Source: Trametopsis cervina (lineage: Eukaryota; Basidiomycota; Agaricomycetes; Polyporales; Irpicaceae). From it: 64,000 nt of DNA. Positions 1-64,000 of the stretch are shown piece after piece. The notes under the pieces are model-generated. The model was not told the DNA's origin, did not search any database, and saw only the letters and a program-made list of their open reading frames with translations. The DNA lies in assembly GCA_022385755.1 (NCBI GenBank), contig MU278354.1, forward strand, positions 62,001-126,000, written 5' to 3'. The position numbers and the translations under genes are program-made. Position 1 is the first letter of the stretch. Each line of letters starts with the position of its first letter.

Positions 1-46
1 TGATGCTGAATCCGCGTCATGACTATCGCTGACGGCTCTGCAATAG

Positions 47-1062
47 ACCGCTCTGACCTGGACAACTGTATGGGAAAGTTCTGTCGAGCCATGACGCAGT
101 CTGCATTCGGATCGACGTTAGATCTTATATACGAAGGCCTTTCTTTGAAAGGACTGAGTACAGATTCCTTGGTAGACCTCATACATGGAGCGGACATCAT
201 CATGCGCAATTCGCCGGAAGGGTCACTCAAGTTGATGCAATCCCATCTTTCGAGCTGTCTGACTGTATTCGCCGATTATGCGGTATCTGACGATGGAGGC
301 AAACTGCGCGATTCTATTCTTGCGTTCATGGGAGACCAATTCAATGACAGGGTGAGTACTTGACTGAAAGCCAAAAACATTTCATTCGCTCATTGTAGTT
401 CTCCGCAGCCCGCTATGATCCGACAGCAGGATCTTTCTAGTGTCTGGTCCATCCTCGGTGCTTGCCTTGCAGGTCTCACACGTCACGATTCTGCAACGTC
501 TCCGAACACATTCACCGGTGTGGTCGCCGTCATCAGCGCACTACTGCGCCTTCGCCGCGACCTCATCGTTACTACCCTTCCTCATTTAGGTTTCATTCTT
601 CGCCGACTTATCATGACGCTCCGTCGCCTTCGACCTCATCTGGGAGGAAAGCAAACCCGTATAGTCGCCGACACGCTCCCTAGTTGGATCAACCCTCATG
701 AAGCGGCGCGTCCGGAGGATAGTCGAGCCATCGCTCGGTTGCTTACCACCCTCACCACCAAGACCATCGTGCGAACATACGGCAGTTCAGAGAACCAGAA
801 AGCAGAGTCCCTCGCACGGCCTTTCTCCAAACACGCGGCATACGTACTTTGCGCGTACATCGACGCTCTGAACGACCCGCTCGCGGTTCTTCCGGTTGAG
901 ATTAGGAAAGAGCTGGAGCCGGGACTGTTCGCGCTGTGCGATATGATGGGCGAGAATAACCGAGATGCGGTGATGGTGGCTTCGCTTGATGCAGGAGGGA
1001 AGACTATTATGAAGACGGTGTGGCGGGAGTATGAGAAGCAGAAGTATGTCGGCAAGGGCTAG
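47..1062 (+). CDS. URB2: Urb2/Npa2-type ribosome-biogenesis protein, 3' part
   Basis: Only the C-terminal part lies in the window. Both in-frame stops at 1-9 and the CTGAAT/CAATAG signal at 5-46 suggest that an intron ends near 46. The two visible exons are about 47-351 and 409-1062, joined in phase 0 across a 57-nt intron (GTGAGT ... CCGCAG). The last 60 residues (VEIRKELEPGLFALCDMM, then LDAGGKTIMKTVWREYEKQKY) match the layout of the Urb2/Npa2 C-terminal domain. In yeast, Urb2 is a nucleolar protein needed for 27S pre-rRNA processing and 60S subunit assembly. The family call rests on this C-terminal pattern; the rest of the gene is upstream of the window. Confidence 0.75.
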
Positions 1063-1237
1063 TTGTGGCATGTCTTGGCCAATGTACATACAAAATTACA
1101 TTCACGCATCGGTGGGCATACAGCCAATTGGTGACATACTGATTAACGCTACATAGGGTGTTCTTCTATTCAATTGGCCATTAGCGGCATCTATACAACA
1201 TATATAACCCTTAAATTCTCTGCGGTGCCCGTGTATT

Positions 1238-2886
1238 TCATGCCTTCTCCTGTTTAGAAGCGCGGACATATATGTTCCCGCCAGTAGTAGTGGCGGCTTC
1301 TGCCGAGGGCACGAACCCGGCCTTGACCTTCTCGTCTGCTAAGGTACGTACGAGGTCAATTAAGTCGTCGACAGCCTTCGGTGCCGTTTGTATATGAACC
1401 ACCAGCCGTGAGCCGCCGAGTGTGATGGGTTCAGGAAGCTCGCTCGCCCTTGTTACGAGTTCTTCGAAGGAGATCCCTAGGGGTGTAGCATCGAAGAAGA
1501 CCTATGTTTCAACAGAATATTCAGCTAAAAGCAATGTCAAATACTGCGTTGTAAACTTTACCATGCAAGTCTCCGCGCTGCTAGTTATCTTCACGCCGAG
1601 ATCTTTGAGCCCAGTTTCGAGACGCTTGGTCAATTCATGCACTCGTGTGAGTTGCGGGAAGTTGTACGTCAGAGCGTACGCAGCTGATGCGGCGAGGATA
1701 CCAGTCTGTCGCATGCCGCCACCAAACAGCTTCCTGAACCAGCGAGCTTTGCCGATGAACTCTTTCGAGCCGACAAGACATGATCCAACGGGTGCACCTA
1801 CGTAATAGATGAGCAGTGAAACTAATGGGTATTCGTGTTTTGGCTTACCTAGCCCTTTGCTGAAGCACAAGCTGACGGAATCGAAGGGGTCACAGAGGAC
1901 GTTGAGAGGGGTGCCGGTCTCTGCTGCAACGTGCCATATCCGTGCGCCGTCGAGGTGCATCTTGGCGCCTTTGCTGTGTGCAAATTCGGAGATTCTGATG
2001 ATCTCGTCTTGAGGGAAGATTGTACCGTTCAGGGTGTTCTCGAGCGCGATGACTTCGGTTGGGGCACTATATCATCGAATGTTATGCGGTAATGAGGCTC
2101 GAGAAGCATTGAGACTTACAAATGAATGTTATCACCGAACACAGCTAACTGTTGGATCTCCTCCAACGTTATGTGGTGGCCTTAAGGCACGTATAGGTCT
2201 GAATATTGTTTGCATGGTGTTCATCGAAATACATACCGTTCGAGGGAATCACAGGGAGTGTGTGGGCACCAGAGTGGAAAGCTGTACCGCCAGCCTCGTA
2301 GCTGATGAACGCCATCACGTTGTGTATAAGATGAGGCGGGCAACGAAGCTACATACCAGTTGATATGGGCTCTGTGGTCACAGACAACGGAGTAGGGGGG
2401 TTGTTTGAGATGTGTGCGCAAACCGATCTGATTGGACATGGTCCCAGAGGGCACGAAGAGCGCAGCCTCCTTACCAGTTATCTTTGCCATGTGTGCCTCC
2501 AATGCAATCGTCGATGGTTCGTGGTACACATCGTCACCGACGGACGAAAGGGATGCATAGATGTACATTTCCTTCGTCGGCACTAGCGCCGATAGCAAAT
2601 GTCAGGTCAGGCTCAGTGCCACAACTTTGACACTTACCTGTAATGGTATCGGCTGGGGTGCATGATCAGTATGACATCGTCACAGAGCGTTCGAATTGGC
2701 ATACAAATGAAAGCACGGGCAATCTGATTCCTCGCCTTCTCATTATCCTGTTATAAACATTGAGCATAAGTTTGCACACAGGCGATAACCCCATACCGCC
2801 TCCTGTGACTGCGATAGAATGTCAAACTTGATCTGCTCTGCAATAGCAGACCTGGCTGCGCTGAGGTCACCGTTTACGAGGGACAT
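1238..2886 (-). CDS. GLY1: Low-specificity L-threonine aldolase
   Basis: PLP enzyme that cleaves threonine or allo-threonine to glycine and acetaldehyde. Nine exons read in frame (405 aa): 2797-2886, 2705-2747, 2638-2652, 2357-2582, 2237-2301, 2120-2180, 1849-2066, 1562-1797, 1238-1501. Visible motifs are VPTKEMY, VGDDVYHEPST, GKEAALFVPSGTMSNQ, HLDGAR, and CFSKGLGAPVGS, whose lysine is the PLP-binding residue, then GGGMRQ. Introns are 49-60 nt. The third exon is only 15 nt (DTIT). The start at 2886 is the first in-frame ATG that does not need a long presequence. An upstream ATG at 3030 in the same frame would add a basic, mitochondrial-looking leader, so a dual start is possible. The usual FRSDT motif reads FISDT here. 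It is divergent with the zinc-finger gene at 3269. Confidence 0.88.
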
Positions 2887-3268
2887 GGTTCGTGAGTAGC
2901 GAGGGAATGAGAGACGGGGGATGTGTGAGAGACGGCGGGTCAGCGCAGTATAAAAGCGAGTGCCGGAAGAGATGTTGTGCATGGGAGTCAGCCACCACAG
3001 GCGACGGTCGGACCACGGCAAAGAGCACACGGATACTCGGAATAAGCTCTTAGAATAACAGAATGCTGAAAATGTTATCGATCAAACTTTTGAGTAATGT
3101 AAAACTCATTAGATACGCGCTCACCATATAAGGAAATTTTATTCTGTACCGCCTGTCGCCACGCATAAGCATCTCTGTTCCAGCCACCGCAGCCACCGTG
3201 ACTTGCACGTCGACCTCCACCGGACCTACCACCACATACTTCTTGCCTACCTCTCCTATTAGTGACCA

Positions 3269-3664
3269 ATGGGCAACGTGAGCTCTATTTCTCCCATGTT
3301 TGTCAACCAGATCTCAATAGCATTCATCGCCGTCTCAGGGTGCAAAAGCACAGCAGAAGAGAGAACGTAATGCAGCAAAGGGGCCGGCAACTGCTAAGAG
3401 CCAAATCAAAGTCAATGAAGCTGCCAAGAACATCATCTGCATGACTTGCAGACAGACCTTTGTGAGTCAGAATAATTATCCGACCGGAAGGAGGCCTTAA
3501 CTGCTGACTGGTCATCCAGTTGTTGACGACCCGTGCACCGGCGTAAGTTCTCAGCTGCTACGTAGAAAGGACGGAACTTACGCGATGTCGTAAATAGGCT
3601 GCAAGAACATGCGCAGAACAAGCATTCAAAGACGATGGCGGAATGCTTCCCCGGGGCTGCGTAG
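3269..3664 (+). CDS. Small zinc-finger protein (At2g23090/4F5-like family)
   Basis: Four exons (3269-3277, 3339-3461, 3520-3542, 3598-3664) give 73 residues: a short MGNGAK-type start, a basic stretch rich in K/R/A, then C-x2-C (CMTC), and LQEHAQNKH completing a C2H2-like finger, ending in ECFPGAA. This pattern (CxxCxxTF ... HxxxKH ... CFP) is that of a conserved eukaryotic small zinc-finger family of unknown role. The first coding exon is only 9 nt (ATG GGC AAC) before GTGAGC, and the third is 23 nt. It lies divergent from the threonine aldolase and convergent with TIM10. Confidence 0.85.
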
Positions 3665-3925
3665 CGACCGCAGCTTCGCATTAGACTAACAGGTTCCCTG
3701 AACCGAGTTGACTCATTGGCATGGCGTCCTGTTGCGCCCTAGACGGTTTCTCTTTCGTGGTTGTTGTATAATTTGCAATGGATTTCTGTTTTGGTGAGCG
3801 GACGTGGGATGCCATGCATACGGAAGGCAAGATTAGTCGAGCATACAGGTACATTTCTCTATAACAACGTTCCCTCCTCATGCATATCCTCTGCCACCCT
3901 GCCGAGGTCATCATTCACTGCACTC

Positions 3926-4353
3926 TCAAAGTGCACCACCAAATGAGCTACCTCCCGCCGCAGCCCCAGCACCCATCGTCTGCAGCTTATCCCCAACCTT
4001 CTTGTTTACTTCGAAGAATTTTGACACGCATCGGTCAATGCAAACAGACTCGCCCTTGTTGAGGTCGCCTTCCGCGTATCGTGAGCTGACGCATTTCGCG
4101 TGACATGCACTAAGAAAGGAACGAGGCAGAGCATTATAGTGCGAGCACATTTGAAACATATATGCACTCACGATACTAGACGGTTGAATACGTCGGTAAC
4201 CATGTCCAGTCTAGCCGCGAGAGCATGTACTGTCAGAGATGATACTTGCAGCCAGAATACGAACAGCACTCACTCTTGCAGAGCCATCTCTACTCGCTCC
4301 TGGTTGATTGATCCAGGAGCAACACCTCCCCTTCCACCACCAAGAAAAGACAT
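3926..4353 (-). CDS. TIM10: Mitochondrial import chaperone Tim10
   Basis: Small TIM chaperone of the intermembrane space, which with Tim9 carries hydrophobic precursors to the TIM22 complex. Exons 4274-4353, 4172-4210 and 3926-4109 give 100 aa. The twin CX3C signature is intact: CHAKC (residues about 42-46) and CIDRC (about 63-67), with the conserved context SSRYAEGDLNKGESVCIDRC and KFFEVNKKVG between and after. The N-terminus MSFLGGGRGG and the C-terminal Gly/Ala/Ser tail are typical of fungal Tim10. It shares a 263-bp upstream region with UTP4, which is divergent. Confidence 0.93.
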
Positions 4354-4616
4354 TATAAGATTACGAGCGACGGTGGTCAAGGTTATAGAGGTACGGAATA
4401 GACGTGGTGGCTGCAGAGGTGCAGGTGTGAGCGAGATATTAGGCGCGTCTGCCAGTCGCGTCACGATCGCCCTGCCGAAATGGGAAGATCAAAAACTTTG
4501 GAACTTTTGACCGCCGGGTGCTGAAGCTCACTCGAAAGCCAATATCCCTTCGCTCACAGCCCGGGCTCCCACTTCACTCTGCAGACTGGTGCAGAACTAC
4601 CAGACTCGCCGTAGTA

Positions 4617-7600
4617 ATGTCAATAGAAGCGGCTGCTCTGTCAGTACACCGGTGCCGTTTCGTTGACTTCACTCCTGCAGCAGTCACTGCTTTAGCGTTC
4701 CCTCCGCTACCACTTCCGTCTGCCAAAGGAAAGAACAGCGCGGTCATACGCCATGCTCTAAAAGTTGGAACTCTTGCTGTCGGACGCGCAAATGGGAATA
4801 TTGAGCTATGCGAATGGTCAGGTTCTGAGCAAGACCTCCAGGCGCCACAGGCGTGGGTTGTGAAGAAGGTATGCGCTACACTGTTTATATGCAGAATATA
4901 GATGTGTGCTCATGAAGATTTTCAGACAATCTCAGGACCATATGCCTCCAAAGTCGACTCCTTGGCATTTACACTACGGAATCCGGATGGGCCTTCAGAC
5001 GAAACACCCCCATTATCCGACCTCCGACTGTTCAGTGCAGGGGGAGGAAGTGAATTGGCAGAGTGGGACCTCGACCGGGGATGTATCCGCGTACGTTATA
5101 GTATGAATCTACCTTTGTGCGTGAGGTCTAACTTGAAGTACGCATTGTGTAGAGTACACTTCCCTCACAGGGAGGTTCAATATGGTGCATAACTCCCAAC
5201 CCCGCATCAACTATCCTCGCGATAGGATGTGAAGACGGCGCTGTCCGTTTGCTATCTCTCGAAAATGACACCCTCACACATTTTCGCCGGCTCGACCGTG
5301 TCAAGAGCAGAATCTTGAGCATCGCGTGGGGCCCGCCCATCCCTCGGGAGTCCAAGCCGCATACAGAAGCTGCGGAGGGAGGTGAAGGTTCGGACGAAAG
5401 TGATGATGATGAGGAGGAAGAGTGGAAGGATTCATGGGTCGTTGCGGGCTGCTCGGATAGCAGTCTGAGGAAATGGGATATTGCGAGCGGGAGGATGACG
5501 GACAAGATGGGGACGGACAAAATGCGAGGCGAACGAACGCTAGTTTGGGCTGTAGGGACGCTTGGGTGAGTTTGCACGTTGTAGTTCGGTCTACTTCCAG
5601 GTGATTGATACTACGAAACAGTGACGGTACCATTGTTTCCGGAGACTCACTAGGCATGGTAAAGTTCTGGGATGCAAGAACATGTACGCAGCTGCACAGT
5701 TTCCAACCACACGGCGCTGACGTCCTATGCCTGACAATAAGTCCTGTGAGTGTCTCCACGTCTCTTGTATACGCCTAACTCTGACTTGACGTGCGACATA
5801 TAGGAAGGCACAGCAGTCTACAGCTCCGGTGTCGACCAAAAAGTGTTCCAGTACAACTACGTAAAAACGCAACAACCCTCCTCCACCGAACAACCCTCCC
5901 TTCTCTCCCGCTCTTCCAGCCGGTGGGTCCAGTCCGTCGGTCGTCGCCTACACTCTCATGACGTCCGCGCCCTCGCCATCTGGCCTCCGCACTCCCCTCT
6001 CCCTCCCTCCCACCGCCGTCAATTTCCTCTCGATATCGCCCCGGTTCTTGCATCAGGCGGCCTCGACATGTCGGTGGTCGTCACCCCTGCCGCGCTGCCT
6101 TCGAGTACGATCACGAAGGTCATTAACCCGCTGAGCACGAGCTTAGCAGCGACGTACGAAGATTCGTACCACAGACGATTGGCATACAACTCTGGCCCAT
6201 ACCATGCGAGTGCGTTGCATCTCGCCCGTCAGGCAAGGTTATTGCTTTGTCAGAGGGATGCGGGACTGAGTGTGTGGAGGATCCTGCATAAAGACGAGAA
6301 GAAGGCAGACTCGGAGGGTGCGCAGGACGGGGAAGATGAGGGTGTGTCACAGAACGAGGGTGGGTGGGAGCAGGTGCTGGATATGGATTTGTCGGTGCAC
6401 ACGAACATTGTGACGAGTGCAATTTCGGATGACGGGCGCTGGATAGTTGTGTCGGATTGGTACGAGTCGAAGCTCTTCCGGATACAACAACTGGTAAGAG
6501 ATGACCATCCCCTTTCTCGCTGAGTGTAGCGGCTCACGTTATATTCTCGTAGGAGGATGGCAGCCTCAAGCCCAAGCGTGTACGCGACTTCTCGTCAATT
6601 CTGCAAGCACACCTACCTGGAAACGTGGAGTCCACTGGCGCATCGTGCTTCGCGTTCACGCCTGACGGGACGAAGCTCGTCATGGGATGTGCGATGACGG
6701 CTTATGTTCTCGTCATTGACTTGTCTGGCGACAGACCGCAGGTTCTTCGCCGATTCGAGCAGCACCGAGCGCGCGATATCGTGGTACGGCAAAGAATAAT
6801 CCGAGGGCGGTCAAAGAGCGTGGCGACGGAGGATGTCGACATGGCAGAAAGAGACGAGGGACCAAAAGAGCCATCGACAGAGACCATGAACGTCGATGCC
6901 GACGCCGCTCCCAAGTCCTCTGCGGGCTCAGACTCGGATTCAGACTCCGAGGAGATCCCTCTTCCCACCAAACCATTCGCCACCACCATCACCCGCCTCG
7001 CCATCTCACCCGACGGCCAATGGCTCGCTTCCTCCGATGCCCACCTCCGCACACACATCTTCCACCTCGACTCCATCTCGCACCACACCGTCCTCCCCTC
7101 CTTCTCTGCACCCATCCACGCACTCGCTTTCACTTTCGCCCCGTCCTCGACCTCCTTCTCCGCGCTCGTACTTGCGCTCGCGGACAACTCGCTGCACGTG
7201 TACGACGTCGAGGCGCGCACATTCCCCGCGTGGGCACGCGAGGTCACAAACGGCGTCCCGCAGCGATTCAAGGGGCTACACGACCCCGTACTCGGCGTCG
7301 CATTCGACCCGCGTCCGACGCCGCGCGGCGGCCCTGCGCCCGTGTTCTGGGGCGCGACGTGGCTGTGCCGCGTCCAGCTCGACGGGGGCGTCGGTGACGG
7401 CGGGTTCGAGAAGAAGCGTAGATGGGGAGGACGCAATTTGGCGTCGAGACCTGCACCGAAGTCGGTTATGACGGGCACAAACGCGATCATGGTCGGCTCG
7501 GGAGGGCATGCCAGTGCGCCTGCGAAGGGACAGGAGAACTTCAAGACGGTGACGACGTACCGCCCGATCCTGTTTGTTGATTTTGTGGGCGAGAGGGAGT

Positions 7601-7683
7601 TGGTTGTCGTAGAGAGGCCGCTGGTGGACGTGTTGGCGAAGCTACCGCCGGCGTTCTTCAAGCCCAAGTATGGAGCGACGTAG
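4617..7683 (+). CDS. UTP4: U3 snoRNP / t-UTP WD40 protein Utp4 (cirhin)
   Basis: WD40 subunit of the small-subunit processome (t-UTP subcomplex), acting in rDNA transcription and 18S pre-rRNA processing in the nucleolus. Exons 4617-4868, 4926-5090, 5153-5565, 5622-5745, 5804-6493 and 6553-7683 give 924 aa. The N-terminal half shows the Utp4 order of repeats: VGRANGNIELCEW, VDSLAFTLR, LFSAGGGSELAEWDL, LPSQGGSIWCITPNP, ILAIGCEDGAVRLL, GCSDSSLRKWDIASG, IVSGDSLGMVKFWDART. An acidic insert (about residues 255-268) and a second acidic/serine insert near 6880-6950 interrupt the propellers. The ATG at 4617 is preferred over an in-frame one at 4518 because it precedes the conserved VHRCRFVDFTP start. 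Confidence 0.9.
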
Positions 7684-9418
7684 TGGTCAAAAGTAGTATT
7701 GTAATCGTTAACGATGTTAATGTTGTTCATAGTACATGTTTCCATGTATGCAGACGCAGTGTATGTGCATGGGTGATGCTTGAATCTATGTACCGACGGC
7801 GGCGATTCCATAGTTCATCGCACAAGTGGAACACTCACAATTGAAGTCTCCAGTAGAATGACCCAAGTCCTCAACAAGCGACTGTCTCTAAATGTAAGCT
7901 TGTCGAGTTTCCGCTCAGAACCTAGTGAGCCTTGTCAGTATCAATGGGATCGCAGATTCCTAGAAGCGTCACCGACTTCTCGCTCAGAGGTGCGTTCGTT
8001 GTCGGCATGTGATTTATCGCAGGAGATATTGGTGGCGGAGTTGTATGTTTGTGAGGCTTATATTCCACCTCATCCTTGATAGTCTGGCTGAGTCTTCGCG
8101 GTAGCTCTTCATGACGCATGAAGTTCCATGAGAGAACATAACGACATATCGACGCAAAGTTGGAGTGAACTTGGCGTATGGATGCGGACAAGTGCTTTGC
8201 GGAAAGAGAAGGGGCGGTAAGACTTGAAGGTTCCAGGTGTTCCACTGTAACGGACGCGATCCTTGTGGAATCCATGCAGATAGTCAAATTGACGGCCACC
8301 AGGGCTCTGACATGATCGCAGACGGCGCGAGAGACGAGCATCAAGAGGCCGGCTGTTAACGGGGCTGGAAACGTTACACGATGGAACTACGTACGGAAAT
8401 ATCGCACATAAAGAATGGGGGGTGAGTTGACATCCAAGAACACAGAGTTTGAGAAGATTCTGTGAGTGCACAGCCTATATACTCAGAAGGACTGGAGCTG
8501 ACTGTCGATTTAGGAGATTAGGTCATCTCTGAGTCATCTCGAGCTATGAAAGAAAACGGAGCATCTCTCGTAACCGGACACGGCCGTTCTGCTTCGTACA
8601 GTTGTCACGGATGCCTCACGTATGAACGCTGGTACTACTGGGTGCGGCTGCTAAGTTTACTCAAGGTAAGCAATACCGATATCGACTGCTGGACTCCATA
8701 ATCATACTTATCTTGCAGTACGCTTGCAAAACATCATAGCTTCGCGCCGCTATCTGCCAACGAGCATGGCAGCTTACGGCCATCGCCTTGTGGCTGAGGC
8801 GATTGGTAGCCCGCCCAATATCGCTGCGGGACCCATTTAATACTTGATAAGTACGCCCCATGCGTTCAATGCTGCCGAGTGGTCGAGGCGTGCGCTCAAA
8901 GTGACAGCTGAACGCTTGCCGTGAGACCACTTGCTCAATCGTGGGTTCATTGACTGCGTTCAGCATATGGCCTAACACTAAAACTGTTCTTGTTTTAGTC
9001 AGGATGCTGCCTCTTGCCTCATAAGATTCTTGATCACACTCAGAAGAGGGCTCGTAATGCCAATCGTGTTCACAAGGCTGCTGGTTCAAGCTACCGAAGC
9101 CTGTGGCTGGTCTTCCCTTACGGCGCACATGCGACCCAAACTTCCTGAACAATTGACCTCGGCGCAGGTTCTTCGGCTCGGATGCAATGAGCCATTGAGC
9201 TGCGCTCCGCCGATAATGGATCTTCCCTCCGTCCGTGACAGTTAATATCTCAGGCGTGTATCCGTGCCTCATCATTCCGTACGTGATGGATACAGTTTGA
9301 TGCATAGACATCTTATAAGCCGCATGCGTATTAGGTAGTCAGCCAGCTGGCCTCCTTGGCATCTCACGGCACTAGCAAGTCTTCAGCGCAGGTTCGCCCT
9401 CTCTCTCTACATCCAGAC
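7684..9418. other. Intergenic stretch with unassigned ORFs
   Basis: 1.7 kb between UTP4 and the DUF6533 gene. It holds open frames on the minus strand (7922-8344 and 8661-9311, the latter 216 codons) that I cannot assign to any family. Neither shows a clear domain, and no good splice chain joins them into a recognisable protein. They may be decayed coding DNA, a lineage-specific gene, or chance ORFs. I see no tandem repeat, tRNA or terminal inverted repeat here. Confidence 0.5.
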
Positions 9419-11329
9419 ATGACGGACGCCGATATCGTCGATATTGTAACGCAACAAGTGAACCAAAATGTATGTCTTTCTCTTTCACCTGCGATGCATA
9501 ACGTAATTAGAAGGTCGTACACCAGTATATACAAGGTAAGGATGTCTACGATCCCCGTGTAGAACTTGTCCTGACTTAATACGTCTCAGTCACCAGTGTC
9601 ACGCTCTTCGTATGACACTCCTACTATGGCTGTACCGCAGTGAAACTCACTATGAGGCCTTCAGGTCTTCGATTGGCTATTAATGTTCCCTGAGGAGGTA
9701 GATAACAACCGTAAAGATTTTCTCGTCCGTCTCGATATTTATTGCTCTTCTGCTAGGTGGCATATATTTGGAAGTCTCAATGGTCATACTCAAAAGTGCT
9801 CTACCTGTGGGCACGATATTCTACCATCGCAGACACGACGCTGGGGCTTCTATGTACGTCAACGCTCCCGTGGAACTCTTTTGTATACCTGCTTACATTC
9901 AATCTTTCAGCACATTTTGCATACTTCAAGAGCGCAGAGGTACTTTGGTATCTCATAACATATTCCGGGCACGTATTAATCCGATCGATCCCTCAGGACT
10001 GCAAGCTGAACAACGACATCAACTCCTGTGCGTAACGTCAGAGTGTCGTATTTAGAACGCTCCTAGGCGATGTTGACACCAATATTTCGCAGTCTTGCTC
10101 GGTGCTGGCGTTTATCTCAGCGAATGTACGTCCTTTCTATGATAAGGCAGTCCTTCTATATCTCATTCACTGCCTATACGATAGTGGTGCTGTTATGGAG
10201 GACATTCGCTCTTTGGCATAACTCTAGACGGGTTAAGTTTGTCCTGGGCGGTCTATGGCTTGTAAGCTATGGTTTTGCTACCAGACGCTGTGTGAAACTG
10301 ATATAATATTGAGGCGATGATTCCGGTCGCTCTTTACCTCGTTGCAGGCTTCATCTCATCTACCGTGTGTGAGCATAATAGCAGCGGTCTCATCTATGTG
10401 TATCGCGCACTCATAACATCATCAATCAGATGCCCCTCAACCGCTGACCGGCCTTCCGGGATGTCACCTAGTGAAAGCGAACTCGATAGTTGCGGGATGT
10501 TTCGTCATTCTAGCCGTTCTCGAGATAGGTGCGTGTGTTGTTTTCTCCTGCATCCCCCCCTGACAACTGAATTCCCTTGTTTATCAGCAATCGTGGTCTT
10601 GACGCTTACCAAGGCGATTGAATGTCAGCCACTCCCGCCCCTATGTTAGTATCAGCGCTGACGGTTGCTGCGCTCCGAAACAGCGCAGCGCGAACTCAGA
10701 AACAGCTTGATGCATTCAAATCTGACATATACGCTGTATAGAGACGGTAGGCTGTTTTTCTCTATGTCCGCCGGGGAATTCTGATATATATACACCGGAA
10801 TACAGGCATACTGTTCTTTATATGCCTAGCCTGTGTGTGACGCTGCCGTATCCTATGCACAATATATATTTCTAACGGTTCAAAATTAGTGCTTTCCGTG
10901 GCTAACGTGCTAGCGCCGCTTATTGGATCCGTGAGTAGTGCTAGAATTCTATAAATGTCACTGCAGCTCACTCTGTATGCAGAAAACCGATGCCCTTCTC
11001 CTGCCCACGTACGCAATTTCTCCCAGGGACTAAACACACCGTTTATATGCCCAATCAAAATATCCAGGTTCCTGCGGATAATGCACACCAATCTCTCGTG
11101 TCGAGTTATCCTCCACATTCATGAAGCTATGTCCGGAAACAACGAGGCATTGATAGGTAGCACACGGATACCTCAATCGACCGTCCGATTTGCTTCAAGT
11201 CGCTCTCGGGGAGTACTGTCTGGTAGCGGAACGTTCACCACCAATGACGAGTACATGGAGGTACTCTCGCCTATTGAACCATCGAGCTCTGGTAGCAGCG
11301 CGCCCTGTGATGTCACTCATGTAGTATAA
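9419..11329 (+). CDS. DUF6533-domain multi-pass membrane protein
   Basis: Unknown function; the DUF6533 family is expanded in Agaricomycetes and has a 7-TM-like layout. The opening exons read in frame as 9419-9469, 9511-9535, 9590-9609, 9665-9697, 9757-9853, 9911-9939, 9997-10027, 10093-10125 and 10185-10261. They give the family hallmarks VFDWLLMFPEEVAYIWKS and KVLYLWARYSTIADTTLG, then SELVLLWRTFALWHNSRR. Later pieces fit the rest of the fold: LPGCHLVKANSIVAGCFVIL (about 10430-10528), IVVLTLTKAIEC (10588 on), TLYRDGRLFF (about 10720-10760), VLSVANVLAPLIG (about 10890-10930) and RIMHTNLSCRVILHIHEA (about 11080-11130), then a polar tail to the stop. Borders after 10261 are approximate. Exons of 20-35 nt are unusually frequent. 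No inactivating break was found. Confidence 0.75.
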
Positions 11330-11825
11330 TGTATTGCTCGAGTTGTAAACATAGGCCCGCTTACTTGTAGTTGAGGCCAGCACTTGCCACCTGCTCATGT
11401 GTATCCAGAGGCATTGCGTGCATTTCAGCTCCAAGCATCGGGGAATCGCTCGAGGTCATAATCTGAGATAGCCCGGTTCGTGTGTCGTGTTGAAAACAGG
11501 AGGTATGGAAGCTTCTGCACCGTGCGTGAAGCAGTCTTTCTTCAATCTATGACGCATATGATGATGACGATTTCTATTCATTAATGACACTTGTATATGT
11601 ACTATTTAACCCCGGGTATGAAACATGCTAAGGCTACAGGTGGGGACTTGTAAAGCTGTTCTATGAGACATTATCTTCTTTTTAAAGAAGGGATTCGAGA
11701 AATAATCCAAAGCTTGGAGAGAGCGTCCAATGTGCATGAGTGTCCAGTGTTGATGATGATGATGATGTGGAAGGTTGAATGTATGCATGAGCGGACGGCA
11801 GGCTGATATGGCGCGTGCGTTCGGC
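11330..11825. other. Intergenic, convergent 3' ends
   Basis: About 500 bp between the ends of the DUF6533 gene and SYM1. Nothing coding is evident. A short GAT trinucleotide run lies near 11752-11766. It probably holds the two 3' UTRs and polyadenylation signals. Confidence 0.5.
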
Positions 11826-12753
11826 TTATCCGAGCGTCTGGCGGAGATGATCTTTATGGTCTTCGCTTTGGTTCTCCCTGAAACATGAGATGAGTACGCG
11901 TTCATCACTACAAGATAGAGGAAGAGTGACATACTGTGAGTTGGCGATGGACAGATACAGTGTCCAGAAGACACCACATGTGGATTGGAATGGGACACGG
12001 TACGCAAGAGGCATGAAGCGGAAGTTAATCAACTATGTGGCAAGATATGAGTGTTGCTGTCGGCTGAAGTGTGCTCAGCACGCGTACCTGTGCCATTGGC
12101 CAGACCTGCCAGTTCGCCTTGATTAGGGGCGCGTACAAGTCGCGATATTTCTCTTTGATGTGATTCTTATCACGACCCTCCATAATACCCATGGAGCCCA
12201 AGAATAGCGCGAGACCAATAGGTGCCCTATGATACAACAGTCAACGGGGAGCATTATACCAGGTTTGACAGTACATACATGAGAAGCTGGTCTGCCGCCA
12301 CACGCTTCCCTAGCGCTTTGAGGCTGACTTTAGACTGCTGCATTTGTCCCTTGTAGACGAGGGTTGATCGCAGGGGGAAGTGTCGTTCCAGGAAGAAATT
12401 CCAACGACCAATGAGTGGTCCTAAAACGTTAAGGAGAATCAAACCATGGAATATATATGCGATAAGGATTTAACCCACCCATGGCGACTCCAAACGCGAA
12501 GAACCTCGCTGTTCTAGTGTAGTCAAAATTCGGACGTTCATCATGCGTTCGTAGATTGGGTGGTTGAATCTGCAACAACTTTGTCAGTTACGGCAGTCTC
12601 AATCACATGAAGATCGTCACTCACAAGGTTTTGGGTTACTTGAGCGACAACATCACCGAGGGCATTGAGTGCACCGTTGGTGAGAGCAAGAGTACCATAC
12701 GGATGTGTTTCAAACGATTGCTGGTACGCTCGTGCAAGTGCGATACTAGACAT
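11826..12753 (-). CDS. SYM1: Mpv17/PMP22 family inner-membrane protein Sym1
   Basis: Four-helix membrane protein of the Mpv17/PMP22 family; yeast Sym1 is in the mitochondrial inner membrane and supports respiration at high temperature. Six exons (12625-12753, 12479-12569, 12279-12420, 12088-12226, 11935-12032, 11826-11877) give 216 aa. Visible blocks are ARAYQQSFETHPYGTLALTNG and ALGDVVAQ at the start, RTARFFAFGVAMGPLIGRWN, KRVAADQLLMAPIGLALF, LIKANWQVWPMAQLINFRFMP and the closing LAYRVPFQ ... GVFWTLYLSIANS. The W-x-VWP-x-x-Q-x-INF signature is complete. Length fits the family. Confidence 0.92.
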
Positions 12754-13543
12754 GTTGACAAAAGAATATCGAGAGTGGGGAAAGAAAAATACGGTGGGAG
12801 TAGAAGAGATTGGGTTCGCGTGGAGAGTTATAAGGCAAAGAGGAGTGGTGCGTACTATATTCCACTTGGCATTCAGGTTGCCACTTGGTCTCCACTGTAA
12901 GCCATCCGCTCCTTTGCAGTGCAGGTGACAGTACGAAGGCAATAATGGTCGCAAATTTCGTGCGGACGCTGTAGCGGACGGCGACGACGAGTTCTCGGTG
13001 GTTGTTGAACGTGACCAACGAGAAGTGGACAGAGAATTCGGCGAACAATTCCCTCCATATTACTTAAATCTAGGCGTCATCGGCGGGTCGCTTCCTTTCC
13101 AGACCTTTCCCGCCCATCATTCTCCCTGACGTCACTCCCACGCTTATCTGCTTCGCTGAGATCTCATCGGCCTTGACCTAGAAAGGCAATCCAGCAAGTT
13201 AGTGGTTTGATGGACATCCGTAGAGCCGACGAGGCGGACTGTAGAAATTTGGCGGGATTGTTGAGGCAAAACAGAAATATTTATCTGATTCTAACGTCAC
13301 TATTCGAATTACACGACGGCGTCCTGATTCGAACGATGGTCTGTCTCTGCTATTGTACAATGGATTCGGAGTATACTGCGTAATTCCAGCGTTACAGAAT
13401 TCAGCGGATTGGTATCACATGTGCGGAATGGCCTCCTGTACACCGTCGCGTGCAAACCCCAGTTTGATATGTCTCTCAATCACGTCCAATTCTGCCGCAT
13501 TGTACACTTCATGGGCATAATTGATCGGTCCAGGATTGAGCGT
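12754..13543. other. Intergenic region, no gene seen
   Basis: 790 bp between the start of SYM1 and the end of the amine-oxidase gene. No ORF with recognisable content, RNA gene or repeat was found. The part near 12754-13060 is likely the SYM1 5' region. Confidence 0.5.
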
Positions 13544-15709
13544 CTAGCGGAGCCGCACGAAGTCTTCCTCTGGACATCCGAATGTCTTCATAATGCCAAA
13601 TATCGCTCTCTCCGCGCTCTCCAGGGCACCAGCAACCCAGCTAGGATAAACATCTACTTTTCAGCGCTAATATGCGTAGGATAGATGGTGTATCTCACGC
13701 GTGTGTTGTGCTGAGAGCTTCGCCAGCGAACCAAAGCTGACCGTTGGCTGCTGGCTGGGTCATGGCAGTAAATATGGCGTCGGCATACTGGGAAGGACCG
13801 AACTCAGCGTACGATCCTACAAGACAACACATCAGTACATCCTCTCGATGACTATGCTCGAACTGTGTGTGCACGCACCCATGCTGTAAGGATCGCGGCT
13901 CCAATCATGCGCAAAACAGTCGCGTTCGCGATCTTCGACTAAGCCACGCAGGTAGTCGTATTCTACCCCATGGATCATAGCGAGTTCCTTGAGAATCAGG
14001 TCGAGCAGCCTCTCGTCGATTTCACCCGTGCGGTTATCGAACTGAGAGCCCATGCGGTCTGCATCTTGCAACCAGCAGTAGCTTACGATGAGCACGCGCG
14101 ACTTCGGCTCGTGTTCGGGGTACAACGGGTATACGCTGTGTCACGATAAGTATTGCTGCATGGCGCGCGAGTAAACGAGCTCACATGACGCGCAGAGGGC
14201 GATCAGTCCGGCTGCAGCAGTGGACATTACATCTATTGCTGATACACCGACAACGTAGAAAGAACTTGTGCGCACCTGTCACCGCCGATGATGTTCAACG
14301 GAGCCTCCGCCCACCAGTTCTTCGAGAATCGAATGCCAATCTTGACTGCACTTCCGTACGCGAGCTGACGAATTGCGCTCCACTGCGCATAGTTTGAATG
14401 TATCCCTGCTTGGCCGAGGTCGACCCGGCTCAGCGCCGGAAGCGTGAGAGTCGAGATGACTACTGCATAGTTGGTCTCTTCGGTCGTCTTTGTGCTATCT
14501 GGAGCGACTTTCTCGGTCGTCACGATCAGGCCGTCAGATGTCTGGCAGCTTGTGTTGTGGTTTCGGATGGCCGTAACACGAGTGTTTGTTTTGACGGGAC
14601 TTGTGAGCTGCCGTGCCAATGCGTATGCGAGTTGGGCTGCCCCTTGACTACTTGACGTCGTCAATGGCCGAACGAAGTGACAAAGTATGAGATGACGAAG
14701 TACGAACTCAATACAGAACCACTCAATGGGTTGGCCGGTCGCTTCTCTTTGCCAGTCGAATGCAATATCCTCTAAGATAGTCTCAACGAGACCACGGTCG
14801 TACGTTCCGGTCGAACCATTTAGTGTTTCTAAGACGTTGATGACCGAGGTGGGATAGCGAAGTCTGTACTGGAGGTATGTTCGCATGGTGTACGGGTCGT
14901 ACTCCCTGATGAGCCCCCTGACGAATTCGTCAAGGTCACTACTGCCCGGAAGTAGTCCCCTTCGCAGCTCTTTCATAATAGTATTCATGCGTACTCTCAT
15001 AGATAGGGGGTTTCGGACCCAGGCGTAGTCCTCTGGAACGTATGTGGCGATGTTGTAAGGATACTTCACGTTTGTAGCTCCTTCAGGCAATATGCGAGGG
15101 TAGTGCACATTGTTGAAGAACTGATAGCCTTCTGAACCCGCGCTGGAATTATGGAAGGGTATAAGCCTAACAGAGCCTTTCACAGCGGCGTTGAGCGACG
15201 CGATGAGATTGAATGTCCGTCGCATGAACGGAGTTTTAGGGAACCGCATTGCGCCCACATCCTGGTATGAAAGCATGTAAACACGCTACACTATAGTGAA
15301 GGCAATACAACGCACGTAGTAGTCGTATCCCGTATTGTCGTTCTCGAACCTGTGAGTATACAGACGGCCTGAAAGAGCGCCTCGTGAAGGGCGTGTCACA
15401 CTTATCTGAAGAACACTGACCTCCGATACGTCCATTCGCCTCGATGATGTCGCAGGGAATCCCTACACGCCCCAGAAGCCAGGCTGCATAGAGTCCAGCC
15501 ACTCCACCTCCAGCGATACAAACGCGCTTCTCGACCAAGCTGGCTTTACTGAGCGTGGGGGCAAACGTGCGGAAAGCAGGGAACTTCACAGTACGCCAGG
15601 CCATCTCCGTAGGTTCGTTGGGGAGATACGTATGGATTGCCTGCTTAACCGCATCCTCCAGGCGGATATGAGCTTGAATCGCGAATAAGTCAGGTTGAGT
15701 TTCAGCCAT
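13544..15709 (-). CDS. FAD-dependent L-amino-acid oxidase-like amine oxidase
   Basis: Flavin amine oxidase, likely oxidising L-amino acids to keto acids with release of ammonia and H2O2. Eight exons (15421-15709, 15316-15368, 14708-15261, 14276-14647, 14185-14211, 13879-14135, 13699-13816, 13544-13640) give 588 aa. The Rossmann FAD motif VCIAGGGVAGLYAAWLL ends in the acidic IIEA about 100 residues after the start. It is followed by NGRIGGRLYTH, YYDVGAMRFP, IEWFC and the C-terminal FAD segment WFAGEALSTTHAWVAGALESA. These are the landmarks of the LAAO/MAO family. No signal peptide is seen. The 60-nt intron at 14648-14707 has no in-frame stop, so a retained form would still encode protein. Confidence 0.88.
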
Positions 15710-16096
15710 GATGAAGCGATAAAGACTATTTGGCCCTCTCGATTGAGGCCCTTTATATAGAGTTTCGAGTAGAGTTTACTATCAGAGTTCTGCACACGTT
15801 AGAAAACCCTTTCGCTGACGTTGTGTTAACCCCGGAATGAAACGATTTATTGCTACCGTCCGGAGGTGGGCTAAGCCTGGGTTGGGTGCGAGGGCTGGCA
15901 GTGATGTTTCTAAGACAGAAGCTGCCTAGAGGGAAGAGTGCCCTATTAGTGTAGATGGGATCCAGAAGATGACGAGTGAACACCTGCTGTGAACTGGTCT
16001 CTGGTTACTTCTCTGTTTGATTACAAGAGTTCGACAGCTTCCCGAAGACTAATTGCGACTGAGCATTCGATCACGTGGAGCAACCGTGGTTCGTTA

Positions 16097-16224
16097 CCGA
16101 TGAACGGTCATATACAAAGCTGTATAGAGCCGCCGATGAACGGTCATATACAAAGCTGTATAGAGCCGCCGATGAACGGTCATATACAAAGCTGTATAGA
16201 GCCGCCGATGAACGGTCATATAGA
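16097..16224. repeat. 36-bp tandem repeat, about 3.5 copies
   Basis: Units starting at 16097, 16133, 16169 and 16205 begin CCGATGAACGGTCATATACA. The first three copies look identical and the fourth breaks off after CATATA near 16224. Each full unit contains a perfect 6-bp inverted repeat, TATACA-AAGC-TGTATA, with a 4-nt loop. A plus-strand ORF through it encodes a 12-residue repeat (MNGHIQSCIEPP), but since 36 is a multiple of three that follows automatically and is not evidence of coding. The array lies just 3' of PTH2. Confidence 0.92.
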
Positions 16225-16273
16225 TGGCTGTAACGATCCGTGCTATAGCAAATGAGAACAAAACAGCAGCCAT

Positions 16274-17304
16274 CTACAGCAGTCGAAGCTTCCCAGTAAC
16301 CTTATTGATCAGTTCAATAGGTGCTGTAGCCTCGTGGTCAGTCTGTGATGCGTCTCGACATTGCATGATGACTTACCAGGCCCTATGCCCAACACCGTCC
16401 GCGAACCTGCAGCTATCTGTGTTCGCCCGCTAACACAGATCTACTTAGTGGGAATAAGACAGCAGACTGCCCAAGTCGACTTACGCATCTAATATCGAAC
16501 GTGCGCAGAGGTTCAAGCTCTTGGCGATGGCTTCCAACTCCAATAGCTCATCTTCCGAGCCCGCTTTTAGCGCGACCTTCGCTTGACTGTTCGTGTCGTC
16601 AGATTTTATCTTGCGCAATAGATTTCATCCATACCCTGTACGCTCCCAATGCTGCAATAACTACTCGTGTGCTGGTGATTAATATCTGAGGGCGACGGCG
16701 AGAGAACTTCGCGTACCTTCGGGTTTGTTTTCTGGAGGGCTTTATAGCATGCCAGGGTAGCGTGACTGCATTACACGTGTCAATCTAAGCTGAATGACAT
16801 TTTGAAACCAGCCAAACTGACCCGCATCTGTCACAGAATATAACATTAGTATTTTGTCCCGGCTTGTCTGACAATACTCACTGAGCTGCAATTTTCCCGG
16901 TTGTCATCTTGAGATCTGTGCGCACAACGAGAACCTGCAAACATGTCCCCGTGAGTATATTTCCTGGAGTGCCATGTGTAGAAAAGTAGTGCACGCACCA
17001 ATTTACAAGGTTCCATGAAGCCAGGCTTCACGGCAGAGAGATCTCCATCTGCTACGTCCTCTTCTTCGCTATCACTCTCCTCACTCTCTTCTACTGGGGC
17101 TTGGGATGTAAGTGTCGTCTGCGCGTTGTCTGTAGCTTGTGGCGAAGAAGCCTGTCGCGAGTTTACACCTATAGCGTAGCCTACGCCAAGTGACGTCGCA
17201 ACGAGTGCCGCGGCGGTCAGAACTGGAAAGCAGTTATGAATTCGCATACCCGTCTAGTTGAGCGATTACCTACGTTGTGTCCCCGCTGACGCGGATGAAG
17301 ACAT
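16274..17304 (-). CDS. PTH2: Peptidyl-tRNA hydrolase 2, membrane-anchored
   Basis: Hydrolyses peptidyl-tRNA released from ribosomes. Nine exons (17274-17304, 16999-17222, 16882-16934, 16822-16827, 16717-16765, 16635-16651, 16485-16586, 16377-16429, 16274-16323) read in frame to give 194 aa. Residues about 11-28 form one hydrophobic segment (LLTAAALVATSLGVGYAIGV), like the N-terminal anchor of human PTRH2. An acidic linker follows, then the catalytic domain: KLVLVVRTDLKMTTGKIAAQ, CGHATLACYKAL, GQAKVALKAGSEDEL, RTQIAAGSRTVLGIGPAP and VTGKLRLL at the end. One exon is 6 nt and another 17 nt; the 6-nt exon restores the invariant QC of AAQC. It is divergent from HAS1 with 240 bp between start codons. 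Confidence 0.92.
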
Positions 17305-17544
17305 GTCGGTCAGTTGCACCTGAAATATAGCGCGCGCATACAGTGATCGCATACTTGCAGTGGTTAACGGTCCGGCAAAGTCCGAGCCAATCAAAGGGCA
17401 GAGCTGCACATTTTGCTTCTTTTCCTCCTGCCGCTTATTAGGCTTACATCTCCTACCCTCTCCCTCTATTCCGCTTGGTTGAATTGCTTGTCTACGGACT
17501 TCTCTACCATCACATATTACACTATCACTTGAGTAACCGACAAA
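17305..17544. promoter_or_regulatory. Shared upstream region of PTH2 and HAS1
   Basis: 240 bp separate the two divergent start codons, so both promoters must lie here or overlap the genes. The HAS1-proximal side is rich in pyrimidines on the plus strand (CTCCTACCCTCTCCCTC near 17450), as often seen upstream of fungal genes. No TATA box was identified. Confidence 0.5.
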
Positions 17545-19585
17545 ATGGCTTCAGAAGGGGTCACCGTACCCAAACCGACCCCAAATGATGTCTCAGAGCA
17601 GACCGACCGCAAGCCCTTCTCTGACCTGGAGCTCTCGGAACAGACAATGCGCGCATTGACAGAGATGGGCTTCCGCACGATGACAAGTATACAGGAGAAG
17701 TCAATACCACCGTTACTGGCAGGGAAGGATGTGCTTGGAGCTGCGAGGACAGGGTCAGGAAAGACATTAGCTTTCTTGATCCCTGCAGTTGAGCTATTAC
17801 ACCGGCTGAAGTTCAAACCTCGAAATGGTGAGCTTGCGGTAAAATTAGCTGCTTCCTTACTTCCAAGGGCGTAGTGGAGGTGGTTAACGCACGGTTAACT
17901 AATACTCTGCGTTTGCCAGGAACTGGAATCATCATTGTCTCACCTACACGAGAACTCGCGTTGCAAATCTTTGGAGTCGCCAAGGAGCTCATGGCACATC
18001 ATTCTCAGACGTTCGGAATTCTCATGGGAGGCGCGAACCGTAAAGCGGAGGCGGACAAACTGCAGAAGGGTGTGAACCTGATTGTGGCAACACCGGGTCG
18101 GCTCTGGGATCATTTGGAGGTGAGTATTCTCGTCAGATATCTGCCGTATAGGCCACTCATTGACTGTGTGGACGCCGCGTATCAGCACACGAGTGGATTC
18201 GTCTTCAGAAATCTCAAGTGTCTCGTTATAGACGAGGCGGATCGTATATTGGAAGTAGGTTTCGAAGAGGAGATGAAGAAGATCATCGCCCTTCTTCCTA
18301 ATGGTAAGTCTATCTTTTTAGCATAACGGAAGCTAGACTGAGGCTCATGATTCTATGCAGAAGACCGCCAATCCATGCTCTTCTCCGCAACACAAACAAC
18401 AAAAGTCACAGACCTTGCCCGAATATCTCTTCGCCCTGGGCCACTCTACATTGATGTCGACAAGACGGAGAACACCAGCACAGTCGCAACTCTCTCGCAA
18501 GGATATGTTGTGTGCCCGTCAGATAGACGATTCCTTCTCTTGTTCACGTTCCTCAAAAAGCACATGAAGAAGAAGATTGTTGTGTTCTTCTCAAGCTGTA
18601 ATTCGGTGAAGTATCATGGGGAGTTGCTGAATTACATTGATGTGCCTGTATTGGACCTCCATGTACGTACAAATCTGCCTCTACATCCGCATTGGACTGA
18701 CAGTAGCTCCGGCTGTTCTGTAGGGCAAACAAAAACAACAGAAGCGCACGAATACCTTCTTCGAGTTCTGTAATGCCTCATCTGGGATCCTTCTATGTAC
18801 GGATGTTGCCGCACGAGGTCTCGACATCCCCCGGGTAGATTGGATCATTCAGTACGACCCCCCGGATGACCCGCGTGACTACATCCATCGAGTAGGGCGA
18901 ACTGCGCGTGCTGGGAAAGTAGGAAAGAGTCTGATGTTCTTGCTACCGAGCGAGCTAGGTTTCCTGCGGTTCCTGAAGGAGGCGAAAGTCCCCTTAAACG
19001 AGTTCAGCTTCCCGGCGGATAAGATTGCAAATGTGCAATCGCAGGTGCGTGCAGATCCTTATATAAGACTGTCAGTGAACTCATGTGATTGCGATTATTC
19101 AGCTGGAGAAGTTGTTGCAGAAGAATTACTTCTTGCATCAGTCAGCACGCGACGGGTACAGGTCATACCTGCAAGCATATGCGTCATATTCTCTCAAGAA
19201 GATATTCGATGTGAACCAGCTCGACCTCTCGAAGGTGGGCAAGTCGTTCGGTTTCTCGGTTCCACCGCGGGTGAATGTGAACATCGGCGGCGGGACAGGT
19301 GGTGCGGGTCGCACGGGGAAGAAGAGGAGGAGAGACGAGGATGGTGAGGGCGAGCAGAATGAGGAGAACGAGGAGGTGTGGGAGGAGATCGATGCTGTGG
19401 ACAAGGAGGGAGGCGACGACGACGACGATGAGGAGGAGGTTGTATCGCGGAAAGATGTGCGGAGAGACTCAAAGTTCCGGAGGAACGAGACGCTGGGAAA
19501 GAAGAGAGTCGATAAGGAGATCTACCAGAAAGGTCTGGAGAGAAAAAGGATGAAGAATGCAGGAGGTGCGCAATGGAGTAGTTGA
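17545..19585 (+). CDS. HAS1: DEAD-box RNA helicase Has1 (DDX18)
   Basis: Nucleolar ATP-dependent RNA helicase required for 40S and 60S subunit assembly. Exons 17545-17827, 17920-18119, 18186-18303, 18361-18662, 18724-19044 and 19103-19585 give 568 aa. All helicase motifs are visible: F...L (Q motif region [19 protein letters not shown] ... IQ), AARTGSGKT (motif I), [24 protein letters not shown] (DEAD replaced by the allowed DEAD sequence), SAT, then [22 protein letters not shown]. The long Has1 extension ([36 protein letters not shown]-like) is present. The tail from residue about 460 is very acidic then basic. The first intron (92 nt) is longer than the local norm. Confidence 0.95.
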
Positions 19586-19993
19586 TCTGTCGGCTGAGGG
19601 TCACGCTGGACTGCGCTTTCACATTATTTGCATATTGGTATTCTCGCTGTATCTGCATGTTGTCTTTCCTACACATATTACCTCGCTCCCCGAACTGCTG
19701 CGTGCTGTGCCGCCCATTTCGTCGCCACGTCTGCTCGTCGTGGCCATCTCATTTTGTAGCCACACCCGTAGTAGACGCCCTCATTGCAGGAAAAGCGGAG
19801 CCTGCCCTAAATCCGAACATGCGTACGTCACAATCACACCTGCTCATCATCACCTCGCGGCGCCGCGCAGACTGGGCCTGAAAAACAATTTCCGTGAGCC
19901 TGTTGGGGTTCCTCTGCACCATATCCTTTTATCTGTAACTTTGACGTAAACCTTTCTCTCTTCCTCTCCCTCGCGAGCATTGGGTTCTGAACC
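19586..19993. other. Intergenic, TMEM33 upstream region
   Basis: About 400 bp between HAS1 and the TMEM33-like gene. A pyrimidine-rich tract (near 19951-19970) precedes the start codon at 19994, as is common for fungal promoters. No gene was seen. Confidence 0.45.
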
Positions 19994-21236
19994 ATGGCGA
20001 CTACACAGGTGAGCTATTCACGCAGCACTGGCAGCTGTGGAACGGGTTGGTTGACGTTGCATGATTTCGTAGCACTATCTGTGGGCCGGAGGCCACTTCA
20101 TTCTCCTCGTCTCTTCAATCAAGTATCTTTTGGCATGGGCTTTATTCAGGGCGCCGTCTGCATGGTGGTATAAGAGTGCGTCGCTTTGTTCTATGCCAGG
20201 GGGAGGCAGTGTGCGCGTTCGCGACGACCCCCTCTCCCTGCTGCACTTTCCTCGTGGCATGCGTGCTGAACAACCACGTTGTAGCGAGCTTTTTGGGAGC
20301 GCTCATTAGTTATGCCATCGTGTGCTAGTAAGTGGTCATTGACGTTTCTTGTGTTGTGTATGGGTTCTCAAACGCGAGTGGTGCCATTGCAGTAAATCCC
20401 TAGGAGTGAGTCCCACAGCATTTCGTTGTTGGTTTGAACCGCTCGTCTGACCAAATCCCAGATTCCTCAACCCAGTCCCGCATGGTTCAAAAGGGCGTTG
20501 CTCGACGAGGTGCGCATTTGTACGCAACGGCGCGCACAGGACAGACCATTCTGACGTGTCCCCCCTTGTGGCTCCTTTAGAACGTGCAATACACTCTACT
20601 TGCCGTTTTCTGGTGGACCTCAAAGCCGATTGCTGGTACGCATTATCGTGGCTTACAATAGCGAGATGTTCTCCGTGTGCTGATGAGCTACCTCCGCAGT
20701 CACGCTGTTGCCATATGCCATATTCTCTCTGTTCCACGCGCTTTCCTTCACTCGCTCTACTCTGATGCCTCAGTTCCTTCCCCCGGGTCCTCCTGCGACG
20801 GCTGGAGGCCCTCCAACTCCTCATCCTTTGGCGAAGAGACTGCAACTTTGGGTGAAAGGTACGTCACGTGGCCGCAGCTACAAGGCAAAGCGAGTGCTAA
20901 TTGAACGGTTCAGCCAACTACGACACCGCGATGAAGGCTGTCGCATTCATTGAGTTGCTGATCATGGCGCGCGTTCTGTTTGGCGCCATCTTGTTCCGCA
21001 ACTCTATCCTGTCGCCCATCTTCTACGCCCACTTCTTGCGCCAGCGCTACTACCAATCCGTCTTCACGCGCAACGCCGTGCAGTACGTCAACGCCCGCGT
21101 CGAAGGGTACGTGAGGAGCCCGTCTGCACACCCGGTGGCAGTGCAAGTTTGGGACAAGGTCAAGTTTGGCCTGGACAAGTGGGCTGGTGGCACGCTTGCG
21201 CCCCAGCCTGCCGCTGCTCGTGCTCAGGCTCAGTGA
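19994..21236 (+). CDS. TMEM33 / Pom33 / Tts1 family ER membrane protein
   Basis: Family members shape ER tubules and the nuclear envelope and associate with nuclear pores (yeast Pom33, fission yeast Tts1). Eight exons (19994-20008, 20073-20175, 20285-20327, 20393-20405, 20462-20509, 20581-20635, 20700-20858, 20914-21236) give 252 aa. Hydrophobic segments are seen at HFILLVSSIKYLLAWAL, FLGALISYAIVCY, VQYTLLAVFWWTS, VTLLPYAIFSLFHALSF and AFIELLIMARVLFGAILF. Conserved blocks include LFHALSFTRS and the C-terminal YAHFLRQRYYQSVFT. Two exons are tiny (15 nt at the start, 13 nt internal). Confidence 0.85.
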
Positions 21237-21663
21237 TGTAGTGTACGAAGCGGATGATTCCTTGTTTTGTCATGAAGATAAATGCTCGGTTATGCATGTG
21301 TCTGTGTGGTGTCTGGACCTGCTGGCTGGTGATTATATAACGTGGTTGATGTTCTATAATGAAATGGTTTTTTCTTGCTCCTGAATATCATATTTTCGTC
21401 CCATGAGAGAATACAGGAAGAGATGTTATGTTGTTTTTGAATCCCAGCAATTCCACGGTGGCTGACAATGATCAAGTGGCAACAATTGCTGAATATCATA
21501 TGCGAAGTGTCATCCGCCGTGACGAGGGGTGCCATGACGTCACTGTGTTAATGAGTTCTGAGGAGTACTTTGGCCCCCGCACTCGTACTAAAGCACACAG
21601 CAGCATGGACCTCTGCAACTTTACTACTCAACCTTATACCACCACCTTCGACTACACAACACA

Positions 21664-22014
21664 ATGGCAGCACTCGCCCACGCTTTCTCGAACTTCAGTC
21701 ATGCTCTCACCAACATCGCGTTCGCGATAATTAACGCATTCATTGCCGTCTTCCACGCAATACTCGAGCTTGGACAGGAGCTCATCCAGGGAGTCTTCGC
21801 TATCGGCCATGCCATCGTAGCACTCTTCACGGAGCTTGTTCAGGATACCGTTGGCTTTGTCTTCGGTAAGTCCTTTTCCATCGAGAGGTCTTTGCATGTG
21901 ATGCTTATGATGTTTTCGGCAGCCAACTTCTTCCTCATCCTTGTCCTGGGCGGAGGCTACTATTTGTACACTACGTCTTCAACAAGCAAGAGTAAGGGAA
22001 AACGGCGCGCATAG
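21664..22014 (+). CDS. Short amphipathic/membrane protein, unknown function
   Basis: Not recognised. Exons 21664-21865 and 21923-22014 give 97 aa. A long helical N-terminal part (NIAFAIINAFIAVFHAILEL, then VFAIGHAIVALFTELVQ) is followed by one strong membrane segment (NFFLILVLGGGYYLYTT) and a short basic tail (SKSKGKRRA). The 57-nt intron (GTAAGT ... GGCAG) is a multiple of three and contains no stop, so splicing and retention both give a full protein (97 or 116 aa). The spliced form keeps a cleaner hydrophobic segment and is preferred. Confidence 0.65.
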   Translation: MAALAHAFSNFSHALTNIAFAIINAFIAVFHAILELGQELIQGVFAIGHAIVALFTELVQDTVGFVFGKSFSIERSLHVMLMMFSAANFFLILVLGGGYYLYTTSSTSKSKGKRRA

Positions 22015-22388
22015 GATGTCCTAAACGGACACTGCGCACTGCACAGGTCAGCCGCTCTTAGTGCTCAGGGTGTTCGGATGAGAGCTGACAGTTTCTATGA
22101 TGGATACAGTAGCCGTCAGCAGGACGAACATGTTTCATGATATCAGGATTGTAGTTTACCATTTCTTTTGTACCACCCTAGTTATGATACCATAATGCTA
22201 CCTCTATTCCCAAAGTCGAGCAGAGCGTCGAGAGCGAGCGAGAACGCCATCAGCATCCAAACAGAGCACAACACAGGTGGTATACCCGTGCGCCTAATCG
22301 TTCCGCGCAAGAACTGAGACAACTGACACGGCAGCTCATTCCCGCTGCAGAGGCGGAAGTCAGCCTCTACGAAGCGGTCATATCTTGC
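22015..22388. other. Intergenic, nothing seen
   Basis: About 370 bp between the short membrane-protein gene and the CBS/PB1 gene. No coding or RNA feature was recognised. Confidence 0.45.
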
Positions 22389-25022
22389 ATGTCTAGGATC
22401 CCCGTTCCGTCTTCACATAAAAGCAGCGCAGGCGCAAGTCACGGTTCTCTCTCGCCCATACCCTTCCCCGAACGCGCTTCTTCGCCGCTCCCATCACGAG
22501 TCCCAGCTGCTACTTCGCCCATGTCGTCAATTTCAGGTTCGCTCGCGGAGACGAGGAAAAAGCAGTCCAAGCGTGATGAGGTGAGCCCTTTTCTTCTCCG
22601 TCTGCTCTGCATAGCCTCCAGTCAGGGAGAAGTAGGAGGTGTGAGATAGCGTTCCGGAACGAGACGTGTCATCATACCCCTGCCTGCCTACACGTGTTTG
22701 CATTTTTACGCCAACACTATGTCTAACGCGTCCAACGTCGTCTTTCCCGCTATTCCGTCCGCGTTGTCGAACGGAAGCCCCAAGCGACGCATAACATCGA
22801 GAAGAGTATCGTTCGATGTTGACAATGATCCTTCGCAGGCTATCCGAAAGAAGATTGAGTCGGAGCTCTCGCGCAAGCGCACTATCTCAACAACGCACCA
22901 GCAAGGGCGCAAGTCGAGGAACAAGCCGAATGTGCAGAAAGGGACCGTCGCCGCGCTGAAGCCCAGTCCTGCATTGACTGTTCCTGAAAGCATTACGGTG
23001 TCGGAGGCGAGTCAGTTATGTGCGGCGAAGAGGACGGATTGCGTCCTGGTTGTAGACGATGATGAGGGCTTGTCGGGTATCTTCACTGCGAAGGATCTTG
23101 CATACAGGGTGAGTTCAGTGTTTTGCAAAGTTATGAAGCTCGCACTGATCCCTGGGCGATCTAGGTCACAGCGGAGGGTTTGGACCCCCATACGACCCCC
23201 GTCAGTGCGATTATGACGCGCAGCCCTATGGTCACTCGCGATACCACCAGCGCGACTGAAGCTTTGCAATTGATGGTGACCAGGCATTTTAGGCATTTGG
23301 TACGCGAATCTCAAGCTTATTGGATCATACAAAGTCTAACGGATAGATGCGCAGCCTGTATGTAACGAAGAAGGAAACGTGGTCGGTCTGCTCGATATCA
23401 CGAAGGTTTTCCACGAAGCTCTCGATAAAGTTGAACGCAGCTCTTCCGCCTCAGAGAAATTGTACACTGCCCTGGCTGGTGTGCAATCCGAGCTCGGCGG
23501 CGGCATGGCTTCGAACCCGCAAACCGCAGCAATGCTCTCATACGTCGAAGCTCTTCGCGAGAAGACCGCCCTGCCTGATCTGACAACCGTCATGGACTCC
23601 CGCACTGAGCCCGCGACGGTTGGCCCGAGGACCACCGTGAAGGAGGTAGCAAAGTTGATGAAGGACCGCAGGACGACCGCGGTATGCGTGATGGAGAGCC
23701 CGACCACCACTCCAGGCGGTGTGGCTGTTCTGCCGAGGATCGCCGGTATCTTCACCAGCAAAGATATCGTGTTGCGGGTGATCGCGGCCGGCCTTGATGC
23801 GGGAAGGTGTAGTGTGGTCAGAGTGATGACGCCTCATCCCGACACGGCGCCGCCTTCTACGACCGTCCACGAGGCTCTCAAGAAGATGCACAGTGAGTAG
23901 GCTTGTGTGGTTTCACTTCTTCCGATTGCTGATTTCCCTCGACAGTTGGTCACTACCTGAACTTGCCTGTTGTGGAGAGCGATGGGCGACTTATTGCCAT
24001 CGTTGACGTTCTGAAGCTCACATATGCCACTCTCGAGCAGGTAAGAGCAGATTCTGCGCGGTGTCCTATCAAAATACTTATTTCAATGTTTCCCGTAGAT
24101 GAACCAGATGACCGCTGAGCATGCCACTGAAGGTGAAGCAGAAGGTGGCCCCATGTGGGGTCGCTTCTTCGAGTCCATTGGACACGACGACACCGAATCC
24201 ATCATGTCTGGCTCAAACATGCCCACGGACGCGCGTCGCTCCTCACTCTCACGAAGCGTATCGCACCTCGTTCAGTCTCCTCACTCCGAGGTTCACCCCA
24301 ACGACTCTGCCTCCGTTGTGGATGACGAGCGGGACGATGACTCTGTACTCGCCGGATACGCACGCAAGAAGGGCGGCGCGATTCCCTCAATCACCGGAGT
24401 TCTCCCCGCCGCAGCGTTCGACGGTACCTATGTCTTCAAGTTCCGCACACCGAGCGGCCGTACACACAGGTTCCAGGCGCGCCACGATAATGTCGAGAAC
24501 CTCCGAGACATCGTGGCTGGCAAGCTTGCTACCGACCCGTACTTCACACAGTACAAGACCAAAGACGAGTCAGAAGCGCCACCCGATCCGACGGACTTCT
24601 TGCTCTCGTACATCGACAAGGATGGCGACACCATCATTATCTCAAGCGACAGGGACGTCATCGACGCTGTCCAGACCGCCCGCGATGGAGGCGAGGAGCG
24701 TGTTGTGCTCTATGTCCAGGGCGGAAAGGGATGGGAAGAGGTCACCGCAGAGAAGAGCGCTAAGCAGGCTGAGCAAATCGCTGCTGCTGCACACGAAGAG
24801 GTGAAGGCTATTGAGAAGGTCGAGGCCGTTGCTGCACCAGCACCACCAACACCGGGTGCTCTGCCCGAATACGCGGCGTTCGCCCCTCCCGCACCTGTCC
24901 ACGTACCCCACGAGGACGAGAAGGTGATGGGTATTCCGAAAGATTTATTGTTGCCTGCTAGCATTGGTGCTTTGGCCGCTGTGATTTTGGGTGTTTTCAC
25001 GATCTCGAGGCTTTCGCGCTAG
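22389..25022 (+). CDS. Four-CBS and PB1 domain protein with C-terminal anchor
   Basis: Fungal CBS/PB1 protein (fission yeast Mug70-like); CBS pairs usually bind adenosyl ligands, and function is otherwise unknown. Exons 22389-22580, 22839-23108, 23165-23299, 23355-23892, 23946-24040 and 24099-25022 give 717 aa. Order: Ser/Pro-rich start, RKKQSKRDEAIRKKIESEL, CBS1-2 (VSEASQLCAAKRTDCVLVVDD ... GIFTAKDLAYR, then VSAIMTRSP ... VGLLDITKVFHEA), CBS3-4 (VGPRTTVKEVAKLMKDRRTTA ... IAGIFTSKDIVLR, VRVMTPHPDTAPPSTTVHEAL ... IAIVDVLKLTYATLEQ), PB1 domain (VFKFRTPSGRTHRF ... FLLSYIDKDGDTIIISSDRDV), and a final membrane segment (LLLPASIGALAAVILGVFTI). The first intron (258 nt) is far longer than its neighbours. 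Confidence 0.9.
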
Positions 25023-25435
25023 AATACCTGGGCAGAAATGCTACTTTTTATTCGACTTAATATCTTCTCACATGGAACAATGCTTTCTCTACTGAGCTGC
25101 AATTACTTCCTCTTTTCTACAATTTATATCCACGATCTTAGACGAGCTTTATGACACGAACGAACCGTTTATCTGCACATGCCTTTCTGGCAGGTGTGGG
25201 CCTTTCTAACTCCGCGAAGAGAGCACGTGATTCAGTGATTGAATTCACCGGGTGGATAGCCGGAAATGCAGATCAAAGCATTAGGTGCTGTAAGTATCGC
25301 CGGAAGCAGTCCGTGTCAGCGAACGACTTGGATTGCCAGTGACGACTCGGACCCTCTGCAGAACGCGGACGCCGCAGGACGCACCTGGAACCCTGACGCA
25401 CACGCGAGAACCAGGCTGCTGGCCAACCGGGCCCC
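25023..25435. other. Intergenic, nothing seen
   Basis: About 410 bp between the CBS/PB1 gene and SGF11. No recognisable feature; presumably the CBS/PB1 3' UTR and the SGF11 promoter. Confidence 0.45.
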
Positions 25436-26965
25436 ATGGCACCCAAGAAGGAGAGGGATGAGGCGTTGAACGATTTCGTGAGTCGTACATGCGTATATAC
25501 GTTGCTTGGACACAATTGACCTGTGGGTTTGAAACCTGCTTAGAGCTCGCGCATATTCTCAGCGATGCTGGAGGAGGTGCTTATGGACGTCGTGCTGCAA
25601 TCGCACAAGGAGGATGCACGGTTCAAGGCAGTGTGCGATATCTGCCATACCCGGTGAGCGCATACTCGGTTTCCCACATCGCGCTTCACACTCACGCTGG
25701 GCCCGGGTCCAGATGTAACTCTGGCGAGTAAACCTCTCCTCGCCTTTTTATGCTGGTTATTTATCTTTATACTGGTGTGCAGTCCATGTGCCTGAGCCAT
25801 CGACGTCCTCAGCGGGCGCTCCGGGGTCACAGGCCACCTTGGCTGACAGTCAGACGACAGTGGACCCGGCCGCACTCAGCGGGAACGGGAGTACGGTCAA
25901 TGGTAATGGGAACGTCTATTTGGAGTGTACGAATTGTGGGAGACAGGTCCGTTGTCTGATTTTTGGATCATATGGGCGCACAGCTAAATGACTGGCCAGA
26001 TTGCGTCCAACCGGTTTGCTCCTCATTTGAGCGGATGTATGGGCCTAGGCAACTCGAGAAGAGGTGCCGTAAGGAACTCTACGTCTAAAGCTAGGTACAT
26101 GCTGCTTGTGTGCGGCACTTGTTACTGGGCTGACCACTTGATATAGGCTCGAAGCCGGTCGGTCAGCCTCTCCGTACATGAGCTCCGAGCTTGGTAACCT
26201 GTCAGATGATGGCAAACTTTCTACGAAGCCGAAGGGAAAGTCGAAGGCCAAACAAGCCGGTATGTACATGAGCGGTGGTGGAGCTCAAGTACTAAAGTTC
26301 TCGCAGATGACGCCGAATTTAGCTTGCATCGGAAACGGGTCAGCAATATATGTCTTCATCGCGGGCCAAGCTAATATTTTAAGCAGAATGGATCCCCATC
26401 CATATCACCTAACAAGAAGGCCAAGAAGCAGAAGACTGGTGAGTTAACGTTTAAATTATTGATTATTGCAACGTCCAATAATATCTGACTCATACCCTCT
26501 AATAGTACGTATCATCATTCACATGTTGTATAAGGTGCCATCACTCACAGCCCTCCAAAGGTACTTCCTCTTGTGCACACGAACTCACAGTCCAGAGTAC
26601 CCTCGAAATTACGAGAATCATCTGTCCTATCGTCAGTCATGCAAGAACGACGCTCCTCTTCGCCTGACTCCACAGGTTCATCTCAAGCTCAATCGGCGTC
26701 CACACCCTCGTTCTCTATCATCCAAAGCCCTATTCTTGCAGGCTCTGGCATACCCGGAAGACCCAAGGTAATGAAGAACGGCTTGAGCAGCGGGTCATCA
26801 GTACGATTCAGCCCACCTCCACCTCCGCCGCCTATGGTCCGTGGCGCCGAGGATTACTTTGTTGGTAAGTAAAAGTCATTACTTGCGATACGTATGGTTG
26901 TTAAATACTTTCCAGACGTCGAAGGTGAGGAAACCGGATCTTCCACTGACAGCGACAGTGACTAG
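25436..26965 (+). CDS. SGF11: SAGA deubiquitinase-module subunit Sgf11
   Basis: Sgf11 links Ubp8 and Sus1 in the SAGA module that removes ubiquitin from histone H2B. Seen: FSSRIFSAMLEEVLMDVVLQ (the helix that binds Sus1) in the first two exons, and the Sgf11 zinc finger YLECTNCGRQ / IASNRFAPHLSGCMG (C-x2-C ... H-x3-C) split over two exons. Exons: 25436-25477, 25544-25653, then a piece ending at 25956, 26000-26094, 26148-26259, 26307-26338, 26387-26438, 26535-26864, 26916-26965. The tail is Ser/Pro/Lys-rich with a seven-proline run and ends STDSDSD. The join between the second and third exons is unresolved: the AG at 25781-25782 is out of frame, while the AG at 25848-25849 is in frame but removes the VHVPEP segment. 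Confidence 0.85.
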
Positions 26966-27252
26966 CGTCAAGCCGTTTCCTTTTCGCCCTCCCTCTCCAT
27001 GCCTTTCGAGTCGTTGTATACATCCATTTGTTCCACCATTTTACCCTATCTCATCTATGCCTCTCCTTGCTGTCGTTTGTATCTCTCTTGCTTCCGGATC
27101 GCACATGCTCTGTAATGCCTACAATCTAGCTCTAGATTACCATGTATGTTGGAATACACTGATTATGTTATACAAAACAAGAGTGAGGCACGTAAGACCC
27201 GAAATCTATATGTAACACCATACAACCCAGATATATTGACCAACGCAACCCT

Positions 27253-29621
27253 CTATGTATGATTGCGCGGCTTCGAAGGGAGCAGAGACCAGATCAGTAA
27301 AAGGACTGTAGCCTGACTGACGATGACGTAGACAAGAGTCTTCGGCCCTTTGTAGTTCATGATAGTACCCGTGATGAATGGATATAAGGCTGCGTTTGTT
27401 TTCGAGATGAGTCCCGCCGAAAGGATATCTTGATAAAGCACTCACCAGAGCCAAAGCTAGCGCATGAAGCACTGAGGATAGAGGTCTGACGTGAGCTTTC
27501 GATCTGAATGTGAGCACTGGGTGGCTATGCGTACCCTATTTGCATTGACATCATATGCAGGTCAGCGGGCAGAAGGTCGTTTACTAGGGCAAGAGCGGCG
27601 ACGAAGATTGGGCCGTATACGACGCCGAGGAAGGCAGTGGCAATTGCATTTTCCACGAACGAGTCGACGAACCAGATGGTCAGTTGGAAAACAAGAGCCA
27701 GAACTGTGAAGCATTTGAGCATCTGGTCGGATCAGCCAGAGATATGAGGTAAAAGTACCACTGCGGCGGTGTCAGATGTGCGTATTCCAGATGCAGAGGA
27801 GAACCGTACATGCAGACAAGAACAATGTATTTGCGTTGCTTAGATGTTATTCTGGGATGAAAGTTGAGCTTACGATTGAATGTATGCGGAGAACTGCTTA
27901 CCGGGTATTGAAGTATCCCCATACGAACCGACTTACTGTCTCCCCGCCCCAGAAACCGCTGGTAACATATCCAACAGTTTTCGGGTTTGCATTCTGAGAC
28001 GTCAACCGTGATAAATCCAGGGTCTGCTAGGATCATGGCACAAAACGTACCCTTGCTCCCAGCAGATAAGTAACAATCTGAGAGCATAAGAATTAGAACA
28101 GCTTGCTAGTGAAATGTTGATCTAGCGCCCACATAACCCTGCGTTGCTGCCTCTCTGCGCCGATTATCAGCGATTATATCGCGCTGTATAGAATCAAGTC
28201 TCACAATCCGGTGTAGGTATTGAGGAAGAGGGCTAACGCCCAAACCAAAGGGATCTTCAAAGCACGACTGAGGTCTGAGTATTATAAGAACATATTCAGA
28301 TGATATTATTTGCTCTATACGCACTCTTTGATGGAGCAGGTGCACTTTTTTGAAGCTCGGGAAGACCGATATTTTCTTCGCTAATCGTAGTAGCTGGGGT
28401 TGCTGGCGATTCGCGACCTTGCTTTTCCGTCGGCGTCGGTGAACTCATCCGATTTTCCGCTAGCAGGCTTGCAATATCCTGCTCCAGCTCAGCAGGGCGG
28501 GGACGGAAGGCGTAGAAGGCGAACGAGGAGCTGATTCCGGACAATACCAGCGAACCGAAGTAGAAGTGATTCCATGCAATCCCTGTCGCAATCACGCTTT
28601 GACAAACAAGAGGTGCACACATAGACCCAATAGCTGGGTAGATGTGAGCGCATGATGATTACAAAGTGGGATAGAGCTTACACCAGTAGCCGTACATGTA
28701 CCCCAGTGCTTTCTTGGGAGTACTAGCAACGTAGTGATTCCTGAGATACAATCAGTGGTGAGCCATCGTGGGCCTATGAAATACACACAATGTAGCTGGA
28801 AGAGCATCGTAGTCAGATACAGAGATAAGGTACTGACAATGCAACTTACCGGTTAATACAGAGCGGGAGAATGCTGAAATGGCATATGCTACGAGCATGC
28901 TAGCAAAATTGCGCCCGCAGCCCATGATAACAAAGAACACGGGGTGCAATAAAGTTCCCGCAAATATCACTACGAACCGCGCTTGCGATTTTGAGTGCAT
29001 ATATGCAATGTTTGATGACCTTCGGCGAAAGATAATAGGAATCCATGTATGCGCGGACGGTGGAGAGATGCGGATCCATCCCATAAACCCGAGGATGTGC
29101 TCCACGAGAATGGTACCGACTGCAAAACTAAAGCAGCGCAGCTGAGTATCTGTGATAACACTGAGATCTGGTATAACCAGTGGCTTACCCGATGGTACTG
29201 GTCACAAAGCAGAGCGAGGACGTCATGAAACTGAGATGAAAGTCATCCTTGAAGTCTAACGATCAGCACGTCAGAACAATCCAGCGAAATGACATTCAAA
29301 ACAACACACAAGGCAACAAGGTGCCAGTCACTGCCAGAAAGGACGGATCAATATATGTGATACATGTAACAGAGGCTTTAGCATCTCACCTCCATCTCCC
29401 CATCCAAAGACGAAGAAGATCACGAAGGCGCTGGCCAAGCGTATGTTGACTCTGGCTGAACTCGCAGAGGTCAATGCGGGGGGTGATTCCGTAGCGGGAT
29501 CCTGGCTGAAGGTATCTACCGGGGAGGTAAGATCACCTTTCGAGCTAGTGCTGAAGCGGGAGATAGATGTTGAGGTGTTCGGTGGAGACACCTCAGACTG
29601 ACTAACGGTCTCTTGAGGCAT
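27253..29621 (-). CDS. MFS transporter (fungal BSC6-like group)
   Basis: Major facilitator with unknown substrate. The start at 29621 opens a 60-residue Ser/Thr-rich cytosolic tail, followed by RLASAFVIFFVFGWGDGVTGTLLPYF and DFHLSFMTSSLCFVTSTIG across short introns. Later exons give FAVGTILVEHILGFMG, ARFVVIFAGTLLHPVFFVIMGCG, MLVAYAISAFSRSVLTG, NHYVASTPKKALGYMYGYW, IGSMCAPLVCQSV, an acidic central loop (about 28300-28480), LSRALKIPLVWALALFL, TYLLGARNANPKTVGYVTSG, FWGGETVSRFVWGYFNTR, VVYGPIFVAALALVNDLLPADLH and YPFITGTIM near the end. The gene seems intact, with at least ten introns; not every border is fixed. About 12 membrane segments are expected and most are visible. Confidence 0.8.
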
Positions 29622-31159
29622 CAGTCGAGTCGACGAGATTGGTTCAAGCCGGCAGATGAAGAGGAGTATGGAAGAATCCTACGTCTATAGAGAGAGGTAT
29701 GGATAGAGAGATCGCGTTGACCTGCACCCTTTTCATAGCGTATGTTCGCGTTAAGCGTCGGACGAGCAATTTTTTCGTACGACACAGTTTGTCAGAAGAC
29801 CGACCGCCATGAGGCCCAGTCGGAGTGAGGGTAGACATATCCAATCGTCGTGGAGTTAGATGCATTGTGTTGCTCCCATTGGCCGTTTGTGCCGCCTGAA
29901 GAAATTCTAGGTTGCCACAACATCACGAGGAACGGTCCGAGGAGAAACATTTAGTGAATATGGCTATCTTATGACATGTATAGGACGTACTGCCTGAGGG
30001 TAGGGATTTGTAGGGATGCACGATAGGTTCTTTCGGTACTATATCCTTTGGGACATGGCACATGTGAGCGGTGTGATTAGCCGTCGGAGCTGCGTACAAC
30101 ATACACAATCAGGTCGTGATACCGCTCACAGGTGCTCGTGTTCCGGAATAATTACGTTGAATATGTGTATTCTGTGTCATTTGGTCTGGACTAGCCTTCA
30201 AGGATACAACTCTGTGTACGCATGCGCAAATCCAGAGCGTACGGATCTTCCGAGGATATCGTGGAACAGTATGGAGTTCCGGCCCCTTGCGCCTACTTTG
30301 CTTGCATTATCATCGGAGTTCTGGACACGTAAATAGTACACTCACTGACGTTTTGAAAGTCCATGGCCCGGGCAGTGTTAAAAGTCAAAAAATATGATCC
30401 GAGTGTGCAGGTTCTGATAATATTGCCTAGAATCAGCTATAGACGTCTTCGTCATGTACAAATGACCATCTTAGCGTTCGTATTTAACAACTTACCAGTC
30501 ACTCATTGGAAGGGAGTCAACTCTGCGGATCCTCAGGACTGATTGATAAACGAGAGGGCCAATTCTGCTCACTGATACATCTCTCCTAGTGCTGCGGGTC
30601 GGACAATCATGGCGGAAGCTGCAGAAGCATGCGTAACAACTGAGACATACACACCTCGACATCCTAGCAGGGAGTCTCGAACCCAGCAGTATCGCCGCAG
30701 TCCGAATCCAACAGTGCTCTGAATGGGTCACTTGAGGATAGCTTGTAACAGGTATTGCATTGTTTATCCCAAGGAGCCGCTATATGGACCATCTGACACC
30801 ACAGAAGCAGGCAAGAGAGTGCACACCTGAGCAACATTGCAGAAATATCTACTTCTATATGCAGAGATGGCATGACAGACGACGGCCGCTAGTTGGCCGC
30901 TGCCAAGCATGTCGGAGGCCGGCGTTGTTGCGAGAACAAAGTCGAGACTAGCGGCGGGTGCTTCACTGCGATCTTTGAGCAAACAGATCAAAACAAACGC
31001 CTGACGCTGCTAGTTCCCCAGTTCCGTTACAACGGTGAACGCCCGCCGCTTTGCTCACTGTCCACGACGACAACGACGGCCTTCCACTCGCTCATCACCC
31101 CCAAACACCCACCCACCATTCGCCGGACGAAGCCAATAACCTGAACACACTCTTTACCA
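29622..31159. other. Intergenic region between divergent genes, no gene seen
   Basis: 1.5 kb between the start of the MFS gene and the UPF0658-like gene. Short ORFs on both strands lack recognisable content. No repeat or RNA gene was found. The long spacing may hold the transporter's regulatory region. Confidence 0.5.
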
Positions 31160-32833
31160 ATGTCTCGCTCGCAGACGGCTCCTTGGGAGCTCACACATCC
31201 GCACCAAACATCCCACCATATAGAGGACGATGAAGACATCAAAGTTCCTTACGACGACCTTGTTGACCAGTATGCTACACCTTATGCCATGAGCGCGCAG
31301 CACAAAGCGTACAATGTCGACCCGTCAGCCTTTGATACACACGCTCCCAGTTACTCTCTCGATCACAAGCCCACGCACATGAGCGAGGCTACAGGAAAGG
31401 ATTTGGAGGGTTCCACTGCTCATGGTCACGATTGGGAATACCCGCCAGCAAAGCCACGGCCACAGAAAGAGAAGGAGAAGGAGAGCAAGCAGCGGACATG
31501 CATGGCACTGGTGTGTTGCTATTCGACGCGATCGTGTGATATGTTCAACTCATGCATGGTCCCACCAGTTCATACCAGAGTCACTTGCCTGCCGTCTCTA
31601 CCTACTAACTGTTCTCGTTGAGACAGCTATCGACTTGGCCATTGAAGCAGACCTGCTCATTCGGTTCCATGAACTTGGAAATACGGAAACGACCAACAAG
31701 GACATCGTGGAACGGAAGATGCCTGTCTATCTGACGATCTTCGCGTTTGCTCAGTGCGTGTGTCTTACCACTGGCGTGTACCACTGATCTTATTTCGCGT
31801 CGCAGCATTTTCCAGTTTGCCCTGGCTGTCGACGCCGTTGCAGCGAGGAACACCCTGCAATTCCTCTTCCTTGCGTGAGTCTCATGTTACTGATGCGCGT
31901 TGTATGTCTCATCGGCGCTATACAGCATGTTCAATGCCCTCTTCCTCGTTTACGCCATCATCCAAATCAATGAAATCCGTACATCACTACCACAGGGAAC
32001 CAAAGGGCTATCACACATTCCGATCGACGTCCTGACAACCATAATCCCTATTGTCATCTCCGTAGCAGAACTTGTATACTGCGCCCTCGGATGGAAAATC
32101 TACACAGAATTCGGTTGGAAGGTCTACAAGTTCCTTGGTGCTGATCGTCGCATCAAAACTATGTATGCCTACTACCAGATCTTCCTCTGTCTCATCAAGT
32201 TCGACCTATTCTTCTGGGTTGGATTCTCTATCCAATTCATCTGGCTGGTCTTGAACAATAACGATGCGGAGTACTACTTGACCTGTGCAGCGTTGCCATT
32301 GTCCCTTATCGTCCTTGTCGAGGGACACTTGGCTGCACGGTACGAGAACAAGATGATGATGTGGTCATTCATGGGTGGTTGTGTCGCTGCTTTGGTCTAT
32401 TTCGTCTACAAGGTGAGTTCAAAGGCTCGGAGTACGTGTTCCTTGCTATATATCTAACGACGATGATTTCAGCTCGTCAAGGTTCTCCGTCTCAAAGACA
32501 CTGACCCCACTTTCTCTGCTGTATGGGAAACGCTGACCACCTTCTGTAAGTGCTGTGCATCGTCGCGCAGGCTCACTCTGACTGGTTTTCATCACAGCCG
32601 TACTGGCCATATTACTGCTAGTAACAACATTCGTCATCGCTTGCTTGGTGATGCACAACTTCGGTCGGGGATTGAAGGACCAGAGTACGTGATATCAAGC
32701 AATCCTCCTGAAAGTATCTCTTACGTTGTTTCCAGTCTCGAAGAATCAAGGAGCGGGAGTGCAACGCGGGAAATCATTGTATGTCCACCGTGGGCCGATG
32801 TCCACACATCCAAATCGGATGAGCATTGAATGA
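31160..32833 (+). CDS. UPF0658-type Golgi membrane protein
   Basis: Predicted seven-helix protein of the fungal UPF0658 group (a Golgi location is reported for fission yeast members; function unknown). Exons 31160-31510, 31569-31753, 31806-31874, 31926-32412, 32473-32545, 32598-32684 and 32736-32833 give 449 aa. After a 120-residue polar N-terminus come hydrophobic segments in LACRLYLLTVLVETAIDLAI, MPVYLTIFAFAHIFQFALAV, FLFLAMFNALFLVYAIIQI, LTTIIPIVISVAELVYCALG, IKFDLFFWVGFSIQFIWLVL, YLTCAALPLSLIVLVEGHLA, SFMGGCVAALVYFVYKLVK and LAILLLVTTFVIACLVMHNF. Conserved GW[K]IYTEFGWKVYKFLGAD-type loop is present. The family call is from the arrangement of these loops. Confidence 0.75.
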
Positions 32834-33577
32834 GACCGCACTCTCGAAACGCGCATGGACTTGTATTCTCGAATCTGTACTATTGTCACAATCACTGCCC
32901 CATTTGCATTACCACGACCACGACACGGACTTCTGCCAATCCAGTTCTTATATACACTCACTTTACTTGCCCTTCGCGTTGGCCTAGCATACCCTGCCTA
33001 TTTCGCTTTATTGCCCCACCCCCACACTCGCGCGCCCATATCGCCTTCTGATTTATCCGTATCATAACTTCTTACCGGGTGTCTCGTTTGTTGCTGGAAC
33101 TTCATTTCGGGCTCTCATACTATTCTTCGAGTTAGCCAGATAAATATCTGTCGTGCACCTTTTCCCTCCAACTTCTGTCGTAGGCCGCTTCGCTATCGAT
33201 GCACCCATTTCTCCTGCCAGGTCTCTTACTGGCCCTGTTTCTTACCACAGAACTGTATTGTTAGACCTTCCGTAATCGCAATGCATCGGAGAGTGACCGT
33301 TCTCGATGCGAGAGCCTTCGTCGTCAGCGCTAATTACTTAGTGAGAGCGTCTGATGACCGATGGCCAAGCGGCATAAAGGTTAGGGTCGGGCGGTGCCGA
33401 TAGACGCCCATTTTGTTTTCCCGCCTGGATCGTCGGGCTTGCATCTCTCTCAACACGGTCCATCCCAGCCACTAGCCTTGTCTACTTGTCCTGCACTCTG
33501 TACAACACACAGCCCTTGTACGTTTTTGGCGTTGCACACGCCCCCCAGAACACACCACCTAGCCGCCTCCTCAAGGC
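32834..33577. other. Intergenic, no gene seen
   Basis: About 740 bp between the UPF0658-like gene and ULP1. Pyrimidine-rich tracts are present (for example near 33010-33060). No recognisable feature otherwise. Confidence 0.45.
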
Positions 33578-35904
33578 ATGAATCACCGCAAACGACGGGC
33601 AGCCGACGAGCTCCTTCCTACCACACGGCCAACCAAGATCCCTCGCAGCAATCACACCTACCTTCGGTCTTCTCCAGAACACGCTGCTCTAATCCAGCAC
33701 GAACAGTTGGGTACTCGCTGGGTGCAGCTTGCCGAAGAAATCTACACGCTTGTGGGAGATACAGCAGGCGTCATGTTCAGTGCACTCACTCGTGGCCTCG
33801 GAGGTCTTTTCTCGCAGACAAGCTCAGAACAAGGTGCGTACCGTAGCTATATGTCGAGTTCTAGCTATTGAACATGATTATAATTGGCCAGCTGAGGCCG
33901 ACGCGACGTCAGCGGAGTCGCAAGCCTCCGTTTCACCCCCTTCCTCATCACCCTCCGTAGTATGCATCTCCCCACCCAAGCAGCCTGTCGCTCTACCATC
34001 CCCTTTACCCCCTCCTCCCCGAAGAAAATCTTCGCAAGAGAACGCGATCGCGTCATCTTCGTCACAACAGAAGCAGTGGCCAGCGACCAGCAGAGGGAAT
34101 ATCCCACAGACAGGTCTTCTAACCCCATCCTCGAGTCAGACGTCGTCCGGCTCCTCATCGACGTCTTTCTTAGGGCTGCATCCAGACGTGTGTAATAATA
34201 CGCGTGTACGAGCCGCGATGCACGAGGTTGCCAAAAGACAGTTCATCCCTGGGCGGAATCAGAAGCCCAGACGAAGACATATATTCGATGAACAGGTTCG
34301 GATATTGATCTCAGTTATTCATTCGCGTGTACTCATAATCGCTCCAGCATAAGAAAGAAGTGCAAGAGGAGCGGCTTAGGACGAGGGAAGAGCAGATAGA
34401 TCAGTTGTATGATATTCGGCGGCGAAGAGGAGGTATGTTGGCCAAGCGGTAGTCTATTGATATTTCTCACAGCTTATTCTTCGACCAGAATTCAACTCCA
34501 ACAGAGATGCATTCCGAAGTACGAATATTGACTGATCAGTTATAACATCTCGCTGACATCTCTGTAGGCTGGCTCGACTATAGAGCGCATTTGGAGAGAA
34601 TATCACGGATAGAGGCTCTGGAGGGTGCGTGTAGTCTCTTCTATTGATCTTCAGTCACTCATCTATACGTGCGCAGCCTCACCTTCTCTCGTTAACCTCC
34701 ACGAACCAGCTCCATTCCCCGAGCTGACTCGCAGTCAAACCGTCCCTGTGAGTCCCCCTATGCTTCGAAGCGCCATCCTATCTAAAACTGTGGGTAGGTT
34801 GCACAAGCAAGCGACGGTTTCATACAGAGAGCTTTGCAAAATGCCAAACAGACTCTGAAGAGGTTTGTACGCCTGTCTTCTCCTGAGTACCCCTAACTCA
34901 CCCCTATCCAGTAAACCTCCCCCTTCATTCAGCCCCTCACTGGATAGGCTACGCCTTAACAAGCTCATTAAGTCACAGCAAGTTGAAGACCGTCTGCGAC
35001 CGAAGAAAAAGCCCCTACCCACTTCGCTACCTGCTAACGAAGAGGCCGAAGTTGACGATCTCCTTCATAAGCGTGGCGTCATATCAAAGTGCGCCAGGGA
35101 ACAAGTGTCTGACAAGGACTTGCAACGATTAAGGCCTGGTCAGTGGCTGAATGACGAGGTCATCAACTTCTACGGGCAGATGATTCTGTCGAGAAGTGAA
35201 CTGTCCAATGCCAAGTCGAATAAGGAGAACAACAGTCAAAGCAGTAAACCGCTGAACGTGCACTACTTCAATACATTCTTCTGGTCGAAGTTGACTGGCG
35301 AAGGTTATGAGAGAGCAAGGCTCGCAAAGTGGACGAAGAGGGTATGTGTTGTACTCTCACATACGACACGCAATGCTGACTCTGCCTAGATTGATATCTT
35401 CTCGAAGGACATAATCCTAATCCCTGTGAACCACGGCAATGCCCACTGGACCGGCGCCGCAATCAACTTCCGTCAGAAGAGGATTGAATCCTATGATAGT
35501 ATGGGAATGGCTCGACAGAATGTATACAAGGTATATGGAGATCTGGTTTCCTGAGAACTCGACTTCTCACAGCCTTTTCCCATATATATAGGCGCTTCGA
35601 GGATATCTCGACGCTGAGCACAAGGACAAAAAGAAGAAGCCGTTTGACTTCACTGGTTGGGAGGACTATACCCTTGAGGTACTGTCTGTTCAGCTATCAT
35701 TACCCACCCAGGTACTGAAGAATCGCATTGTAGGACACTCCTCAGCAAGAAAACGGCTACGATTGTGGCGTTTTCACATGCCAGTTCCTCGAGACTCTGT
35801 CGCGCGGAGAGGACAGCTTCGCCTTCTCGCAGTCCAATATGACATATCTGCGCAGACGGATGATCTGGGAAATCGGGCATGCTAAACTCCGGGACGACAC
35901 ATAG
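33578..35904 (+). CDS. ULP1: Ulp1-type SUMO protease
   Basis: Cysteine protease that matures SUMO and removes it from targets. The N-terminal 250 residues are basic then Ser/Pro-rich (exons 33578-33833 and 33892-34295), followed by a Glu/Arg-rich helical part (EVQEERLRTREEQIDQL). The peptidase C48 domain is at the C-terminus: LRPGQWLNDEVINFYGQMI, NVHYFNTFFWSKL, IILIPVNHGNAHWTGAAINF (catalytic His), IESYDSMG (catalytic Asp), QENGYDCGVFTCQF (oxyanion Gln and catalytic Cys) and RRRMIWEIGHAKL at the end. All catalytic residues are visible. At least eight introns interrupt the gene, and several middle exons (34430-34930) are short and their borders approximate. Confidence 0.92.
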
Positions 35905-36156
35905 CGCTTTGCTTATCCTCCCTCTGCCCTCCGGGTATTCCTTTGGACTCATCTATTGTCCGCTTCCGGATTCCACACGCACATCTATTTTATTCCTTAC
36001 TTCATTCGCCGTAGTTATTCTTGTGTATATTTGTTTCTTGTTTTGTGGTGATCGTTTCATCCGTTGTTCCTAGTGTACGATTTGGCCCTTGCATGGGCCT
36101 GCCAAATTCGAGTCCGGTTGGTGTCGCGCGCAGGAATAACATTGCTTGAGAGAATA

Positions 36157-36751
36157 TTATCGTCGAAACCACCATACAACAATGAAGAACCAGAATACTA
36201 CTGCTAGGAAGACCATGTACCATAGCCATCGGCATCCTTGCTTAGAGGACATGTTGTTCATCCTGCGGAAGGTCCCTGACAGGAACCCTGACGTGTCCGC
36301 AAACGCATCGTTCTGTGAAGCCACACCTTCAGCAACAGATTCAGAGCTATATTCCATAGCCGATCACACACCATTTGTCCTGCCAGTAGTGCGGACTCGC
36401 GCACCTCGTTCCCAATCCCAATAGTGATCTACTCACAGCGCCGGTCGACGGGTCAGTGACAAACCTATATGATATCCTTTGCGACTCACGTCCTTCAGCA
36501 TCTTGACTTTCGCGGTTAAGCCTTCGAGGTGTTCGTCATTCTGGCCCTCTAGGTCATCCGCAAACCGTTGTCCGCTGGGAACCTGCCCATATGGAGACGA
36601 CCGCCCCGACGATGGCGGTGTGCTATAGGTCGTCGGCAGGAGAGACGCACGGTTATGAAGTGAACTAGAAGCGTGGTATCTGAGGTTTGAATGGTTTATT
36701 GTGAGATGGGATTTCATAAAGCAGCTATTTAAGTACATACCGTTGTGACAT
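36157..36751 (-). CDS. BET1: BET1-type v-SNARE
   Basis: ER-Golgi Qc-SNARE. A first coding exon of only 11 nt (36741-36751, MSQR) is followed by 36490-36679, an exon near 36352-36408 (ITIGIGNEVRESALLAGQM) and a last exon down to the stop at 36157. The SNARE motif runs through QNDEHLEGLTAKVKMLKD, ITIGIGNEVRES and NDAFADTSGFLSGTFRRM, with the single C-terminal anchor WLWYMVFLAVVFWFFIVVWWF. The phase of each join preserves the heptad pattern. It converges on ULP1, with 250 bp between stop codons. Confidence 0.88.
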
Positions 36752-37002
36752 GAGTGCTACGTACTTTGCAGGAGTGGAGATGTTGTGTGCATGTGAGAGC
36801 AGTGCGAGAAGTTGAGTGTCGGTGGCGCCAGTCCGAGAACAAGTAACCGATGGGGTTCCCATAAGCGCTCCACGTACATCGTAACGTTCACTTGCGGCAG
36901 CGAAGCCCATTGCATGATTGGATGCTCATGCAAACTTTAGCTTTTATCACGCACAGTACATGATATACTACAAAGCTTGTATATAGTTGTGGCCTGAAAC
37001 CT

Positions 37003-37101
37003 CGCTTTCAGAATGCTGAATGAATAATGGATACTCGGGGGTTAATAATATTGAATAATATATAATACATACAGTATTTGGATGGCTCAGCTGGCCAGAG
37101 C
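37003..37101. repeat. Diverged copy of the tRNA-Met upstream flank
   Basis: This stretch (GAATGCTGAATGAATAATGG ... GAATAATATATAATACAT ... TTGGATGGCTCAGCTGG) matches 37437-37540, the sequence leading into the tRNA-Met gene (GGATGCTGGTTGAATGATGG ... GAATACTATATAATACATG ... TTGGATGGCTCAGCTGG). By eye about three quarters of positions agree, with small gaps. It shows that a segment carrying the 5' flank and the tRNA 5' half was duplicated about 430 bp away. Confidence 0.75.
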
Positions 37102-37250
37102 GCCCGTGCGTCCCCGGCCCGTGCTTGGATGGCTCAGTTGGTTAGAGCGCCCATCGACCGCGGCCCGTGGATGGCCCAGCTTGTTATAGCGCCCATCGTC
37201 CCCGGCCCGTGTTTGGATGGCTCAGCTGGTCAGAGCGCCCATGGCCCGTC
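37078..37250 (+). repeat. Four tandem copies derived from a tRNA 5' half
   Basis: Units start near 37078, 37125, 37168 and 37213 (spacing 43-47 bp). Each holds TTGGATGGCTCAGYTGGTYA-type sequence followed by GAGCGCC, the acceptor-strand end, D-arm and A-box region of the nearby tRNA-Met, then a GC-rich spacer (about CCCCGGCCCGTGC). The third copy is the most worn (GGCCCAGCTTGTTATAGC). None has a T-arm (no GTTCGAnnC), so these are not tRNA genes, yet each keeps an A-box-like element. Confidence 0.85.
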
Positions 37251-37514
37251 GTATCCATCTTTAGGGCGCTTGTCTCTTGCTTGTCCATCCTGCCTTGTTG
37301 GCAAAGGTAACCACTAATATCCTTGCCTATCATGTCATCAATGTCAGCTTAGTTTTATAACTGGGAATATTTTTGAAAATTATGTAAGGATTTGTTAGCG
37401 CATCAGTCACTGCACAAGTGTAGCTATCTCATTTCTACTTTCAGGATGCTGGTTGAATGATGGATACTTGGAGGATAATTATGCTGAATACTATATAATA
37501 CATGCCCTATACAA

Positions 37515-37617
37515 GCTTGGATGGCTCAGCTGGTTAGAGCGCCGGTCTCATAGCGCGCTTATGAGGAATGATTCATTCCGTAATCCGGAGATCACGAGTT
37601 CGATCCTCGTTCCGAGC
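37515..37617 (+). tRNA. Elongator tRNA-Met(CAU) with a 30-nt intron
   Basis: The cloverleaf folds by eye: acceptor GCTTGGA pairs with TCCGAGC (one G-U), D-arm GCTC/GAGC, T-arm ACGAG-TTCGATC-CTCGT, variable loop AGATC. The anticodon loop reads CTCATAA, so the anticodon is CAU. The T-T at positions 31/39 is also seen in yeast elongator tRNA-Met. The intron (about 37553-37582) sits after position 37 and contains CTTATGAG, which can pair with the anticodon loop as expected of fungal tRNA introns. The mature length is 73 nt without CCA. Initiator tRNA is unlikely because of the T-loop TTCGATC and the intron. Confidence 0.93.
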
Positions 37618-39392
37618 ATTTTGTTTTCTTGACTCCCAAATCCTTCCTGAAGCCAGGTACGTAGAAAACAATCTTGAGACGTTCTGTCGTCCTTTGGAGC
37701 ATTAGCCTTATATGATGCAGTCACTGAGACCTGTAAATAGTGAGTGATAAGAACCATCCTTGCTGAAATCATGTCACAGCTACACAATATATTGCACGAA
37801 ACAGCAGGGAGGGAACATAGTCCCTTTGGCTCGCGAACAAATAAATAGCCATCTCGCAGTCGCAACTATACAACCCGCACCTGTATCGGTGTGTTATATT
37901 GGAAAAGTCTTGCACGACAGCAGTACACGCAGTGGTCCGTACAGGACTTGAGTAAGCAGGGGTTACGATAAGAGCCTAAGTATCATCTCCAACGGAGTCG
38001 GGTCTACCGCCGAGTTTGACAGGCTCTCAACTACTCACGATGCGATGATTGTGGCGGCTGCACGAAAATCTTCAGCTATTTCACCGAACCTACTTTGAAG
38101 CTTACGGAGGTCTCGACTAGTCGGCGCACAATGTCAACGGCCTACAATATAGACATCCCTGCGGGTACCATTCTGATGTGGCGGACTTTGAGCCATTTGG
38201 CCACTGATAGTCGACGTAGACCTGCTGGGGATCCTCGCATGCGCACACTTCAAATATTGGTCAGCCTCCAAATTCCATAATTGATAGGAGGAAGCGCGTA
38301 CGGAAGGCCGAGAGCTGACAACATAAAAATAGCGAAGTGTTCTCCATGCCGACTGCGGTATTAGAACGCGATTTGAGACATGCACAGTGCAGGATTCACG
38401 GACATTGAGTAGAAGTAACACAATTTCTGTAACACAAGATGTCAGTGCTAGAATCTGCCAAGCCATAATCAGTTGCTCACAGGATAAGCAAGCCGGAGTA
38501 AACAGACTCGGAGGGTCGCTTGTGCTGCGGGATCCATTCGTCTGTTTCGTACTCCCACAAAACTGAGAAGACTTGTCCTTAGATGTACTGTCCGCAGCAG
38601 CATTTGACACGGAGCTGTGGGGCTAAGTTGGAAGTGCATATCTGAAATGACTAGGTGGGGCGAGAGCGATGTTCCATCGCATAAGCCAACGTTCGCCGGC
38701 TCCTGGGATGACCTGGCTATCGAACGTCATGGAAAGAGGTGTTAGAGCGCAGTTATAGCACAAGCTTTGCACCGTGCTGTGTAAAACGATGATCTGTGTG
38801 ACATTCTAACAGATCGGACATGCACGATTAAATAACACGTCGGAGGAATTGGTGACTCACAGGCGGAACAGAAGGCACCCTTTCCTGCGCGTTCGTTAGT
38901 GTATGCGGCATGCCAGAAAGTGTTACGAGCCTCGAGGTTAACACTCGTTGTATGACACGCACTAGTGGCAAGACCTGTACGCACACGACAATGTTGTGTA
39001 ATAACGCGGGTTGCAACGCGTGCTGTACGCGAGTTCTTGGCAGGTCAAGGCATTTGTCTATTATTGCAACGTCGACGATGGCGTAAAAAGCTTGTTTTCG
39101 ATTGAGATATGGTGTTAGAGGAACAAGGAAAGCTGCCTAATTGGGCGCGATTGAGCCGGAGCCGGGCGCTGTTCACGGACATTCACCGACTGGCACCTTA
39201 CTGCTCCCATCCTCCTGACTGAGATCCCTACCACGCATATATAACCCTTACTCCTTTCCTCAATCCTCAGGTACCCCCTTTCTTCGTCCCCTCGTCATCC
39301 TCGACGCTCCCACCCATTGGGGAAGCGACTGACCTCCACAGACCTCGACCTCAATTAGCACAGTCCCTCTCGCTACAGGTATCGATACCACC
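37618..39392. other. Intergenic stretch, possible membrane-protein remnant
   Basis: 1.8 kb between tRNA-Met and the Yippee gene. A minus-strand frame at 38134-38610 includes a hydrophobic stretch (IMAWQILALTSCVTEIVLLLL) that faintly recalls the middle of DUF6533-type proteins, but I could not find the hallmark N-terminal block or a splice chain, so this is at best a decayed fragment. Nothing else was seen. Confidence 0.35.
39238..39244 (+). promoter_or_regulatory. Likely TATA box of the Yippee gene
   Basis: TATATAA lies 155 bp upstream of the start codon and is followed by pyrimidine-rich DNA (CCTTTCTTCGTCCCCTCGTC) where transcription probably begins. Confidence 0.5.
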
Positions 39393-39898
39393 ATGGGCAT
39401 GAGCTATCGCCGTTATCTGGCTGGTGCACGCATCTATGGCTGCTCAGAGTGCAAAACGCACCTTGCCACCATTCATTCCATGCTATCTAGGGTGCGTACA
39501 ACCATCGCCATCTGCAGCCACTGTATGCGCTAACCGGCAGTCGTTACATCCATTAGGCCTTCAATGGACAGCATGGCCGTGCATATCTCTTTGAAACTGT
39601 GTACGTCGTTTCTGTCGTCACTGCTTGTATCGTGCTCTGAATAGGACTTCCATCCCTCAGTGTCAACGTTGTCGAGGGGGAACCCGTCGATCGTCAAATG
39701 ACTACGGGCAATCACACCGTCCGCGATATATATTGCGTCAAGTGCGAAAGAATCCTCGGGTGGAAATACGTACGTTGACCATCCCTCGTACTTCGCTAAA
39801 GCTCACGTATTCCTCAGGATCGCGCATATGATCCTACGCAGAAGTATAAAGAGGGCAAATTCATCCTCGAGCGCAACCTGCTCGTTGATGTTCAGTGA
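39393..39898 (+). CDS. Yippee-like zinc-binding protein (Moh1 type)
   Basis: Small conserved protein with a Yippee zinc-binding fold; cellular role poorly known. Exons 39393-39491, 39557-39600, 39661-39769 and 39818-39898 give 110 aa. The two CxxC pairs are CSEC (residues about 17-20) and CVKC (about 76-79). Conserved blocks between them are [44 protein letters not shown] and [23 protein letters not shown]. Length and motif spacing are typical, so the gene looks intact. Confidence 0.95.
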
Positions 39899-42800
39899 TT
39901 TACTTGCCCTCGCTCCGCTCCCCCTTGGTATCAGACACTCTCGGCCACGATAACCCGTTTATCCATTCACAGGTTCTCATACGGATCATAACCAGCTACC
40001 ATCGAGTCCCTCCTCCCAAGCCTTCGCCGCTTATGCAACCCGGAACCTCGGCAGCTGCGCATCACATTAACCCATGCGCTCCTGACCCGTCTCCTACCGC
40101 TCGTCGTCAGTCGCATCCTTTCGGTTGTCATCTGTTTATACGACGCTACACTCGCTCTTGTGACCATTCTCCCCCTCGCAGGACGCGCTTTACCTTACCT
40201 CAAGACCAATACAACACGGCGAATATGCCTTGTACACTACCACACCCTCACACCTGAACCGTCCGGATGATCTGCTTCAGCCTCCTTCTTGCAGGTCACC
40301 GGACGATCAGTTCCTCCGCTCACATGACGAAGAGCCCGCCTACCCCTCGGCAGGCTGTCCTCGTGTTTCATAGCCCAGACTTCTGGCGTGTGTTTCCGCA
40401 TGCGGAGGAAGCACACATTCGTGCAATCCCCCTCTCTGTATAACTACTATCACATTTCACGAATTCCCCATCCACTCTTCCATCCGCCTGTCCATAGACT
40501 TTACATTGACACCGTTTCGTTGTCGCTGATTTCATTGCATTCACATTGTTAGAAGCATGGCCCCTTTCTATCGTCGTCTCGTTTCCCTGGAGTTTGTTCC
40601 CATAATCATCCATGTCATTCATACGCGTTCGCGTAGTTTCCAAAGCCCCTATGGCGCAATGTACAACCAAAGAATAAACATTCGTATATAACCCCCTCTC
40701 ATGCCATGCCGAGTGATAAGTGTCGTCATCGCATATTGATATATTGCGATGATACATGAACGCCAATGACTTGGTCATCGATTTAACGTTTGTGGCATGC
40801 TCGCAGCGAGAAGGATTGGCACGACACACTGGGAGATCCCAGGGGCTGAAACTTAATCCAACACGGGAATGACTATGGCATGCACACTATGTAGAGATGT
40901 CACAGGGGTGTAGATAACCTGACTCTTCGGCCGCATGGCATTCGGATTCAAGAGGGCAGGCCGTCGGAACTCCTTCGAACAAACAAATGGATCAACGGCA
41001 CACTTATCTGGTGCCCATGAACCTCCGCGGTCCATTCATTGTTCAGGCCTGGAAGTGGACGGAACTGACACATGTCTAAATCTCCGTTGGATAACGAACT
41101 GCCTTGTGCGACCGGCTCGGTCTTAGAGGCAAGCTTTGAACGGGTTGTGTGTACTTCTTGAGCCAATGCGGACTTAAGAGGTAGATGAAGGCCGTGGTAC
41201 ACCGTCGGGTGTCTGTTCCTGACCCTCAAATTCAGATCTTGCATTAGCACCTCTCTGATTCAGACAGGTTGGTTCCTGGAGCGGTTCTGCTGCAAGGACA
41301 CGGACAATCCGGCGATGTCGATCTGGGGTATTAAGTGTAGGTATTCACTCAGTACGAACCCAAGTCGGCCGATAAGTGGTGCTATTGTCCCGTGCAACCT
41401 CTCCTGTTTGTGAGGATCACCTAAATCGGTAGGCCTGAAGTCAAGTGCCGTATCCTGTCGTATGCACAGGGTGCAGCACATCGAGAGCATATAAATCTGT
41501 AAACGTGGTTAGTATAATTCAGTTGCGACAGTCATGATAGCTCACTAACGGGGACCCACACGTGTGGACACGTAGCTAATGCCAGCAACGAAGCCGTTAG
41601 CATAGCGGAAATATCGGCTCCAGAATCCGCAAACGCGGTCACGCGGAGGGTTGGCGCCAAGGCGTTCCTGCGACTGGTGTGGTTGCATGTAGACCGCCGA
41701 CCGAGTCGAACGTTGACACGTCTTCAAGAATGCCAACGAGACTTGCGTGCCAGAGGTGGTCCGTAGCTAGTAGGAGGGCTCGTAAATGAGGAGAAACATG
41801 CAGTAGCCCGCTGTTCAGAGCAGGCTATCTTTGCTCTATGAAGCCGTTATCTCTTGCTCCGTGAATCTGTTCGTGATTCCGCCGCTATCGAGTTAGTCTG
41901 CATTTTATTTTCCTAGTCGGACAGAGCGTACGGCTTCGCTTCAGGCTTGAGGCTAGCAAACAGTACAGAGACGCGGAGCCTAGCTGACACAGGTGACGTA
42001 CGAGTGAACCGAATAGTGCCCTAGGGTAGGCCTGTCTGCGGAAGGGCGACAATAACGATCTAAAGCACGTACAGTAGCGAGCTATCATGGACAGTCATCG
42101 CGGCACCACTAGCCAATCTTCATTCGCACCGATGACGAGAAATGCAGGACAGTTCTCGTAACTTGGTGCGTATGAAGACTGACCGGTGTACCTGAGCTGG
42201 TCCACCGCCATCTGACGTGCGCATCCTGTCCGCAGAGAGCTCTTGTTCACTGTGGATGATGCTTGGCATCGCATCTTGACGTCCGAACCGAAAGGCATAG
42301 CAGGGTACATCCTCGGAACTCCCACAAGCAAGGCCCGCCCAGCCGTATCCGTCCCGGCCAGAGTTGTGGGGATGAAGAAGCTTGATGATACAGTAGTCTG
42401 AAAGGAGGGACGGGGTCTATATGCACTCTTGATGACGAGCTCTGTTACGACAGCGCGTGTGAACCTGTGCGCACAACATATGCGTTCATCGATAGAGGTG
42501 TTGAACTGGTCTGGGGTAGGCGAAGACAAAGACCTGCGGAGAAGCATGCAATATTGATAAGTAGCATCAACTGGTTGAATGGACTGTATGCGTACTATTT
42601 CAATATACGAAGGCGCATACAGATACCCCATGGCACGGAATTGGGATTGGGCGAGGCCATGATATGTTGGACAGTGTCTGAGCGCTGCGTTTTGGTCTTG
42701 TGCAGGATTATAAGCGACGACGCTTTGCAAGACAGAAGCGGATGAGCCACTGAGAGACCGGCGTAGCGCAGCAGCCATCAATGCTTCAGCACGACGTTGC

Positions 42801-44091
42801 CGCCAATATTCCGGTTAACGAAGCGCTTTTAATGTTCGCTGCTGGGGAAGCCAACGCATCTCCACTCGAGGCAGTATGTTCTAGCCCTGTTGGGGAGCCC
42901 GTATGATGGCGGGAGAGGGTTACTGAAGGAGTAATTAGACATGTCCCTGGGCTGGAGCACGAAAAGCGTACCTCCCGAGGGCGACCAGCCAGTCTCAAGT
43001 CTACATTTTACAAAGGGTCTGAGCGTGTTCGGTCTTTCGGCTTTCAAGTAACCGATGTCCAGTTATGCTCTCCGGTCCAGCGTACAGAACACAAGAGCTC
43101 GCGCACAAACGCCGTGCGGATCCGTGAATTAGGTATGCTCAGCAAGTGCTAGTCTTCATGCTTCCAAGCCCAAGCCCATAGTGTCGATTGCCGGGATCAC
43201 CACGCATTCTCCCTGCGATTGTAGGCAATCTAGCCGGTAATGAATGCAGAGATAGGAGGATGACTTCATCTCGCACCAGTCCGCGTTCGCACACGCGCTG
43301 GTTCCACATCCCCAACGGTTCCAGGGCAGCCAATAGGCAATGCAGAGACGTGAAATTCATTGTGCAAGCTGTGTATGGATTGACACTTGAGCTGAACGCA
43401 TCTGGCACAGAGTAATGCAGAAATCTCACTTCTATTGGCAGCATACACCCTCGCTGTCTCCGCCTGGCCGCTGCGGATACGCAGCGGAAGGGGTCTCGAT
43501 TGTGAGGCAATTCCGGTGCACTAAGCGAGACGACTGTATGCTAGTCTTATCTAGCAGACGCGAGTTGGAATTGCGTTGGACGGATGCGCACTGCGACGCG
43601 TGTGAGGAAGTTGTTGTTCAGATGCTGGAGTTGATCAGCATCAGCCGCGAGACATGTCCGAAGGCCACCTGTTCCCGGCCGAACTCTTGGGGAGGCACGA
43701 CGAAGACGCCTGGGGACGCGGTTGTGCCCGCTGTCTAGCACAATGACGGCGGTGGCTGGACGACCTCGGACAGACAGGCAGGGGCTTAGTCAGCAGGTGC
43801 ACTTACTATAAACGGCATCGTTTGGCGCTGTTTGGCATCAAATATGATGGGCGAATTTGAGTTGGAGCGCGGTGATTGGTCCAGCGGCCGACAGGGCTTG
43901 TTCCCCAACGGTTTTGGGCGGAGGTGTAACGGCGCACAGTCATCCACCCAACCAGCCCTCACTTATATATTTCCCCACATCTTGCAGCCTCTCCTTATCC
44001 ACCCACTCACCGTCCGTCCTGCTCTCGTACCATCTTGCATTTACACCCGCTCGTATCCTTTACGCAAACCGCACCACCTAACGAACAAACA
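39899..44091. other. 4.2-kb interval without a recognised gene
   Basis: Short ORFs occur on both strands; the longest are 40368-40829 (-) and 42095-42781 (-, 228 codons). None shows a domain I recognise. Minus-strand pieces near 41260-41490 and 40948-41250 look protein-like (GTIAPLIGRLGFVLSEYLHL), so a lineage-specific spliced gene on this strand is possible but cannot be modelled with confidence. No tandem repeat or terminal inverted repeat was noticed. Confidence 0.4.
43964..43970 (+). promoter_or_regulatory. Likely TATA box of the small gene at 44092
   Basis: TATATAT lies 122 bp before the start codon and is followed by CT-rich DNA. The spacing resembles that of the TATA element upstream of the BTB gene. 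Confidence 0.4.
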
Positions 44092-44413
44092 ATGGGTTAG
44101 TCTATTCTCCTAACTCTCGTATCGCGATTTTTTACTGACTTGCGACGCGTCCATTACAGCCACTGTCCTCTCTTCGCGCCCCTCAGTCTCCTCTCCTCTC
44201 GCGTCGGGCACATACACCCGCCCCTCTCGCACGTCGTCGTCGCGACCGGGCTCCCTGGGCTTCCCGACTTCGCGCTCGCTCCGTCCCTTCCCGTCCATCA
44301 ACACCTCCGTTTCATCTTCGCGCAAACCCGTCAAACTCATCGTCCCTCCTAAGGACTTCAAGACGGAGTTTGTGTTGAACCTCACCCAAGCTGAGCTGAG
44401 CAGGCAGGACTGA
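44092..44413 (+). CDS. Small Ser/Arg/Pro-rich protein, unknown function
   Basis: Not recognised. Predicted from a 4-nt first coding exon (ATG G, 44092-44095), a 64-nt intron (GTTAGT ... TTACAG) and a second exon 44160-44413, giving 85 aa: a basic Ser/Pro/Arg-rich body, then a more conserved-looking end (KPVKLIVPPKDFKTEFVLNLTQAEL). The TATA element, CT-rich leader and adenine-rich context before the ATG support a real gene. Without the tiny exon the frame has no early start codon. Confidence 0.55.
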
Positions 44414-47400
44414 GCAGCCACACTTGAGCTCGCGCCTAGTTCTGTTCAGGGTTCATTAGGAGGGTTTTGGGATGTTGAGAAAGGGTTGCAGGGGATGAAT
44501 GCGCAGTGTTGGGACATGCATGCATAGGGCGTGGCACCTCTTGGAAGTGGCGGCCATCAACTCGAACTCCTTTGGGGCTGTGGCTTAGGCTCTCCCCTTC
44601 ACGCAAACAAAGACATCGCCACGTAGACCAAATATCCTGCGCCGCCATACGAAGAGGCGTAGTTCAACGGTCTCAACGCGACCGTGCTTCTATCGTCACG
44701 TTACCGAATGCGGTTGCCTTCGCGTCTTCTCGCCACAGCTCCCACGACATCGTATCCCCAAGACTTCGCACATCCGTTGCGCAGCAGGTCCCCGTCGTCC
44801 GCCCGGTTTATTCATTATCGTTATTCGTGTACGGGCCCCTTCCGCTATGTCTGTCTCCACCAACGCAAACTTGTAGATTAGAGACTCGCCTTCATGTCTT
44901 CCTTTTCTTCTCACGACACTCCAAAAATCTCTCGCGCGCTTGAGCGTCGACTTCTTGTTCTTTTTTCACGCATAAACCATACCCACTTGTACCCTAGCAT
45001 CGCGGTTCAATATTCTTTTCCTGTGGATGGATCGGAAGGTCCTCCAGTAGTTAGCACAAGTTCTTGCGCTGTTTCTATACTTTTCCTTGGGCTTTCCGAA
45101 GTCGTATGGCACGAAATTGATGAATTCTGTTTTCTCGCTGGAACATATCGTCCCCTGTGTGCATCATGTCCTGCCCTTGAGCGAAGGAAGATGTCTATTG
45201 ATGAAGTTCTGATACACCTATGATTCCGATGTAGCTATAGCTATTGGTAAGGGAGCTTGTGCAAGTTTAGTTTGCTTCCACTCTGATAATACATACCCAA
45301 GTAACCTGGAACGCCGAGCAACACTCGCCACGAGCTGGACACAAGTTTCTCGGCTCCCCATCTTTAGCCTGGAAAGAGAGAGCGAAAAAACTCGCGTCCA
45401 GTCCAGCGACGAATATGTATACGCCACTCCAGACTCCCGACTTCCTTTCGGCCGAAGATTTGATCTGCATGAGCAGCAGGGAAATATGTGTAAGCTCGAG
45501 TGTGAACGTGAAATCACTTATAGGGACGGCAACGAATACGAACCGGGTACACAAAGGGGCTAACTTCTTCGCTTCCCGAAGGTGCAAATACAAGTACGAG
45601 CTCATTCGGAGCACACCGTAACGCTATCGAAATAGAACAGTGTGCGGGATGTCGTCCTTCAGCTTCAACTAGATATTAATAAGGGGTCTTGTGAGTACCA
45701 GGAAGCGGTCCCCGCGAGCCCGCACAGTACTCACGCTGGGACGTCCGATCACCTGCGCATTTCCATCTGGACCACAAATACAAGGACAGTGTGCCGCGGC
45801 GAGCTCACGGACTATGAAAGCCTCCGAGGGTGTTTAGCCATAGGTGGGTCCAGGCTTGTGTGTACTGTACAGGGAACGCAGGGAACGTTGATTTGGAAGA
45901 GCTTGGTAAAATTCGTCGATGAGGCTATCTTCCGGGAAAGTGTTGTAAAAATGCGTTTCTAAGAATATTGAGAACATCGGACGTACGTACGTCATTGTGC
46001 GTCAGCCCCGCGATATAGCTGCGCGAACCACGCAGGAAGTCGGACGTCCATTGTTCATCGAAAAACAATGAGCCATCGGGGTGCATCAGAGCCTGCACAA
46101 TTAAAAAGAATGCGTCCGCGTTTTTTTGCGTTCTTCTAGACGAGTCCATCCCGAGTATACCGTAACAAATTGTAATTGATTTTGATACAGACCGCCAGGA
46201 GAAGAGCAGGAAAGCGGAGAACTGGATCCGTCTGTCTGTGCGCTTGTATGTCCGGAAGTCAGCAGGCTGATGATTACGAAGACGGATTCGAACACCTAAC
46301 GTACTGTACGTGCTTCTGCTAGTTGGTCTTCGCAGATTGGATCTCTGCAACATTGCGCACTGGTGCGGTTCCGCAGAACAATGGTGGTTGGTCTCCGAAG
46401 GAACGAGGGCCAGTTTTGGCCGGGGCACCACAGACCGTCTTGAGAGCACACGATCCGAATACAGATGATAGCAATGCTGCGCGGCCATATCGCGCAGGCA
46501 GGCCGCGTCACTACAGTAGACGCAGCTCCGGCGACGCTGATGAATTGGTCCCAAAGTGCTCTCGATTCCGGTCGAGCGAGCGTTGCATTGGCATTGCAAC
46601 TGTTAATTAAAACAGGCAGAACCCTGACGCCTACGAAGATCGGAACGCTTGCACTCCTCCGTGGAAGTTGAAAAAGAGGTTCCGAGCGTGCATGGAAGAC
46701 AAGTCATTTTGCTTTAAGCATCGGCATCGGTGCCTCCCGCGAGGCTATCTGAGCGGTGACTGGATTGTGTGATCGTGATCGGGCAGGGAGAACGGTGGGC
46801 GGGACGGGTTCGCGAGGCGACGATCGGCGTGCAAAGTCGCGGAGGGGATGCATCGTAATGTGGGTTGCGTCACAACTAAGAACGTTCTGAGACTGGGAGA
46901 TGCGCTTGGAGGCGCATACCGTTGTGATGCTGCGACGAGGTGAGAGCTCTGCTTGGTCGCAAGTGTGTCGTCGTTATGGACCTCTGATCGCCATGCGCGT
47001 CGGCGCACCCTGGTGCACCTGGAGAGATACCTAGTTGTTGAGTTATCAACTGCTTAGCCTACGATTCAAAGAATAAATCCTGCTCACCTTTTGTTCGTAA
47101 TCAGACTGAGTGAACTCCGGGTGTTTGAGACAACAGAAATGCCACAGTAGGTGCGTCCTTATCATGACTCGAGAACTTTCTCAAGGTTTCTCCAAAACTG
47201 TTGCATATCAGCGATGACGGCTTGAGAATCCCACCAGCCCATCCAGGGACGTGCCTGCGTGAGTGCGAGATCTGCCGTCATCATCAAAGGCGGGGTCGGG
47301 CGGGCTGCGACCGCTCTAGCGCCTCAATGAATGCCGAACACAATTCCGAAACGACATGCAAATGAGGCATCATCTGCAACGCTGCCCAGCCAGCCGTATT

Positions 47401-50400
47401 GAACCACGCGTAAGCGAAAAGATAGCAGACAAAATTGCATGCCGTACGCACACTATGACAGGGAGTGCTTGCATCATCCTAGGCAGTTTTAGTCATGCAG
47501 ACTTGTGGACATCGAGAAAGTTTGTCCGATCTGGGGTGCTCAGCATGAGAGTTTGGCTTTCGCAAGTGTTCGGCCGTCGGTTTGCGGGCGCGCTCCAAAC
47601 AGAACCGCCTAGTTGCACTAATTTGCAGTGGTTCGTCCGCTGTGATCCTCCGTGTCGACCGATCCAATTTGCGAGACCCTTAGCCATAAACCTGGTCCGA
47701 ACCTACACAGGCACGAACGACCGCGACCCGCCCGCACCACGGAGTGACCGACCCGACCAGACTCGGCTGAGGGGGGAACGACAGCGCACGATGCCAAGCC
47801 AAAGCTATCGCGCATCCGTCTACGAATTCTGCGAAATGCTTTCCCCAGGGGGGTCTAAGTCTGCTTCTAAACCGGCGAGATAGGACTAAGATATGCTGGA
47901 GAGCAGGACGGACCTGGTGGATGCGCTTTTCTCGGCGGATGCCGTACTGCTAGGCTGCCGCGCCGCGGTACGGTATGGCGTGTTTTTTCTGCAGATTGTG
48001 CACGCACGCACGCACGCGCAGGAACGTGAACGCGAGCCTGAACAAGCGGAGTTGTACCGGAGTGTGTGTGCGTTTTTCTCCTTTTCTTTTCTGTTTTTTT
48101 GGTGCGTGTTTTCGGGAATCGGGACGCGCAGGGTCTGTCGGTATCCGCTCGTCGTACATCATGGTTGGCGGACTGAATTACTGTAACTGTTATGCCGCGC
48201 GGTGAGCGATGGCTGGAGTGATGGACCGGCTGGCGCGGGTGGTTCTATAAACACTGTCAAGATGATTCCCAGTGCCACCAACGCGAGAAGCCCTGCTAGC
48301 CAGCAGACAGTCAAGTCCATCTTTATCAGGGTTGGGATCACGCAATATCGCAATGGCCGATGGAACCTCCGTTTGATCTACACCTGGGGGTGCACGCTTG
48401 CCTGCCTGCCCCCAGGAAAACAAAACAAGACGTCAGGAACCCAGTCAGTCAAATTGCAACATACAGTACACATAAACTTGACAAATCCTGCGACATACCA
48501 GTAGGTTCTTTGACACACATCCGCCGTTCCACTGGCACGTCTATGTCGTGATCGCATGGGTGTATATCAACGAGGCGGACGCGAGCAAACATGCACGCGT
48601 AGCGTCTGAGTTGCGACCTTGCGAGCGAACCCCGCTCCTTATGTCCAAGGAAACGAGCGAACCGCAACCGTTGCCGTATTGCAGCCAATCAACGCGCAGA
48701 TATCAAAAGCTGTCAGTTGAGCTGCCCTCTCTTTCCGTGACATATTGGGAGTACACACCGACGTTCCCATGAGATGGAGTTTGAGTCCGCGGTGATCCCA
48801 CGTGTGTTTATGTCTCCATGCGCGAGACAAACGTTGTCTGCTCGTCTGCTCCAGTTCCGAGAGAGAGAGAGCCTACTTTGGCTGGTCGTATGCTCCACTG
48901 TGCTGTATGTGCATCGCGCCACAGTGGGTTGATGGAAGTTCGTCCGGACAGATCTAGACGCGCACGTCTCCGTTATCTATATCACTTGTTGTGTCCCGGA
49001 GCACGATCACGCGTCGCGCTGTCCCTGCACCAGGTACCATGCTGTATGCTTGTTTGTCAGCTATCCAAAATTAAGGCGACGGCGACTTACCACGATACCA
49101 TAATCCTCAGCCGTGCAGCCGAATGACGATCAAGGGGTCCAATGTCAGCCAGGGAGCGCTGTCGTCCGTTGGGGAGCAAACCGGGGATGCTGTGCCAGAT
49201 GATGCGTAGGTATGGAGCACACGCGCACGCACGCATCCCGTCACCAGGCCCGTGAGGTCAGATCCCAGCTACGCGCGCGTGAGCGTAGCAACTCAATCAA
49301 TGGATGCGGATGACAGACCTTTTGAGGCCTTCAGGTACGGCATAATGATACTGCAATGAACAACACTCTGTTCCTGCCAAGGGCTGTGAAATACGTGCGG
49401 GCAGGGGTGAACGCTGTTGAGCAGGTCGCGTTCGGGGCCGAGACAGATGTGTGATTGTCTGCATTGTGTTCCTGCAATTGACCAGTCTGCAGACAGACAT
49501 ACGTCAGCGCTTGTCGGGCAATGATGCCCCGGAATGGGAACATGATTCGAGCATTCACTTGCAGGACACGGTGGCTGGCATGGGCCCTCCACGGAACCGC
49601 GGTGTTATTCGAACAGGCTATTGTGGGCACCTGCACACACGCCACTAGAAGTTGCGTCTGGCAGAGAGAGGATACGTCGAGTATCAGTGGGTCCACCGCG
49701 TCGTCCCGGGATATCAAGCTCGCGCTCGGAAAAGCACTATAGCAGCCGCGGTGGATGGATTAAATGGGGCCGCTGAAAGGTTAACATCACAGAGCACACA
49801 CCGAAGCGAACAAGTGGGTGCAACTGCAGGAAGTGCGCGGGCCGGGTTATAGGAGACCGAACGCCACCAACAGGACGAGATAGACTCCTGACGAGAACAT
49901 CTCGCCACAAGAGGGCGGCTCGCGTTGAATGAGAGGACATCCAGCTGCCCTATCTGTCCCTGGGGACACACGCTGTCCTGCAGATAATACTACTCCCGCT
50001 CAACGTTCGTATACCGCACATCTTCTCGAACGCACCTTGGCGCACATGACCTCCCTGGCGAAAGAGCGCGAGACCCCCACGCCCATATACCACATACAGC
50101 GGCGGCCGCACAGGGCTGGCGCACGCAGCGGGGCGAGACGGGGTGCATCCCGCCCGTGCGTGGTTCTCGGAACGAGGTCGGTTGCCATCATCATGTAATT
50201 GCCTCCTGTGGACAAGGCAATATACCCATACTCTATCGTGTCCACATGAAGATCGTCTTTTGCCTCGGAGACCGTGCCCAAAGCGGCAGTTTCCTGCGCG
50301 AAAGACTGGCCAAAGCAGGACGCTTTGTGTACCCGTCCGCATGAGCCTGCACGAGCCCGGTAGCCTGCTATTCCCCCATCGCATCGCGAAGGACGGAGAC

Positions 50401-53400
50401 CAGCTCGAGCCTGTTGAGGATATGAACGAAACGCCCATCAGAAGACGGAGGGAGAGTCTTACGTTCTACTGTGCGTCATTTGTCCTTGTACGCCCCGAAA
50501 GCTTGCGCTGGTCTAGAAACCTCTGTATTGTGTGTGTGTGGTCTGGCGGCACTCGCCTTCTGCGCAGAAACCGTGGAATCCGGTGTCTATCGGACAAAAA
50601 GGAAAGGTTGACTATTCGAGGTGATATGTATATGTCGGACGTTCTATGACTCACTCGAATTAAGACACGGCTGATCGATGAAGACAGAGCACGCCGGTGT
50701 GACCGCCTGGGCTGACGGGAGGCGACGTCCTAGGGGCGACCCGGGCAGCAGAAATGGGGGTAGAGGAGGTATTTGATGAATGAAAGGACACGTCAGCTAC
50801 GTGGAATCTTTCGTGTAAGCTTCATTCCAATACGACGGTAAATTCAACCTACTCGGAGGAGGCTCGTCTGACGCTCCATGGAAAACTCTACTTTTGCTGT
50901 ACTCCGCGGCATAGATCCTCGTGAGCGCGTTTATAGTGGCGAAAGTTGGATATCTCACCTTTAGTCACTGCTCGATAAGCAGCTGCCAGTGGGTCCCCGT
51001 CTCGTTAGCCTGTATTAATGCCCGCGCCCGAGCTGTTAGTACTCTGTTTAACTCACGGACTAGGTGCACACGTCCATATGAGCTCAACACCGGAGCACTG
51101 TGAGACCTGATTATTGTTCCCATAGCTCGCATTTAGATCGTGCACTCGATGGCGGGAATGGCTTCGAGCACTAGCGGGTCGTAGCCATCCACGCGCTGGA
51201 CTGCAGCGGCGACGCAGCGGAGAACGTGATGCGAGATCTCGATCGCTGATCGCCTCTTTGTACGCATTCGGAACCAGTGGCCACCACGTTCAGAGTTGCT
51301 ATATCGGCGGGGACCCGTTTCCACTCGGCTTCGCCTGCACCGTTTCGCGTCTCGGCTGTGCATTGCGTGTAAGGTGTCGCCACCGGGGCTGAGATGCACT
51401 GGTAGGAAGAGACGGATAGCCTTGGGTCGCGTCTGGCATGCTGCCCGAGCCGATGATACTCCTGAGGGGGGTAGAGATTAGAGTTGGGATTTAGCTAATC
51501 ATATAGAAGAGTCGTGTTTTCTTCTAAACGTCCTACGGACCCGGCTGGGTGTGTCCATCCGAAGACGCACCGTCTATTCAAGCTCGCGTTCTCCCAGCAG
51601 GCGAACAGCCTCCCCAGCCGGTCCCTCGCGTCTTTTGTCCCCGGGGGTGCACTGCGAGCGAGCGATAGTCTGCATATGGTCACCTGTACGTAGCAGCTAC
51701 TTGAGTGCCACATGCAGCGCCAAGATGGGTTCACAACGATGTCAGAGGCCGGTGTCGGACAGAAGAATACCTGGAAGGGGGTCCTGTAATAAGAGCCCTC
51801 CTAGGGGTACACATTGCCCCCGATGTGCTGGCGTGCAGGAGGATGATGGCTTTTGTCTAGCGCCTCAGTTGAGTTATTGGCGCAAGCCAGTGGGCACCTG
51901 ACGCCACCAATTCCAAAGAACAAGGACAAAACTATCCGCGCTTTCCATCTTTTACAAGGCGTAGAGCTACATGCGCTCCCGTGTACTTGTGCGGCTTCCT
52001 GTTAACCTTCCAAAGACGCCGACGAGGCTGCGGCGAGTGCGATTCATGTGCTTGCCTGCCGTTTGCGTATAGATTGCTTGCGTATAGATTACTAGCAGTT
52101 CAGTCTTCATCGGAACGCCCACCACTCCATCGCTTTCATTGTGTTTCGCCTGGAGCCGGCCGCGTGTGGTGGGTAGACTTGTACACGGGTGCCGGTAAGT
52201 AATTACGTCCTCTGTCTGGCATCGTCCTGGCGCTGCTGTCGGCCATCGAACTTACCTCTAAGCGTCCATATCGGACGGAGAGTGAGATTAGAGCATAATT
52301 GACCGTCCTGGGCCTGGGTGTTATCTCATCTAGCTGGTGGCGCACCGTCAGTATCAGGATGGGATCGTGTTCCCTGCTGCCCGGATCAGCCAAGTCCCCT
52401 TCTCATGAGTGCCTAATGCCACAATTATCCCACTGAGCCTTCCCAGCGCGCCGCGCTGTTCGAGCAGCCCTAACAGTATGTCCATGGGAGACCGTAGCAG
52501 AAGGTTCGAATTCTCTCTTCGCAGGCCGGGCACCCACCTCGATGTTGTGCTCTTTAGCTCTCGATTGGTTGGAACACCTTCACGTAAACCTGCACTGTAT
52601 CTCCACGGCCCCTCGCCCGTGGAATTCGCGGAATATGCCCTCGAGCGAGGTCTCAGCGGGCAGCTGATCAGGGTAGTATCAGCGTGGATGGTGTGCGCGA
52701 GGGCGGGGTGCAGTGCAGACCGCGAGCAATGATGGCGCCTGGACCGCGACCGACCTTTGACGAATTGACGAATAGGCCCCGGACGCTACTTATCAGCCGC
52801 CGCGATCGGGACGGGTGACCTGATCGCTGTCGGCGGGCAGGGTGCATTAAAATATATTAAGCTGTGGGCGCGGCACTGGCTGGGGACTGGGGTGCAAACC
52901 CATCGAATGATTGTTTTGTGTACGTGTAATTACGGTCACGAACAGTTCTGCTGCCGGCGGTTTCCCCGTTCGCATCTTACATCTTACAGTGCATCTTACT
53001 GTCTGCGACAGAACAACCCGGCGTTGACGTCTGCGTTCGACGGGCATCAATTTTTTCTCAGGGTACGGACAGGTGCAAAACTGGAGTTCTGGCACAGGCC
53101 GGGGAATACGCACTGCCAGCCAGCCGTGGGTACGCAGAAACAAGTGAGGAGGCGTGAGGCTGTGGGGGTGGTCACGCAACGGGTGCGACGGCGGCGACTG
53201 GTCTCGAGGCGAGCGAACCGCCATCCGGACTGGTCTGATCCGCCTCTGATGAGATGAACCAATGATAAAAACGAACCCCTGTTCTGGTTTGCGCAAGTTG
53301 TTGCTGTAGGACCAGACCACATGGACCGCTGAGAGCGTGCCCGTCTGGATAACGTTTGTTCTTGGTCAGACACAGCAGAACAGCTGCTGTGCCTGGACAC

Positions 53401-54129
53401 GAATTTATTACCAGCTTATAATTTCCTGGATTATACATGCTCTCTTGACGGATGGCGGCGATGCCCGAGGCTCCATGGGCAGCCACGGCGACCCCGTCTG
53501 TGCTATATAACGATTAGGCTGTTCGTCGTTGCCCGTCGGGCAGTGTCAGGCGATTCTGTGCGTCGGCAGGGCAGAGCTCACGCGGGGGCAGGACCAGAAA
53601 AGGCGGGAGTCTGGGAGAATATTCCGGGGGAAGTGTGCCAAAAGCGGCCGACATGCGGACAAAAGTTAGGCGCGGGTTTCTCCGGAATGGGCCGGAAAGT
53701 CGCCGTTTATGGAGTGAGTTGGCGTATGTTTGTTCGCGATAGAAATAGTGAGGCGCGAGTCGAGGGCATTCTATCACACTGCTCACTCGCTGCTCACGAC
53801 CCCCGCCGCAACGACCAAGACCCTCGTCCCGCCCCCTCCTTTTACGACCTTCGACGAACTTGCACGACATTCAGGCATCTGGTTTCCTTCTGCTCGCGCT
53901 TTTCACACAAGTACCTCTTCTGCACCAAGTGTCTCACTCGACCCCCCGACTTTTCTTCTCGTACGTCCTCCCCAGGCCCTCCTCCCCCTCCTCTTTCCGC
54001 TGACACTCGCCTCGCCCGCCAGCCCTTGGTCATTTGTAGCTTCGTAGCGCTCAACCTACCCGTTCTCAAGTTAGCCATCGCGTCGGCACCGTTCTACCTT
54101 CTCTCTGACCCTATTATCGTACCCCAGAC
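44414..54129. other. 9.7-kb gene-empty region
   Basis: By far the longest stretch without a recognisable gene. Many ORFs of 60-220 codons overlap on both strands (longest 45925-46599, minus), none with a domain or a credible splice chain. Simple-sequence patches occur: CACGCACGCACGCACGCG near 48000, CACACGCGCACGCACGCA near 49218, ACGTACGTACG near 45982, and a direct repeat TTGCGTATAGATT near 52065-52090. I found no reverse transcriptase, transposase or terminal repeats. The sequence is GC-balanced and CpG-containing, so it does not look heavily mutated by cytosine deamination. Confidence 0.5.
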
Positions 54130-55010
54130 ATGGATAGCTGGCGAGTAGCTATACTAGGTGACGGTGGCGTAGGAAAGACAGCATTGGCTGTTCAGGTAAG
54201 TATTCGCTGGCTTCTTTTCTCTCGTTATCGTCTCGGTCCTCACCTGCCCGTCACATCCAACAGTTTACTCTTTGCTGCTTCGTCGGTGAGTACATCGCAA
54301 CCCTCCCTTACACACGTCTCAGATGCTGATTTCACTTAACCCCCTCTATAGAGGTTCGTATAGCGTTGCCTACGAGCTCGGGCAGATCCTAATCCACGCA
54401 TCTGAATAGACATATGACCCAACAATAGAAGATTGCTATCGAAAGCAACTTGTTGTCGACAACCGTATGTGTTACGTCGAGGTCATCGATACTGCCGGCC
54501 AAGGTGTGTCCACTTCCTACGCCCTTTGCATATTGGTAGTCATGCTCACTGCCATCGCAGAGGAATATGCCACATTGCGAGATCAATGGGTCCGGTAAGT
54601 GGGAACATGACTTGCCGGCATCCGACCGCATCTCACATGTTCCGTGCAGAGAAGGCCAGGGCTTTATTCTGGTCTACTCCATTGCGTCGCGGGCGACCTT
54701 TGATCGACTGGAGATATTCAGACAGGCCATGCTCAAGGTGAAGCGTCAGGCGCCTGTTTTCATGCTTGTCGGCAATAAGTGCGACAAGTATCATGAGCGA
54801 GAAGTATCCAAAGAGGAGGGGGCACAGCTGGCGCGCAGCTTTGGCTGCGACTTCCTCGAGACCTCCGCCAAAACATCCATGAACGTTGAGAGATTATTTA
54901 TCTCGCTAGTCAGGATGCTACGACAAACCACACAAACTCAGCTCCGCGCAGCCGGTCTTCCAGCTCCGCCAGAGAAGGAGAAGAAGAGAATCAAGTGTAT
55001 TATCATGTAG
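54130..55010 (+). CDS. Ras-family small GTPase
   Basis: Membrane-anchored signalling GTPase. Exons 54130-54195, 54264-54285, 54352-54353 (2 nt), 54410-54503, 54561-54594 and 54650-55010 give 192 aa. G1 GDGGVGKTA, effector [13 protein letters not shown]3 [15 protein letters not shown]4 NKCD, G5 ETSAK and a C-terminal CAAX box CIIM after a short basic run (KEKKR) are all present. The CAAX ending in M favours farnesylation. Switch II differs from classic Ras ([14 protein letters not shown] instead of the usual SAMREQYMR). The start at 54130 gives the standard short N-terminus. The 2-nt exon supplies the last two bases of the Glu codon before TYDPT. The 5' leader is strongly CT-rich. Confidence 0.92.
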
Positions 55011-55693
55011 GGCGCACACTGGACTATATAGATTCAACGGCGGTCACCCCTTACCTCCTTCTCATATACCCGTCACCATATCTTTTCTCCCTTCTCTCTG
55101 AACTGTTGTTCGCTTTGGGCATCTTCTGGTTTTTACTGATTGGAGGAAACTTCATGACTGTATGGGCTCCTCGATAACGCTGACTTGATGAGTCGATGTA
55201 CATATAGTCATTCTTCACTTCTCACTGGCACGGATACTTTGCTTCAGCTCTACGTGTATCCCCGTTACAGACCCCTCTGGATTCATTGTCGTTTGTCGTC
55301 ATTCATCTCATCGAACACGTAGACCCATGTATGACTCCCCCGATGCGCAGTTGTCGCCGCTGCGACCCCGCAGCTGCGCAACGGCAAATTTGACTAGAGG
55401 AGCTCTTGCGTTGTGTCGTGGACATCCCAGCCATGGCTGTACGTGTAATGAGAGATGCTGTGATCATATCAAACGTCTATCGTCGAGCTGTCCACGGCGC
55501 CGTAAATCGCTACGTAGACATCGTCCATCGACGTGCTTGACACGCTATACTGCATCTAGTTATATGTATATAAGTATTCAGTCGCGTTGGGACATCCGTA
55601 TCAGTTCCTCCTATTGCTGAATCATCTGGGAGCTACTGCAGAACAGACTCGAAGACCCTCGGCCGCTACTCGCACGCACGCACTGTCGACATC
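55011..55693. other. Intergenic between Ras and BTB genes
   Basis: 680 bp holding the Ras 3' UTR and the BTB promoter. A TATATAA element at 55567-55573 lies 121 bp before the BTB start codon. Nothing else was recognised. Confidence 0.5.
55567..55573 (+). promoter_or_regulatory. Likely TATA box of the BTB gene
   Basis: TATATAA within GTATATAAGTATTC, 121 bp upstream of the start codon at 55694. Confidence 0.5.
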
Positions 55694-56733
55694 ATGCCCC
55701 CGCCCAATCGCACCTTCCACTGCAGCGTGCCAGACTTCTCTGTCCGGTCGATTCCCGACGGCGACATCTTTAACGTCAAGCGCGAATGCCTCATCACAGG
55801 CAGCGAAATATTCCGTAAGTTCACGGTCCAGCTACTAGTGGCCCTCAGGCTCTGTTTTTCCCAGGTCTGCGACAATCACTAACTTCATATTGAATTCAAT
55901 CCGTGTGTGTGCCGCGTTGCCACCCGCCATCTGTGTTTTGCAGGAGACATGTTCGCGTGCTGCGATGCTGGGTTCTGCGTCGTCGGTACCCTGGACGAGG
56001 ACGGCAGGATGCTCGAGCTCGACGAGAGCACGCCCGCGCTCGACGCGCTCTTCCACCTCCTGCACGCCACGCCCGAGTGGTTCGTCGTCCCCGAGAACAC
56101 GGAGCAGCCGGACTTTACGCGAGTATGGCAGGACGTCATCCCCGAGCGCGTCATCCCATGTCCGCTCCTTCCGTCGCTCTTCGTCCTCGCGGACAAGTAC
56201 GCGCTGTCGCCGGAGATTGTGGGCGTCCTCAAGTCGCACCTCCTCGCGTACGCGTCCGTGTTTCCGCTGCAGGTGTACGGGACGGCGTCCGTGCGCGGCT
56301 TCGCGGACATCGCGGCGGAGGCAAGCGCGTATCTTATCCACCCGCCGCTGGGCTCGTACGCCGCGGACCAGATCAGGGTCATTCCGACCGCCGAGGCGTA
56401 TCATCAGCTTGTTGTATTGCACGATTTCCGCGTGAGGGCGCTGGCGGACGTGTTGCGGAAGGAGGAGATCTTCCCGCACGGATATGGGGCGTGCAGCCGA
56501 CACTCTCCGCGCACGAGGGCCCTGTGGGAGGAGAAGAAGCAGACTATCGTCGGGCATATCGAGGCGGGTGAGGGGATTGTGCTGCGTACCGTTCCTAGGC
56601 TCCGGGCTAACCAATTTCACCAGCGACCGATGTTGCAGCGTTGATGGAACCGCTAATAGATGAGTTCTCGTATTGTGATGTTTGCAGGAGGGCCTGCAAA
56701 GCGGCGGTTGCCATGTTAGCGGTCAGTTGTTAG
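55694..56733 (+). CDS. BTB/POZ-domain protein
   Basis: Exons 55694-55814, 55944-56567 and 56624-56733 give 284 aa. The N-terminal half fits a BTB fold as found in many basidiomycete proteins: a start resembling DGDIFNVKRECLITGSEIFRDMF, then LELDESTPALDALFHLLH. It is followed by LPSLFVLADKYALSPEIVGVLKSHL, the usual helical extension. A possible zinc-binding CxxC is near the end (CDVCRRAC). The target is unknown; such proteins may act as adaptors for cullin-3 ligases or in transcription. The first intron (129 nt) is longer than the local norm. Third-position GC is high compared with neighbours. Confidence 0.82.
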
Positions 56734-56916
56734 CACCATTTGCTCTCAGTTGCTCCATTCTGAATACAGGACTGCTCTTGACAGTACAAATGCGCCAAGA
56801 TCCCACGCAGGATCGATAAAGTGGAACCTGAGTGATATATGCAGCCATATTGCAATTTCGATGCGCAGTCTAGTATTATGTATACCTGTAAGGAATAACA
56901 ATAACCTCTCGCGGAT

Positions 56917-57661
56917 CTACTTGTTATGCCACAATAGCGTCTTGAGACTGTTCCAATGCTCCGAATCGCGGTATAGGTAGACCATGGAATTGAACATTCC
57001 CGGCTGGATCGTCTCCCCGCGTTCCTGGAAGAGCCACATGACGGCGCCCCAGCACACTGCAGCAAAAATGGAGAAGTGCCGTGCGTTCGGTGGGACCGGC
57101 TTGACTGCTGAGGACGCGGTAGACGACATGTTGTAGGGTGAGGGGGCGCGGGGTATGAATGAGGCGACTACGCGGGAGCAGACGTAAAGCACGATCTAAA
57201 TAGCCATGAGGACGTCGGTGCTCGGAACGTTAGCTTAGACACATACCTGCTCGTTGATTGCGCTGCGTTCTCCGAATACGACGTATCCGCCTATCAGCCC
57301 CGCAATAAAGGTGTCAAGACTTCGCTCCTTCCCTCCATTCGCTTTCTTCTGAAGTAGCAACATCGTCTTGTACAATGACACAAACTTGGCAAGGTTCAGC
57401 GCATGTGTCTTCGTAGCCCGGAAGATCGTCCGTAGTCGACTTGGCCAGCTAATTTATTACGTATTCAGCACTATGAATCAAAACTTAGCGTACGAACTGA
57501 ATGGAAGTAACTCACTCTCCTCGACCAAACAAGATAGCCATGATCAATGCATGAGGGAATCGCACTTTCACGCCGTACACTAGGCCATTGCGCGCACCCT
57601 TAAGGATGGCGAGGTAGTCATGGTAAGCCGGGTCGGCGAGAATCTGCCCAAAGGCCTCCAT
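56917..57661 (-). CDS. Peroxisomal membrane protein PXMP4/PMP24 (Tim17 family)
   Basis: Member of the Tim17/Tim22/Pmp24 superfamily, located in the peroxisomal membrane. Exons 57516-57661, 57247-57448 and 56917-57195 give 208 aa. Conserved stretch LAILKGARNGLVYGVKVRFPHALIM is at residues about 16-40, followed by RTIFRATKTHALNLAKFVSLYKT, GGKERSLDTFIAGLIGGYVVFG and, after the last join, IVLYVCSRVV. A C-terminal WGAVMWLFQ segment and SMVYLYRDSEHW follow. Four membrane segments are plausible. It converges on the BTB gene. Confidence 0.88.
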
Positions 57662-57947
57662 GGTGGTTTAGGACAGAATACGAGCGATGACGGATGAAGT
57701 ATCCCCAACCTGTTGAAATCATGCACGAGTATAAAGTCGACCGGTAGACGCCACATGAACGCGTTGATAGAAGCGAGCGCATGTGATTCTCCGTCCCGAG
57801 GCAAAGTGCTGCGAAGTGCAAACGAAGTGATGCATAGGAATGAACGAGCGCTTCGTACATTGACAGTAAACATGCAGATATACAGATAGAGAATTATATG
57901 TAGTTCGTGGCATAGTAAACATTAGGGAGACAGATAGATGTAAGGTA

Positions 57948-60900
57948 TCATGAGTGATTGTCGAAGTACTCATCACGGAATGTAAACCTGCTCGGGGTGA
58001 CTAGCTCGAGCTTTCAAGAAACATGTGTCAGTGGCTGCGAGGGAAACATGTTTGAGAGCAGGAATGCTTACACCGTCGGCTTCCAACCTTGACTCGTCGA
58101 AGCTCTCTACGATAATCACATATCGACGGTAATGGTCCATAATGTCGTGTTGCAGCGCAATCTTTGTCATATCCGCCATAAGCTCCTTTACCACCACGTC
58201 AATGATGTCGCTGTCTGGAACCTTCGGAAAGGCCGTCTCAAACATCCGGACGCACTCCTCCACCATGCTGTTGCGCCCGGAGAATTGCAGCCTCGTAGTC
58301 GTATCGATCCAGTCCAGCTGAGGGTCATACATAATGTCTATCCGGTTTTTCTCCAATCGGGGAGCGCGGATTAGGGGCGGTGAATAGAGCAACGAGACCA
58401 CGCCGTCTTCGATCAGGTCCAGCAGATCCGAGAATGCGAAGTCAGCACTAAGTCTGAGTGAGCCCAAAACGCGCTTATGACACCAAGAGGCATACTGACC
58501 TCTCGCCAAGAGTGGACGGGTCTGTGGTCGGATAAGTCAACTTCACGAGAGCACCGATAACATATGGGTGAATATAGCACATCCACAATGGGTGCTCGTC
58601 CACGAGCTTGATTAAATCGTATACATCGAACCTGCGTTCTCTCACGGCAGCGGGGGTGACACTCATAATACCACCTACCAAACCGGTCAGAACGTTCAGG
58701 GTCATAACATAGCGAAGGACGCACCGCAAGGATAAATCTCTCTTAAACCCCAACGTTCAGGGGCAACAGAAGGGTGCGTGCCATATGAGTATATATGCAT
58801 GTCATAATGCTTAAGTCTTCGCATACCCAGCGCCGGTAGTTTGTGAAGCGTGGGTAGGGCGCCGACGTGCACGAACAATATCCGGACATCTGCTTTGTAG
58901 CCGACATTCTTTGCGCCGCACTCGTCCAGCACAGCAACGAGCGCTGAGGTCTCGTACCCTGGTTCGTCGGACGTTCCATCTACAGGTGCATGCCATATGC
59001 AGTATGGTCGATGCGGCGTCCTCGTTAGGAAGTCGTACACTTCCGCAGTAAACCTGTGGATGCGGAGACCTAGAGAGAATAAAGGTTTCCGAAGTAGTTT
59101 CTCTGATTCGCCGTTGTCCTCGATAGCCTTCACGAGCTGTGGGTCGAGTTTTCCCGCATCAGAAATGTCACTCTGAGACTGTTGCCAGCGATTCTGTGTG
59201 TATTCATCAACGGTAATTTTCCAAGGTACGAGGGCAGCCAATATGGAGCTTTGGTCTTTCAAGTAGCTGGGAACATTGAAGAGCGTGCAGACTTCCGTGA
59301 CTGCCGAGGGAAACAATATCATCAATCCGACCGGATCGTTATCCAGATATGCATGTGCATACGTGAACTGAAGGCAACAGTCAGCGAGCTTGTGCACAGT
59401 CGGGGGCAATAGACATACCTGCTGTGTACGAGCCATCCATCCGCCGACAGTCGATATAGCATCGAAGTCCTCTTCAGCCGCATGCGAGACCTTGCAACAC
59501 TGTTGAACTGTTGAACAAGCCTGAAGGAGTATATACAGATCCGAAATATCGTGAAACTTCTGTAGTCGCAACATTGAGACATCTGGGTTATACACAACGC
59601 TAAGACGTAGGCCTCGGGGTAGAGGGTCGGTAGGATCTGATAGGGCGACATTGCATAGCCTGTCCGCCCTGTCTGGTCCGGCTTCCATATACAATTCGCC
59701 AGTCCATTTCCACTTCTTCGGTATGCTGACAGGAACAATGTCTATCAAGACTGGCAGCAATAGATAGATAACATATACGTACGTGAGTTTGAACTCAAAG
59801 GTCTTCTTTGCAACGGCAGGGGGTTTGGAAGTCGGTTGGGTCTCCTCATCACCTGTAGGTTCACTTCGCTCAAGTATTAGCTATGCCGCGCAGATATTCA
59901 TCAGCTGAACAACGTACATCATAGGAGCAGCCATGCTGTATCGCCATGTTAGCCAAGTACACAAGTTTAAGAGCAAAGAACCACTCACTCTGGAGGCATG
60001 ACGGAGCTCAAGAATTTCTCAGCATCTGTGAGCTCCTTCGGAGACTGCTGTACTGTGTTAGACCTTGGAATAGCAGGTGTTTGACGTCTATGCAGTCCAA
60101 AATGAATCCTGAATCCGTACTTTGGTTTCTTCACTCTTACCGTGTAATGGGAGCCGTATCCTTGAGTATCGAGGGAGAGTGCGCTCCGGATGCACGACGA
60201 GATGATGACTCGCCCCAGCCTTCACCCGGCGTGGTGGCTGATGGCCAGTTCCAATCTGTATCTCCCCATCCACCATCATCAACAACAGGGGAATCGACTA
60301 TCGGCTTGTCAGAGAAGAAAGAACGGTTGCTTTTCTGCGTCTTATCAGTAGCCCAGAGAGGAACTGCATCTGTGCTGTATGGCCTGACTGGCTGCGAAAG
60401 GTTTGAATACGTAGCCGGCGTGTTCTTCTTAAAGCTCAAGTTGGCTAGAGACTTCCTTCCAGGCAATGGCGCGCTTGTAGTTGCGGACGCCGGTGTGAGA
60501 GGAACGGCAGGAGAAGCTTTGCTTGTGCTAGCAGATACCGGAGTCGGAGGAATGGCAGGGGATGCCTTATTCGCGCCTGCGCGTTCTGCCAGCTTCTGCT
60601 TTGTAGATATAGACGTTGTGCCGCTCTTGTCGACGAGTTGCATAGGCATCATCTGAACCTTCGGGTTCGCCTGCCTCTCTCTGTGGCTCGGCAATCTCGG
60701 AGTCGTGGCAGAAGCAGTGACTGGGGTGGTAGTATTGCTACTGGCAGACTTGTCCGTGGCAGAGGCCCCTGTAGGAGGTGGAATGCGTATACTCAGGTTG
60801 GGGGCGCGCTTTGGTGGCTTAGGGGGATCTGGGCTCCCACCAGGAGAAGAAGGGGCTGAGAATAGCGAGTCATGGTCTCCCGAAGTGCTGGCATTGACAT

Positions 60901-62084
60901 TTGACTTGCTACCAGACTTCAAAATATCAGGGCGCGATGCTTTTCTTTGCGCGGCCTCAGCTGGTTCTTTTGGTTTATCTGGAGCACGTTTTGGAGCTGG
61001 TGCATTGCTTGAAGACGGTATCTTCGGGGACGACTGAGAGACATTGCTCGTAGCTGTGCGAGCTTTGCTTAGAGGTTCCTCTTCATCCGAGCTTGTCTGC
61101 ACAATACACAATTTCAGCGTGACTATACCGCTCTGGGAGATGATACACTTACTATTTCTATAGTCCCCAGTCGCTTAATAATGGTCCTCTTAGCTGAATT
61201 AGCGAGAGGGACGTCATCATCAGACTGATTGATTGTTAGCCCAAAAATATGAAAGAAATATCGAAATCTATCACCGATTCTGTTTGATATACCCAAGTAG
61301 GTTTCTTATTCTTCGACTACAGACATTATTAGTGTATAACCGATTATTAGAGCATATGTACAGCAGTACCTTCTGTTTGATAGCCTTCCCAACTTTCCGT
61401 CCCATACTAGGAGATGATGTGCTAGCAACCACTTCTTTCCCTTTCCCCTTATCTGTATCTTTCTCTTTCTCAGGTTCTCTGTCTTTGGTTTTCTTTTTCT
61501 TGGACGGCGGGTGGCCATATCTATGCCTTTCGCGTTCTAAAATTAGTGGGAAGTGAGTGGTACTATTTCGTGCGCGATCTGATAGAAACGCACCTATCCA
61601 GTCTGGCGTGGCGTATACCGTGTCGCCTGGGTGGTAGTCCTCGTCGTCCGTACCGACATCCTCCCAGAACCTCTTTAGCAGCTCTGAGCATCCCTGCATG
61701 TTCACAGTTGGCTCCCAGCTACACATAAATTAGCAACGACTCCAACGTAGGCTTTGCGCGCGAACCTGTTCTCGTCTGACGAGTATCCTCCCCACTGGCA
61801 GTTCCTCGAGGTCAGATGCGGTCAAGGGTACCCCTAGCTATTCGATTCACCTTGACATAGTATTCCTAAAGGTGCATCAGCTTAAGTCCACAGAAGATCA
61901 ATACAACAGTCTCACCCAGTCCCCATCTTCAGTGACTCTGGCCTTCTTGATGACCTCTGCCACAAGAAACAAACCATGCAGGTTTAGCCACCTACTTTCG
62001 CAGCCCGTGCAACTGCTGTGGCTCACCGACTTGATATTGTTCTTCACCCTCAGGGCTTGGGCTCAGCCGTCGTCTCTTAACCAT
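57948..62084 (-). CDS. Chromodomain protein resembling Chp1 (RITS complex)
   Basis: Large chromatin protein. The N-terminal exons 62027-62084, 61916-61956, 61851-61865 (15 nt), 61766-61794 and from 61718 on encode a full chromodomain: YQVEVIKKARVTEDGDWEYY, VKWGGYSSDENSWEP and GCSELLKRFW. The aromatic cage positions (Y/V, W, Y) are kept, so methyl-lysine binding (H3K9me) is likely. A long Ser/Pro/Lys-rich linker follows (60150-61680). The C-terminal half has IPKKWKWTGELYME with a beta-rich run that suggests a SPOC-like barrel, and later GGIMSVTPAAVRERRFDVYD ... HPLWMCYIHPYVIGAL, recalling the PIN-like domain of Chp1/TASOR proteins. The end at 57948 uses GT-AG after SRLEADG; 57973 is an alternative. 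The chromodomain is certain; Chp1 homology is inference. Confidence 0.75.
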
Positions 62085-62325
62085 ACGAAACGACGATTAA
62101 CGGTTCTTCAACACGAGGGCGCAGACGCGAAATGCAACGATCGTACGTGCAAGAGCGCAGGTCGCGTTCTCAGCATCGTGCCGGCGCGTGGGCCGCGGCG
62201 AACGCGCTTCTACCGTGCATAGCTCACGTGCAGCTATCCCGTCATGGCGCCTACACAGGGTCGCTGATCGCGCTGCCCATCCCAATCTACAACGACGTTC
62301 AACCACTCACGCACCAGTGTTAATC
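62085..62325. promoter_or_regulatory. Shared upstream region of the Chp1-like gene and MTC1
   Basis: 241 bp between two divergent start codons. It is GC-rich with no evident TATA box, so both genes probably start from a compact bidirectional promoter. Confidence 0.45.
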
Positions 62326-63813
62326 ATGGCCGGAAAGCCGAAATCGAAACAGCAGGAGGCCCTCCAATTCCTCGACGATCTGGATAACCTAGCGCCGCCG
62401 CCTGCGGGCACAGGTGCTGGTCAAACAGCAACAACAGGAGCAGGAGGAGCGCCGCCAGAGGGCGAGGCAGAAGTGTACGCGTTCATCGACGAAATCACGC
62501 AGAAAAGCTCGGAGCCGCCGCGCGTCGTCCTCTCGCACGTCGACCGGCCGCTCTCGCGCGCAGGCACACCGACACTCCGTAAGAGCACCGAGCGCGTGAA
62601 GGTTGGACAGGCTGCGCCTTTGCTCCCGTCCTCCGCGGCCGGCGCGTCACCGATCGTTCGCTCTGAGTCGACGAGCTCGAGGATATCGCTCGCCTCGACG
62701 TCGAGGGCCGAGTCGCGCACCGCGACACCTCCCCCGCAGCCGCAGGCCTCGCAGTCGTCGGGATGGGGCTGGGGCAACGTCTGGTCGAGCGCGACGACGG
62801 TGATCCAGCAGGCAAGGACGGCTGTGGATGAGCAGGTCAAGAATCTCCCTGCCATACCCGCGAATGAGCAGGCGAGGAAGTGGGGGGAGGGCGTGTTGGA
62901 GTATGCTAAGAACGCGCAGTTGGACAAGCTCGGTGCGTTTGCTGAGTTTATTTCGTCTCTCATCTCCGGACGTTGAAAGTTGATTACCTATCATTGCAGG
63001 TCAAGATTTCAAGCGCGTGGGATTGTCTACGCTCACTGATATTCTCAATGTCGTCGCTCCGCCCATATCAGAGCACGAGGTGATCAAGGTGTGGTTGAGC
63101 CATGACATGAAAGGCTACGAAGGCGTTGAGTCTCTGGTCTACCGCGCCCTCATACGGGTCTGTATCCTTCATTTCCTATCGTTACTCCAGCTCTCATGTC
63201 TGCATTAGATTCTAGAGCAAGTAGAGGGTGGTGATTTGGTCGTAAACCGCGGCGACGAGTCCCGCCCTAAGAACGCTGAATCAGAGAAGCGCGATCTGAA
63301 CACGGTAGAAGGCCTCGATGCCGCCGTCAAACTAGCCCAGGCAAGTTCCACTCACACGACTAGTGGTCCTGTAACTGACCCAGCCACACACAGGCTAACC
63401 TCGAGGAGCTTATCAAGCGGAACGCACAGCCCGAGCAGCCCGCCGTCAACTCTTCACAGAACCCCGCCACGTACTCCTACGTCTATCTCCGTATTCAGCC
63501 GTTCATAAGTACACTCACACTCCCGCACAACGGCGCGACCGTAGATGGGCAGCCCGCATCCCACTCAACGCTGCAATTTGTCCTGTACCTCTCCGACCCA
63601 GGACATCAACTTACTCACTCCACGGTGACCCAGGCCGTGCCTGGCAAATGGCTCGAGCTCTGGGATCAATATGACTGGGTGGAAGATCTTGTGGTCGAAG
63701 CTATCAGACTTGGCGTGGAGGTACTCGGGCAGGAATATATTGTCTCACGGATGGGCTGGGACAAGAAGCAAGATATCACTGAGGTCGAGCCGGCTGCAGC
63801 AGAAACGGCGTAG
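62326..63813 (+). CDS. MTC1: Mtc1-like protein (maintenance of telomere capping 1)
   Basis: Fungal Mtc1 family, named for genetic interaction with cdc13 in yeast; molecular role unclear, with links to vesicle traffic. Exons 62326-62932, 63000-63157, 63209-63340 and 63394-63813 give 438 aa. Family landmarks are the start EALQFLDDLDNL, the VYAFIDEI motif, WGWGNVWSSATTVIQQA, ANEQARKWGEGVLEYAKNAQLDKLG, FKRVGLSTLTDILNVVAPPI, and the C-terminal TYSYVYLRIQPF, LQFVLYLSDPGH, WLELWDQYDWVEDLVVEAI and LGVEVLGQEYIVSRMGW. The last intron begins with GC (CAG|GCAAGT ... CACAG) rather than GT. Confidence 0.9.
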
Positions 63814-63942
63814 CGCGCTCTAACTTGATGATCGAGTTTCCTCACCTTTGGAAGTGATCACTTTCGTGTACTGTTCGCAAGGCGCATCGGTTTAGGAAAG
63901 CTAAAGAATGTATTATTAACACGGAATAGCTGCACCCGGTAT

Positions 63943-64000
63943 CTATTTCTTCTGCTCGGGTGGTGGCGGGGGTGGGGGGACGTGCTTGAGCTCCTCGGGT
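63943..64000 (-). CDS. 3' end of an unidentified gene
   Basis: Reading the minus strand from the window edge gives PEELKHVPPPPPPPEQKK and a stop (TAG at 63943-63945). The proline-rich then lysine-rich ending looks like a real C-terminus, and it converges on MTC1. Too short to name. Confidence 0.4.
   Translation of the reverse strand, partial: PEELKHVPPPPPPPEQKK

Follow-up and report, generated by a model that had tools for sequence, protein, structure and literature searches.

Does a Ras gene of Trametopsis cervina, a wood-decaying polypore in the Irpicaceae, contain an exon of only two nucleotides? The question is raised by a gene on the forward strand at positions 54130-55010 of the window, as we denote the whole 64,000-nucleotide stretch of DNA that was analysed, within a genome of 29.4 Mb. 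Two exons of this gene are so placed that their direct junction runs into a stop codon, and an earlier note, made from the letters alone, had proposed that the dinucleotide AG, situated between an acceptor and a donor site within the 124 intervening nucleotides, is an exon in its own right. In the present analysis, this turned out to be the best reading of the locus, being backed by a deposited protein (P0001) and by the comparison of homologues: the AG at 54352-54353 is very probably a constitutive exon of the Ras gene, flanked by introns 2 and 3 that would be intron-defined and removed successively.

Gene structure and splice models

In the best model, the gene consists of six exons and five introns (Table 1). 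The spliced product of 192 amino acids is intact and contains the characteristic Ras motifs as well as the C-terminal CaaX box, the prenylation motif with which it ends being KCIIM. The Pfam profile of the Ras family (PF00071) matches residues 6-164 with 172.2 bits, against a curated cut-off of 21.6. Moreover, the product is 100% identical, over all 192 residues, to P0001, 'ras protein [Trametopsis cervina]', so the Glu residue to which the AG contributes is already present in a database. Just 3' of the gene, a 253-codon open frame (55883-56644, plus strand) has no Pfam match at an E value of 0.001. Elsewhere in the genome, two Ras-type paralogues, L013 and L026 (contig C3, at about 1.326 and 1.320 Mb), read FVGEYDPTIE and FVSEYDPTIE, respectively; in each, an intron seems to follow PTIE, and neither has the pair of introns found in the gene in the window.

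Table 1. Exons and introns of the Ras gene in the best model, and the competing intron (window positions; slashes mark splice borders)
Feature	Positions	Strand	Details
Ras exon 1	54130..54195	+	within the product identical to P0001
Intron 1	54196..54263	+	68 nt, GTAAGT...CAG
Ras exon 2	54264..54285	+	22 nt encoding FTLCCFV + G, phase-1 end
Intron 2	54286..54351	+	66 nt, GTGAGT...CTATAG; CTGAT with A 22 nt from intron end
Predicted 2-nt exon AG	54352..54353	+	completes GAG = Glu30; Glu30 present in P0001
Intron 3	54354..54409	+	56 nt, GTTCGT...GAATAG; CTAAT with A 17 nt from intron end
Ras exon 4	54410..54503	+	TYDPTIED...DTAGQ, starts in phase 0
Intron 4	54504..54560	+	57 nt, GTGTGT...CAG
Ras exon 5	54561..54594	+	splice model
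Intron 5	54595..54649	+	55 nt, GTAAGT...CAG
Ras exon 6 to stop	54650..55010	+	ends KCIIM
Competing intron	54282..54409	+	128 nt, TTC/GTCGGT...TAG/ACA; deletes Val29-Glu30, gives F-TYDPTIED

The sequence agrees base for base with what had been described: exon 2 ends with TTC GTC G at 54285 and is followed by GTGAGT, the acceptor-AG-donor array CTATAG/AG/GTTCGT occupies 54346-54359, and the next exon starts with ACA TAT GAC at 54410, directly after GAATAG. The reading frames likewise bear out the original argument, in that a direct join of 54285 to 54410 reads FVDI-stop (Val-Asp-Ile-stop), and insertion of the AG restores the conserved Ras order through Glu into TYDPTIED. These features of the sequence and the frames, like the identity with the deposited protein, are direct observations; the use of the AG as an exon in T. 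cervina RNA is the predicted part. The two resulting introns were said to be of usual size, and this holds within the gene, the other three introns of which are 68, 57 and 55 nt long. With the AG, the predicted mRNA junction reads GTCGAGACATATG, and without it, GTCGACATATG or TTCACATATG.

To see how far the frames constrain the choice, splice models were enumerated with GT/GC-AG introns only, a fixed start of exon 2, at most one internal exon and a minimum intron length of 40 nt. Twenty-five models are free of stop codons, and only that with the 2-nt exon yields the uninterrupted Ras order. Among the others is one that had been overlooked in the earlier note, an in-frame GT-AG intron from the donor at 54282 to the acceptor at 54409 (last row of Table 1). 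When the donor at 54286 is used, an mRNA that skips the AG meets a stop codon no more than three codons on; inclusion of the AG is therefore needed for the Ras protein to be made. As a separate observation, the sequence TATAGAG at 54347-54353 offers two AG acceptors two bases apart, the second of which drops the AG and leads to the stop.

Splice signals

At the sequence level, the AG has a 3' splice site before it and a 5' splice site after it, both flanking introns have GT-AG ends, and each contains a CTRAY branch motif, with the A at 22 and 17 nt, respectively, from the intron end; the donor hexamer that follows the AG is not an enriched one. The chance of encountering such an array was estimated in 124-nt windows made to begin with GTGAGT and to end in TAG, each intron being at least 44 nt long (200,000 genomic and 100,000 shuffled windows), by criteria that were chosen after the site had been seen. 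Under this proviso, AG/A[AG]/GT occurs in 1.9% of the genomic windows and 0.65% of the shuffles, falling to 0.8% and 0.38% when YAG is required and to 0.22% and 0.06% when a G at donor position +5 is required as well; with the further demand of CTRAY 7-35 nt before each acceptor, 7 of the 200,000 genomic and 1 of the 100,000 shuffled windows remain.

The donors differ in strength, that of intron 2 being stronger than that of intron 3. In 264 kb of the genome, the enriched donors are GTAAGT, GTGAGT, GTACGT and GTGCGT. GTTCGT, the donor of intron 3, was found at intron-like places in the same sample 10 times out of 169, against a baseline of 4.4% (p = 0.21), 4 times out of 169 under each of two open-frame filters (p = 0.64 and 0.32), and 3 times out of 168 in a separate count with a baseline of 1.3%. 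GTGTGT, with which intron 4 of this gene begins, likewise shows no clear enrichment. Given that GTTCGT is one base away from the enriched GTACGT and GTGCGT, it appears to be a tolerable, though not strong, donor. At position +4, C is taken in the sampled 264 kb about as readily as A. GTCGGT, the donor at 54282, is not enriched (7/130; 2/130 in each filtered count; 0/130 in the separate count). An intron finder based on codon scores was set aside; it gave 1/169 for GTTCGT and 0/130 for GTCGGT, and known good donors were low too. When the 124-nt stretch was used as a single query against the genome, it matched only itself, so there is no second genomic match that would signal an introner.

Comparison of homologues

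Three protein searches, from which the best 120 of 1,431, 448 and 402 hits were taken, gave 214 distinct homologues, of which 155 contain FVETYDPT at the site and 49 read F-TYD, that is, lack exactly Val-Glu. The two forms are distributed unevenly by the origin of the protein. F-TYD is found in 49 of the 89 listed proteins that come from genome annotation and in none of the 125 others, although the former fraction is not a rate since one of the searches (that with 448 hits) was aimed at the FTYD form. Conversely, FVETYD is present in 32 of the 89 and in 123 of the 125, the remaining two non-annotation homologues having YVGEYD and FVQTYD. The search that was not aimed at this form (best 120 of 1,431) shows the same bias, with F-TYD in 5 of 35 annotation proteins versus 0 of 85 others (Fisher p = 0.0017). 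The 125 non-annotation proteins are mostly full-length uninterrupted open reading frames, with the longest contigs of about 0.9-8 kb, and include Ras1p of Schizophyllum commune, known from UniRef only, and one EukProt entry, neither of which has a listed contig; given that introns interrupt the gene in genomic DNA, we read these proteins as transcript-derived. According to its description, the protein collection is clustered at 90% identity, so that isoforms could be hidden; nonetheless, 99%-identical Suillus proteins with FTYD and FVETYD are listed separately.

In eight hand-picked pairs of species from the same genus, the gap in the FTYD protein coincides exactly with the VE of the other species; in the pair Suillus brevipes and S. 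placidus, 192 of the 193 aligned residues are equal. The 49 F-TYD proteins carry 45 organism names, with Corticiales, Hysterangiales and Sistotremastrales among the orders represented, along with Agaricales, Boletales, Russulales, Polyporales, Thelephorales, Atheliales, Gloeophyllales and Hymenochaetales. Among the deposited records without Val-Glu are the Ras proteins of Heterobasidion irregulare (P0032), Suillus brevipes (P0121) and Amanita thiersii (P0131).

Six further proteins with odd annotation models fit the three proposed splice borders when read back as codons. In Pyrrhoderma (Hymenochaetales), FVE-VR-TYD fits AG/GTNCG, and in an Auriculariales fungus, FVE-VC-TYD fits AG/GTNTG, the insert in both cases following directly after Glu. 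In Epithele, FVA-LTTPE-TYD fits CTNACNACNCC(A)G/AG, and in Hericium, CVILE-TYD fits CT(A)G/AG, both with Glu just before TYD. The donor of exon 2 is apparently read through in Marasmius, where FV-GKN fits G/GTAAG, and in Mycena, where FV-GELP fits G/GTGAG (P0196, P0212). For another odd protein, P0033 (FVGTYD), no simple read-through fits. These back-readings are consistent with the proposed DNA, short of proof.

A gene finder restricted to GT-AG introns would arrive at just the F-TYD form, taking the GT within the Val codon for the donor and the AG ahead of ACN-TAY for the acceptor; if the relatives had an ordinary phase-1 intron before AG-ACN, there would be nothing difficult in modelling the gene correctly. 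Taken together, the homologues suggest one conserved arrangement across Agaricomycetes, with a 2-nt exon that would be old and common to many mushrooms, a conservation that we deduce from proteins by reading annotation errors. They also suggest that public gene catalogues are often wrong at this Ras site. Irpex rosettiformis, of the same family as T. cervina, may stand outside the shared arrangement: its protein P0080 and the non-annotation protein P0022 read YVGEYD and carry YVGEYDPTIEDF at the site, which may mean that the microexon site was altered, rebuilt or lost in one close lineage.

When the DNA of relatives was sought in genome contigs, the best 80 of at least 409 matches were all from Asgard-type archaea, judging by title. 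Among viral contigs, two contain the TYDPTIED pattern, both within a 638-aa open reading frame that by eye is not Ras, and no protein relative was detected there.

Alternative explanations and the order of splicing

A single 122-nt intron at 54286-54407 with GT-AT ends, such that the AG at 54408-54409 opens the next exon and the central AG/GT is there by chance, produces the same mRNA as the model with the 2-nt exon, as the earlier note had recognised and as we could confirm, and it accounts equally for the failure of gene finders that follow canonical rules. However, it calls for an AT 3' splice site although a TAG sits right there, its length is about twice that of introns 1, 4 and 5 (55-68 nt), and it offers no account of the central acceptor-AG-donor array or of the two branch motifs (found together in 7 of 200,000 windows by the criteria set after the fact). 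The F-TYD proteins argue against it too, along with the border-fitting models, in two of which, from two other orders, AG/GTN[CT]G fits directly after Glu, and in two of which YAG/AG fits directly before TYD. We hold such an intron to be very unlikely.

Nor does it seem at all probable that the form without Val-Glu, derived from the 54282-54409 intron, is a real or alternative Ras product, even though this intron is in frame, has GT-AG ends and corresponds to 49 deposited proteins. Against it stand its absence from the 125 listed non-annotation homologues, the non-enriched GTCGGT donor located only 4 nt ahead of GTGAGT, and the loss of two residues of switch I. We judge this intron to be an annotation artefact in the relatives; the deposited Ras records without Val and Glu in switch I are probably mistakes of annotation by which comparative studies could be led astray. 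An error of sequencing or assembly, or else a pseudogene, in which one substitution near 54407 masks a normal phase-1 acceptor, would give the simplest gene of all, with a single intron ending AG/AGACATATG. Yet the remaining gene is intact, with 192 codons and the motifs present, many separately sequenced genomes imply the same anomaly, and the central AG/GT and the branch motifs would have to be a coincidence; this possibility we consider extremely unlikely.

The explanation that we favour, the 2-nt exon between two introns, implies a stepwise process. Introns 2 and 3 would each be recognised by intron definition and excised one after the other. The footprint of U1 snRNP spans positions -3 to +6 of a donor, here 54351-54359, so U1 bound to AG/GTTCGT would intrude on the AG of the 3' splice site just before it, making simultaneous occupancy unlikely. 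Whichever intron is excised first, the two nucleotides would end up at the border of an exon of normal size, which would make exon recognition unnecessary and leave the other intron an ordinary one. Because the 2-nt exon appears to be shared and a single GT-AT intron is disfavoured, we infer that excision must proceed in two steps. Conceivably, the exon goes back to the common ancestor of Agaricomycetes and was retained because it makes Ras expression hinge on ordered, stepwise splicing, the stop that follows skipping when splicing fails serving as a built-in control of Ras dose, but this we regard as an unlikely, speculative extension.

Relation to known systems

Single-nucleotide exons verified by RNA are reported for the plant genes APC11 and VPS55 (PMC4674806, PMC8831610), and plant exons of this size are described as absent from reference annotations (PMC8831610); for APC11, the authors favour intron definition with successive intron removal (PMC4674806). 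Like these exons, the Ras exon is shorter than 3 nt, essential for the frame, apparently conserved throughout a major lineage and left out of annotations. It is unlike them in being 2 nt rather than 1 nt long, fungal rather than from a plant, and read here from sequence instead of RNA, and it is further set apart by the stop that skipping brings within three codons. The 1-nt plant exons are the nearest kin of the Ras exon. For the sago palm, an annotation gives 2 bp as the 'shortest exon', and the same annotation contains a 5-bp intron (PMC8760474). This exon is of the same length as that in Ras, but it is a lone, unverified figure from an annotation, and the plant gene concerned is uncharacterised. 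In the open-licence literature searched by phrase, where absence is weak evidence, that statistic was the only published 2-nt exon found.

Fungal microexons are on record from Phanerochaete, of the same order as T. cervina, and from Trichoderma, a member of Ascomycota. The Phanerochaete P450 genes resemble the Ras gene in having tiny exons between short introns (45-55 bp), although the shortest reported there is 6 bp rather than 2 nt (PMC1184071). The abstract on Trichoderma Xlr2 states that functional microexons were previously undescribed in filamentous fungi, with three predicted fungal genes and a function in S. pombe brought up in the text; inclusion of the Xlr2 microexon depends on glucose, whereas the Ras exon is known from sequence (PMC11121469). 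In two other papers (PMC3990503 and PMC8022950), microexons come up as a read-mapping option.

Two other arrangements involve closely apposed splice sites. In stwintrons, adjacent fungal introns are excised in consecutive reactions, but an internal intron splits a splice element of the external one and no exon is left between them (PMC5639578); the Ras site does not conform, as both introns have complete, separate signals and the AG stays in the predicted product. Zero-nucleotide recursive sites, AG/GU, consist of an adjacent acceptor and donor that are used successively in very long introns (PMC13149111). The successive use would be alike, but such recursion leaves no bases and the Ras site leaves two; use of TATAGAG/GT at the Ras site in this fashion would give FVDI-stop.

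Implications

The new part of these observations is the comparative one, namely, the annotation-specific loss of Val-Glu among the listed homologues, which suggests that annotation is the reason why deposited Ras proteins bearing 45 organism names are short of two switch I residues. If the proposed structure is correct, gene finders that bar exons shorter than 3 nt are wrong in a central signalling gene, and the exon is the shortest fungal one found described within the literature searched. It would also be a natural and apparently ancient substrate, in organisms that have short introns and are amenable to genetics, for studying how spliceosomes cope with an exon that falls short of a single U1 footprint.
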